Assembly: GCA_015501075.1 (NCBI GenBank)
Contig: JADNYJ010000070.1
Span: 124,001 to 188,000 of the forward strand
Reading direction: 5' to 3'
Length of the DNA stretch: 64,000 bases
From: Gymnopilus junonius
Taxonomy: Eukaryota > Basidiomycota > Agaricomycetes > Agaricales > Galerinaceae
Position numbers and translations under genes: made by a program. This document shows, piece by piece, positions 1-64,000 of this stretch. Within the stretch, counting starts at the first letter, position 1; each line of letters opens with the position of its first letter. The notes beneath the pieces are model-generated. The model saw only the letters and a program-made list of their open reading frames with translations. It was not told the DNA's origin and did no database searches.

Positions 1-1211
1 TGGTCCTTTTCCTCACTTTTGTCGGCCTGGCATCTTCTGCTCCGATCCCGGAACGTCTTTCAACGTGCGTATATCAATATCTGATGCACTGCCCTACCAA
101 AAAATTAAATATTCACGTTTCTGAGGCTCGTTGAACGTTATGACGACTTTAACACCGACTTCTTTGCACGATCTTTGGCTATTCTTGTAGATCGTGACTT
201 TGATGGCGTCGATCCCATACTCTCAAAGGTATGTCGATCATTTTTCTAGTTCCCGAGTATTGCAGATCTGACGTTAGCTACCCCAAATTTAGCGCGATAT
301 TGACTGTCTTTCTATACTGGACGACCGGATTTTGACGCAGCATACGAGGCACTTGTCGAGGTGAGACCTTATCTTTCCATGGATTTCGACCCTAGTAATC
401 GATACGGACCCAGCGCGACTACAACTTCTTCTCTATGATGAACGCGATCTCGACAAGATTGAATATGGATACGGCAGGGTACGTAGTATTCATATTTAAC
501 TCTCTGAGCATCCAAGGGCCTAATCTTAAGTATAGCGCGAGGTCGTTACGCTCAGTCGCCGTAGTATCTGGACGAAGATACGAGACGCCTTCAGGCAGCC
601 TTTCACAAGGTCAAGGAAGGATTCCAGAAATTCGGGCACATTATGAAGAAAGGATTCCAGAAAGTAGGACAAGGGCTCAAGAAATTTGGTGGCATGGTCA
701 AGTCGGGATTCCAGAAAGCAGGACATGCTATCAAATCAGGATTCCAAAAGGCAGGCCACGCTATCACATCCAAAGGCGGCCATGCTATCAAGAAAGGATT
801 CCAGATTGCAGGACATGCTATCAAGAAGGGATTCCAGAAGGTCGGCCAGTTCATCAAGACCACTGGGGCGAAGATTGCCAAGTTCGGTCTCAAGATCGTC
901 GCTGCTGTGGCTTCGGTCGCGGCCAAAGTTATCAAATTCATTCCTGGTATCGGCACGGCTGCTTCGATGGGTCTTAAGGGTCTTGCTATTGGCGCCAGCA
1001 AGGCATCTGACAAGATTCACGCTAACCTTGGTAGCAAATTGGAAAAGGCTACGCATGGCATGGACTACGTGATCAATCCCATGGGTAAGTCGCTCTTGCG
1101 CTCTTTTATGTGGGTGATGTGCTAAGAAGTTCGATTGCAGGATCTGCTGCGAAGAAGATGGGAGCCGGCGGCGTAGTGGCAAATCTGCTTACCAAACGAA
1201 GAACATATTAA
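1..1211 (+). CDS. Secreted protein with amphipathic Lys-rich repeats (3' part of gene)
   Basis: The start lies left of the window. Bases 3-62 encode the end of a signal peptide (VLFLTFVGLASSAPIPERL). Supported exons are about 126-228, an exon ending at 478, 565-1084 and 1141-1211 (stop TAA 1209-1211). The junctions between 229 and 414 could not be resolved in frame. The 565-1084 exon encodes at least six imperfect repeats of the type GFQKAGHAIKK (about nt 613-870), then an Ala/Val/Ile-rich hydrophobic stretch (about 880-1000). The repeats alternate Lys/His with hydrophobic residues and Gly, as in membrane-active amphipathic helices. Upstream exons are rich in Arg-Asp pairs (DERDLDKIEYGYG), which could be a propeptide. 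Function is unknown to me; a membrane-perturbing secreted peptide is inference only. The last intron (1085-1140) is clear: GTAAGT to TTGCAG. Confidence 0.6.
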
Positions 1212-2211
1212 AGGAGGAACGCCATCTCGATTAATCTCCATCTTGTCGCCAGTGTGGCTGGCTTTGAAGGAAAGTCGAACCCAATAACTTTCCATTTGAA
1301 CGAGTTCTTATAAGTATGTGCCATTTCCCATCATTTCTCTTACGTCATCATGTATTTGTCATCATCGTTCATTGATTGCCTCATGGTTCCTTCTCTGGGC
1401 CGTTTTATTTTTATTTTTAACCCTGACCAATTCCTCTCATCTTGAATGCCAGCTTTATTTTACTTTATGACATGAGTCCTATGTATGTTTTATTCTACTG
1501 CCCCCTTCAAACTTCAAAATGTCCCCACAATAATCCTGGGGTCTGCCTGTTTTTTGCATGAGTGCTGTTTGTTCTGGTGTATAAGGTATTTATACATGCC
1601 TAAGCCCTTGTAATGGGGCTGATGCACTATTTAAATGGTGAAAAGTTAGCAAGTATGGTTTTCTTGGAGCCTCTTTGAGTAAAAGGAATTGCAAGAACTT
1701 TGCTGTCATCAATCCAGTGCAATGTCTCATGGCAGTATGCACTTGCAAAGCATAGATGAGGGTCAAAGTCAGTGTCCAGACTGAATCCTCAAATTGTTAT
1801 ATACGTGCCTCTGACCAACTCCGATCTCCGACTATATGAACTCTGACCTCATGATCCCCTCAAAGTACTACAAGTCCCAGAACACATAGACACTTAGATT
1901 ACACGTAGCTAGCCAACTCCAAGTAGTGCAGAATAACTTACACGTCTGTCTGCTCACTAGTACATGTATGGTCTCCACTTAGTTTCCTCCATAGTATAAA
2001 AACCTTAGAACTATTATTAGGTACCTCAGTTCATATATTGTTTGTTAATCAATCCACGCTCTCTACTCCACTCTCTCATTCTGATCTGACTCCAAAATTT
2101 GAGACAACGTCCAGACAATGGAGCACAACACACACATTGAAGCTGAAGTCTCAACCCTATGTCTACACTTAACAGTATATATGAACTCATACCGCTTCTG
2201 GACTTCTGACT
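1212..2211. other. Non-coding stretch, possible 5' LTR/leader remnant of the downstream retroelement
   Basis: No gene seen. The right part has a TATA-like box (tataaaa, 1995-2001) and runs into the gag-like ORF at 2212, so 1650-2200 may be LTR plus leader. I found no matching copy downstream of pol, so the LTR assignment is not proven. Confidence 0.3.
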
Positions 2212-2865
2212 ATGCCCACCACAACATCCCATACTACTGCCAACTCCCATGCAGCTGGACAAAATGAATCCTGCACCATCATGATTCAGAATGTCAGAGA
2301 CTACCCTGACCATCCAAACACACAACCTCCGTCCAGCCTCAGCACTCTGACTCCCTTACCCTCGGGACCCTCATCAATGAGACAAACCAGTCCCAACCCA
2401 TTGCCACCTCCTGCTCCTGGTTCCCCTGGTGGTGAACCTGACCCCGACGATGATGGCGATGATTTTGACCCCCACCACAATGATCACTCTGATCACTCCA
2501 ATCATTCCGATCACAACTCCGACCACAACCCCACTCCAAATCTCACTGAAGCCATGATGCTCATGACCAAAGAGCTCAGGCATTGTGATAGCCCTAAGGT
2601 TACCAAGACCAAAGCCCATGAGCCCAACACCTTCGATGGCTCTGACACCCAGAAACTCAATGGTTTTATTTTACAGTGTAACCTTTACTTCCGAAACAAC
2701 TGCGCCTACACCGCCAATGAAGACAAGGTTACATTCACCCTCTCCTATCTTCACGGCCTTGTGATGGAATTTTTTGAGCCCACAATACTGGACACTGAGC
2801 TAGTGAGTGTCCGAAGTCCACTTCCTCTGCCTCCAAGGCAAAAGCATGTGCTGCCAAAGTTTTGA
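2212..2865 (+). pseudogene. gag-like remnant of the Ty3/Gypsy element
   Basis: The ORF of 217 codons begins with a Ser/Thr/Pro-rich segment and an Asp/His-rich tract (about residues 80-107). A capsid-like segment follows (PNTFDGSDTQKLNGFILQC, about nt 2617-2680), typical of the gag of fungal Gypsy elements. The frame is lost near 2800, and no CCHC zinc knuckle is readable between 2865 and the protease at about 3050. Part of gag is therefore deleted or scrambled. Confidence 0.7.
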
Positions 2866-3048
2866 ATCCCAGCACTGAGGATTCAAAAAAATAGTCAGCA
2901 GTCCTCATCCCTTCGCACACACTGGGGGTCACGTTGACACTGGCTGTGTGCATATGAAGGAAGTAAGGCTCAATGTGTCTGCTCTTTCTGACCCTGACTC
3001 TCTCTGACTCTCATTAACATCTCTGTTCTGACCTGACCTTAAGTCACT

Positions 3049-6000
3049 AACGTTAATTGACTCTGGCTCTAGCCATTGTTTTGTTGATACCCATTTTATC
3101 TGTTCTAATAATTTACTCCCTTCTCTGATCAATCCGGTTAAGCTCAAACTGATTGATGGCTCCTATGGCAACATGATTACTAAAACCCTCTCCATTCTGA
3201 TTACATTTCCCTCTGGTGAAACTATTACCATTGACTTTTTCGTAACCTCACTGGACTCCTCCTGTGTTCTGGTTCTAGGATATAACTGGCTCTTCTGCTA
3301 CAATCCATTGATTGACTGGAAATTGGGCCATAGGCCAGCTCTGCTGCCTACACCTCCATTATTGGAACCTCTGACCCCTCCGCTTCCTCCGCCAACTCCT
3401 ATGGTTACACCTCTGACACCTCTGACCTCTGTAGCATCTTCTGATGCACCTCACATCTCGCTAATCAATGCAGCTGCTTTCACAAGAGCATGCAAGTTAC
3501 CTGGTGCTCAAAGTTTCACAGTTCACCTCTCTGATCCTGCCATCTCTGCTCATGCCGCTTCCATCTCCGATGAAGCACCTGATCTGTCTAGTATTCCTCC
3601 TGAATACCATGACTTTGCAGATGTCTTCAGTAAATCTAAAGCTGACATGCTCGCACCCCATCGACCTTACAACCTCAAGATCAATCTCGAACCCAGCACT
3701 TCCCCTCCTGTTGGAAATATGTACTCCCTTTCACAATCCAAACTTCAATCCCTCTGAGAATTTATCGACGAGCACCTCCAAATCAGTTTCATTTGACCTT
3801 CAACCTTTCCACATGGTGCTCCGATCCTTTTCATTCACAAAAAGGATGGATCACTATGACTTTGCATCAACTTTAGAGGATTAAACAAGATCATGAAGAA
3901 AGACCGATATCCACTTCCGCTCATCTCTGACCTCCTGTCCACTGCTGGTAAAGCACACATCTATACAGCTGTCGACCTCTGACATGCCTATCACCTAGTC
4001 CACATAGTGGAAGGCGAAGAATGGAAAACAGCATTCTGAACATGCTATGGATCGTTTGAATGGAACATTATGCCATTTGGACTGTCCAATGCACCTGCCG
4101 TTTTTCAATGCTTCATGAATGACATACTAAGTGATTTATTAGATGTGTCTGTCATCATTTACCTCAACGACATCCTGATCTACTCCAATGATCCTACCCA
4201 GCATAAGAAACACATTCACGAAGTCCTCCGATGTCTCCAACAACATGGTCTGTATGCCCGCTCTGACAAATGCAATTTCTCTATGAACACGGTTAATTAC
4301 CTTGGATTCATTCTTTCACCAGAAGGCCTCAAGATGGATGAAAGCAAGATCAAGACTATCCAAGATTGGCCTGAACCCAAGAAGATTAAGGATGTTCAAT
4401 CCTTCTTAGGTTTTGCAAACTTCTACCGATGATTTATCTCCAACTACTCTGACATCATTGTTCCGCTCACCTGACTCACTAGGAAAGGAACCCCTTGGCA
4501 ATTCAACAATGCTGCTCGAAAAGCCTTCAACAAGCTCAAAAAAGCATTTACAACTGCTCCGATACTTACTCACTGGGTTCCCGACCATCCAATTATTGTG
4601 GAAACTGATGCTTCCGACTACGCGCTTGGAGTGATCCTCTCCATCTGCACCTCTGGTGATGAGATTCACCCTGTTGCGTTTCACTCACAAACCTTCACAG
4701 GTCCTGAAATCAACTATGACACCCATGACAAAGAACTACTAGCAATCTTCAACACATTTAAAGTATGGCGACATTATCTGGAAGGCTCCACTGCTCCGAT
4801 CAACATCGTCACCAACCACAATATTTCACAACTACCAAAGTTCTTACTCGCTGACAAGCCCACTGGTCTGAATATCTCTGCCAATTCAACCTCATCATCT
4901 GCTTCTGCCCTGGACATCTCAGTATGAAACCTGACTCTTTAACTAGATGATGGGATGTCTATCCCAAAGGGGGAAATAGTGACTATGCAAGCATTAACCC
5001 AAGCAACTTCTGACCTATTTTCACCCAAGAACAACTCTCCACATCCCTCCGTGCCACTCAACTCTTTGAACCCACCCTCCGTGCAGTATCCCTCATGGAC
5101 TCCAACCTACTCCGACATGACATCCTCACTGTACTACCCTCTGACCTGGTCTACCTTGCTCACATGAAGGAACCAAAACCACACTGGTCCCTTGATCCAG
5201 ATGGTTACCTCCATCATGAATCACACATCTATGTTTCTGATGCATCTGACCTCCAACTCCACATCCTCCAACACAAGCATGATCATATCCTCGCTGGACA
5301 CCCTGGACAAAATAAGACAACTAGTCTTATCCTTCATGAATACACCTGGCCTGGACTACAAGACTTCATGAAGAAGTATTGCAAATCATGTATGACATGT
5401 ATGCATTCCAAACCTCAATGACACAAACCCTACAGATTGCTCAAACAGCTCCTGATCCCCGAACGTCCCTGGAATTCAATATCAATGGACTTTATCGAAA
5501 TCCTTCTGATGTCTGATGGACATGATGTGATCCTAGTCATTGTTGACTGACTTACCAAGCAAGCTATATTCATTCCAACCACCTCTGCTTGCACCTCCGA
5601 AGACCTTGCTATGCTTTTCATCATTCATGTGTTCTCCAAGCATGGCATCCCTGAACATGTCACCTCCGACCATGGACCTGAATTCATCTCCTGCTTCTTC
5701 TGATCCTTAGGAAAAGCACTCAACATGAAACTCCATTTTACTTCCAGATACCATCCTGAAGGTGATGGCCAGACTGAACACACTAATCAGACACTAGAGC
5801 AATACCTCTGAATTTATTGCAACTATCAGCAAGACAATTGGTCAAGTCTATTACCTCTTGCAGAGTTTGCTTACAACAATGCTCCTAGTGCTACTACTGG
5901 CATTTCACCATTCTTCGCTAATAAAGGTTACCACCCTAACATGGCTATCCACCCTGAATGCGACCTCACCTCTGCTTGCACTCACGATTTTGTTGTTGAT

Positions 6001-6567
6001 CTAGACGAATTACACAAAGAACTCAAGAACGCTATCGCTGAATCACAAAAGTGTTATCAAGTCTCTGCTGACCTCTGATGCACTCTGCCCCCCGACTTCC
6101 AAGTCAGACAGCAAGCATTTGTCAAAGCAAAGTTCTTCTGCACCACATGTCCCTCCAAGAAACTCTCCAAAAAATATTATGGTCCTTTTGATATCATCGC
6201 CAAAGCCGGCACACACTCTTTTACTTTATGACTTCCTGACTCCATGCATGGTGTTCACCCCATTTACCACATTTCTATGCTGGAACCATTTACTCTGAAT
6301 GATATTCTGAATTGGACTCAATCTCCGCCTCCACCTGTTGAAGTCAAAGGCAAAATCGAATATGAAATTGCTGAAGTCCTCAACTCCAAGCTTGATCAAT
6401 GACGCAAGTGCAAGCTATTGTACTTGGTTTGCTGGTTAGGTTATGAAAGCACTGATGAAGAACAATCCTGGCTCCCAGCTACTGAACTCGAACACACACC
6501 TGACCTCATCTCTGACTTTCACTCCACTTACCCTGACAAACCCGGACCTCTTTCATCTCTCACTTAG
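3049..6567 (+). pseudogene. pol polyprotein remnant (protease, RT, RNase H, integrase, chromodomain)
   Basis: The protease motif DSGSSHCFVD lies at about 3058-3090. RT covers about 3570-4440, with MPFGLSNAPAVFQ at 4070-4108. The catalytic box reads YLNDILIYS (about 4159-4185), where YLDD is expected. RNase H has ETDASDYALG (about 4600-4630). The integrase has an HHCC finger (about 5275-5400) and DDE-region motifs SMDF (about 5485), TSDHGPEF (about 5663-5690) and DGQTE (about 5764-5778). The chromodomain runs from about 6340 to 6540 and pol ends at TAG 6565-6567. At least eight in-frame TGA codons fall where relatives have Arg, for example near 3979, 4039, 4432, 4470, 5420, 5548, 5701 and 5811. 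There is also a frame change near 3750. The protein cannot be made. Confidence 0.85.
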
Positions 6568-6658
6568 CTTACGATTCACCAAAAAACATCATTAACAAGA
6601 AAAAACAAGTATATAGGAAAAAGAAAAAAAAAAAAAAAAAACTGTACAAAATTACTAT

Positions 6659-7264
6659 CTATTGATGAGCATGCTTTGCTGGTGCCTCGTACATCCTCAT
6701 TCCTTCTAATCCTCCATCATCCTCATCCTCATCCTCATCCTCCTCTGAATCCTCCTCTGAATCCGATGACTTATCCCTTTTCCTCTTCAACACCCTAACC
6801 TCTCCCTCACTCTCACTCCTTGTTTCTGCATCTGACCTCTCCTCCTCCTGTTCACCCATCACTGCTCTGACTACCTCCTTCTCTGACTCCTCTGACTCCT
6901 CTGACTCATCCACCTCAACCTTCTTCCCCATGTCTAAGGCCGCCATGACCCTCTCATACCTCTCGTTCAGATACTCTGCCTCCGCGTCAATTCCCTCCTG
7001 GTCTGACAGTAGGTACTCTGATGCACTTGGCTCCGACAGTGCATATGGGGGATCTTGAATCCAGGACATGTCTTCCAACAAGTCCCGGATCTCCCTCAGG
7101 TATCGAGCAATGTGCTCAATACCCAGCCCTTTCTGCACCTCCACTGTTGTCTTGGGCTTGGGCTTTGCCACCCCTGTTGCCTTGGCTGGTTGTACCTCTG
7201 ACTCCATCTGACCCTCTGACCTTGCAGCTCCTCCACCTGACTTACAGCTCTGACTCAACATCAC
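6659..7264 (-). CDS. Acidic protein of unknown function, antisense ORF at the 3' side of the retroelement
   Basis: This is an uninterrupted 201-codon ORF, opposite in direction to pol and starting about 700 bp beyond the pol stop. It has a basic, Pro/Lys-rich N-terminus, a structured-looking middle (GLGIEHIARYLREIRDLLED, about residues 45-65) and a long Glu/Ser/Asp-rich tail with a basic KRKRDKSSDSEED patch. It may be nuclear, but no domain is recognised. Unlike pol it has no in-frame stop despite heavy CpG decay next door. It may be an accessory ORF of the element or a cellular gene. Whether it is expressed cannot be seen. Confidence 0.45.
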   Translation of the reverse strand: MMLSQSCKSGGGAARSEGQMESEVQPAKATGVAKPKPKTTVEVQKGLGIEHIARYLREIRDLLEDMSWIQDPPYALSEPSASEYLLSDQEGIDAEAEYLNERYERVMAALDMGKKVEVDESEESEESEKEVVRAVMGEQEEERSDAETRSESEGEVRVLKRKRDKSSDSEEDSEEDEDEDEDDGGLEGMRMYEAPAKHAHQ

Positions 7265-8948
7265 ACCAGTACATTGAATATGAATCCCATACTGTTGCTA
7301 TGAAGGTCATTGATTATAGACAACCAGATGCTGAACTGACATGGAAAATGTGGACTATAGGCATGGATACATCCATCAATCACACTAGCGAGACTCAAAT
7401 AAGTGGTCTAAAAAAGTGACTCACAGAGATTTTGGAGGTCTTCAACAACAGCCCACTAGCCAAACGGGAAGGCCTCAAATTTAATCCAGATGACTTTGCC
7501 TTCAAATTGATAGGGACCAGCAGAGATCATGTGGCTGACCAGATCAAAAGCCATAAACTCCTATGAGAATGGAAGATCAGGACAGTATACCAATGGCTTG
7601 GTGAAGAGGCGCTCTTTAACCTTGGACCCACACAGGTAGTAGTATATCTCTTGCCTATAAAGAAGCAGCAAGTCAAGGAGATGGGCAGCCTAGACAAATG
7701 GGAGAGCCTAAGTGAGGAAGAGAAAACAAAGGCCAATATGAAAATTATACATGAGGTTGGTCAGCAGGTCTTTGAAGCACTGCCAGAAGATGAGCAGAGC
7801 TGGTTCATGCGCTTTGTTCGAACAGGCTGCTGTATGCACAAGGATTTGAATACTGTCAAAGGTGGAGATAAGGCAATGCAGAACATGTGGAAAAAGAAAG
7901 GAAAAACACCACCCATCCTACTTGTGAACAAGGACAATGCAGCAGTCCTCGAATGCAAGGCCAATGAAGTGAACCCATCTCCTGCAGAAATTCAAGCTGC
8001 CGAGGTTTCCAAATGTGGAGGAAGCCATGCTATGATGCTAGAAGGTTTAATATGTCGAAGTAAGGACAAAAAGAAGGGACAACAAGACACATACAACTGG
8101 TTTATGGAAGAGCAAATTGGCCAATGGATTCGATATCCAGATGTCAGCAACATGCATTATGGCTCACATGGTGAGGCTGCAGCCACCATCATCATTTACC
8201 ACTCCCATTTCATCCATTTCATGGACATGGTTCACTTGGGCAAGGATAAACCTGCATTAATGAATATCGAGAAGAATTTTCTGAATTCAATCAAGGACAT
8301 ACCTACCTTGACCAAACTTTGCATTCTGGCCATACCCATGAGAACCTACTCAAACTCGGGCCTTTCTTCAAAAAGAAGTGTGAATTTCTCGAAGCTGTCA
8401 GTGACAATCCAACATGATGGACCAAAAATGATGCTTCACATACCTTGGCATCTTTAAATGGATGCAAATGGGATGACTGGGCTACACTCGTCATGAACGT
8501 GGTTCACACTCTGGCACCAGCTCTCCCTGATCTTGATGAAGTGGTGTCCGCTTTTGCTAGAGGCACTCTGGAAACATTCTCACAGAGGTTTTCTGATGAA
8601 TTCCTCGAGGGAGGTGACATTGCTAAGATGTCCGATGTGGAAAGAAATGAACTTTTCTTTGTGGCAACAAATGACATCAATGGGGGAGCCCTAGGAAGCT
8701 GGAGATTGGGTCAATGAATGAAACCAAGCGAGACTATCCACAAGTTCGACGCACACTTTATGACACATCAAAATGATACAGAGGAGTTTCACAGGCTGAT
8801 ACTCAATGCAGAGGAGGATGAGGCATATTTATGAAAAGTCGCAAGGCAGAGAGATGAACAGAAGCTTCAAAAGCAGGTAAAGGAAGCCCAGATGAAAGCT
8901 GATGCAGAGAAAGCAGCAGAGGACTGCGAGAAGGAGGTTGTGAGAAAG

Positions 8949-8956
8949 GAGAAGCA
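8949..8956. repeat. Left target-site duplication (gagaagca)
   Basis: This 8-bp repeat is identical to 11463-11470 and directly abuts the 12-bp inverted repeat of the nested transposon. Confidence 0.8.
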
Positions 8957-11462
8957 CAAGGGGTATGTAAAAAAAAATCCCACTACACAACCTTGGTTTA
9001 CACATTTAAGGCCCCTCCGTGGCCTCCCTCCCTCTTGTACCTGCTAAATATAGAAATATATTCCCACACTTTGACCGGCCCGAATTATTATACCTTCCGT
9101 CGCTTCTTCTGCTTCGCTGCTACTCTAAATCCTGCATTTTTCCTGCAATCGTCATTGCAAAACCAAGCTGTCTTTGGTTTCTCGAAAAGGCCTCAACATG
9201 TAAGATGATACTAAAGCAATAAAATTAATTTCTTCATTGTTGTATACTGAAAAGAAAGGTAAAACTTACCATGAATTTGCATCCAGGACCAAGGCATCGC
9301 ACAAGATCGACGTCCTCAATGGGTATCCCACAGCCAGGGTCATTACACACCACAGAGCCATCATCAATGCCACCCGAGTTGAAGCTCGTAACCTGAGGTC
9401 GCTGACGCTTTTGACCAAAAGAAGTTGGCGGAAGTTCATCAGGTGTCGAATTTGGTTCTGAGAAACAGTGTCAGTAATAAATCAGCAAATTAACAAAAGT
9501 CTTGCTCACCAACTTCGTTCCCAACTTCTCCTTCATCCCCGTCTTCTTCAGGCTCTTCCTCTTCCTCTTCCTCTTCAGATACAGCATCGGAATTACTATG
9601 GTTATCACTTTCTCCAGCATTCTCGTTAACATTCTGCTCCTCATCCACACCATCTGAAGCTCTGTGAAAGGAAAGATCAGAGAGATATACAATATGAGAT
9701 GAGAAGAACATTACGTGAAAGCAAAGCATGAACTATGATTTGCAGAAATGGCCAATGCTTTAATTTGCTTCGATTTTTTTGAACGTTGAGGGGTTAGATA
9801 AATTTTCTTCATTGCAATGACCTCCTTTGCATCCAATGCATAATGAGACTCATAGAGAGTTTTGTCAGCTGTTGGATGAGTATCAATGATATGATGTATG
9901 AGGTTATACTTCCAGACAAAAGTTGAGCAAAGAGGGCATTTGAGCGGGTGGTTGGTGCATGATTGATGCGCCGTGAATGTCTGGGCAGCCTTGAGTCAAA
10001 TTTGGCGATGATTAGGGCACATTGACTTTTGTAAATCAACTGTGATTGACTGGCCATGCCAAATAAGATAGATTTCGCAGTGCGAGTTGAGACAAAAGCC
10101 ACAAGGATTGGCTCTTCCCTGCAACCGGTGATCATGCAAGATGTGACCACCCATGTGTCTCAGAAGCTCAGGTCTGGTGAATCCTTCAGTCTTGAGTTGG
10201 GGGCAAAGGCTACATGTCGGGGATACATCTTCACTGTGACAGGATCCTTCCACTGCATCAGACTCACAGGTGAAACATGCCTCCCCTAGAAAGCCGGTAG
10301 ATCAGAAGCGTGAAATGACTATGACTGTAATATTTAATTTCTGTACCTATTGAAGATCGATAAGGAAATGAATCGCTTAGCACAACCAAAGAAAGTCGGT
10401 CAATTTCACCAGCAATGCACTCATGGAGAACAGCAGAGACAACACGAAGATCCGAGCTCTTGAAAACATATGTGTCTTCTCCAACATTTCATCCACGAGA
10501 TGCAGTCCATGATGAACAACTTTCGAGATCTCCTCAGTGGACATTCCAAAACCAATGACTCGGTTGAGAGCTTGATCAACCATTTCCCATGCGTCATCCC
10601 CAGGATCGAATGCTGGATTTCCTGAGAACTGGGCTAGGACATCAGACAATTCTCCTTCAGGTATGGAAGGTGGCAGCGAAGCAGTAACCAGTTCGAGTTG
10701 GCATAAGAGAGATGTAGAGGAGGGGTGAGAAGAATCCAAATAAAAGATTGTCGAAGAGTTGTGTTGAGGAAACGGCAGTGTGTCAGGTATAACGATAGCA
10801 TCTGGGATGCTGGGAGGAGGCATTGAGGGTGGTTCGACATGAGAGGGAGATAAGACGGGCGTGGAAGTAGAGCTTGACGTTGTCACTGCCGAGGACTTAT
10901 GGACAGCCTTCTGGAAGAATGCCGTAATACCCTTGTTGTCGCGTACATTGTTCGCAGCCTCTTCTTTTTCTTTGTGTGCAGTACTTGCTGTGTGAATATT
11001 CCAGTTGCCCTCGCCACCACAGCGATTTTGATGTTGACTTTGCAGACATTGCAGTAGCGCGTACTCGACGCCGTGAACTCAGCGGGTTGCTATTAATATG
11101 AAGTCAGCATTAGAATCATCGCGAGAATGTCGAAGTGTCCAAAACGTACCTTTTTCGAAGCTCGTGGCATGGCCAGTGTGTTCGGTCAGGGAGGAAACGC
11201 TGCGTATGGAAATTTTTGCGACGGTGTGGCTATGTCTATGATGTCATGTCTTGCCGGAAGCCTTGGAAGGTGGTCCCATGCCCTTTCTTAAGATCAAACG
11301 GACCATTTCTTGCATACGGAGACTGTTCGCAGCCCTCACGGCCACCAAAATCATATGAAATATACTTATCTATAAGTCAAATAAGTTTCGCGTTTAAGGT
11401 CGCTCAACCCACACCCTCCCTCCCAAGGTCGTGTTGCTCGGCAAATGCTGACATACCCCTTG
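8957..11462. mobile_element. hAT-like DNA transposon carrying a zinc-finger gene, nested in another ORF
   Basis: The ends are perfect 12-bp terminal inverted repeats, caaggggtatgt at 8957-8968 and its reverse complement at 11451-11462. Both sides are flanked by the identical 8-bp direct repeat gagaagca (8949-8956 and 11463-11470). Removing the element and one repeat copy restores the reading frame of the host ORF exactly, which is strong evidence for a real insertion. An 8-bp duplication and a CAAGG start fit hAT-type elements, though KDZ elements also make 8-bp duplications. No transposase catalytic or dimerisation domain is visible; the only gene inside is the antisense zinc-finger gene. 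The element is 2,506 bp long. Confidence 0.8.
9088..11170 (-). pseudogene. Multi-zinc-finger protein gene carried by the nested transposon
   Basis: Exon 1 encodes only MPRASKK (start 11168-11170). A 58-bp-class intron leads to an N-terminal BED-like finger, YCNVCKVNIK then NWNIHTASTAHKEKE. A Ser/Pro/Thr-rich linker (about 10886-10600) follows, then a Cys/His-rich block (CSLCPQLKTEGFTRPELLRH, GRANPCGFCLNSHCEI, about 10230-10070). A second block has CPLCSTF with HHIIDTH, then an acidic Glu tract. The C-terminal finger contains CNDPGCGIPIEDVDLVRC and ends WFCNDDCRKNAGFRV before the stop at 9088-9090. I recognise the architecture as a repeated agaricomycete family of unknown function. Two lesions exist: a 1-nt loss in an A run near 11024-11029, and an in-frame TGA near 10005 where Arg is expected. 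The BED-like finger recalls those of hAT transposases, but no transposase core follows. Confidence 0.65.
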
Positions 11463-11470
11463 GAGAAGCA
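11463..11470. repeat. Right target-site duplication (gagaagca)
   Basis: This is the second copy of the 8-bp duplication. The host reading frame continues through it as HEKKVAAITE. Confidence 0.8.
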
Positions 11471-12011
11471 TGAAAAGAAGGTGGCAGCCATCACTGAGAC
11501 CGGAAAGCACCTAATTTTCGACATTGCCATTATTGACAAGGTGAATGTTGACATGCTTAATCGACAGCTTGATTGGCATCATCAAAATGAGAAGAAAGTC
11601 TCAGAGCTGTCAGAGCGTGTTCCCCTGAAATCTCATACTGTATGACCAACCAGTCAGATCATAGAGCCGAGCTCAAGAAAGCCATAGAATGATACCAGAC
11701 GATGCAGGGACTCAATATTATGGCAGAGGTTTTGTCTGAGGATCAGGAGGATGTTGAAATGGGAGATGGAGAAGGTGATGACACTATGTATATTTCAGAT
11801 TATGAAGATGACACGATTTAATTATTTTAAAACTTATATTTACACTGCTAATACCTTCTGTAATTTACTTAATACTATTCTCATAATATTCAAACTCTCA
11901 AATATCGCTGCAGAGGCCGAGAACATCTGTATTACCGCGACGAGCAACGCGAAGTACGAATTGGACAGGTTTTTTGTGGCTGTGCGCTTAGTCATCGGGT
12001 CGGAAGGTTCT

Positions 12012-12030
12012 CAGCCGTTGCGCCTCTCCA
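12012..12030 (+). repeat. Left 19-bp direct repeat flanking the truncated POB3 copy
   Basis: cagccgttgcgcctctcca is repeated exactly at 14032-14050. The two copies bracket the POB3-derived segment. Confidence 0.8.
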
Positions 12031-12191
12031 CTATAATATAGGATAACGAGAACAATTATGCACAAAAAATTATTACAATTAAGTATATACATGGCTGAAG
12101 GAAAGCCAGAGCGAAGCTTAGGACGAGAGGTCACGAATAAGCAAAGGTAAGGAAAAAATAAGTAAAAAAAACCGACGAATAGAAAAGAAAA

Positions 12192-14031
12192 TTAATCGTC
12201 GATCTTCTTCAATTTCTTCTTCGGAGGCACCGCATCAGTCTCAGCATCCTTCTTCTTAGGCTTAGGTTTCGGCTTAGGCTTCTCCTTCACTTCATCCACA
12301 TCCATTGGTTCGTCGCCCTTAGGTTTCGGCTTGGACGACGACGCACCCACAGCCTTAGGTTTGGGTTTAGGTTTCGGCTTGGGTTTCTCCTCGCCATCCA
12401 CATCCATAGCCTCGTCATCCGAGGCCTTCTTAGCTTTTGGCTTCGGCTTGGGTTTAGGTTTCGCCTTGGGCTTGTCCTTCTTGTCCTCATCATCATCTCC
12501 GGCGTCACTGCCCTTCTTGACCGCAGGTTTCTTCTTGACAGCCTTCTTGGGCGCACCGTCGCCGTCTTTATCTTTGGCTTTACTCTTCCCCTTGGACTTC
12601 GCGTCTTTTGTGAGTGCCAGGTCGCCGGACGCGTCAGAGGCGGTTTCGGCGCCGGATGTGTCTGAGTCGCTGCCGCTTGGTGAGCCAGAGTCGGAGTCGG
12701 AGGCTTTGAAGTCCTCTGTAGAGAGAGAAAAAAAGACATACGTCAGCAACGGGATCAAACGAAATATGAAAGTAAAGTAAAGGGAACCCACCGTCTTCTT
12801 CCTCACTTTCATCATCCCCACGCCCGCCCTAACAGGCTTCTTTTGTCTCTTGCCTCTGTCATCGTCGTCGTCGCTCACAACGCTCTGCATATCCTCGTCG
12901 TCATCATCCACCCCGACAGCCTTCAACAGCAAATCAGCATCAGGCACCATCTCATTTTCACTCGGATCTTCTTATCCTTCAAATACGCTTCCGTGACCTC
13001 ATGCTCCTCCTTATTGATTGAGGTGAACATGTACTCCCCACCAGACTTGAGCATGATCTTGATGTCGAACGTGCGCCCGCCGGTGGCGGCGGCGGTGGAG
13101 CCGACACGGGAGAAGATAACTTGGTGAATGTCGGACAGTTCGATGAGCAAAGGGGATTTGGAGACGAAGAAAATGTAACGCTCGAGCATGAAGAGTCCCC
13201 TTGGACGGCTTTAAGGTTGGCTTTGAAGCCTGGATGGCCGTCGCGGCTGAAGAAAGCAGACAACATGGTGAGTAAACAGTGTGAAGGAATAAAGAGTATA
13301 AAGGCCGTCTTGGCTTACCTTTGAAAGCTGCCCGAGCCAATGATTTTCTTTCCTGATAACGCACGGAAGACGCTAGATACGACCTCGTATGTGGGAGCTT
13401 CATAGTTTTTCTTGAGCTTGTCATACTTCTCCATTTCCTCGCTGGATGCAATGACGGAATAAGTACAGTTTCGGCATAGGTGGCCAGAAGAGGCTTACTC
13501 AATCATGTTGAGCTCAGCTGTAATCTCCTCTTCCCGTGTGAACTCCATGACGAGGTATTGATATAATGTTTGACCTTGACGAATGGGCGTGCTCAAACCC
13601 AGCTATAGACGAATAGGGTAAGCTGCAGGATTAACCAAGGAAAATAAATCTACGCACGATAAATAGGACTTGCTGGTCGTCCTTGGGTAAGAGGAACAAC
13701 CTTGCAATACTCTGATAGAGAACCTTGTAATCGTAGGTCTTACCCCTCAGTCGTAAGAAATCGGGGAACATATCCATGTCATATCGTCCTCTGGGTGTGA
13801 GCACAAGCACCTCATCAAAGCTCAAGATGAGATCGCCAATACCGGCTCCAATATCAGCCTTCTCCTTGATAGTGTCATGGAACACCTGGGCGGCGCTGAT
13901 CTCTTCTTGTCCATCCTCCTCCTCATTATCTGACTTGTCTGAGCCCTGGTCAGAGCCCTTGAGCTTGGCTATGGTTCCGGGGACGAAGAATCGGATTTCG
14001 GTCAGCTCATCTCCCACTTGTCTTGAACCGC
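12192..14031 (-). pseudogene. POB3: 5'-truncated copy of the FACT subunit gene POB3/SSRP1
   Basis: This minus-strand segment encodes the middle and C-terminus of a Pob3/SSRP1 histone chaperone. It begins at GGSRQVGDELTEIRFF, continues through GRYDMDMFPDFLRLRG, a second PH-like region (GHPGFKANLKAVQG, ERYIFFVSKSPLLIELSDIH) and an acidic Asp/Glu tract, and ends in Lys/Pro-rich repeats and KKKLKKIDD at 12192. Introns are retained, so it is a genomic rather than a cDNA-derived copy. The first exons and the promoter are absent: at 14032 the homology stops at a 19-bp direct repeat. Three 1-nt losses in short runs (about 12827, 12955 and 13197) break the frame. The segment is nearly identical to the right-hand gene where both are visible, with only two differences noticed in about 340 bp, so the copy is recent. 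Whether it is transcribed is unknown. Confidence 0.85.
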
Positions 14032-14050
14032 CAGCCGTTGCGCCTCTCCA
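14032..14050 (+). repeat. Right 19-bp direct repeat flanking the truncated POB3 copy
   Basis: This is an exact copy of 12012-12030. It begins precisely where similarity to the intact POB3 gene stops (14031/14032). Confidence 0.8.
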
Positions 14051-14090
14051 GTAGTTCGCATGGGTCACTGATTTCCGCGCGACGCGCGAT

Positions 14091-14106
14091 TCACGTGCGC
14101 ACGTGA
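14091..14106. promoter_or_regulatory. Palindromic double E-box
   Basis: tcacgtgcgcacgtga is a perfect 16-bp palindrome with one CACGTG core and a mirrored cacgtga. Another CACGTG lies near 14142-14147. They sit 140-190 bp upstream of the ATG at 14283 and could bind a bHLH factor; no functional evidence is visible. Confidence 0.35.
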
Positions 14107-14282
14107 CGGTCCGTGACCTTCGCAGAGATTGCCAACCCCCAATCACGTGCCGTGATCGTTGGTTTCTTCTTTCGTTACCACTTCCACCACCCCCGCCACC
14201 ATCATAGGTGTGTCCTATGCTTTTGGGATCTCAAGTGTTTGTCTCAATTTCGGATCTTACTGATGAAGGTTTATAGCATTCG

Positions 14283-14597
14283 ATGGCCCCGACTTTCGTC
14301 AAAGGCTACCGGTTTTCTGAGAAAAAGGTTGCATCCATACTTGAACTTGAGCCAGGTGCCACCCTCCCGCTATTCAGTGCACTTACTGTCTTCCGCGACC
14401 TTCTTGATCGTGAAGCATATTTAAGGATCGTGGCCGCTTTTCCACCAGGCCAGCAAAAAGACATCGTCTTTGTGGTCGTTCTTGACGAGAGTCCTGATGA
14501 GGAGGCACTAAAGCAACGACCTTTAGCACCGCTGCATCCATCACTGAAGCAGGCTATGTTGGTTCTTGATGGGCCAGCTATCTGGGAATCCACATAG
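14283..14597 (+). CDS. Small conserved-looking protein of unknown function
   Basis: An intronless ORF of 104 codons starts MAPTFVKGYRFSEKKVASIL and contains a balanced, globular-looking sequence with a Val-rich strand (KDIVFVVVLDESPDEEALK). The ATG follows about 170 bp of GC-rich, E-box-containing DNA. I do not recognise a domain. It starts only about 230 bp from the right repeat of the POB3 insertion, so that event may have replaced its upstream region. It is also possibly part of a larger repeat family. Existence as a gene is likely but not certain. Confidence 0.45.
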   Translation: MAPTFVKGYRFSEKKVASILELEPGATLPLFSALTVFRDLLDREAYLRIVAAFPPGQQKDIVFVVVLDESPDEEALKQRPLAPLHPSLKQAMLVLDGPAIWEST

Positions 14598-14922
14598 GTA
14601 GCCAAGGTACAGTCCTTTCCCCTTTTCCATTATTTCTGTTTTCTGATTAATGACCATTTGAAGTATTGATGTTGCGAGTGAATAGATTCGGGGCAGTCGA
14701 AGGACAGAGTGTAAATGGAGAAAATCGGTTGTAGTGAGGCTTGAAATGAACAACTTATCTGCAAAAAATGAGACTTGGGAATGAGAAATGGGACCTTAAG
14801 AGGCGGTGGTCCCTGGATGTCGGTTTTTAGAACGCCACCCAGAGCAGGTTACCGTTTAGCAATGGTGATGCTGGCTAAAATAGAATTACTCATCCCTGGA
14901 GGTTGAATATGCTTCTGCATAA

Positions 14923-15999
14923 GTGATGAAGAAAGAAAACCGGAGCCAAGGTTACGGTTCATCACAAAGGCATCAGCCAGGGAAATCTGCTTGGCATTAT
15001 AACCTAGATGTAATCACCGCACCTTCGACCGATGGCCAGGGGTCTAAAGTGCTATGGGCAGTACATATGAGTCCCTCCCTACCCACCTTTCCAGTAGATC
15101 CGTCCGAATTTCTTGCATCTACTGAGCTGAATTGCAACTGTAGGCCCAACTTCCCTCCAATCTTTACTCATTTCAATCACAACAGAGTAAAACCGATCCA
15201 AGACGATACTACGGCAATACCAGCTTGCGTTTTAATGGCTGGTAAGTTTTCGAAAGCTTGTTACCATCATAGAAGTCCATTGAAACTAACACTAAGAAAG
15301 TGTTGCAAATATCGGATGACGATCTCCAATACCTCTTTGGCATAGCACAGATGTCTACTTTTGGCGACCCCACAGAGTACGACGCATACGGTGTTATCAC
15401 CGAAGCATTTATTCTTCACAAACAGCCGCGGGAGCGGTATATAATCTTCCCTCAGCTCCATCTCCGATGGAACCCCGACATAACCTCTGATGGAAGAGGG
15501 TCATTGCCTGACTTCTGCTTGGGAAAATACTATGACTCTGCTCCACACATACGTCTCCAAGGTGGTGTCGAGGTCAAAAGGCTTTACAGATCATGTCTGG
15601 GTTTCGACTCCACCAGCAAACCCTTTGCTCGACGCAAATCTGAGGAAAGTAGTATTCGACTGCACATTCCAGGCAGAGGACCAAGCCAAAGCAGCAGTCA
15701 AGGGTGGTCTGCTTCCAAGTGGCCATGTTCTCTCTTGGCTGATATTGTCGGCCCTACTTCACTTCCATCAAGCTTGGCCCATTCACAGCGGCCCAGCTTC
15801 AGACGCGCAGCCACAAGCCCAATCCAAGTGGTGACTACGCCGAACCTTCAAAATACGAGTCAGAAAGCTTGCTGAGCCAGATTTCTATCCTATGCACCTT
15901 TAGGAACACGCGAGGCAGCGAAGGAGCTGGAAAATTTATTCAAACCACTTCTCATTCTTGACATAATAGCCATTCACAATTCGTCCTTCATACATAAAT
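14923..15999 (+). pseudogene. PD-(D/E)XK nuclease-like protein of a repetitive agaricomycete family, frameshifted
   Basis: Exon 1 runs from ATG 14923 to about 15241, followed by an intron (GTAAGT to AAGAAAG, about 15242-15299). Exon 2 begins VLQISDDDLQYLFGIAQMS. The core reads LPDFCLGKYYDSAPHIRLQG followed by GVEVKR (about 15505-15590). The Pro-Asp, 15-20 residue gap and Glu-x-Lys spacing matches the PD-(D/E)XK restriction-nuclease fold, but this is inference from spacing only. Later similarity is spread over other frames (AEDQAKAAVKGGLLPSGHVL near 15680, KLGPFTAAQLQTRSHKPNPS near 15770, TREAAKELENLFKPLLILD near 15907). At least three frame changes are therefore needed. I remember similar proteins as multicopy in mushrooms; none has a function I know. 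Confidence 0.5.
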
Positions 16000-18565
16000 G
16001 ACTAAATGACAGCTTCTATAGCTTGAGGTGCAGTCGGAGACCAAGTCATGAAATGATAAAGAAGAAAATGGATAGAATGTAATCTAGAGGAATACCGCCC
16101 CGCCTTGTGACTGCCATATCCATATCCGAGCTCGAAACTCGAACTCGCGTCTCAGAAGGAGTACAATGTACCTGGGCAGGCGTCTGCGAGAAAGAGGTGG
16201 GGTGGTGAGACTGCACTGCTCTGACAGCGGCGCCCATCAACGCCCACCACGTGGGTATGCTGAACTCAAGGAAAGTAGCTCCGCCAATCTCGAATGCAGC
16301 ATCGATGCTGCTGGCGGTAGTGGTGGCAGAGGCTGCGGGTACGACCCTGCGCTAGGTTCTTGTCGCCTTTCCACTTCGTGGATAGTCAGTTGGTGGGCAA
16401 GGCGAGCTGGATTGGTCATCATGCTTGTGTTGTCAACGACTCTGCTGGCGCGATTCGCATATATCATACAAAACACAGAGAAGAAATGCTGGGCAGAAAA
16501 TTTAAAATTCGTAATAAGTGGGTATTAAATATTAATGTCTACCTTGGATCCATGTCTCCTGTCCCTGCTTCAGTGATACAGATTCGAGAACACCGTCGGG
16601 GATAATTGCGGCACTGCACAACCGCCGGATGAACTGTCCTCCGCATCCGCTCTTCTTCTCGCTTCATCCTTTTCCTTTCCTCCTCCTCTGGCTTCTTCCG
16701 GGCCACCTCGAACACCTGCGTTTTCCCTCCCTCCACCTGCCTCCGCAGATCCGTCACCTATAGGAATATCCATATCCTGGGTCTGGGATCATAGTCGTCG
16801 CGTAGCCAACCTGCGGAGTCGACATGAAGATTGTCCGCAGATGGACTTTGTGTCTGGCGCGACCCAGTCTTCTGTGGCATCGAGAGGGGTACGGTATAAC
16901 ATGCCGTTCTGTATTTTTCGACGAGCCCCAGACACGCCAGAGAAGGGAGCAATCCTGCGCAGGATTTTTTTGACAAATCCAGGAGGAGAAGACCATTCTT
17001 GCTCACGTGTTTTTCAACGAGCCTAAGGCACACGGAAGTAAAGCTGCGACCGACGAGAATCACAGTCCCGCTTAGGGGCGTCACAGCGTGTCACAGCGTG
17101 ATGCTGCGTAAGCAACGAACCGGCCGCGCAGCCGACGACCTCTCCCTCATACCTCATGGTGGGCTCGACTCTGCTGGTTTGTCGAGCCCTGCAGAGCATC
17201 AAACGAACCACTGGCATGCCCAGGAGCTGAAACCCAACCGATAAACCAGCCCACGAGCCACCTCAAGTCCGAAGAACACCCGAGAACGACGAATCGCGTC
17301 GGGGATGCATCTCCAGCATCATGTCGACTGCCCCTCCATGGAATGGACGCGTCAAGAGGCCCAACACTTGGAGAAAAAGGCGCCAGCAACGCCTGCTGCT
17401 CATATCTCCTCTTCAAGAGTTATGGAGGACTCACCAGGAGCTTGGAGCACGAGTGACCGCATTGGGTGGGTGTGATTTCATCTCGGTAAGAACTGGCAGA
17501 GCTGATCCGAAAGTAGGCAAGGAGCTTTGGTGGGTGACGACTGCGGGCATTATTTGGGAGGTGAAGGAGTAGACGTCAAAATGGGATGAGATAGACAAGG
17601 AGGATTGGTTGGATGTTGGGTGATTTATAGAGGAGACCTCATTGCAAGTATTTATGTTTCTAGAATGCATTTCATTGTTGATAACCCTTACACCTGCAAG
17701 TTCCGAGCTCGTTATGTTACGTGTTGGGTAGGTAAGCTTCTATGAGCCGATGGATCGCCTAAGAAAATGAACCAGGGCTCGAGTCGAGCACGCCATCATA
17801 CACTTGTCACAGATCCCGGCCGTTTTTCAGGTCTGCAAGTCGCGACTGTCGAGTTTCCCTGGTTCTTTGGCCCACGATCAATCTACGAAGTTCTAGCGAT
17901 GGCCTCCACCAACAGTCCAAAGGGCAAGATCATCTTATCGGCTTTGATTATGCCTGATAACTCACAGTCCCAAGGCTGATAAGCCACAGTCCTTCGCATC
18001 AACAACAGTCCTGCAGCTATTCACACAGGCACACCACGGGTAAGCAAGGTTCGCTCCCCATCCCACGCGATTTGTTGATTCTAAACAACTTTCTCAAGCT
18101 TTCCCCTCACCTCTCTCCACATCGCGTGCACCCAGCAACCCAAATTACGTCCGCCTCGAATGCACCCAGCAACTCAACCTCTGTCAACTTCGAATGCACT
18201 CTGCCACTAAAATTATATTCAGAAAATGCAGTAACGCCAAAGCGTCATTCTTGAAGACTTTTGACGCGTCGCAAATGGAATTGCGATGCGTCTCGCAGCA
18301 TGGTGACATGCAGGCAGATTTAGTAAGTTAAGACGGCTCTTTGTGTCGCTTCACTGTATTTATGACCCTTTCATGTACATAGGTATTTTACGAATTCCTT
18401 GATTCCTCCTCGAGTATGGCCCACCACGGATGGGGGCTCGATTATGTATGTCGACCCTTTCTTACCACAACAATTGAGTGCGGCTGACATCGAAAACAGA
18501 CTTAAAAACCCTTCCTCCTCCTTCCCAATGCCACCACAACCACCACAACTTGTACTACCATCACA
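16000..18565. other. No gene recognised
   Basis: Only short open frames without recognisable domains are present. One minus-strand frame (16539-16757) is Glu/Lys/Arg-rich and coiled-coil-like, but it has no convincing splice partners. The GC-rich part 16.2-17.3 kb looks different from its flanks. Confidence 0.3.
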
Positions 18566-20375
18566 ATGTCCCAGCCCATCAACATTCGCGCAGCCGACCT
18601 CCCTGGGCTGACATCAGTCCTCGTCGAAGCTGCGGCTTCTCGCACGTTCCGAGATGATATTGTAGCCGACCTGGAGGAAGAACAGGCTACTCTTCCCAGC
18701 AAGTCCACCCTTTTCGACGAGAATGAGGACAATGACAGCGACGAAGAGGAAGATGACAATGATGATGATAATGATCTTTCCAAGGGCGGGCCTATGGATA
18801 TCGATGACGATCACACTGGCGGGATGCCATCGGAGTGGAAATCCTCCATGAAGGAAGCTTCGAAAGGTGTCACAGACAAAACTCACAATGAGTACTTGAG
18901 GTGAGTAAATTGGTTTGATCTCGTGGTTAATATGCTCACAAACCCATGCGTAGACTCGCGTCCGCCTGCGCCGAATTTCTGATGGCAAACAACCTGATTT
19001 CTGACCCAGATGAGTTCCTCTCGTCTACGCCTTTGCCGGACTCCGACCAGATGATTGTAGCATGGATAATGGATTCGTAAGTTCCCTTCCTTCATCCTCT
19101 TCTTTTCTCTCATGTATCATATTATTTCCATACCAGTTGCGACATGATGGGTCTCGACGGCAAGCCAGTAACCCGTCTTCGGGCATCATATGGGCATGCC
19201 CAAAAGATGCGTGCCAGCATGACACACTATTTTGGGCGTGTTCTGGGTCTTGGCTCCCAGGCATGGAGACAAAACACAAAGCAGGGCAGGACCCGTACGA
19301 AAGGCAATCATCAATATCTGAAAAGGTGGCTACATATATGCTAAGCCTTCGACGCCGTAAAGTAAGTTTGGATCATTTATCTTATTCATTGAATTCATAT
19401 TGACTTTAGCCTTTATTTAGGTTCAGGCTGGTGAAACCGCCACGAGCGCACGAGCTATCACCCCGGTCAGTATATTTAGAGACAAGTGTGTTTGCATAAA
19501 GCTGATCAACATGTTCAGGCAATTTTGGAGGAACTTTATCACTTCAATAACGATCCTGAAGGCTGGCACTGGTCTCTCGGCACCTTGGAAGGTGCTCCTT
19601 CTCCAAGTTTCCATTCCTGGGCCGGCCCTCGCCATCGACTCGAGCTGCAAGCAATTTACACGCTTGCCTTTGTGTGTCTACTGCGTGTAGACGAGGTCCT
19701 GAAAATAAGATGGGAACACATCGACATCCAACTTCAGAACAAGAAGATGGTGTTGACTCTCCCATTCCGCAAGACTCACCAGTTCGGGGGTCAGTAATCC
19801 TTTATCCACTCTTTAAGCTTGCTAACTTTACATGTGAACAGAGATCAAACCCTTTCCAATACCTATGCTGTCAGAACACGAGGCCCACCTTTGCCCAGTA
19901 CGTGCGATGGCAGCGTGGATCGACGCTTCTGAAATTACGTCCGGGTATATATTTCGACGAAGGGCTGCTGGCGATCGCGTGCAGGATAAAGATGCGGCTA
20001 TGGTGAGTTGATCTTCTTGCGCCTGATAAAGTACCCTATTACTCATGCAGTCAATTGATCATCTAGACATCTGAACAATTTCTTGAATTGTTCAGAAACA
20101 ACCTTGTCGACATTCAGGTTGAACCCTCACCTTATGGCACCCACTCGTTCCGGCGAGGCGGCTGTCAGTACTTTGCGTCAATGCGTCGATGGAAACTTCG
20201 CCGGATATGTGAGTGGGGGGGCTGGAGCACTGAATTTTCAAGTATGACTATTGTCAAGTATCTCATTTCATGGAATGATGAGCCTGAGGAGAGTAGGGAC
20301 AATTTTCTGGACCCTGACCCAAAACCTAGCATACTATGTCATGTGTGTAAGAGATCTTGCCATTGCGCCTATTAG
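18566..20375 (+). CDS. Tyrosine-recombinase-like protein (Crypton-like, agaricomycete family)
   Basis: The start is MSQPINIRAADLPGLTSVLV, with an Asp/Glu-rich linker at about residues 55-75. Exons join across introns beginning near 18901, 19079, 19361, 19467, 19790 and 20001. A core-binding-like helical region follows (SYGHAQKMRASMTHYFGRV). The catalytic domain carries LLRVDEVLKIRWEHIDI (first Arg, about 19679), LPFRKTHQFGG, YGTHSFRRGGCQYFA (HxxR box, about 20135), CEWGGW and TIVKYLI (candidate nucleophile Tyr, about 20258). It ends in a Cys/His cluster, CHVCKRSCHCAY. The R...HxxR...W...Y order is that of tyrosine recombinases. The frame slips by 1 nt near 19305-19312 (between RTKGN and ISEKVATYMLSLRRRK). 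It converges on the SAP-domain gene, with 161 bp between stops. Whether it is a transposon recombinase or a domesticated cellular protein is open. Confidence 0.7.
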
Positions 20376-20536
20376 GTAGATGGTTCTCTTTTGTATTATC
20401 TTCGAATTACATCATTTTAAGCTAATATATGAGATATGATCCAATTTTGAACAATAGTAATGACAGTAAGCAATGTATGAGGGATGAATTAAAGCTAAGT
20501 AAAGTAAGAGATGTAGAGAGATGTAGACTACAAGAT

Positions 20537-22242
20537 TTAAGCATTGTGAACAGAACCTTGCTGTTGGAGACTAATATAGCGCTTTGCAATGTCATGATCC
20601 TTCTTGAGGACATACTCCTTCCCATTCTTTTTATATCCGAACACCTCATTGAAGTTGTCAGTGTAGGTTGATTTCGCTATACCAGCTAAACGAGCGTCGG
20701 CCTGTCGACGATCCTCCTTCATTGTCTTGACAATGTTGGTGTACGAGAGTCTCTTGCCCGAGGACTCTGAGAACCTCCTCCAAAAGGCCTCCTCTGTGGG
20801 ATACTCCCTCCAATGCGTTATAACAAGCTAAAAAAAGGATGTAATAGATTGAGTTAGAGACCATTGACTTAAGAATAAAGCAAGCTTACCTCCCATTCCG
20901 CCCAACTGCCTTTGATCAGGCTCCATTGCCCTGGCATCCACAAAGGGCCTGATAGCCGCTGTGTGTATACCTGCTTCCAATAGATGATCGGGATGGGGAC
21001 ACCTTTGATGACGAGTGCCGACTCTCCGCCCCAATGCACTGAGGTGTCATCCCACATCCGGTTCAATCTGGGAAGGTCCTCCACAAAAGACAGAGCAGGT
21101 GGTGGACTGACATCACGCTCTGTAAACTCAACGGTCTTCCCGTGAGCAATGGTGATGGTTCTGGTGGGAGCAGGGGCCGTTGAGGCGGTTGTTGAAGGTG
21201 TACCCACCGCAAGGACGGCTTCAGTTGCAACCGGAGTCACAGCCGGCATGGGAGGTGGACTCGAGCCACATGGGGGTGATGGATGGGAGATAGGAATTGA
21301 GTTGGTGGGGGTGGACTGAGGGATGGGGATTGTGTTGGTAGTAGTTGGGGACTGAGCAGGGTTGGTGAGGCTGGACCAGAGCGCCAGAAGCTGCGCTAGC
21401 TGAGCACTGCGCTCCGGATGCTCCTGGACTGGGTTGGGCAGGCTGGATACGTTCTCAGGATGCTCGAACACCTATCGCAGGATTGATCTGTCAGTTGACG
21501 AACAATGGCACATAACACAGATACATACCATCGGTTTGGGGGTCCTGGACCTCCTCTGGTGGGTTTCTTGAGCGCGTGCCTCTCGGGGCACGTAAGGGTG
21601 AGCAGTGGTGATGGCTCGAGCCTAAGTTGGTTATCAGGAAATGAACGTTAATCAATGTTATGTAAATGTCACGTACCCATTCAAGCCTGGCTTTGTGCTC
21701 CGCAGCAGTTGGAGGCTTGGCCGGGGTTGGAAGCGCGTAGGGTAGGTGCGGGACAGGTGCCCCTGGACGGGTGGTGAAGACCTCGTTTGCCCTGCGAGTC
21801 GACTCCTTCTCCGTCTTTGCTCTCCCAGGCTTGCCTGACTTTGTTTTGGGGCCTCGATGCATCGGACGAGATGCCACATTCATGCTAGAAATTAATCAAA
21901 ATGAAAAGACGTCAGTGAGAGCAATCGAAAGTTTATTGACACGACAAGAAACTTACACTTGTGCCCATTTGTCCCTGTCATTGCTAAAGTTCCTGAGCCG
22001 GCCATCCAGAGCGATCTTGTTGCCAGAGTGCGGGAGGCCAAAGCTCCTGCAGAGCTCCTTCAACCTGTCCTTGGACAGGTCAGTGTTTCTGCAAGAGAAA
22101 ACAAGAGCCGAAGATCAGTAACAAGAACAGGAAGGAGAAAAAATGTCACTCACACAACGATGTACTGTTCGGGCTCTCCTCCCTTTCCACTCGGGAAAGG
22201 AAGCCTGGGTTGACTGCCTCCAGGGCTGCACTCAGTGCTCAT
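20537..22242 (-). CDS. SAP-domain protein of a repetitive agaricomycete family
   Basis: The proposed start is 22240-22242 (MSTECSPGG). After a 60-nt-class intron comes LSKDRLKELCRSFGLPHSG followed by NKIALDGRL (about 22078-21985), which fits the SAP helix-extended-loop-helix that binds A/T-rich or scaffold DNA. A basic segment follows (HRGPKTKSGKPGRAKTEKES, 21862-21800), then a Pro/Thr/Ser-rich linker. The conserved C-terminal module has WGGESALVIKGVPIPIIYWK (about 21030-20970), WREYPTEEAFWRRFSE and TDNFNEVFGYKKNGKEYVLK, ending at 20537. I recall this C-terminal module as multicopy in mushroom genomes, without known function. The frame also stays open upstream of 22242 and would add a hydrophobic helix, so the start is uncertain. 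It faces the recombinase gene tail to tail. Confidence 0.6.
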
Positions 22243-22680
22243 CTTGGGCTTTGAGGTTGGGCGACGTCGAGAGGCGAGGAACAAGAGGGCAAACGCGATG
22301 ACGAAAGCACCTGCCAGCGTGGTGAAACCGACCAGGACGCGATCGGGGTCGATAGGGGGCTCATTTCCCCAAAAGGGAAAGCCCAACAGACGCCCGTTCG
22401 CATTGAGGAGGCTCAGGGGGACGGTTAGGGGGACGGAGCTGGAGATGAGACAACGTTAGCGCTGGAAAACGAGGCGGAAGGGCAACGGGAGGCGACGGCT
22501 TGAGAGCCAAACAAATAGCGGCTGTGACTGGCACAGGGACCGTTGATGGTAAGCGGTCGCTTAGCAGTCCAGGTCGGCTCACACCCATTTGAGCCAGCAC
22601 GTGATCCATCGGACTGCGCGGATCCCGAGAGAAGGGACCGACGGCAGGAGATTGAGATTCGAGAGGAAAGCCTGCTAATA

Positions 22681-23390
22681 CTATGATTCATCGGGAGTTT
22701 GAAACGGAAACATAGAAAAATCGATATCAAATTTTACACATGCTCTGGAGAGCTAAAATTTTACAGAGATGTACAACTTTACATTTTCTTTAGATTCGTA
22801 AAGTTTTTTTAATGAAAAGTTGAAAGTGCAAGCAACAGGAGCATTTCCGCGTCTCAAAAGTGAAAGGATGGGGAGATTGAAACGAGAGTCACATAGCAGT
22901 CACAGTTCATTTGAAGTTTTGCTGACAAGCCGAATAGACGGCATGCTGGCAGTAGCATCAGTGCTGCCCACAGTAAATAGAAGGTCTAAGCGGAGCTTGA
23001 ATGTTCATCACGTTTGTCACTCTGGATTGGACTCTGAATGGTCCTCCAGGTTTTCTGAATGCAATACTGCGAGAATTGACATGAAATTTGGCATGGATGC
23101 TCGCCTAAAGGTACTGAAACTGCCTGTAAAATTTTGGCATGACCGCTCATTAGGATCTGGCTAGATCTAACTAATGATCTCATTACATTGACTGTTTTGA
23201 TGTAACGAACTTCTCATCTGTCCGATATCTTTCTCATCCACAGCATTCTCTGAGAAAATTTCTACACCATCTTAAAGGCCAGAAGGTCTAGTATTTATGT
23301 GATTTTTTCTAGAGCAAAGGAGTGAGGTAGAGAGGCAGGAGCAGGGTCGTTTCAAACTCGCCATCGTTTCAAACTCCCGACGAATCATAG
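22681..23390. mobile_element. MITE with 26-bp inverted repeats and TA target duplication
   Basis: The left end 22681-22706 (ctatgattcatcgggagttt...) is the reverse complement of 23365-23390 with one mismatch (A/G at the tenth base). TA dinucleotides at 22679-22680 and 23391-23392 directly flank the ends, as for Tc1/mariner insertions. The 710-bp interior has no credible ORF, so it is a non-autonomous element. A second copy of tttcaaactcg lies just inside the right end (23350-23360). Confidence 0.75.
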
Positions 23391-23392
23391 TA

Positions 23393-24011
23393 GACAGGGA
23401 AAGGCCAAAAAAAAGGAGAAATAAAGAGAAGTGATATTACCGAGATTATAGTGATTGGGGTTGCCCGAACTAGCCTCCTATAGAATCCTCTGATACGGAA
23501 ATTATAGACGGTGAGATTTTATCACCGGGTCGGAGTTCCTTTGGTCAAAATTAACTCGATTCTCATACAGCTCACCTTGTGATTCGCTTCTAGCACTGGA
23601 GCAGCTACAACTGACAGACGAAGATAATCGGTGGCGCGGTCTCACCGACTCCCGAATTAACGATGTGGCGTCCAAAAGATTTTCGACTTCAAAATAGAAC
23701 TTTGAATGCTAAAGAGCTGAAAATCCTGCGCCTTATGCCGACTGGATCTCCCAGCGATCCTCGTTTTCAACCCTCCGACTTATCAAGGTGCCGCTAAACG
23801 CCGACCTACAAGGTTTTCATTCATTGGCTACAGACAGCAGCTTCGTTAATTGACGTTCATCAACATTCCGGCTGCCAGACGTTATTCGGCACATTGCCAT
23901 AGATGTCCGATATATAACAGGCCAATCTGTTATTCGGCTGCTCGTGATCAAACCCGCCCTCCCTCCTCTTTTCCTCCTCTTCTTACACCGCCAGCCACCA
24001 GCGATATCAAC
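23393..24011. promoter_or_regulatory. Upstream region of the first DUF2235 gene
   Basis: No ORF of note. A pyrimidine-rich run (about 23955-23990, ccctccctcc...) precedes the ATG at 24012, as is common at fungal transcription starts. Confidence 0.35.
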
Positions 24012-26188
24012 ATGGCAGACCATGTCAGACTTGAGAGCACAACGACTGTCGTGTCGGATACTGCGACATTGGCATCGCCTCAATCTTCCGGCTTCTCAAA
24101 ATCAAGCCAATTAAGCCCCGTGAATGGCTTGACCAATGGTGTTCCGGATAATGATATCCTACCTCCAGAGCACGCGTTCCGCACTCTTGTTCTCTGCTTC
24201 GATGGAACTGGTGACCAGCAAGTATTCTTTACGTTGACGCCCTTCAATTAACTGACATACTTTGTTAGGTTTGATGCCGATGTGAGCTTTTTGAACGCAG
24301 CAAAATATAGTATTTTTCTCACTTTTACCAGAATTCGAACATCATCGAATTATTCAGCATGCTGAAGAAAGATGACCCGACGAAACAGTTGGTTTATTAC
24401 CAGGTTTGTCCGAATCCGTCATTTTTTTTTTGAAAATCTTGATATTCATGGATAATTAAACAGGCTGGTATTGGGACATACACCACGCCTCAGATTGCCA
24501 CGCCGTTCTGGACCAACATCAGCAAGGTGAGTTGGGTCCATAGAAATTTCAAGGCTGTTCGTCACTTATCTGTGTGACAGAGCATAGACATGGCAATAGC
24601 GTGGAACCTCGACGCTCATATCATGGGTTCGTTATTTGATACATTAGGGAAAAGGACCAGAACTTAAAATTCATTTTGATTAGGCGGTTACGAATTTCTC
24701 ATGCAAAATTGTGTGTTCCGTTTCTGCTTTATGGTTCCTCCCTTTCTGAGACATTCGCAGATCGAGCGGGCGATAGGATTTGTATCTTCGGTAAAGCACA
24801 TGACGGCCACTTTATAGAAAACGGCAAGTTTATACTGATCCTCTTCCTCCTCTAGGCTTTTCTCGCGGAGCTTACACAGCGCGATGGTGAGCAAATAAAC
24901 GTTACAGTCTTGACACTGTACTCATTGTTATTGCTAGCTTGGCTGGAATGATTCACAAAGTGGGGCTCCTACCTATTTCCAACAGTCAACAAATTCCATT
25001 CGCCTACAAAATGTACACCCTGGCGGACGAGACTGGTTGGAAACAATCCAACCTTTTCAAGAAGACGTTCTCTATCGATGTCGACATTGAGTTTGTCGGT
25101 GTATGGTGCGTCTCATCCTCAGGCCCTGTCGATCAATTCTCAGCCGAACGCTTGACATTTCCAGGGACACCGTCAACTCGGTCGGCCTCATCCCCCGACG
25201 TCTGCCCTTCGTGACTTCAAACACCGCTATCAGAACATTCCGACATGCGCTTTCGTTGGACGAACATCGTGCCAAGTTCAAAGCCAATACGTGGAATCGC
25301 CCGACTAAAAAAGAGGAAACGCTCGGCGTTAGCGATAAACCCAAGACCAAGAAAGCTCATGCTTCTGCACACAAGAAGGCGAAGAGCACATCTCAGGACT
25401 TGGAGGAGCGATACGGGAAGGATAGGACTCAGCCTACTGATGTCGATGAGGTAATTTATACAGGCTCACGATTGTGCCTGTTGCTGATTTTCCTTTTTTT
25501 TCTTTCTTCATTTTCTTCATAGGTCTGGTTCGCCGGATGTCATTGCGATATCGGTGGAGGTTCTGGTATGTTATTGTTCCTCTGTTTCCGTTGTGCACAA
25601 ACTGAAAGCATTATAGTCGGTAATGGCATTAGACCCAATCTTGCTCGGATTCCTCTTCGTTGGATGATCCGCGAATGCTTCAAAACCAACACTGGTATAC
25701 TGTTCCACGTCGACGGATTGAGACGTGTCGGCCTTGACCCTGCTGCCCTATACCCCGTCGTCCTTCCTCGCCCTCCAGCTCTGCCTGCCGGAGTGACAGG
25801 TCCAACAGCCTATATCCAGCCCGTCCCCAAAAAACAGCCACAACCAGAAGACGACGAAGTCGAAGATCCTTTTGCGACTCCTCAGACTGAGGAAGAGCTC
25901 GACCTCAAAGATGCTCTATCGCCCGTCTACGACCAGTTGGCTTTGGCTTGGGGTTGGTGGATCCTTGAACTTTTGCCGCTGAGGCAGCGATACCAGGAAG
26001 AGGACAACTCGTGGACATCTGAATATAGATCCAACTTAGGCAAAGGGAGGCACATTCCTCATCAACGTAAGAATGGAGTTCGGGTTCATAGGACGGTCAA
26101 GACGCGTTTGGATGCTGAGTATGCTAATGGGAAGAAGTATGATCCTAACTCGAATCTCAAGCTGGAAAATGTTACTTGGGTGGATTGA
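24012..26188 (+). CDS. DUF2235 alpha/beta-hydrolase (Tle1-like catalytic domain), copy 1
   Basis: The start ATG 24012 opens a Ser/Thr-rich leader. The domain begins RTLVLCFDGTGDQ, continues NSNIIELFSMLKKDD and QLVYYQAGIGTYTTPQ, and reaches the nucleophile elbow GFSRGAYTARALAG (GxSxG; exon junctions near 24855). Then come KVGLLPISNSQQIPFAYKMY, a central TVNSVGLIPRRLPF segment and the late WFAGCHCDIGGG with the likely acidic/His region. The family is related to bacterial type VI phospholipase effectors; the fungal substrate is unknown. No signal peptide or membrane segment is seen. About ten short introns are needed. The first is best read as a GC-AG intron (24218-24268) followed by a 13-nt exon (24269-24281). 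It ends at TGA 26186-26188. A tandem paralog follows at 26917. Confidence 0.8.
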
Positions 26189-26916
26189 GCACGTTCGTGA
26201 GTTGACTTTTATTATAATTGTGAGTGTCAAATCATTGATAGTTGACACAGTGCATCTATATGGTGCTCGGTTTCCCTCACAGCGTTTCATACTAAGTACT
26301 CTGATGATGTCCTCTGGTTTTGTACAGCATGTGTATTACTCTTTGATTCCTTATGAACAGCTTTGAGCCATTTAAGTGTCTCGCAGTACTTTTCAAGTGC
26401 CCCTCAGGTGTACACGGTAGGTGATGATCGGCAGGGGTTGGCGTTTGCCGCTGTCAGTGTCAACCCGAGTAGGCTAGTTCCGAACACTTGATAAATTTAT
26501 GTGGTTGGACGGTCATCTTATTCTTCCAAGGCGCCACCTCCAATGCAGCTGCAGTGGAAACACCCGCGACCATCGCCACGTACATACATACTCCACACAA
26601 GCATCAGCTGTTAAGCTTAGCTTCAAGCTTGGCAATTGGCCACCCTTGGGCCTTGACCATCCGGGGTGCAAGATGGCATCAAGTGGTCAGCTAAATATAG
26701 CAACTGCTCTTGGATTTTGTGGTTAGCCGAATTGAACCCTGGCGTAGATGCTCTGCAATCACTTACTATTGGGTGCTTACGAGTGTTCCGACTTCCATGC
26801 CGTGCTAAATTTATTAAACAGATATATAGGCCTGACAGCGGTACTTTTCACGAACGAACTTCCTTGGATCGACTCCCAACTGACTTCAAGGCCGCTCAGT
26901 ACTATCGATAATCATT
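26189..26916. other. Intergenic region between the DUF2235 paralogs
   Basis: No gene recognised; it presumably holds the terminator of copy 1 and the promoter of copy 2. Confidence 0.4.
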
Positions 26917-29180
26917 ATGTCGTCCTCTGGGAGAGTCAAGCATTCCTTAGAAGGGACTGTTGTCTCTATGACAAACACTGTCGTGGAAGGCGGGTCTCCT
27001 TCAGAAGCCCACTTTCCTGGCTTTGAGACTACTACAGATCCGACTGCCACGCCACAGTACCAAGAGAAGCCAGCGCCCATACGACGAGAGAAGACGATTG
27101 ACCCTCGTGCTGTTCCTCCCGTCATCCCACCAGATCACCCAAGTCGTACACTCGTCGTTTGCTTTGATGGAACGGGAGATCAATTCGACTCCGACAACTC
27201 TAACATCGTCCAATTTGTTTCTCTACTGAAGAAGGACGACAGGACCAAGCAGTTGGTTTATTACCAGGTACGCCGCTGTCATACTTGAATCCAGGCAGTA
27301 TATATTGAACCTCTACACGTCAGGCTGGTATTGGGACATACACGTCTCCCCAAGTTGCTTCCCCCTTGATGTCCAGCGTGACGAAGGTACGCTCCTTTGT
27401 TCACACCTTCTATTTTCAGTTTGGGATCGAGTTCTTTGTAGACCATAGATGAGATGTTTGCTCTACACCTCGACGCCCATGTCATGGGTTAATCTTTCGA
27501 CACTTTCTTATAAAACATGCCCGCTAAATAGATTCGTTCGCAGGTGGATATGAATTTCTGATGCAAAATTGTAAGCCAACCAGGTATATTCGTCTGTTGA
27601 GAGCGTCTCATTTCTTTTACTATTAACACAGACCTCACTGGAGACAGAATTTGCCTATTCGGTTCCTCATCTCCTTTTCCTTTTATGTATTGGTTTTGCT
27701 GATACACGAAACCAGGATTCTCTCGAGGTGCCTACACAGCACGCAGGTTGGTCCGATGCGTTCATATTCAAACGGTTCGGTGAGCTAATACAGGTTATGT
27801 AGCCTCGCAGGTATGCTCCACAAAGTGGGCTTGCTTCCCGCAGGTAACTTTCAGCAAGTGCCCTTTGCATATAAAATGTATACGCGCGCCGACGATGTCG
27901 GGTGGGAACAATCAACCGAGTTCAAGAAGGCGTTCTGTACTGATGTGTCTATTGAATTCATTGGCGTTTGGTAAGTACCTGATTTTCTAGTCAGGAACAT
28001 GCACCGATCCATCACCTCAAGGGATACTGTAGACTCTGTCGGTATTATTCCCAGGAGATTACCATTCACTACATCAAATACAATCGTTCGGACCTTCCGC
28101 CATGCCGTTTCCTTGGACGAGCGTCGGGCTAAATTCAAAGCAAATCTTTGGAACAGGCCCGATGAAGATGAGTTGAAGCTCGGAACCTCTTCTGTTAAAC
28201 CAGTCTCTTGCAAGGCTGGTAAACTTCCCACAAGTCGGAAGACCACAGAAGAGAAGCCTAAGCTGAATGTATTTGTCAAGGAGGATGAATCCGAACGCGA
28301 CTTGAATAAATTGGAAAAGAGGTACTCGAAAGACATCAGAAGACGACTGATATCGATGAAGTTTGGTTTGCGGTATGTCAACCTCAATCATGCTCAATAG
28401 TACCAGTTGCTTAACCTTCACTTAGGGATGCCATTGTGGTGAGCACTATCCACAGTCAGCTGCTTCCTTCGACCGTCGTTTGATTACTTTTTCTAGATAT
28501 TGGTGGAGGTTCTGTTAGTAACAAAACCAGGCACTCACTTGCTCGCATTCCTCTTCGCTGGATGATACGCGAATGTTTCAAGACTGATTCGGGCATCATG
28601 TTCGATTCTGCCTCTCTCTTTGACATTGGTCTAGATCCTTCCAGTCTGTATCCATTTGTCGTCCCAAGGCCACCACCTCTTCCCGTAGGTTCTCATAAAA
28701 TAAAGGATCCTCCGGCCAGACCTATCCCCATACGAATAACTGCGCGGCTAAAAAAGAAGAATTTTCATCCGGAGGTGAAAGCTCTTTTGGAACAATCCGT
28801 CGTTCCTTTCCTAGGAACGGAAGAAGAGGAGGAAGTCAGAGATGCCATGTCACCGAAATATGATCAGCTGAGGATAAAAAAACCATGGTGGTTAATTGAA
28901 ATTCTACCGTTGGCCATGAGATATCAGAAAGGAGATAACAAATGGGAGACTTGTATCGGGTGGGCATCACTTCTCGCTATGAAAATTCCGTCTGACAAGT
29001 GATGATAGTTTTAACATGGGTCAACCACGTTTCATCCCTAAACAGAGTGATGGATTCAAAGTTCACCGGAGTGTGAAGATGAGGATGGAGGCAGAATGGA
29101 AAGATGAAAAGAAACGCCTCAGAGGAAAAAGGTATCTTCCGAAACCTGTCTTTCGACACGAACCTCAGTGGGTCGATTGA
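26917..29180 (+). CDS. DUF2235 alpha/beta-hydrolase, copy 2 (possible frameshift)
   Basis: Tandem paralog of the gene at 24012 with the same domain order: RTLVVCFDGTGDQFDSDNSN (no intron at the position of copy 1's GC-AG intron), QLVYYQAGIGTYTSPQ, GDRICLFG joined by splicing to FSRGAYTARSLAGMLHKVGL, TVDSVGIIPRRLPF, then WFAGCHCDIGGGS and a C-terminus ending EPQWVD at 29178-29180. Between the linker (EKRYSKDI, about 28318-28337) and DIDEVWFAG (about 28349-28373) the frame shifts by one base; alignment with copy 1 suggests a single lost nucleotide near 28333-28336. Either the gene is inactive or the assembly is wrong there. A Lys-rich linker (about 28190-28330) differs from copy 1, so the copies have diverged for some time. 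Confidence 0.75.
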
Positions 29181-29337
29181 GCAATGTGAATTCACTTATT
29201 CACTATGTCTTAATGCTTTGCTTACGCCATAACTAACATTGATGATTTGACGGCTCAGTGTTTCCAACGTTATTTTATGACTGATACGACTGGTAGTCTA
29301 TTATGTATCTAATGAGGCTTTGCAAATTACGATTATT

Positions 29338-32300
29338 TTATCTGTCAAACATGTCACAGGCCTCTGAAATGTATTTCGATGTTGTGGTGATCTAAGATAA
29401 ATCGTCAGCATTTGGGAGTATTGGCATAGGTACTAGAACAAACGTTTTCAGGTGCGAAAGGTGCGAAGTGGTGTCCCGGCACCTCAAAAATTTTTACAAA
29501 CCGTCCAATAATAGCGTCCCATCCCCGGATAACCGACATTGTATTTCTGCGGTCGAGGAACCAATCGGGGACTTCATTGCATCCCGGAGGTTGGTAAGGC
29601 TCTTTGCAGGACAAGAATATGACCGAAAGCGTTTCATTGTTCTGAGCTTCTTCTGGTATATAATGGCTCATTAACTGTGCATTGGTTGTGAATTGATTTC
29701 GACAAAGGAGTCGAAACTCCTTTCCTGCATTTTCTATATCGTTAAGTACGTGGTCGACGAATGCAGGTGGCATCGGGACACGAAGGAGTGGACTGGGAGA
29801 ATCTATGAGGATAATGCCTTTGACGGTGGTTGATGTGGCTTGAAGTTGCCTGGCGACTTCAAAAGCTACGACTCCTCCAAACGACCAACCTATAATCGCA
29901 TGAGTAACTGAATATAAATCAGAAAGCCAAACGCGCACCTCCTACTATGATAGGACCCTTCATTTCGTCAGAAATTAATTTAGCGTATGCCTGGGCCATT
30001 TGAGCAAGCGAGTCCCATGGCTCAGATGATCCCAGACGGGGGTTCGAAATTGCCCAGACACGACGGTTCAACGTACATATACGCTCATAAGACACCGTTA
30101 TGCCGCTACCATCGTGAATGAGCACAAGAGGGCTCACGTCAGAATGTGAATTCTGTAATAGTGACAAGGCTTTGTGATGAGTGCCCTGAAACGTCTGGTT
30201 CGTATTGATGACTGGGCGGCCTAAGCTTTGATTCAAATTCCCTTGATCTTGGAAGGGAAGAACGGAAGGCTGAAGGCTCGAGATCTGACTTTCAATATCC
30301 TTAATTGTTTGCACGGAGGTGAACAAATCTCCTGGGACATTGAGACGGTACTCCTTTCTGAAGGCACGGATAGTTTCGATGGAAGACAATGAATCAAGAC
30401 CCAATGCCGACAGTTCGGTGTCGTCTCCTAAGGTATCTTCCTCTATGCCAAGAACGTGGGCAACGATTCGTCTGGTAGGGCTTTGATGCGTAGAGTGAAC
30501 AAGAGTACGGGGTGTGGACCATGAGCTCAGAGGAGACGCAGGGTCAGAGGCGTAATCCATGGCGGATGTGATGGCCTTGACTACGTCCAAGACATTTTTA
30601 CATTGTCTGAGCTCTTCAGGTTGACAGCCGAATCCAGGAAATGCTCTAGAAATGTCGTAAGAAAGTTCGATTCGCATCAGAGAATCTATTCCAAAACTAT
30701 CAAAATCTTGAAGAGGAGACAAGTCAGGAGGCTCTATACCACAAGCGTTCGCGACTATTCTTGACACAGTGGCATCAATGTCAGAGCGAACGGACCCTTC
30801 TTTGGGCATTGTTCGGTATTTAGGTGATGGGGAGCACAGTTCTGTGATATTTGCCAGTCCTGCCTGGAGACCTTTAAGGCGGACGCGTTGAAATACAATA
30901 CCATGGATGTGGGCGATCAAAGTTCTTGGTCCCGCATCCGATAACGCAAAGGTTTCTCCAAGTAATCGACTTTCATTATCAAAGGGCGAAATTCTGCAGT
31001 ACAGCGTGAAAGACGCGCCGTTCGTGATAGCGGTTGACAGCACTTGAACAGTATTGATTTCGCTGCAAATATATGCGTAATCTTTTCCTCCACGAAGGTT
31101 GGAAATAAACCCGGCGATGTGTACTAGGGTATCGAGAAATAAAGGGCGGACGGAAAATTTTCCGGTATCGCAAGAATGTGGCAATGCCATTACTCCAATG
31201 GCTTCTAGTCCATCCGACGACAGGGAAAGAGATTGAAGGGTGCGAAATTCTGTTGAATACTCCACAACCCGAGGAAATATAAGTTGATATATTGTGCGAT
31301 TTGAAAATGTTTCCAGAGATTTACGATTTTCCCTATCCAGAATAACCTCCATACGGCGTGTCAAAGAAGGAAGGAGAGAAACAAAGTCTTTTTGTAGTCC
31401 TGAAAGTGAAAAAAGCTGAAATGAACCGTTTGCATATGTGGTTTTGCACTCCGAAGGAGACACCTCTGAAATCACTTCAAAATTTTGCTTCGAAACATTA
31501 ATCATGGTGATTAAATCTACATTTCTTCCCTGCCCTTCAGAGTTCCACGTCAGAGGTTTCGAAAAATTGACCCGATGAAGAACGATTTCGAAGCCATCCT
31601 CCTGAGTCGGGTGTTCAACACCATGGCGAACAGCGTCAATAGTGAGGTCGAGGTAGATTGATGCCGGACATAGAGGTGCATCTCCGACAAGATGACCTTT
31701 GATGTAGTGCCTCAGTTGACTAATTGGAGTGCGAAAAGTCGCCATCTTATGACAGTTCTGCGCCTGAGGATAACTCCCTAGGCAAGGGTACTTCGTTCCG
31801 GTGGACGAACTCAGGGACTGTGGGATATATTCGATGAAAGGAACCAAGAACGCCTGGGTAGAAAAAGGATATACAGGAAGACTCGCACACTTGGCCGGTC
31901 CAATATCACTGAATACGCAGCGCCAGTCAATGGAGTAACATCCAAGGTAAAAGGAGGTAAGTGTCTTTGATAGGGAAATCCACGAATCTTCATGCATGCG
32001 AAGTGAGCTTAATATGACTGGGTTTGATAAGACCGTGAAGGATCCCAGCATGGGTAGAGTCGATGGATGTGAGCTGATTTCCAGCCATGTCGTCGACCCT
32101 GAAGAAGCCGGGTTCGATAAGTAAGATTCAATAGCTTCAGTAAATTTGACAGGTTCAATGCATTGACGAGCGAAGTAATCATGAGAAACAAAAGACTGGT
32201 CGCCAGGCATAATGACACGTCCAAGAACAGTGGAGATGAATGGTATTCGGTTTGGATGAGTTCTTGTCTTCTCTCCAAGGCCAACAAGTTCGTCTACAAT

Positions 32301-35300
32301 AGATAGCATTGCGGGACTATGGTATCCGTAGGGAACCTGAATGCGAGTGACTCTGAGATTGAAATCCTCCTCGAGGTGAGTAGTCAATTCGTCGAGGTCC
32401 CTCAATGGGCCGGAAAGAGTACAATGTCTAGGCGAGTTGAAGCATGAAATTGATACATTTGAAAATCGCTGGTTCGAGGCTAGAATAGCTTCCAATTTGG
32501 CAGGTTCCGCAGACACGGCAACCATCCCAGTCGTCATAGGCGGGCATCGTTGAAACATCAGACGCGCTCTCGTAGCAACGACCAACAATCCATCTTTCAG
32601 ACTCAGCACTCCAGCTATTACGAGAGCGGCATACTCCCCGAGACTGAAATTTAACCAACTTTAGTCAAGCACTATAAATGAAACCGGCTCACGGACCTAT
32701 GGCCCACAACTGCGCTGGGCTGGACTCCCCATGATATCCAGACTTCCGCAAGGGCACATTGCAATGAAAATGTTGCAGACTGGAGTACTTCCTCCTTAAA
32801 TGGTGCTGCTCCGTCAGCGCTTCCAGAAATGATAGAGCGGATCCCAAAAAAACCGTGAGCAACCAAAATTGAGTCGCATTCGTTGATATATTTTTTGAAC
32901 GTGCTGGACGTCGCATAGAGAGAAGCTGCCATTCCGTGATATTGGTAGCCTTGACCAGAGAAAACGAATACCACGTCATTTTGATCTCCTTTTGCATTTA
33001 CGACTGGTGTGGTGTCTAGTCTACTAATCAATTGCTGAAGATTTCCACAGGAGACTGCCAAACGATATGGATATAACTGTCTTCGAGCTGTCGCAGTATA
33101 AGCGATATGCAAGAGTGAGAGGTTTTGGCTGATGGGACTTTGTAACCATGCCCTGTATTGCGAACGTAGCTCCTCTAGGGAAGACTCATCTTTCGCTGAC
33201 AAACCAAAGACGTATGAAGTGGTGGCGGCTGTGATTGCGGCTGCCGACGTATCTTGAGCGATGAACTCCTCCACCAGGAGGGCCGCGTTTGATCCGGCAG
33301 CCCCAAAATTGTTGATAAGAGCGACGCGTTTGTCCGATTCCAGTGGAAGCACCCAGGCAACGTTTCTTGTACTGATAATCGTGTTATCCAATGTCAAAGG
33401 TGCGATCCGAGGATTCAGGGCCTGAAAAGAGATCTGCTGAGGTATGATCTGGTGCTTAAACATCATGAGAACCTTCGCAAGGCTAGCGCTTCCTGAAGCT
33501 GCCTCCAGATGTCCAATATTTGCTTTGATGGAGGTGACATAGAGCGGGTTGTTAGGCTTGCGATCAGCAGCCAAAACACTTCGGATGCTTTCCATCTCAT
33601 TTATGTCCCCGACTTGCGTCCCAGTCCCGTGAGCTTCGACGACACTGACGGAATTAGGATCGATATCCGACTGCATGAGAAGCTGCTTGAAAAGGGCTTT
33701 TTGGGTTGATGAGTGGGGATGGGTAATCGATGACGCCTTTCCGCTTTGGTTGACCTCTATACCTCGTATAATTCCCATAATTTGATCGTTCTCGGCAAGA
33801 GCATCTGAAAGGCGTTTGAGGACAAAGATACCGCACCCTTCTCCACGAGCATAGCCATCTGCTGAAGCATCAAAGGATTTACATTGGCCTGATGGGCTTA
33901 GGAAGTGTCCTCGATCCAGGCCTATGAACATCTATAACGATGGGAGATAGATTAGCGATATAGCAAAAATAGATGCTAAAAGGTACTGACGTCAGGGCTT
34001 GTGATGACATTAACCCCGCCAGCGAGCGCGGTTTGGCAATCCCGATTCATCAAGGAACGACAAGCTTGGTGAATCGCAACCATGGACGATGAACAAGCAG
34101 TATCGAGCACTAATGACGGACCGCTCAGGCCAAGACAATAGGATAGGCGCCCGCTCAAGAAGGCACTCAATGTTCCTGATGAGAAATCAGATTTATTTAT
34201 ATAGTGCTGCTCCGATCAACTAACCTGTGCTGTAATAAACGTCAATATGATTTCGCAAATTCTGGACATAATCATGAGTAGAGGCGCCGATAAAGCAGCC
34301 AAATGTTTCTGGATTGAAAGTCGGAGTACTGTATGGTACGTAACCCGCATCTTCCAGCGCGTGGTATGCGGTTTGAAGCAACATCCTTTGTTGGGGATCC
34401 ATGTTCTTCGCCTCGCGCGGACTAATATTGAAAAACCTATCGAAGACGCACTTGAATTGTAGATTCTAAGAGGGAGATAATATTCGGACATACTTGTGGT
34501 CGAATTGATCGAAGTTCTGAACGAAATTGCCCATGTGAGTGTTCATGAAGCGACCTGGGGAGCCAGTATTGGCATAATTCTCAAGAAGAAAACGCTCTTC
34601 GGGAATCTGAGAGGACGTGAATAAATAAATAAAACAAGTGAAGGTCTAGAGCCAACCTCCGTAACAGTGTTAATGCCGTCCACAAGTACTTCCCAGAACT
34701 TTTCCCTGTCCACGGAGCCTGGCATATTGATGGCCATCCCAACTATGGCGATAGGCTCTTGCTTGGGACCGCCTGTCGGTGTCAGCCTAGCCATACTTAG
34801 GTCGGAGACTTTAAGTCGTCTTATATTACAAGGAGTAATCGCCTTCTCCATCACTTTGACCAGGCCAGTTCCGAGGCCTATATCAAGTAGATTGACTTGA
34901 GTTTCGGGCCGTAATTTCGTCACCGTCTGCTTGACAACGAGGTCCCAGTTGACAGGGTGAATTAGTAGCATATCAATGACTTGTTCCAATAATGACCCGG
35001 ACGAGTCGGTCATTTGAAGGACATTGCCCGTGAATGTGGAGCGTATTGGGGCCAGCATATCCAAGAAGCTTGGAAAGTGAATCCTTCTAGCAATGATGTC
35101 GGAGCCGACCTCATGGCGTACTTGCTGGAGCTTAGAGGGACAATGATATAAGGCCGTAATCTTGGTCTGATGAAAGATGACACCCTCTGGCATCGTTTCC
35201 AAAAATGAAGATAAATCATCGGGGTGACCTGAAACAGTAAAAAGGCCATCTCCCATCGCAGCGGTGAGATTGATGAGATCTGGACCATGAACCTTAAGAT

Positions 35301-35993
35301 ACAACAGTTATCCGGTGATAGATTCATGGAAAGACTGAGGCGATGTACCTGGTTAAATTGGTCGATAGCTTGCAGTAAGCCAGCATTGCCAATTCCAATA
35401 AGAACTACTGCCCAAGGGCGATGGTCCTCGTCATGTTTATCCAACTTCGACCGAAAAATTTGGGATCGAATCCCTATCCATAATGCAAGGCGATAGGTCT
35501 CAACGGCATTATTTATAAATGACAGAGTAGAAGAAGAGGTCGCAACGACACAGGCCGAAAGGAGGCCTGATGAAAAGCCAAGGACGCCGACTTCGTGATC
35601 CATGTTGCATTTTAAGACGTCTGCGAATGAGGTGGTCGAGCTCGCGGACGGTGAAAGGTATTCTACAAATGAAAGATACTGAAGAAGCTGATTGAGCAAA
35701 AGGCAAGGCCAGGAGAAAGCCGCATTATTTATTTGTTTTTCGTCCTTGGGCCAAAGAATAGAATCATCGTTCGTGAAGTCGGCAGCGCATATACTAATTT
35801 TATGGCAGATTGCTGGATCTAATGAGTCCAATTCTGCACAGAATGCTGCATAACATGAAGACACCAGAAGTCTTGCAGACGGCGATGAAGTGAAAGAGTG
35901 CAAATTCTGTGCATAAGCACCAGGGTCGAGAGCTGAGGATCCTTGTCCACCAAAAAGAGGAATGAAAAGCTGGTCGGAAAACAACGAGGCCAT
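29338..35993 (-). CDS. Non-reducing polyketide synthase (SAT-KS-AT-PT-ACP-ACP-TE), orsellinic-acid-synthase type
   Basis: Nine exons give about 2,076 residues: 35993-35349, 35292-34657, 34606-34494, 34436-34225, 34175-33991, 33931-32697, 32643-29939, 29889-29444 and 29391-29338; all introns are about 46-59 nt. SAT (1 to about 390) carries [10 protein letters not shown], with Ser where the usual SAT nucleophile is Cys. KS (about 393-810) has DTACSSS (Cys near 563), VEAHGTGTQ and [12 protein letters not shown] starts [13 protein letters not shown], and its [10 protein letters not shown] elbow is split by an intron. PT (about 1300-1590) has the His of [11 protein letters not shown] (about 1325) and the Asp of [10 protein letters not shown] (about 1514). 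ACPs have FGIDSLM (about 1661) and LGLDSLS (about 1759). TE has [10 protein letters not shown] (about 1914) and VPGHHF. No reducing or methylating domains are present. Such enzymes build aromatic tetra- or longer ketides. If the last intron is not removed, the protein ends at 29405 instead. Confidence 0.93.
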
Positions 35994-38082
35994 GTTGGCT
36001 TGCGACTAAAGGTAGGTGATTATTGGAGGAGCGAAGTCCAAAAAGACAAAGAAATAAGGAAAGTTGTAAGAAGCAAGTTGTAAGAAGCAAGACTTCTAGA
36101 AGCTTGAGCATGACGATGAAACGCTTCAGCATATAAAGAGAACAAGGGATGACGGAGGAGCCACGCAGTAAAACACGTATTCCCAAGCACTCCGAGAAGG
36201 TAATTTATGGAGGCTTTCATCCTTGTAGAATTTCTGAAGAACTTTCATACCTAATCATGGACCAATCCGTGAGTTCGTCTATAAGGAGCGTTCGACATGC
36301 CAAGGTAAAGAAAGTTTCCGGCAAATCCGTAGCTGTTTCTCAAAGATATTACTTAGAAAAGGTACCATCGACGGAAGATACATACCTTGCGATGTATAGT
36401 GAAGATTTAGACGAAACCTAACTGCCACCGTGGGTCATACGATGATCGGGGAAATTTTTGACTGATAATCGTCCAGCGGATCGCATTCATGAGATATTTA
36501 TGAAGGAAGACGCACGACAGCTGATGTCTTTTGCTTTCAGAGACACCCCTATGGCTGAATTATTGGCGTTGGAGCTTCAAAGAGGAATAAACTGGGATAT
36601 CGGCGTCAACTGCGTCCCTGAGACCCGAGAAAAGAAAGGAACGGGGGTTGTTTGCTGCTGCTTGTTGCCATCAACACGTGATAAGCGAAATCTTATCGAG
36701 CTTGACATTGACAGCACAGCCCCGGGTTCAACTTACTTCAAGTCCTCCTCCACTCCTGTTTTTTGCGGTCTCTTTTCCGCGGATAAGGGTCCTATTTTAC
36801 TATTAGCGTTGACTATTTCTAACCAATTACCGCTTTAGAAATGCATCGCTGCACAATTCGAAGAAACCTTGGTCCTCACCTTCACCTGGTGCTCGAGTTG
36901 TAGACGGTTGCTGCTTTACCTTTTGCCGTGAGTTATAATGAAATTCCTGATCAGCATCTATGCCCTAGATGACGGGCGTCAAGGATGGTAATCTATGGTG
37001 TCCCGGTGTATGAACGTCGGTTCCAAACAGGTACAGACGTCGATCAGGAGAGAAAACGTCGGTCTCTATGTACTCTCTGCGGCTTTTAGTGACTCCTGTG
37101 TCTCGCGACGCGGGTTACTCTCCAGGCTTAGTGAAAAAGACCTACGCATTCATATTCTACTCAGAGCCGCACATTCAATAGGAACGTCTGTAAGTTATTA
37201 CCTGTTAGATATCCTCGCTATTAATGTCATTCCATGTGAGGAAGTTGCAAACGTTCCAAAGGTGTACAATACAATTATTATGTCCAGCTACCTCGGCCTT
37301 GCATCGTCAGCCCGGGCCTGATTCCTATCGTGCCAGTCAGTTGAGTGTTCAGTGAACGTAATCTCGGAACGCAAGGGTTATATTTCTCACCTCTTCTGTT
37401 TTTGAACTCAAAAAAGAATAGCAAAGATGCAGTTTTGCCCCAGACAGACTATCTTTCTCATGGAGTGATGTAACGTTCCTCCATACCACGGTTAACTTTC
37501 ATTTATTGCCCTGTTTTGCACTGACGTTACTTCTAAAGACCAGTTATGTTTTTTTCAGAAATGTTTGACTGCGTTTTGTTCTTTCGGATGGTCGGAAGGA
37601 AGTACGTTAAAGTTAACTCTATACATTCCAAGTGTTTTGTCATCTCTATGTTAGTCCATTATCCCATGTCTCGTCAGAGGATGTCATTTTTCGATTTATC
37701 AGAAGTCCTCAATAAGCAGGGCACGCAAATCCAGGAATCCAGGACAGACAGACATGTGAACAGATGATGGCTTTATCGACCTAGACTTCAGCCGTCGGCA
37801 CGAGTTTTACGGAATCGGCCAAATTTGTCCTTCCAAATTTATCGTTAGCTCGACGCTTAGAACGCGGAATTGGGATTTCTGGACCGGGGATATGGTAGAA
37901 AGAGATCTTGCAGAGATGATGAGACAGCCACGGGGCTGGCACGCTAACTCGCTTAGTGGAAACAACACAATGATGGTTGCTCCTCAATAAGGAGAGTGCG
38001 CTCGATCATAACGCCGACATACTATCCTCTTGCGAGCTTATATAACAAGGGACAACATTACTCTGATTCTCCTCTATCTATC
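35994..38082. promoter_or_regulatory. Divergent intergenic region between the PKS and the transcription factor
   Basis: 2.1 kb separate the two start codons, which point away from each other. A 15-bp-class tandem repeat (aagttgtaagaagc twice, about 36059-36090) lies about 70-100 bp upstream of the PKS ATG. Short open frames inside show no domain, so I see no gene here. Confidence 0.4.
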
Positions 38083-40963
38083 ATGCCGCACTTACCAGTA
38101 GCCGAAGCATCCGCTAAAAACTCGATAGACTTGAAGGCAAATGGCGAAGTTAGCAGAATGCGCAGCCACAAAGGTTAGGGCCCCTTCCCCGGTGTCTTGA
38201 AATTTCACTGAAATGAAACCATTCAAATTTCAACATTAGGTAACATGCCTTCTTTACCACAGACGAAATATTGCGCATTGTGTCCAGCGAAGTTCACCCG
38301 AACAACTCATCTGAACCGACACCTTCGTTCACGTACGTGGCTTCAACGTGTTTCACCACCCGCTCATGCTTACCAGGTCGTCCTCCGCTGCAGACACGAA
38401 CGAACGCGCTCATAGATGCAATGTAAGCCCGCAAACATGCCGCCCATCGTCGAAATTGACCTCCAATACAGGTCTGCAATGCCGAATTTACCAGAAGTGA
38501 CTTGCTGACAAGGCATAAGCGTACTTGCGGGGACTCGTAGGTGTTCTTTTCCCACTGGTTTTTTGAGAGGTCGACTGACTTTTTTTGCCCATGAAGCAGC
38601 AATGTTAATCGGTCTCGACGGAAATCTTGCCAGGTATGTGCGCCACATCCGTCATCGGCGAGGCTTCTAAGCACGCGAGCGCCCACAGGCATGTGCGGAG
38701 TCAAAAGTCAAATGCAACCTTCAGCAGCCGTGCTCAAAATGTTCCTCTCGAGGGAGAGAATGCATCTTCATTAACGACCCCGCCGCGGCTCGGAACAAGA
38801 AAGCCGCCAAAAAGTCTCCCAGATCGCAGTTGTCTCTGACACCCAGCGAGACTGATCCCTCCGAGTCGGCGACAAGTTTAGACTCTCTGGTGCCTTCTAG
38901 TCCGTCGTCGACCTTTTCCTTCTCGTCTCATGGTCCGGACACCCATTCGTACCTCGTTTCGTCCTCTCACTTTGTCAACAACCACCTTCTTCCAGGGCCT
39001 TCGTTTGGTATGCCAGGTGTACCCAGCATCTCTGAAAGCTCATCATCTGCGTGTTCTTCCCGGTCATCTCCGCGGTTAGATTACTTCTACCCTCGCAAAG
39101 TTTCAAACTCGTTCAGCATGGGCTTCAACACGCTGGCACTCGATTCAGAACTGAATGATTTCTTCCCAAACACTGCCGACCCCTTCGTTGATGATGCCTT
39201 CTCCCCGTGCCTTCCACGGGTGCAAACCGATACGAATCTCTCAGGTTGGTTCGAAACAGGCCGGACGTGTGCCGCATACGGAAATAACGAACCGCCCATT
39301 TACGCCCAATCGCACTGCCAGGATAATCAGGACTTTGTCACTGGATCCACGAACCTGACTCTTTCCTCTTTGGGCAAATCACCATTTCTGAGACAGCACC
39401 CGTCCACAGCAAGGCAACCCTTCTGCCCCTCCTCGGCATCTGGAAATCCGACCACCGAGGAGTTGAATCACTATTGTATGCCATTTTTTACTTTTGAGAT
39501 CCCGAGTTCTAACCAGCGTTCCCTCCACAGTGTACCTGTTTTTCTCAGAATTCAGTATCCAAATTCCACTCTTCCACCGTCCAACATGGAGAATGGAAAC
39601 GACGCACCCTATTCTGCTGACTGCTATGCAAGCTTGCGGTGCCTTGTTCGCTAAAACGCCCTCGTCAATGGATTATCTCATTCAGACGCTCACGTCTTCC
39701 CGCGACTCGCTAATTTTGGAATTTGTATGTTTTCTCTCCGACATGTCATCAATCTATTTCGTCACTGATGATTCTCTCTTCTCACTCTTGTCCAACCTTT
39801 CCTTCGGCTTTCGCAGTCAAAACCGACATGCACCCTGAAAGACCACATAGGTCTAATCTTGGCAGCGGTCTTACTCCAGTCGATCGGATTGCTGCAGTCA
39901 CGACCGGACCAACGGGCGCTGTCTAAAGTGTACCACGACATTCTCGTTATGGTATGTGGCTTCTGCTTCGATGAGTGTATACATGTCACAACACTGCTCA
40001 CCACGCACCCACACCCTCTGTGCTTCTAGATGATTCGGAAGACCGGCTTGATTAAGTTCGTCAGCTCGTGGCCGTCCCCAGACCTTTCCAGCTCGCACTT
40101 GCTTGAGAACGCCTGGAGAGACTGGGCCCGATACGAGACGTTCAAACGGTACGTGCAATTTTCGCCCTCTCTTCTTCCGTTATGAAGCCGAACCTCCTGA
40201 ATGTCATACTTAACGGCCTTTGTTCTCTATTTTTAGAGCGCTTGTCTTTGCGTACCTCCAGGACTGCATGTATTCTGTGTATTATTCCTCACCGCCTGCA
40301 TTCTTACCTTCAGAGTTCGAGATTAATCTTCCATCAGACGATGATCTCTGGCGAGCACCGTCCGCTCGCGAGTGGTACCAAATGCAGAACATGGGTACGA
40401 ATTACGGAATGGGAAGACCCCGCATCCTCGGAACGAGCATGCAATCAGCCCTGGCAGCTCTCAAGGAACATCAGTTTCCTATGGCTCCTTTCACCGTCAA
40501 CCCCTTCTCTGCCTTTCTCCTTGTCCACAGCCTCCTTCGAGAAATCTTCTCCTCCTCCCAAAACGCGGTAACGGCCACTACGTCCCCTGGCGCGGGCAAC
40601 CCGCTTAGCATCCAGCGCGCTTTACATAATTGGCAGCGGTTGTGGTCCGACAGCCCTGGATGCATGCATTCTCAACGACAGCAAAATCACCGCCACCACA
40701 GCGTTCCTTACGTACACAATGCCATTCCTTTCTACTGGCTAGCGAGGTTGGCAGAAGGAGCGAAACAAAATGGAGAGCTGCATATTCGGCCTTTGTCGAG
40801 CAAGGAAGACTTCGATGACCGATATCGGACGGTGAAAGGATGGCTGGGCCAGATCAACGCAACCCTTTGCAGTACTGCTGGAAGCGGCGGCGGAGGCTCA
40901 CATTTTTCTCCCGACTTGTCGCTCTCTCCGCTTGGGCTGTCTGTCTTTTCTCATGCCTCTTAA
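38083..40963 (+). CDS. Transcription factor with two C2H2 fingers and a Zn2Cys6 cluster
   Basis: Start ATG 38083. Exons: 38083-38173, 38240-38332, 38394-38422, 38472-38536, 38600-38633, 38689 to about 39475, then four more to TAA 40963. The first C2H2 finger is YCALCPAKFTRTTHLNRHLR, completed by HTNER; the second is CNVCNAEFTRSDLLTRHKR plus T-C. After SRRKSCQ the Zn2Cys6 motif reads ACAESKVKCNLQQPCSKC and continues SSRGREC, giving six Cys in canonical spacing. A Ser-rich linker follows. The C-terminal half fits the fungal-specific transcription factor (middle homology) region, with FFSEFSIQIPLFHRPTW and ILLTAMQACGALFA. C2H2 plus Zn2Cys6 in one protein is a known fungal combination. Divergent placement next to the PKS suggests, but does not show, that it is the pathway regulator. 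Confidence 0.85.
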
Positions 40964-43554
40964 TGACACTACTATGTCTTGTTATGATACCCAACGAAAT
41001 ACCCACCATCATAGATTTATGTTGCCTCTTTTTTTCTTTTTGGATAATATCGATTTTGGGATTACTCGGCTATTTAGATGAACCGAAACGGTTGTAATTG
41101 TAGTTTGGTAGAGGTCATCTGTATAGTTAAGAAATTCCAGGTTGAAAGGAGAATAAAAAAAAACAACTACATTGGACACATGACTTCGGAGGCAGATTTT
41201 GTGTACCTCACATTCACATGCCGCAAGTTCGTCCCGATTCCGAGCATCCGTTGTAGGGTCGATTATGTGGACAGATATCAAGGGGGCAATTCCGTTGAAA
41301 GCCAAATAGGTTGAATCCATTCCTGGGTACACCAATTAAATTTAAAACATCCGAAAAGGCTTTGACGCCCATGATGAAGGAGTGCGGTAGGTTCCGGTGC
41401 CTAACCTCCTCGGGCACCGTCACGGAAGATATTGCACAACATACATACATACACCGGGTAGGTTCGGTCGTTTGGTAATGGCTTATGGAAATGCCTAAGC
41501 CACATTTCTCTGAGTGAGAAATACGAATGCAATCCAGACCGCATCAGACAAGCACTGCCCAGCAGTGGACTTGAAGCGGACATCATTCTTCCAAGATTTC
41601 ACTCTCTTCATTTTGACATGAGAACACCATCAGCCTCAGCGGACAGGACAGGACAGTAGACAGGCAGACGGGCAGACCTTGTCGATAAAATAATGTCGGC
41701 GAACTTCAGCGTCTAGGTCTGCTTTATTTAAGGACGAAGCAAGAGGCGCGGGTCGACATTCAACCTATTTATCACATGCATTAGAGACCATAAAACGGCG
41801 TACTACTTCAGTCTGGAACCCGACCGACGGCGTCGCGGAAGGTCGGTGAAGATGTTCAGTGCGATAGACAGATCGATGCCCCTGAACACATTCCTAGATG
41901 GGATACATTGTGATTGAAAAATGAGAGTAAGTCCTTGTAGTAGCGCAACAAACAGGAGGCAGTCCATGCCAAAGTGGAGTGTGAATGGTTTTCTTTGAAG
42001 ATGGCAATTTCGCGACTTATACTGCTTGACGTGAGATCAAGGAACCACCATGCGAGGACGAGGTTCAAAATTAAGAGAATAAGAGTATTTGCCTTTCTGA
42101 ACAATTAAGTTCAAGACGACGTCAGTTGATTCAAAATGAGACCATGAGGATACTTACTATGTACATGTGCAGATCATGGTGGTAGGCACAGCTGGATGAT
42201 TGTTGCGACATGAGCAACAACCACGGTCCATATAACCGAATGATTAAATATATTACTTCGTCAGAGTGACTCTGAGGAACCTAAGCCTTTTGATAGTCGT
42301 TCACGCGCTTGCTCGAGGCGGATAACTTCATCCATACAGAATGAGCGAGGGTACGAAACAACCTTTCTTGAGGAACATCATTCATTAGGTGGCTCAACTA
42401 TGGATTCGAAATGACTTCGAAAATGAGGGACATGCGATGACAGAACACGATGGAGAACGGGAGAAGATCGGATGACGTCGATGACGATGAGGGATTGACG
42501 TTGTGAGAAGGAGAGGTCACTCCCAGGTAGATCCAAAAGGTCGGAGTCCGATAAATTGTCATTCTGTGATCAGGTGCCGTAAAGAATTCGGTTTGGGAAA
42601 GATTTATAAGAGGTACACGAGTACATGGGTAGGTACGTGAAACAAAGAAGACCCAACGGAAAACTAGATCAGAAAGAGTGTCAGTTTCCGTCATTTGAAT
42701 AAACAAGAGACGATTAAAGGTAGGAAGAACGGAAGTCTCAGTGAAAGTGTTGTCCTCAAACTCGTCCGAAGACGAGTCGGACTCATTAAAATCAGTATAA
42801 TTTTTAGAATCATTGATAAAGAAAGGAAAGAAGATGAAGAAAAAGATGTTTGGTTGAAAGAATGCTCACCTATAGCCTACTACAAAACCCCGAACGACAG
42901 ACGGTAAACGACAGGATATATCCCAGGTTAAGTCGACATGCCCCGACGTAGTAATGTGCATCGAGACATTTCCTAGTACTGGTGTATGCTCTTGAAGATG
43001 GAAAGACTCAAAGAGTCAAAGGCACTGTGTCGACGGTGGAAGTCATCGAAACGACCAGCGTGGCATTTCTTCTGAAGAGGGTAAAATTTTCGGGAGCACC
43101 TTTTATAGGTCGCCGGAGTGGTCCGTGCGGATGTTGAAATAATGGATGTCCGCCCAAATCGGCTTCCGGTAGGGAAGTAACCGGTTCTGTCTGTCAACGA
43201 CTCCCTCCGGTACCTCAAGGCATGTCAAGGATTTTCGTCTTTGACAACATGATGCTGGTGAGTGCGCATTTTCGCGAACATTTCTGCAAGATTTCTGACC
43301 ATTTTTAAAGATGCTTTCTTTGCTGCCTTGTTTACAAGGCGGCCAGAGCCTTCTTAGACACGTCTCCAATAAAGACGTCACCAGTTATTCTCACTAACAT
43401 GTGCTCTATCCATTTAAAGTGGCACAATCTATCCAACCCTCGGGTCTTCTTTCGCTCAATCCATCATTACAGCCCTTGGCAGTGCCAGCAGTTCAAGGGG
43501 ATTAAAATACAAGCAAGACAAACTCTTATTAATCGGTCTTTTTCGACCTCAACA
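40964..43554. other. No gene recognised
   Basis: Only weak frames are present. One minus-strand frame (41856-42104) has a hydrophobic stretch (LILLILNLVLAWWFL) and could be a short membrane protein if spliced to an exon near 42150-42200, but no reading satisfied both splice sites and frame. The rest shows no domain. Confidence 0.3.
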
Positions 43555-44357
43555 ATGCCTGTCGAGTTGAAAGGAAGCTGTCACTGCGGAGCCGTCAGGT
43601 TCACTTTGCAGTCGAGCACGCCGGTGCCATACCAGGTCGGTTTCGCCCTTGCTTCGGATTTCTCAAGAGCTGTTGTTGACTTTGCTCGGCCCTCTGTCTT
43701 CGCTAATGTCAACGTTATTGGTTGGGCTTGATTCGGCCTTTCTTTTAATTTTAGCTTTGCCTGTGCTCGATCTGTCGCAAAGTAGGCGGAGTGGGTGGTT
43801 CATTAATCTCGGAGGCCACAGCAAAACTTTGAAGATTGAGGGAAAGGAGAATATCAGGTATGGTTTCGATTACCTACGTGGCTTGATTGTTCTGATTTGG
43901 GTTTAATCTGAATGACTGTAGTGTTTACAAGGCCGTATTGGACCGCGACACCCCGATGAGAGGATCGCCTCGTCGGAGAGAAATTTTTGCAAGAAATGTT
44001 CGGCCATGCTCTGGCTTTACGATGAGACTTGGTAAGATTCTACGGAATATAGCTCAACCTCGCAAACCTTATCTAGACTTTTCCAGGCCTGAGCTGATCC
44101 ATCCATTCGCCTCCGCCATCGATTCTCCCGAGCTAGAGTCGCCCAAGACCATGGTGCGTCCAGATCCATTCTTAATTTACATCCCATCCGACCTTCGGAT
44201 GCTGATTCTTTTGCTTGACGTCGGCCAGGTATGCGTCAAGCTCAATTCCAAACCTTCCTACGTCCGCCTTCCCGAGGGTCGCAAGCAGACATATGAGGAC
44301 TATGGCGAGCTGTCTTTGGAGGAATGGCACAAGAAGCACAAGCTCTTCAAGGAGTGA
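43555..44357 (+). CDS. GFA/CENP-V-type zinc enzyme (glutathione-dependent formaldehyde-activating family), frameshifted
   Basis: Start MPVELKGSCHCGAVRFTLQ (ATG 43555). After an intron the second Cys pair appears as LCLCSICRKVGG, then INLGGHSKTLKIEGKENI. A third exon holds VYKAVLDRDTP and NFCKKCSAMLWLYDETW (third zinc pair). Further exons end YVRLPEGRKQTYEDYGELSL and FKE at 44355-44357. The Cys pattern CxC, CxxC and CxxC is that of the GFA fold, which binds zinc and, in characterised members, glutathione adducts. Two 1-nt frame changes interrupt it: about 43796-43803 (between KVGGVGG and INLGG) and in a C run at 43951-43954 (between DTP and DER). It is either a young pseudogene or carries assembly errors. 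Fungi usually have several such genes; the substrate is unknown. Confidence 0.75.
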
Positions 44358-44816
44358 AACACGCATACCGGCCAACGAAAATCTGGATTCCCACTCATCA
44401 AAGATATAACTTGTAACACCACGAATTGTCACCGCTGCCCACATGTATTTATGAATTGACAATCCAACTATGAACTTCTTGCTTCTGATCCGTCTCTTCG
44501 TCCCAGTGCACGTTGACATTTAAAAGAAGAAAATAAATTATATTCAGGTAAATTTTAAGCGGGGTGGATATTCGACAACAGGCGATTTCTTGGTGACCAC
44601 GTGAAACTAATATGATGAATGGTACGCAACAGCAAAAACACAGCAAATGATGCGACAACAAAGAGCAGAAGAGGAAAGGAGGTACAACATCCAGCGGAAA
44701 AGAAGAATACAGAAAGCAGAAAATGGAACACAGTCTTTAACAACAGCAGCCTGACCAGCCAAGCTCTACAAACGTCATTGCTACGATCCATCCGGCAAGC
44801 AACTTCAATCTCAACC
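44358..44816. terminator. Shared 3' region of convergent GFA and kinesin genes
   Basis: The 459 bp between two stop codons that face each other must hold both polyadenylation regions. AT-rich patches (aagaaaataaatta near 44525) are present; no ORF is recognised. Confidence 0.35.
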
Positions 44817-47800
44817 TCAGGCTTTAAGCGCAGAAGGCAAGATATTCTCCTTATCTCCAAACACATCCCTCGCCTTAACATTCACATCCGCTTTCCCCTT
44901 TTCCACAGCCGCAAAGAGCTTTTCGACGCCCCCACTCCCCTGCTGCGCATAAACAGACGGCTCCAAAAGCTGCCTTTCTACCTCGAGCTCATCAAAGCTA
45001 ATATCCGCAACCTCTTCCGGCATCGCCTGCTCAAACAAGCTAGGTTGACCCTCTAGATGGACGTTTGCCCTGTTATCAAACCGCATAGGGCTGCTTTCAG
45101 CAGCTACGGAGATGGAGGTACCAGTGAAATCCTGAGTGATAGTCGCGTCGGATATGCGCGGCAGGCGGTTAATGCTGGGATTGGAAAAATTGCGTGACTG
45201 CCGTCGTTCGTACGCTGTCATTGCCCCTCCGGATGTTGGCATTGGCGGACGAAGTTTAGAGACGGGTAGTGAAATTCCTAGTCCCAGAGAGTCAAATTTG
45301 GACACGAACGCTGCGAGTGCGCGGCGCTCCTCTTCCAGGGTCTGTCGGACCTACGAATTGAATCAAGATCATCAGCATCAAACCATCGACAAAATGAAAT
45401 AAAAAAAAACTAAAAAGATACCAACCTTCTTCTCCTTCTCCAACGCTTTAACCAACTCCTCCGCCCACTTTTCACTCCTTTCCCTTGCCTGCCTCTCTTC
45501 CTCCACCTTGCCCTCCCATTCCTTCTCCACGTCCTCCTTGACCTTCCTCAGGGGCTCGCCAAGGTTCTCCTCATACCCCCTAACAACAATCTCCAGCTCC
45601 CTTATCGTCTTTCCCTGCTCCTTGATTAGCTGATCCTTCTCGCCCTCACTCGCATCAGCAGGAAGAGGGGGCCGCGCGAGCAGGGAAGATTCGAGAGAGA
45701 GGATCTGCTGGGCTTGCGACTCAATAGTGAGCCGTGCAGAGAGGAGCTCTTGTTGGAGTTGATATGGCGACATGTCAAAGTCGATTTTGACGGGACTGGA
45801 GGCCTCTTCATTGCTATTCTCGTCAGATTGTGATTCTTTCACTGTTGCACTGGTGAGGATGAGCTTGGTTAGTTGTTGGATGCGCCCGTTGAGGTCGCGC
45901 ATGGCTTTCGACTCGTCGATTTGCTTGAAGAGAAAAGAGGAAAGGCGTTAACTTTAAATCCCAAGCCTCCAAGGCTGCAGAAGGGTACACACCTCCCGAG
46001 CTGAGAGGCGACGATTGCGGACGGGTGCCTCTGCTTCTCTCTCCGCCAAACGGGATTTGAGCTCTTCGATCTCTTTGCGGTATCTCTCAATAAGAGCATC
46101 CGTGTCGACAACTTCCTTCTTCTTCGCATGGAGCTAAAAGCAACATAATATCAGCTCAAAGACACCTGAAAGGAAACCAAGAAAAAACATACCTGTACGT
46201 TCTTAATCCTCTTCGCGAACAACAGCGTGCTCATGCTTTCTGAAATAGCCCCCGGGTCGGGGTTGATAGTGCAAATGACGCTGATCCTTGCATTGCCTGA
46301 CAAGGAGGGCTGCAGCATTCTGGTCAATTTGGAGTTGCGGTATGGAACGTGGTCGGATTTGTTCTTTGAGGCGTTGTCTGCTAGCGTACCGATTACTGTG
46401 CCCAATGTTAAAAGACTGGGGGAGATAAAATAGATGGTCAGTATTTTTTTTCTCGATGGCACACGAAATGTCTGACCTGGTGTTGATGTATTTTCCTTCT
46501 CTAGTCCTTTCCTTATCGGAGGTCGCTTTTTCAGATCCAGCAAGGTCGATGAGACTCTGTTCGAAATGCCGCAATGTCAGCACAACATTCGAGATTAAAA
46601 CATTTTTGAAAGGGAAATAATCACCAGCACAGAGGTCTGCACGCTCCTCCCTCCTCGAGCTTGCAACCTCGGCCCACCCAACCCAGGTGTTTGACGTCCA
46701 TTCAATCCAGGAGTTTGTCTTCCCCCTGGAGTTTGTCGCCCGCTGTAAGGCGTCTGCCTTCCACTAGCCGCAGCGGGGCTCGCAGTACTAGGCTCATCGT
46801 CGTCATCGTCGTCCAAGCCAACAGGAGCTCCTCGTTCCCTGCTCTCGACGACAAGGCGGAAGACGCTATGACTTCGACTGGACCTTTCATTCCAATCGGT
46901 GCATGCTGTCCTCCTATTACCTTCTCCCCTCTTCAACACGTCTTTGACACCTTTGAGGCTTGTCACAACCTCCTCTCTTAGCGGGGCGAGAATGATATCA
47001 CCGCCTGCGCCACCTTGGATCTGTACCTGGTTGGCTTTGGCCATCATTGGTGGCGCCAACAGATCTACAATTGTCTCGTTGTATATCTCCAAGTAGCTGC
47101 ACCGCAGCAGGTATTCCCTCTCGGGCGTGCGTTTGATAAACCCGAATACATCCCGCATAGCACGGGGAATGATACCAGGTTCAGTATCGTCACCTGTGAG
47201 GGTATAGGTTTTGCCAGAGGCCGTTTGGCCGTAGGCAAATATGACAGCGTTGTATCCCTCCATGGCGGCTTGGACGTGCGACTTGGCGACGGTGGTATAT
47301 ATAGGTTTGTTGGGAGTTCCTGTGAGGACGGCGTCGAATGTGAAGGAATTATTTGGGTTGGAAGAGGATGATGAAGTGCCGGCATGCTTAGAGAGGGCCG
47401 GGTCGAGTTTCAGGGAATTGGGCGGCTGTTGGAATCCATGCTGAAGTGGAATCTGTCGGTCGTATCCTGGCAATAGCTTCAGCAATTGATCAAGGAAATA
47501 AAGACGACAAAATCACCTTATCGAAACCATGACTTTATCCTCCTTGCCGTGGTCAAGCTCAATAGCTCTTAACAAGGCCTCGTCAATCTCACCACTGATG
47601 TCTCCGGGCTCGACAGTTTGTGAGTCCACAAGAACCTGCTCAGGATCGACGACGCTGACATCCATCTCGCTCGTAGCACGCATCAATGAGGGACTTTCAG
47701 CCCCATTTCTGCTTTTAGGCCTAGGGGTATTGGGTGTCCTAGGACGACTTGGCGTTCCACCTTCCTTCTTCGTCGGTGTGCCCGGTACTGGAGCGAGGGT

Positions 47801-48088
47801 GGATTTGGGTTTAAAAGGACCTGAAGAAGAGATGGAAGAAGAGCTATGATGCTTTACAGGGCGTGATTCGACAGAGAGCGGTGCTTTATATTTCTTGCGG
47901 GTCGAGTTGAGCAAGATAGGAGTATTCACGCGCGACAAACGAGCTGTGAGTGAGTCTTCACTCGCAGAAGACGCACTCGCCGTCGATGAATTCGACTGCG
48001 CAGATAAAGGGCGTTTGGGCGTAAATGGCGCTGGACGAACAGCTTTAGAAGCTGAAGGGGTATTTGGAACGGTGCTGTTCCTGTTCAT
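44817..48088 (-). CDS. Kinesin motor protein, kinesin-7 (CENP-E/Kip2)-like
   Basis: A Ser/Pro-rich N-terminal extension of about 185 residues precedes the motor. It begins VMVSIRIRP across a 50-nt intron (47516-47467). The P-loop is FAYGQTASGKTYTLTG (about 47230), switch I is DWNERSSRSHSVFR, and switch II is LIDLAGSEKATSD across exons. Then come LGTVIGTLAD, YRNSKLTRMLQPSLSGNA and FAKRIKNVQ. A long coiled coil (about 45900-45350) and a tail ending VFGDKENILPSALKA follow. The N-terminal motor with a Ser-rich leader and a short coiled-coil tail fits fungal Kip2/Tea2-type kinesin-7, which carries cargo to microtubule plus ends. A Gly-Arg-Gln-Thr-Pro repeat (about 46670-46760) is inserted near switch I-II. 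A 1-nt shift in a G run (47420-47422 on the plus strand) breaks the frame just after the first strand and looks like a sequence error. Confidence 0.88.
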
Positions 48089-48532
48089 CGTAGAAATTGT
48101 CCTGTGGTTACCCCAATAATAGTGCTGTACCTTGCGTTTCCTGAGGTCTTGAACAGTCTTGAACGGTGTATTTCGGCTCTCCTCGTTGTTCAGGTCAACT
48201 TCAACCGTGGAAAAAGGGGCGTACGCGATGCCATCACGTGCTCGCGCAAGCTATTATTAGTCGCATCGGCCCGGTGACTTAAATTTTCATTCCTCGCTGG
48301 GATCAAGCCCAAAAAAACGTCGGGAACGAGGCAGAAAAAGATTCCCTTGGGTCGGAAACTCTGGAGAGGATAGATAACATGATATCCTAACGTATTCCAG
48401 TGAAATTTTCAACAACCCTTATGTTATTCGAGTAAAATACTATATAAAAGCTCATTTCCCGGCCTCTGCTCCTCCTGGTCCGTTTCGGACGATTTTTGAA
48501 CCGGAAAAGAGCCTGGAAGCTTCAAAAAGAAG

Positions 48533-48652
48533 TGATGAGAGTGGGATTCGAACCCACGCCCTTTCGGACCAGATTGCAGAGTAGAAACCCGCTGTGGACA
48601 TGAAATATCCTGATCCTTAGTCTGGCGCCTTAGACCGCTCGGCCATCTCACC
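48533..48652 (-). tRNA. tRNA-Leu(AAG) with intron
   Basis: The acceptor stem GGTGAGA (48652-48646) pairs with TCTCATC, followed by the discriminator A (48533). D-arm GCC/GGC, anticodon stem CCAGA/TCTGG and T-arm GTGGG-TTCGAAT-CCCAC are all present. A variable arm (ccgaaagg) makes it a class II tRNA. The anticodon AAG is at 48618-48616. About 40 nt after the base 3' of the anticodon must be an intron, since the anticodon stem closes only without it. Internal A and B box sequences (TGGCCGAGCGG, GGTTCGAATCC) are intact. Confidence 0.92.
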
Positions 48653-50088
48653 ATGTATTCCCTCCGAATTGATGATATCATGGCACGATATGAAGCCTAC
48701 ATAGTGGGGAGGACTCGAGTGAAACTCCAGGAGTCTCATTTGCTCCCACTGTTATCCAAAGATAGAAGGTCGGAACAGAGCCGCTCCCAAGATAGATCAG
48801 AAGTTGAACTAGTTGTCCACGGTTTGGTAGTGTATATCCTCCTCTGATGAGGCTTGTCAAAACAGCATTAGTCTAATAAGTGAAAGGTCCTTAATTGCAG
48901 CCCTTATATACCTTTCAACGATCGAAGTAAATTTCCGGCGTAGGCTATACTAAAGCTGCACATTAGTAAGACAAGTAAAGCTTGCCTCGCTGCCATTCTT
49001 AATTGGAGGGTTCCAATGAGCAAAAGGACTTACCCGATGGTCTGTAAGCTTGATTTACGTATTGACGAGAGGGTCTAACTGCAGTTGCAAACTTCATGTT
49101 CAATGACATCGAGGTATGGCTGGAAGTGGACATCCCAAAAGCCAGAACATATGGAAGGCATGGAGACGGAGAACATATTAATATTGCCAGAGTCTGCGTC
49201 ATCCTATAGAGGTATAAGGTACGGTGCCCTAGGCTCGTAATAATTCCAACTTGAGAGTCAATTATGTCGTAACCAGTAAAATTCAATAGAGACTTCCAGT
49301 GCAAGATAAGGAGTCGAGCCTCGCATATTGCCCTTAGCTACTCCAACGCGGCACGGATGTTGTTAAGAATGACATCGGGATCGACATCCATATAATTAAG
49401 GACGCTCGGGACGTCATACTTGATCGAAGAATGTAGAAAAGTGATGCGTAAAAAAGGCGGATATACATATGGAGTTTACGAGCCGTTGAAAATTTTCGTT
49501 TTTAAGCACCTCAGGTGTTCTAGAGGCTGGAGTATTCTGACCTCGACCCTTATCTAAGATCCGGGATCTCCAGAACGAAAATCGTAATTAAATTGTGGGC
49601 GTCTATCTGCGCTTGTTTTATGTAAATTTGGTCCGAATTGTCGAGTTTGTACCCTATTAATAAAAACGGACAAGGTCTACTGTCTTTTAGGAGATGGGCT
49701 TCATTAATTATATAAACTACGTCGTTGCAAAGGCCATACCCATATCCAAAATGCGGGTAGGTATTCTTCAAGATCCTCAAGACTTACTCGATATCTGGTG
49801 AAATACGCGCCAAATTGTTGGTTTTACGGTCCTCCTTTACAAGCGCATAGTTAGGTCACACCAAATCCAAATCAGTGCCCGTAAGAGACCGAAATGAAAT
49901 GAAATACCGGGTGGGACCTCGGTACTCTTTTACAATGTAATATTCTCAACGGATGCGGAGGAGTGTTAGTTGGAATAGCCAGTAAGTCAATTCTAGCTTA
50001 AAAGATTCCGCCCAATATCGAATATGTGCACTTAGAAACATGAAAGGTCCCTTGAGCCCAAATGTCAAATGAGACCGTTTTTAATCCA

Positions 50089-50240
50089 TACGCTCCTGGT
50101 TCCACCATATATTATAGGGTGTTTGCTGGGTCAGGATATGTAGGGTCGTCGAGGAGTGATAAAAAATGAAATTCATATTGGGGACTGAGCGGTGGACCTC
50201 AGCTCTTGGTCGCCCGGCACGGACGTTGGTGAGACTATCC
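50089..50240 (+). repeat. Diverged direct repeat, copy 1
   Basis: It shares the order gctcctgg, catattatagg-type, tatgtagggtcgtcgagg, agctcttg and cccggcacggac-type with 50367-50523, offset by about 278 bp. By eye about three quarters of positions agree. Confidence 0.55.
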
Positions 50241-50366
50241 TCAAGCAGATTGGTTGGCATAGCCAGTAAGTTATCCTGGGTCACAGGGACTAGCATAGCA
50301 TTGGAAACGATCCCTAGCGGTTGAGATGCACAGCCTAAAAGCCCAGTGCATAAATTGAAAATGGCC

Positions 50367-50523
50367 ATGCTCCTGGGTCCGCGGCATATTATAGGATAGT
50401 TACTAGGTCAGAGTATGTAGGGTCGTCGAGGCGTGAAAAAAGAATGGTGAGACGGGTATTAATATTGGAAGTGGTGAACCCAAGCTCTTGACCTCCTGGC
50501 CCGGACGCCGGTAGAGTTCATGC
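50367..50523 (+). repeat. Diverged direct repeat, copy 2
   Basis: Second copy of the unit at 50089-50240; tatgtagggtcgtcgagg is shared exactly. A related phrase, atagccagtaagt, recurs near 49976 and 50260, so an older third copy may lie to the left. Confidence 0.55.
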
Positions 50524-52266
50524 GCTCAGTCCAAATATTTACGGGCTCACCGGAATCCGGTTACCCAGGAATTCTTGGAAGTTAAGGAGAAATCTACAGA
50601 GGAGATTTGTGCGGTTTTTGATGTAGGAAAAATTTGCCAGGAAGGACGGTATAATCTTGCCGCGGTGAAGTGAAGGTTGACAACTACACAAATCAAGCTA
50701 TGCAGCCATCATGATACAACATGTTTTGGTCAAACTTTGGAACCGTACTGCATAGACACTCGGATACCTGGAGAAGCGGTCCGTACACGGTACGGGTGGA
50801 CGTGCATGAGAAAGCATCGTGATTGAACCTTGATTCTTGATTATCCATTTAATTTAGACGTTTATCAAGCGATGAGAAACGAGACAGCTAGCAGATCCCT
50901 ATTACAGCGCCAAGTCAGAAATGCGGCAGGCAACGGAAGGCCAGCGCTGATTATGTCTTTAGTACTTTGGGATAGACTGGATATTACCCTTCCCCTTGCC
51001 GTCGAAAGTTTACAGCGTAGTAGTATTCATAGACAGGGTAGAAGCCTATACTGAAATCGAATTTCAAACAGCGTGCATCGGCGGCGGTTCTTTCTCATTC
51101 TGATTAGCAGTTCACACTGTAAATCCACGGGCGCAAGGAAGCTCAACTTGGAGCGTGGAGGAACGATAGTGTAAGCAGCCGGTCCCGACTCCCAGGGTGC
51201 GTACAGAAAAAAGAACATAGAGGCCGGCGAAGAGAAAGCGATGATGGATCCAGATGTAGAGCATAGGTTCCCAGAAATAAGACTCATTTTAGACGAGAGA
51301 GTCCTAATATTGGTGCCGAGTACGTGGATAGTTCAGAGCGGTCCCGGTGAGATATGAACTTTAAACACACAACAGGTGAACAGAAGATGAGTAGGAGACT
51401 TGGGACTAGATGTGCATATGCACACAGTTGCAATCAAGGATGAAATAGGAGCGTGGCGTATGATTCCCTTCAATTTCGGATGGCGAATTGTTGGGTGATT
51501 GAGTCTTGAGAGTTACCACCACGTGTAGGTAGATAAACAATTAATGCAGGCCACGCTAACACAGGGATTGGCTGTGCGATTTTGTTCCGCCAGCATGTAT
51601 GTATTCAAGAGGGAATGTTCTGTGAATTCAACGCCTTTCAATTGGGTAGATTGTGGATGGTAACAGGGAGAAAGATGGCGCCGGCCGTCTTTTGAATGTC
51701 GATCAGTCCGGACTTGACGGATTTGGATTGATGAGCCAAGCATTCCTAAAGGCGAACATTACATACATGAATCCCGCCCATCCTTTCTTTTTTCTTTCTT
51801 TCAACCATCACCATTGTATTCCCCGTCCTCCTCATCCTCCCCGCCTTATCCATTTAGCCTGCGCGAGGTGCGCACTTGGTCGTCGGAAAGCGTGACGTCG
51901 ACGAGTCACGACTGACGACGCGGAAAAATCTGGAAAAATACCCCGGACTACCACCGGATCTGATCGTGTGCCAACCTTTTTTCCTGTTCTCCCTTTAGGT
52001 GTGTATTTTTTCGGACCCCATATTTCTTTTTTCCTCCGAACGAAGAGAAGATTAATAATAATCGGCGCCGATGAATTTCACAGAGAGACCGATAATTAAA
52101 TCATTCTACCCGAGGGACTAGGAATTTGGACGGAAAGGACGTCCGGGAAGGAATCAAAAGGAACACGAAAGAAACATCCTGGAATATTCTTTTCTTTTAC
52201 TGGTCCAAAAAGATCGGACATACCAACGCAGACCACGAAAAAATAACGAATAACCAATACTTTTTG

Positions 52267-55200
52267 ATGACGATGTCCGGCGGGGCTCATGTGGAGGAAA
52301 GAACGATCGCTCCTCGTCATTTGCACCCTCTTTTTGTACCACCACCTTCAACAACTCGGTCTGGCGAGCACAGTCCTTCCTTCTTTTCGCCCTCGCACCC
52401 ACCCACGCCACCTCCACCTCGACCAAGGAAACGATCCACTTACGGCGTACCACCCACACCGGTTTTACCGTTCAAAGCGCAGAGCGTTGTTCTCGTGAGA
52501 GATCCCCCTAAGGACCGACTTGCTCGTTCCAAGGAATCTTTGGCAGAGGACGAGGAACCTCCCTTTGTGAGTCCGTGTTTCTACATTCTGAGAGAGTTGC
52601 AACGCGCACCCAAACCAATTTGGGTGCGCGTTAGCGACCCGACATGTCGTCATCCCATGTTCCTGGCTTTTGCCTGCTGTCAACACTTGTCAGCATCAAA
52701 TAGCGTTTCATAAGCTCTCATTACTTTCTCTCACTTTTTTTTTCTATATTTTTCCGTAATCACTCACGCTGATGCATGTTTGCTCGGTTCCAAGCAGACT
52801 CGTGTTGCAGGGAAAGCCGAAATCGGATTTCAACATTACCCTAGCTTGGATTTTAATTCCAGCACCACTGCGGCCTCCGCAGCGCCCACTTCTAAGACTA
52901 CCAGGTCCAGTCTAACTGCAAGCGAGGATTTTTTCGCTGACCTGTACGACTACTATTACGACGACGGCGACGACGCGGCTGAACAATTCTTTTTTTCTAC
53001 TCCCAAGCCGCCCAAACCACTTCCGCTCTCTGATATTGATCACGCACATTCTAATCCTATTGCCAATCCACACCCTAATCCCAATAATCGCCCACCTAAA
53101 CGCGCCACAAAGTCCAAATCAGTAAAAGACACGACTCTCAAATCAGTAGACTCTGCCATGGCCAAGAAAAGACGCGGTTCACTCCAAGCCATCTTTGTGC
53201 CCTCTTTCCTACAGAGCCCCTTGCTATCCACGACCTCCGTTCCTTCTTCCCCGACCAAATACGCGTCTTCTGGGTTGGGCAAGACGCGTAAATCGTCCGG
53301 CGCAGCGCCTTCTGCACCGTCCACTCCCTCAGGTGCATCCTACCCTTTTCCTTCCTCTTCTTCTTACTTCCCTCAAAACCAAGATGTCCCTATTCCTCTC
53401 ATGCCCACTTCAAGTAATCCGACGTCATCAATGACACTTATGGACATGGACACACTTCCGCCTATCGTACCTCTCGCGCCAGAGATGATCCAAATGCCGG
53501 AGCACCATCAGAGGAAGAGGAGCATTACGTTCAGTATAAGCAGCTATAGTTCACCGCGGACCTCGCCTCCTCCGGATTTTTTGCTGGACGATGATCCGTT
53601 TGCGAATTTGACGGGGCCTCCAATCGATCGTGTTTCTGTTCCTTTCTTTCCTCCAATTCCACCCCTTCCTTCCAGCAGCAGATCGACTCTAGCACTCGCG
53701 CAAGTGCCTTTGCCACTCACCCCTGTTGAAGGATCTGGTGTGGTGATTTCACCTGTTTCTCCTACACCCATGCCTCGTTCGCCTTTACATGAATTACCAC
53801 CGCCTAACCTTGCTTCCCTTGACGCCGCGGCTCTAGCTTCCGTCTCAGGTTCAGGCCCGAGTTTAGCTTCAGCTTCAGCTTCTTCATCCTCTACCACAAC
53901 TTCAACCCAAACCCAAATGTCATCCTTCATCTCCGCGTCAACCTCAGGCTCAGGCTTAGCCTCAACTTCAGCCTCAGCCTCACCAATAATCTCCGTTCCC
54001 CGTCCTCATCCACATCTAGCACCCCTTGCACCTCCAAAGCCTATCGTTCCGGGTTTAGCTGCTGCCCCTTCTTCGCCACCTGCTGGGCGTGGATCTCCTA
54101 TTTTGTCACCGAGGACAAGGCCAGCGTATCAGAGACCTGCGTTTTCGAGTCGGCCGAGTTTGCCTTCGCTGGATACGCTTGCGAGGATGAATGTGGTGCT
54201 GACTAAGAAGGTACAGTATTTTCTTCTTTTTTCGTTATTTATTATGTTTTAATTTTCTTGGTAGGTCCGGAAAGGACGTGTAGGAGCTGGTCTGCCATTC
54301 GAGCCCTGGGACCTTCCTTCAGATGAGGAGCTTCCTTCTGCACCTGGGACACGTCCACAGACACCTGTGAGGATGCATTCAGCCGGTCCTAGTTTCGGTT
54401 CAGGGTCAAATTTTGGAGTTCTATCCGCCACTGCTCCAATGGCGACGACTCCTACGAACGGATCTGTTCCTATTCCTCCTTCAAATTCTCCTGAAGCTGG
54501 AACAAGTTCAGGCCCTTCTTCACCGACAATTTCGACCACTCCGACTCCCTCTTTGCCCATGCTCCCCGTTGGCACATCTTTCTCTTTATCCGGAAGTGCG
54601 TCGACTTCTCAGATTGCGAAACCGCAGCCACTGCTGCCTAGTCACATCATGGCACTGGGATCGGTGGCTGAAGATGTGGAAATGATTGTTCCAGTCACAT
54701 ATGGTCCCTTCACCCGTCAGGGCTCGTCGGCGTTGGTATCAACGCCAATACCTGCAGCTTCTCCCGTTGCTTCTACTTCAGCTCGCGGTGCAGGCCCCAG
54801 TGATGCAGCTGTCGCAGCTCCTTCCTGGTTTGCAGAGCCACTCACTTCGCCTATCACGGGAGACCTTGCATCTGAATTTGCAGAAGAGATGGAGGCTGAG
54901 CTTGATTATGTCTCTAGTCGACCCAGTTCTGTGGATGGGAAGGCAGAGCAAGAGGAGGGTGGCAGCACCGGGTATTTGGGTGGATTGGGCCCAGACTTTT
55001 TGGAGAGGTACCATGTCGAAAGTAGGGGTGGGAGTGAGGATGGACATGATGGCGATCGCGTATCTGTTGTGGACGATGCGAGGGATCTGGTTGAAGACCA
55101 GCACATGGAGGAGACTCATCTTCAGCCTGCAGAGATGCAGGCATATACGGAGAAAGATGAGGACGTCCATGCGGAGGAAGACAACAATGAAGATTATTCC

Positions 55201-58200
55201 TATCTCTACCAACGGCCTCTTGGATTTGAAGATGTGGATGAAAGAGAGGAAGCATCCACTTCTGCCTCGACTTCCGCGTTCAACACCAGCGAGTCTGGTA
55301 TCCTTTCTGGGTCAATGTTATTCTCTTCTCCGCCATCTTTCTTCGCCTCTCCACCTCAATGACTTCATCCATGTCACTTTCTCGCTCTGTTTCTTCGACG
55401 TCTTACTCGTCAGTGGATTCCGCCGATTCAGCAGATTCTGTCGGTGCTGTTGAATCAGTTGATGTTCATGGCGTGATGAGAGGGAGCGCCGTGGTGGAAC
55501 TCGCCGAAGGAACCATAGGCGATTCTCAGACCAAAATCCCAGTTTGCATCTCTGGAGTTGGATCTTGACGGAAGTAATGGTATGGGTGAACCTTCATCGG
55601 AGAGTGGCCCCAATGTCGGTCGCGAGTTCAGCACCAGCACGCGGAGCAGTAGCAGCCACCCTGGCCTTTCAAGGACAAGGTCATCTTCTGAGGATAGTAG
55701 TGACGTTTTGCATTCGCCTGTGCAGGGCGATTATAGCTTCTTCCCATACTCTAGGGCCAGGGAAATCTATCAGCTTCAGCAGCAGGGTCTCCTTGGATTA
55801 CCTAGTCATCCTTATTCTGCTTCGGCATTGTTTAGAGGACTGGATGGTGTTGAGGAGCGAGAAGGGCTTGGAGGTGGGGAGGATGAGACGGAGAGGAGGA
55901 TGTTTTCTGAGGCTGCCATGTCTTTTGGTCAAGGAAGTCTTTCTACGTCTTCTGGAAGGCACGACCTTGACCAGGTGTCAGAGGAATTTGCCCTGTCGGC
56001 ATTGTCTAATGAAGGTTTAACTTTTGGTTTCGGATATGACAAACTTGGCTTCCTGAAACAGCGACGGCAGAAGTTGGAGTTGAGGACGAGAAGACGAATA
56101 TTAGTAATGGCCATGCGGCTACCACGACGAATATGACTACAAGTACGGAGAAGTTGGATTCTTCCCAGCCTCGTCCTTCAACGACGACGACCACTTCACT
56201 GCTCCGGCTGCCACCACCACCACCAGCTCTGGACCATTATCGGCCGTGGACGATCAACGCCACGTGGATCAGTGCTCCGAACATTTGCAAAACAGCGGAA
56301 ATACAAACTGCGAAATTTCATTATCCAGCCCCACCCAACCATCACCTGTGCAACCAGGAACCACGAATTTGGTGTTACAGACGGCCACTTCTTCACCGTT
56401 GCCGCTGCCGGATCATCCGCCTTCAGAGGATATGACATTTAGCTCCTCGCCTTCATCTTCTATGCTGCGCACATCTCCAAAAACGATCGTGAGCTCTCGC
56501 ACGACTGGCTTTGATGGTGATGACAATTTTACACTTTCTTCTCTTTCTACTTCCACTCCCACTGCTGGTGGCGAAATGCGTGATTCAAGTGGCCAGGATG
56601 GCCAAAGTTCTCGAGGGAACTCTGCTGCGACGTCCGCTTATAGAGGTGGCAGCTCACGCGGACAGACGTCACAAAGCAATGGCACCTCATACGGTCAAGG
56701 CTACTCTTCTTCCGCCACCATGAGGTCGCATCGCTCGTTCCGCAGAAGCAATAGTGACGATGAAGATGAGGAGGAAGAAAAGAGGAGGCGAAGGGCATTG
56801 CTGAAGGTGCAGCACGCTAACGACGCAAAGATCAAGCTTAAACCTAAGCCTGCGCCATCACCGTCTTCCAGCGAAGACGAAGGTGAATCTTCTGAGACAG
56901 ACGACTACGGCGAGCCGAGTGCTCATCCTACCAAGTCTTACTTATCCGTTCCCCCTAATGCCAACTCTCTCTCTAGATCGCCCTCATCGGGAGGGGAATC
57001 CTTTGTTACGGCTTCTTCATCTCCTTCACTGAAGCCTATGGAATTTCCTTCTGTCTCCGGCGCAAGCAGCAGATACGCTTCCGAGGACGATAGAGACGAT
57101 GATGATGATGACGACGACGATGACGTGCCACTTGCACAGCGGATTCCTGGTGCCCTGACGGCACAAAAGAGTATCAGACGTCAGTTCCGGCAAGAACGAG
57201 AACAACGGAAGAGGGAAAAGGCGATGAAGGCGGACAACAAAGATCAGGCGGAAAGGAGAGCGAGGCAGGTTACGTTGAGGCCTGCGGGTGCTGGCACTGG
57301 CTCGGGCATGAACGTAATGGGTGGTTCAAGCTCGCAAGACGCTGCGTTGCATGCCGCAGCTACTGCTATTGCCACTGTTCCCAAGACAAGACAGAGGACA
57401 TTGACATTGCCTGGCAAGCCTACATCGGCAGTACATGACACGTTTGACCCCTATGACCTGACAAGGAAACTACACAACGTGCAACTATCCGACAAACCAC
57501 TCTCTCCTCTGTATCAACCAAATGCACTTCCGATTGTTCCTCCACAGCAGCTGCAGCAGCTTGGGTTGTCCCGTGCTCTGTCTAAGTCGATTTCAAGGCC
57601 CTCTGTCGACCAGCAACGCCAACTGCAGGTTGCTAGCACAATCACTTCTTCAAGTTCTTTCTCTCCTCCGTCAACCTCTACGACTCTGGTTCGTGATCGG
57701 AGCAAAACCGTCAGAGACCCTAATTCCACCAACCATTTGCGCCGTCCACCCCCCTCGACCTCGCCTCCTGTAGCGTCACCTCCTGTAGTGCCACCTCCTG
57801 TGGCCTCGTCACCTGCACCTGCGCCTGTCAAAGTACCATCTCTGCGTCCCATGCGATCTTTCCATCACTCTGATGGCCGACCATCTCTTTCTTCTGATGG
57901 TGATCATAGGCTTGGTCGCTCTGCGACTACCTCTCGTCGCACCCCCAGTGAGCAGCACGAGCACGGTCGTCACCGATCTGCATCGCGGTCCAGAGTCAGT
58001 GGGGACCGCGTTGAGGAAAGAGTGCCGCCTCTGCCTACAAGCGTGAACCTTAGCTCGAGGCAAAGTGGTGAGGAGCAAAGAAAGCTCGTGATGTCCCCTA
58101 CTTCCCCCGTTACACGGCTCCTTTCTACCAGGACGTCCGAAGAAGTTGAAAAGCCCAATAGGCCGAGTAACGCGTCTCAACAGCCTCAATCACCGTCACT

Positions 58201-59271
58201 TGCAAACAAGACCATGGTATCTCACCAAAGGGTGTTCGTGGGCAATCTGCAGCAGTTCAATATGGTCGAGATCGGGCCTACAACGACTGCTGGCGACGTT
58301 CTTTCCCTGATGGATGCTCAAGGTGCTTTGAATGGTTGGGCAGGTTCCGGTGGATGGATGGTCTTTGAAGTTGCCCAGGACTTTGGCATGGGTGTGTCTT
58401 CTTGCTCTATCTGTTAATATGTATCACTCATTTCTCCTTCTCTATAGAACGGCCTATACGGAGCTATGAGCTGCTCGCTGATGTGCAAGCGTCTTGGTTG
58501 AAGGAGAAAACTGTGAACTATTTTGTTCTGAAATTGACCCCTCTGGCTACTCCTCTCAGTCGCAGTGTTAGTCCTCTCTTTCATACCGCCTTTACCTCCG
58601 ATACTCATCGTCCTTATAGGCCATTCCATCAAGCGCTCCAACCCATTCTGGCTACGTTGAATGGGAAGCCAAGCGAGGGAAATGGAGCAAACGTTGGCTA
58701 CGCCTCCGAGAGCATAATCTGTGGCTGGCCAAGCGTGATAACGTAAGCATCGACAATCTCTGAAACTTTCAGGTTGGCTCATCCTTCATTGTAGGGCAAA
58801 GACGAAGTGCTCCTCTGTTCATTATCAAACTTCGATGCATACGTTGTAACGCGGAACCACAAGAGTCCAAAGCCCTTCGCGTTCGCCATAAAATCCACCG
58901 ACAACATGTCATTCTTTGAGAATACCGATGACTATTTGCATACATTTTCATGCTCGGAGAAAGACGGCAGCGTCTGGTTGGAAAAGATCCTGATCGCCCG
59001 GGTATGCCCCTATCCACTCATGTGTTACCTTTTGTGTGTCCTAACCATGATTTCTTTCCAGTCGTATGTCCTCTATCAGGAACGGCACGTCCTCTTTAGT
59101 CCCAAGTCATCAAATGAGAATGCCACCGCAGCACTCTCTCGTTCTGGCACGAAGAAATACGCCTCAAATAGTCGACCTATACACCCTCATGTTCCATTAC
59201 CTCCCCTCCTTGCACCGAAGTCCAATAACGCCGTATTCGAACCAGGTTCTCTTCTTGCAAAACAACTCTAG
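52267..59271 (+). CDS. Large RA-PH domain protein (Ras-associating plus pleckstrin homology)
   Basis: The likely start is MTMSGGAHVEERT at 52267. Intron 1 is unusually long (about 52568-52798). Most of the protein is Ser/Pro/Thr-rich and looks disordered, with Asp/Glu and poly-Asp tracts (about 57096-57125). Near the C-terminus an RA-like fold reads RVFVGNLQQFNMVEIGPTTT (about 58230-58290), continued after an intron by YELLADVQASWLKEKTVNYF. A PH domain follows: GYVEWEAKRGKWSKRWLRLR, VLLCSLSNFDAYVVT, FAIKSTDNMSFF, WLEKILIARS. It ends at 59271. RA-PH tandems bind active Ras/Rap-type GTPases and membranes (RIAM/lamellipodin-like order), which suggests a polarity or signalling adaptor. One-base shifts near 55358 and 55533-55536, and an unresolved frame change at 56040-56245, are needed to join the long frames. 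Treat those parts of the model as provisional. Confidence 0.7.
52601..52632. repeat. Perfect 14-bp inverted repeat with 4-nt loop inside intron 1
   Basis: aacgcgcacccaaa (52601-52614) and its exact reverse complement (52619-52632) are separated by ccaa. They could form a stable hairpin in the pre-mRNA of the RA-PH gene. Confidence 0.8.
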
Positions 59272-59851
59272 ACTATCTTTTCATTGGTTCTTTTTTCTTT
59301 TAATGTTCTTTCTATCTTTCTCTCTTTCTTTCGTCGATTTATTCGCTCAGCCTAGACATGCCACTCATTCTTATATCTATTCCATACGTATATCAATACT
59401 GTCAGCCCATCATTACAATGTATCTGTACCATTTTGCATGTGTCGCCATCGATGTACATATGTAACACCGTCATCTAGCTTGATTCTTTTTATGTTTGAA
59501 TAATGGAATTGTGCATATGGCAGGGCAGAGCCGTGCAAATAATGTATAGCATTTCGCATCCAAGTTACGAACAGCAATGCAAGGCCATTGACATGAAGTC
59601 GTTTTCGAATCAACAGTATACCTGAATGGTCACTTGAAGGCCAATGATTCAGCAACCAAGTCCGTCCCTTCCACATCGTCCAGGATCTTGAGGGATATGA
59701 ACTGGCTCCATAAAGGGTTTGCAAGCATGGAAGCAATATCAGGTACAATATAGGGCACACGATTAGAACGACCGCGTGCATGGTGCAAAATGAGGTGGGT
59801 ATCGGTACGAGTCCGTGCAGGGGAATTGGACAATGCAATGTCCCAAAAGCT

Positions 59852-61287
59852 TCACCCTCGAGCGGCTAAACATGAGGCACGGATTGCCTGCAGAAATATG
59901 AGGAAGCTGTCCCAAGGGAATGGGCAACAGGACAAGGCATTTATATCCAATCTCTCCAAGTTGGGAAGGAAGAGATCCGGAAAATCTGATGGTTCAGATA
60001 GTTCAGATTGTTCTTCACGCCAACTGGAGTCTTCTAAAAACTCATCTTGCAACCAACACATGAGTCTTCCTGAGGCATTTCAGTGACAACTGCTTAAGGG
60101 AGGGCATGAATCGCAAGATTCGAATTATTCATTGTCTTCTATATTGGAATCTGTCCCAACGATTTCAAATTTCTCGGGCCGTAACACTCTGATCGAACCA
60201 AGAACGAAAAAAAATCATCCACAGGAAATGGGCTGGCCCGTTTACTTTTTGTGTATTGTAAGCAAAACGATGTAGGGATGGAGTGTGAGGCAGCCAAATA
60301 GAACTCCATGGTTTCTGTACCGTCAACGACATGGGTTGCATTTCAAGGTCTCTGAGACCAAAATGTGTGATATTCTGATTAGGTGGAAAGGATTCAGCGG
60401 TCGGAAAGATGCTCCTGAGAATACATTTTTCGACCTTATCTGCAGCTTGTAGGAATTCTAGTGCTTCGTCTATGGCGACGGAAACCAAGTGGCACGTGCG
60501 CAGATTGTCAAAGTCCTGAAAACCGCTCAATACGGAGCGAACATTTGTTCTAAATTGCCTTAGACTTGGTACTTTAGGGAGGGAGAAGTCGACCTGGTAT
60601 ATATCTTCTTCGTCCTCGTCGAGTTCCGGTGCCCAAAGCTGAAGTTCTTCGAGAACGGGTAAGCAGTAAAAACCTGTAACTTAAGTACTGCGAGGAAAGG
60701 CCAGTGCCAAGGCGTAGATTCAATGTTCGCAAGCGCGACACAAAATTCCTGATGGTAAGAACGAGAGAAGTATTCAACAATATCGATTCAAATTGGAATG
60801 AACGGGGATGAGCAACAGATATATCCAGTAGTGACCGAGAGCCGGAGCGCGCTAACCATGCGCTAGCTAGCTGATGTTGTAGCGGCATTTTTCTAGATGA
60901 ATAAATGAGGATTTTTGAGGCCATCCATAGTCCTTGAGTACGAAAGGCGATCTCCCTCCAGCTTATGCAAACGGCAGAAATAACGAGAGGGGCAGAACAT
61001 TGTAATTATGGATCTCGGATGATTGCACCTTCCGCGCTTGGATTTAAAAGATCTTGAGAATCCTTGACATAGAAAGTGAAAATAATGGAAATTAGTTCAA
61101 CAGGCAGACGGCGTGTCAGCCTATCATGCCTTTCGTTGATATGGGTTTTCAGCAGGTTTTTGCGTCTCTGCACAAGATGCTCTATTTCTGCGTCTAGTGC
61201 TAGTATCTGGGAGGAAAGGCCACAAAGGCCGTCGCACCCAACGTCGCATTTGCTTGGATCAAAATAGGGTTGGAGCTTGAGTGCCAT
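59852..61287 (-). pseudogene. F-box-like protein gene, damaged tandem copy
   Basis: Starts MALKLQPYFDPSKCDVGCDG, followed by a helix (EIEHLVQRRKNLLKTHINER) and an F-box-like RLPVELISIIFTFYV. Homology to the neighbouring copy continues as CSAPLVISAVC, WREIAF, AWLARSGSRS and QLWAPELDEDEEDIYQVDFS. An in-frame TAA (plus 61006-61008) interrupts the junction after the F-box, and frame changes occur near 60680 and 60175. A TAA at 60125-60127 follows FEIVGTDSNIEDNE. Leucine-rich-repeat-like sequence (LFLPNLERLDINALSC) continues to about 59852. F-box proteins act as substrate adaptors of SCF ubiquitin ligases; large, fast-evolving families are normal in mushrooms. This copy looks inactive. Confidence 0.65.
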
Positions 61288-61670
61288 TTTAGATGAGATT
61301 AAGGCGCGGTGGATGGGTCAATAGAGGTGGGATTCGGATATTCTGAGCGACGACGATGGTGGATGAGTTTGGGAAAAGGTTGAACAATGACTTGACAATG
61401 ACCGTTGCATTTGTACTGTCCAGAGTAAATTCAAACTCTGCAGCGCGTGGCCACCCAATGCGGTAAAATTGACCATCTTGTACTTTGTCCTTCCAATTAA
61501 GCTCTCATCACTCCAATGCGATAGCAATCACGTCCAAATTTCATTTTGTTGGGCGATCTTTTTGGGTAGTAGAAGTAAGGATAAGTTAGGCCAAATGTTA
61601 ATATAAACTTCATGCCATCCATCTGGCAACATGCGTCAGTAATACATCTTCGTGTCAGCCAATGATTCAG

Positions 61671-62833
61671 CTATCGTTCCTTGTCGGCCATATTGTCATT
61701 TGTCCCGACGATTTCGAAACTTTCGAGGCCCTTACACACCGATCGATGCAAGAACGCCATAAAAGCACGTTTAGGAAACATGATATTAGTCTCCAGTTTA
61801 TTGGCATCGTAGGTGAAGCGACGTAAGGACGGAACTATGAGGCGTCTGAATAGAAGTTTCATGGCTTGTGTATTTGTCAATGCCACTGGTTGTATTTCGA
61901 GGTCTTTGAGGTCGTAGTGAGTGAGATCCTCACCAGGTTCAGAGGTTTGTGCAGTTGGATAGACATCCCTGAAAATACATGTTTCGACCTTGGTCGCAGC
62001 TCGCATGAATTCTAGCGCTTCATCCATGGTGACGGAAACCAAGTGGCATACGCGCAGATTGGCAAAGTCTTGAAACTTGGCCAACACGCAGTGAATGTTT
62101 GTCCTAAAGTACTTTAGACTTGGTAGTTTAGGTAGTGAGAATTCGACCCGGTAAAGATCCTCTTCGTCCTCGTCGAGCTCCGGTGCCCAAAGTTGGAGTC
62201 CTTCGAGGGCAGGTAAGCAGACCAAACCTGTAAAGAACTGCGAGGAAAGGCCACTGCCAAGACATAGATTCAATGTTCGCAAATGGACCGCAGATTTTAT
62301 AATCGTTTCAATGAAGGAAGGATTCGAAAGTGGCAATTCGTACTGAAATGAATTGGTATGAGCCACAGATATGTCTAGTGGCCGACGTCCAGAGCGTGCT
62401 AACCACGCGCTGAGCAACCGCTGTTGTAAGGCCACCTTTTTAGATGAATAAAGATAGATTTTAGGAGTCGTCCAAAGATCAGGAATGTCAAAAGCAATTT
62501 CTCTCCAACGTTTGCAAACAGCCGAAATAATAAGGGGTGCAGAACAATGCATTTTGGGTGATTGATAGTTTCGCCGTCGGCACATGGGTTTAAAAGATCT
62601 TTACAGTCCTTGACGTAGGAAATAAAGATAATGGACACGACTTCGACAGGAAGCCGTCGTATCAATTTGTCGTGACTGTAGTTGATATGGGTTTTCAGCA
62701 TGTCCTCCCGCTGGCGCACAAGACGCTCTATTGCCGTGTCCAGTGCCGAAATTTTTATGCATGCACTGCAAGGGCTGCAGTTCCCGACGTCGCATCTCCA
62801 TGGATCGAACTCGGGCTGGGGATTAAGTGGCAT
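61671..62833 (-). CDS. F-box-like protein, tandem copy (one probable frameshift)
   Basis: Starts MPLNPQPEFDPWRCDVGNCS, helix TAIERLVRQREDMLKTHINY, F-box-like RLPVEVVSIIFISYVKDCKD. After a 1-nt shift in a T run (plus 62552-62555) the frame continues CSAPLIISAVCKRWREIAFD with IPDLW, then AWLARSGRRPLDISVAH, a leucine-rich region (LPALEGLQLWAPELDEDEED, LPKLPSLKYFRTNI) and KGLESFEIVGTNDNMADKER. Apart from the single shift it is complete (about 385 residues). The upstream 150 bp share gtaaattcaaact with the region before the other copy, so promoter and gene were duplicated together. Likely SCF adaptor; target unknown. Confidence 0.7.
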
Positions 62834-62999
62834 TTTGGGAGACGATTCAGGTTGGATTCCAGGCAGTTTGGGTAACGATGATAGTAGAATGAGTCATTTG
62901 TAAATAACGCGTCCTGTGTAAATTCAAACTCCGCAGCGCGTCTCGCTTTAACCTCTACCGCCATCTTCTCTCCTCGTCCATCCTCCTTGACTTACTCTA

Positions 63000-64000
63000 A
63001 TGGCGGCAACGCAGTTTGACAGAATATACCATGGGATGTCTATAGATACAGGAAGTATGCTTTTTGTCCAATCTTGCAACCAAAAAACAAAGTCGCTTAC
63101 AGATTGATTTTTTGTTTAGAATTTCGCGTTGCTGCCAGCGGTATGGCTTGGAAAGCAGACTCAGAAGGAAGCAAGGATGTAACAGCCATCCAAAGCGAAA
63201 ACATTAAATGGGTTCAGTGGCTAAGAGTAGCCCGCGGTTTTCAGCTCCGTGTCGGGTTGAAGGACCATAAAAGAGAAAAGTTTGATGGATTTGCTCGAGA
63301 GGTCCGTGCATCCTTCTTATAGCAGGAAACAATGCTGACTCGACATTGCAGGACCATGACAAGCTCGCGACGCTCATGAAAAACTACTTTGGAGTCACCC
63401 TTGAGACAATTGAAGTGTCATTTAAAGGATGGAACTGGGGTGTAGCTGATTTCCATGGTAAATTTTCTCTTCTTACAAAGCCACGCAGAAAAGACTAAAG
63501 ATTAACACGTGGCTCTAGGTGAAGACCTGGCATTTATGGTGTCTGATAAAACGTCTTTCGAGCTACCACTACGGCACGTAGCCAATTCCAACATCGCAGG
63601 AAAGACCGAAGTCTCCTTAGAATTCTCAAACCTCACCGCACCATCCAAGTCAGGCGGTTCAAGACAAGTGGGAGATGAGCTGACCGAAATCCGATTCTTC
63701 GTCCCCGGAACCATAGCCAAGCTCAAGGGCTCTGACCAGGGCTCAGACAAGTCAGATAATGAGGAGGAGGATGGACAAGAAGAGATCAGCGCCGCCCAGG
63801 TGTTCCATGACACTATCAAGGAGAAGGCTGATATTGGAGCTGGTATTGGCGATCTCATCTTGAGCTTTGATGAGGTGCTTGTGCTCACACCCAGAGGACG
63901 ATATGACATGGATATGTTCCCCGATTTCTTGCGACTGAGGGGTAAGACCTACGATTACAAGGTTCTCTATCAGAGTATTGCAAGGTTATTCCTCTTACCC
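63000..64000 (+). CDS. POB3: FACT complex subunit Pob3/SSRP1 (5' part; gene continues beyond window)
   Basis: ATG 63000 opens MAATQFDRIYHGMSIDTG, joined across an intron (about 63055-63119) to KFRVAASGMAWKADSEG. The N-terminal PH-like domain continues KWVQWLRVARGFQLRVGLKD. Further introns follow near 63302-63351 and 63458-63519. The exon pieces DHDKLATLMKNYFGVTLETI, EDLAFMVSDKTSFELPLRHV and GKTEVSLEFSN are typical of Pob3/SSRP1. With Spt16, Pob3 forms FACT, which reorganises nucleosomes during transcription and replication. An acidic insertion (SDKSDNEEEDGQEE) lies near 63745-63785. From about 63653 to the window edge the sequence is nearly identical, in inverted orientation, to 13694-14031. 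This copy has its 5' end and no visible lesion, so it is presumably the functional gene. Confidence 0.93.

Follow-up and report, generated by a model that had tools for sequence, protein, structure and literature searches.

A probable internally deleted P-superfamily transposon in Gymnopilus junonius and the finger-rich transposase of its relatives

An insertion with exact ends in a repeated reading frame

The window (the whole stretch analysed, 64,000 nucleotides) is part of contig C668 of the 58-Mb Gymnopilus junonius assembly. It contains a DNA transposon of 2,506 bp (8957–11462) inserted within another open reading frame (ORF). The features of the locus are as follows.

8949–8956, no strand: left target-site duplication (TSD) GAGAAGCA, an exact match to 11463–11470
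8957–8968, plus strand: left terminal inverted repeat (TIR) CAAGGGGTATGT, 12 bp, perfect and exact
8957–11462, minus strand: very probable non-autonomous P-type DNA transposon with a remnant transposase gene, 94–96% identical to the C667 and C112 copies
9140–9347, minus strand: C-terminal PHD-type finger (CNDPGC ... WFCNDDC), read from the sequence, with a putative intron split
9714–10285, minus strand: Cys/His blocks and C2H2 finger (LKCPLC..H..H) of the C-terminal part of the transposase, with a stop at 9996–9998
10347–10505, minus strand: remnant of the exon 3' of the core, in a frame differing from that of the upstream exon, with a stop at 10489–10491
10505–10506, no strand: internal-deletion junction, at which ~3.24 kb including the catalytic core is present in C667 and C112
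10506–11089, minus strand: remnant of the N-terminal exon with a BED-like C2H2 finger (~11056–10970), by comparison with loci L021 and L062
11150–11170, minus strand: predicted first exon (ATG), with a 60-bp intron after it that reaches 11090, a prediction from an L062-like splice pattern
11451–11462, minus strand: right TIR, the exact reverse complement of the left CAAGGGGTATGT
11463–11470, no strand: right TSD GAGAAGCA, an exact match to 8949–8956

The preliminary description of this DNA had read the 12-bp inverted ends and the 8-bp duplication as the limits of a mobile element whose excision restores the host frame. Both parts of that reading held: ends and duplication are exact and recur in the genome (see below), and the flanks joined with a single TSD copy leave an open frame across the site (frame 2), which is spanned without insertion by relatives of the host ORF in C144 (75% identity) and in C235 and C472 (93%).

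The interrupted host ORF (7567–8956 and 11471–11645) is itself repeated in the genome, with 72–75% identity in C144 and 93–97% over part of its length in C235 and C472. In the Pfam scan nothing matched it at better than E 0.1, and stops interrupt it in other places. Since it is repeated, stop-broken and without a Pfam match, it is probably another mobile or decayed gene. Elsewhere in the window, an ORF at 5812–6078 resembles by eye a fragment of a Ty3/gypsy-type integrase, for which the Pfam scan gave no match.

Copies of the element across the genome

The end 12-mer CAAGGGGTATGT was found at 41 exact sites (22 + 19) in the 58-Mb genome, many of them forming inward-facing pairs, against 5 sites (2 + 3) for a control consisting of the same pattern read backwards; the ends are not a product of chance. 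A variant end, CAAGGGGTATGC, was found at 20 sites against 1 for its control. Identical 8-bp flanks border 12 of the 17 copies in which both flanks were read, so that the paired ends with 8-bp duplications that the preliminary description had proposed to search for, and whose absence elsewhere it had named as a refutation, are a recurring arrangement. At least seven positions agree in 14 of the 17. When flanks were paired in mismatched combinations as a control, only 2 of 272 agreed, both from contigs that share flanks (C214/C867 and C112/C667). The duplication length was examined in 16 pairs: 8 bases were identical in 11 of them, 9 or 10 bases in none. The exceptions differ by one base (C85, C235) or are shifted by one base (C867, C24), and the C667 copy has two different flanks with no matching duplication. 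Six TIR pairs (C35, C119, C235:201961, C278, C481, C564) stand outside the TSD count. The 8-bp TSDs, TIRs and internally deleted copies by which the P superfamily is recognised are all present in this family.

Copy lengths range from ~240 bp to 5.9 kb, and reach 13.2 kb when a nested insertion is included. Seven MITE-like short copies of 828–839 bp (C113, C149, C190, C235, C259, C286, C329) are 70–75% identical to the end regions of the window element, and further MITE-like copies with the same kind of ends measure ~240 bp (C119, C235, C481, C564) or ~780 bp (C35, C278). In two cases, L016 (C214, positions 883–5141) and L022 (C867, positions 887–5682), a MULE-like transposase is nested in a short family copy, as judged from a FAR1 match (E 0.0012) and a weak SWIM match in L022 and from 94–99% identical pieces in L016. 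Flanking sequence is common to C214 and C867, so these two may be alleles. As the enzyme of the family, the MULE-like transposase was rejected, as only C214 and C867 hold it among the nine loci and the window element searched.

The longest copies reveal what the window copy lacks. In C667 (5,751 bp) and C112 (13.2 kb) the whole window element could be aligned, with 3,237 extra bases in C667 and 3,245 in C112 at window position 10505/10506; the extra ~3.24 kb codes for a large transposase's core. The longest copy, in C112, also carries a 7.4-kb insertion (C112:1346167–1353605, L010/L011) with a 6-bp overlap at its junctions. The two long copies, C667 (L021) and C112 (L010/L011), have the right flank AATACTTG in common and different left flanks, which points either to a rearrangement or to a join made in assembly. 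C106 has a related copy (5,880 bp, TSD GATATTGC) in which splicing can connect the BED-like finger to the core, and the core to the Cys/His blocks and the C2H2 finger, except for a single frameshift close to where the core exon ends. Another deletion derivative, in C131 (4,131 bp, TSD GCACCACC), has lost the 5' part of the gene.

The preliminary description had reported a single gene inside the element, antisense to the host ORF, encoding a protein with a BED-like N-terminal finger, Cys/His blocks and a C-terminal finger. The antisense orientation and the fingers were borne out; an intact gene was not, as the frames differ and are interrupted by the stops at 9996–9998 and 10489–10491, and within the BED-like finger itself the frame is shifted. 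The window "zinc-finger gene" is a relic of the two ends of a transposase gene, with the core deleted and the frame broken. Decay is visible in the copies: taking the window copy as reference, the C667 copy differs at 108 bases (71 C-to-T or G-to-A; 58 at CpG), and the CpG observed/expected ratios are 0.37 (C667 copy), 0.68 (window copy) and 0.82 (whole window).

Some internally deleted Drosophila P elements repress their autonomous relatives. By analogy, the window copy might make a truncated finger protein that binds the transposon ends and represses longer copies, and it does keep a candidate end-binding finger region together with both ends. However, its finger exons are mutually out of frame and contain stops, and no other genome match to the window element spans the deletion junction, from which it follows that the window form has not spread. 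We therefore regard a repressor role as very unlikely.

Affiliation of the deleted catalytic core

A protein search in which 7,990 candidates were scored yielded 94 relatives; those with a named organism come from Agaricomycetes and are entered as hypothetical proteins or under "PHD-type zinc finger". The commonest Pfam match among the relatives was PF21787 (TNP-like_RNaseH_N), most relatives having no strong model. We take PF21787 and PF21789 to be models of P-element-like transposases, the Pfam name itself saying only "TNP-like". PF21787 matched 13 of 33 relatives (best E 1.2e-3), five of six trimmed cores (best E 1.5e-4), six of eight further relatives and, in another scan, one of eight. 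The Russula protein P0107 exceeds the curated cut-off of this model (25.8 against 24.6 bits, E 1.4e-5) and is the sole singly scanned protein to do so. The matched stretch contains the first conserved aspartate, and PF21789 gave weak matches in relatives (E 0.14–0.17) at the conserved glutamate motif. In Gymnopilus, the exons of L021 and L062 had no PF21787 match. A scan of the whole genome with PF21787, up to E 10, brought just two matches (E 0.03 and 0.2, both below the cut-off), each upstream of a family core (in C138 and C24). PF21789 had no match in the genome, and no Gymnopilus copy passes the cut-off of either model. A P-type RNase H domain can accordingly be recognised by sequence for the family, not for Gymnopilus alone.

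Among 70 aligned relatives, 51 have letters at all four catalytic columns, and D, D, D, E is found in 47 of these; the D-D-D(2)H-E pattern is kept. The median spacings between the four residues are 118, 48 and 176, compared with 73, 36 and 192 in the Drosophila P element in passages of PMC8230255, the first interval thus being the longer one in the mushroom proteins. Sequence and profile searches of the PDB returned no P-element transposase chain and no transposase, the whole-family profile matching mainly PHD fingers; the link to the P element therefore rests on Pfam and on the predicted fold.

An AlphaFold2 model was obtained for P0045 from Heliocybe sulcata (935 aa, 70-row alignment, core without the finger ends), with mean pLDDT 85.3 and pTM 0.76. 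In this model D284 is part of a strand, D408 and D456 immediately follow strands and E634 belongs to a helix, and a helical insertion (residues ~457–630) separates D456 from E634. The same D/D/D/E order is described for the P element and THAP9 in passages of PMC8230255, and the predicted insertion appears to be placed like the GTP-binding insertion domain of the Drosophila transposase. The two top Foldseek matches in the PDB were both P-element transposase (6p5a, E 3.3e-10; 6pe2, E 4.2e-10; probability 1.00), with TM by target of 0.60 and 0.57, 15% identity and rmsd 7.7–8.2. RAG1 came next (E 1.9e-3), far weaker than the P element, and was followed by the hAT transposase Hermes (E 1.2e-2, probability 0.57). 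The Heliocybe model thus combines the P-superfamily fold with the D, D, D(2)H, E order and an insertion before E, and as modelled the transposase core resembles that of the P element, not that of hAT transposases.

These comparisons bear on the affiliation first proposed, an hAT-like element that had picked up a multi-zinc-finger gene of the host and distributed it as cargo. Eight-bp TSDs and short ends starting with CA fit hAT elements too, and hAT transposases often carry BED-like fingers; the mushroom element shares both the duplication length and the finger with them. hAT elements are also abundant in this genome (134 matches to the dimer domain PF05699). All 134, however, lie outside the 23 TIR-bounded intervals and more than 6 kb from each of nine further cores, and no hAT domain appeared among the Pfam matches of the scanned family members (with 25 of 31 families listed in one scan). 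With the dimer domain missing and the Hermes match so much weaker than that of the P element, the hAT assignment was abandoned; together with the evidence below that the fingers belong to the transposase itself, this leaves the cargo reading extremely improbable.

A KDZ (Zisupton/Kyakuja/Dileera) element was considered as well: passages of PMC12730594 and PMC7641404 place KDZ elements in mushrooms, give 8-bp TSDs for Zisupton and describe cysteine-cluster regions that accompany KDZ transposases. Against it, the 79 genome matches to the KDZ domain PF18758 (E ≤0.001) all fall outside the 23 intervals and more than 6 kb from the nine further cores, and no KDZ domain is among the listed Pfam matches of the family, so that this reading can practically be dismissed.

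Fingers of the transposase and the proposed lineage

The fingers and the core were found to be linked. Among the matches listed, the C2H2 module was present on at least 12 contigs, at least nine of which also hold the core, at a distance of 1.1–1.3 kb in every case. The remainder comprises the window copy, whose core is deleted, and two weak matches, in C429 and C357. Conversely, with the window's own sequence as query, at least 14 contigs hold the core and nine of them had a C2H2 match, those lacking one among the matches listed being the more distant cores (C209, C801, C56, C10, C301). The 400-aa core is matched by all 94 protein relatives; 55 of them also match the Cys/His piece, 51 match the C2H2 piece, and the N-terminal finger is matched by 27. 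Of the 37 relatives that reach at least 1,400 aa, all but one (36) have a Cys/His or C2H2 module, and 21 have an N-terminal finger. A search restricted by design to short proteins (~117–371 aa) gave eight matches to the C-terminal module, one of them a partial Mycena gene model, and six of the other seven sit on contigs of 3.3 kb or less. The PHD tail of the window copy recurs in the NCBI gene models P0002 and P0013, in one chain with the core. Because core and fingers are linked, at a constant spacing, the idea of captured zinc-finger cargo was rejected; its stated alternative, an uncharacterised component of the element, proved the better guess, the fingers being the two ends of the element's own transposase.

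We conclude that the window element is, with high probability, an internally deleted, non-autonomous cut-and-paste transposon of the P superfamily in Agaricomycetes, from a finger-rich, THAP-less lineage outside the THAP-bearing clade. Its full-length form would be ~5.8 kb long and would encode a single, intron-containing transposase, predicted to consist of a BED-like finger, an RNase H-type domain (D, D, D(2)H, E, interrupted by a helical insertion), Cys/His blocks, a C2H2 finger and a PHD finger, in that order. The BED-like N-terminal finger would bind the transposon ends, and the enzyme would cut and paste the element, inserting it with the 8-bp stagger that the duplications show. Deletions would arise from incomplete repair after excision, and short copies would move using enzyme from longer ones. 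In the window copy an internal deletion has removed the catalytic core, and the finger regions that remain on its two sides no longer share a frame; in its present form this copy would be mobile only with the transposase of another copy, and the deletion may instead postdate the insertion.

Compared with the Drosophila P element, the mushroom element is alike in the predicted fold of its catalytic domain and, as far as passages of PMC8230255 and PMC7776569 describe the fly element, in the D-D-D(2)H-E order with an insertion before E, in the 8-bp TSD and in the occurrence of full-length beside internally deleted copies. It differs in its perfect 12-bp ends (31 bp in Drosophila), in its length (~5.8 kb against 2.9 kb) and in a transposase that has a BED-like finger in front in place of THAP and is extended far at its C terminus, where the Cys/His, C2H2 and PHD fingers lie. 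THAP had no match among the listed Pfam matches, which included weak BED- or zf-met-like matches instead. In its available passages, a 2011 account of P elements in rust fungi (P-1_PSt, P-1_MLP and others in Repbase) describes the superfamily as previously unknown in any Dikarya (PMC3164196). Those elements are likewise Basidiomycota members of the P superfamily with 8-bp TSDs and with autonomous and non-autonomous forms (PMC3164196, same passages); they belong to another subphylum and are likened here by description.

The family profile matched ING-type PHD fingers (E 1e-9) over an aligned stretch that includes an adjoining low-complexity region. Nine of the 94 proteins fit a strict PHD pattern, and two of these nine have a tryptophan two residues before the histidine, a position that we take to be part of the methyl-lysine cage; with the cage tryptophan in only two of nine, H3K4me3 reading is not assumed. 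In the RAG recombinase the PHD finger belongs to RAG2, whereas in the mushroom protein it lies in the same chain as the catalytic core. A bolder reading would see in these proteins a widespread, unrecognised P lineage of Agaricomycetes in which a P-type core and an ING-like PHD finger, joined in one protein, cut DNA and read histone tails to choose insertion sites, a single-chain counterpart of RAG1 plus the RAG2 PHD finger. We put this forward as speculation, more probably wrong than right. A literature search by titles and passages, with Repbase and most subscription papers outside its range, returned no report of the P superfamily from Agaricomycetes.

The very probable P-superfamily assignment would give an identity to mushroom proteins listed as hypothetical or "zinc finger PHD-type" and would extend P-type transposons from rusts to Agaricomycetes. 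It would also mean that P-type catalysis can be combined with other DNA-binding and possibly chromatin-binding modules that replace THAP. For annotation, it advises caution: a zinc-finger "gene" in a mushroom genome can consist of the two terminal parts of a transposase that has lost its middle.
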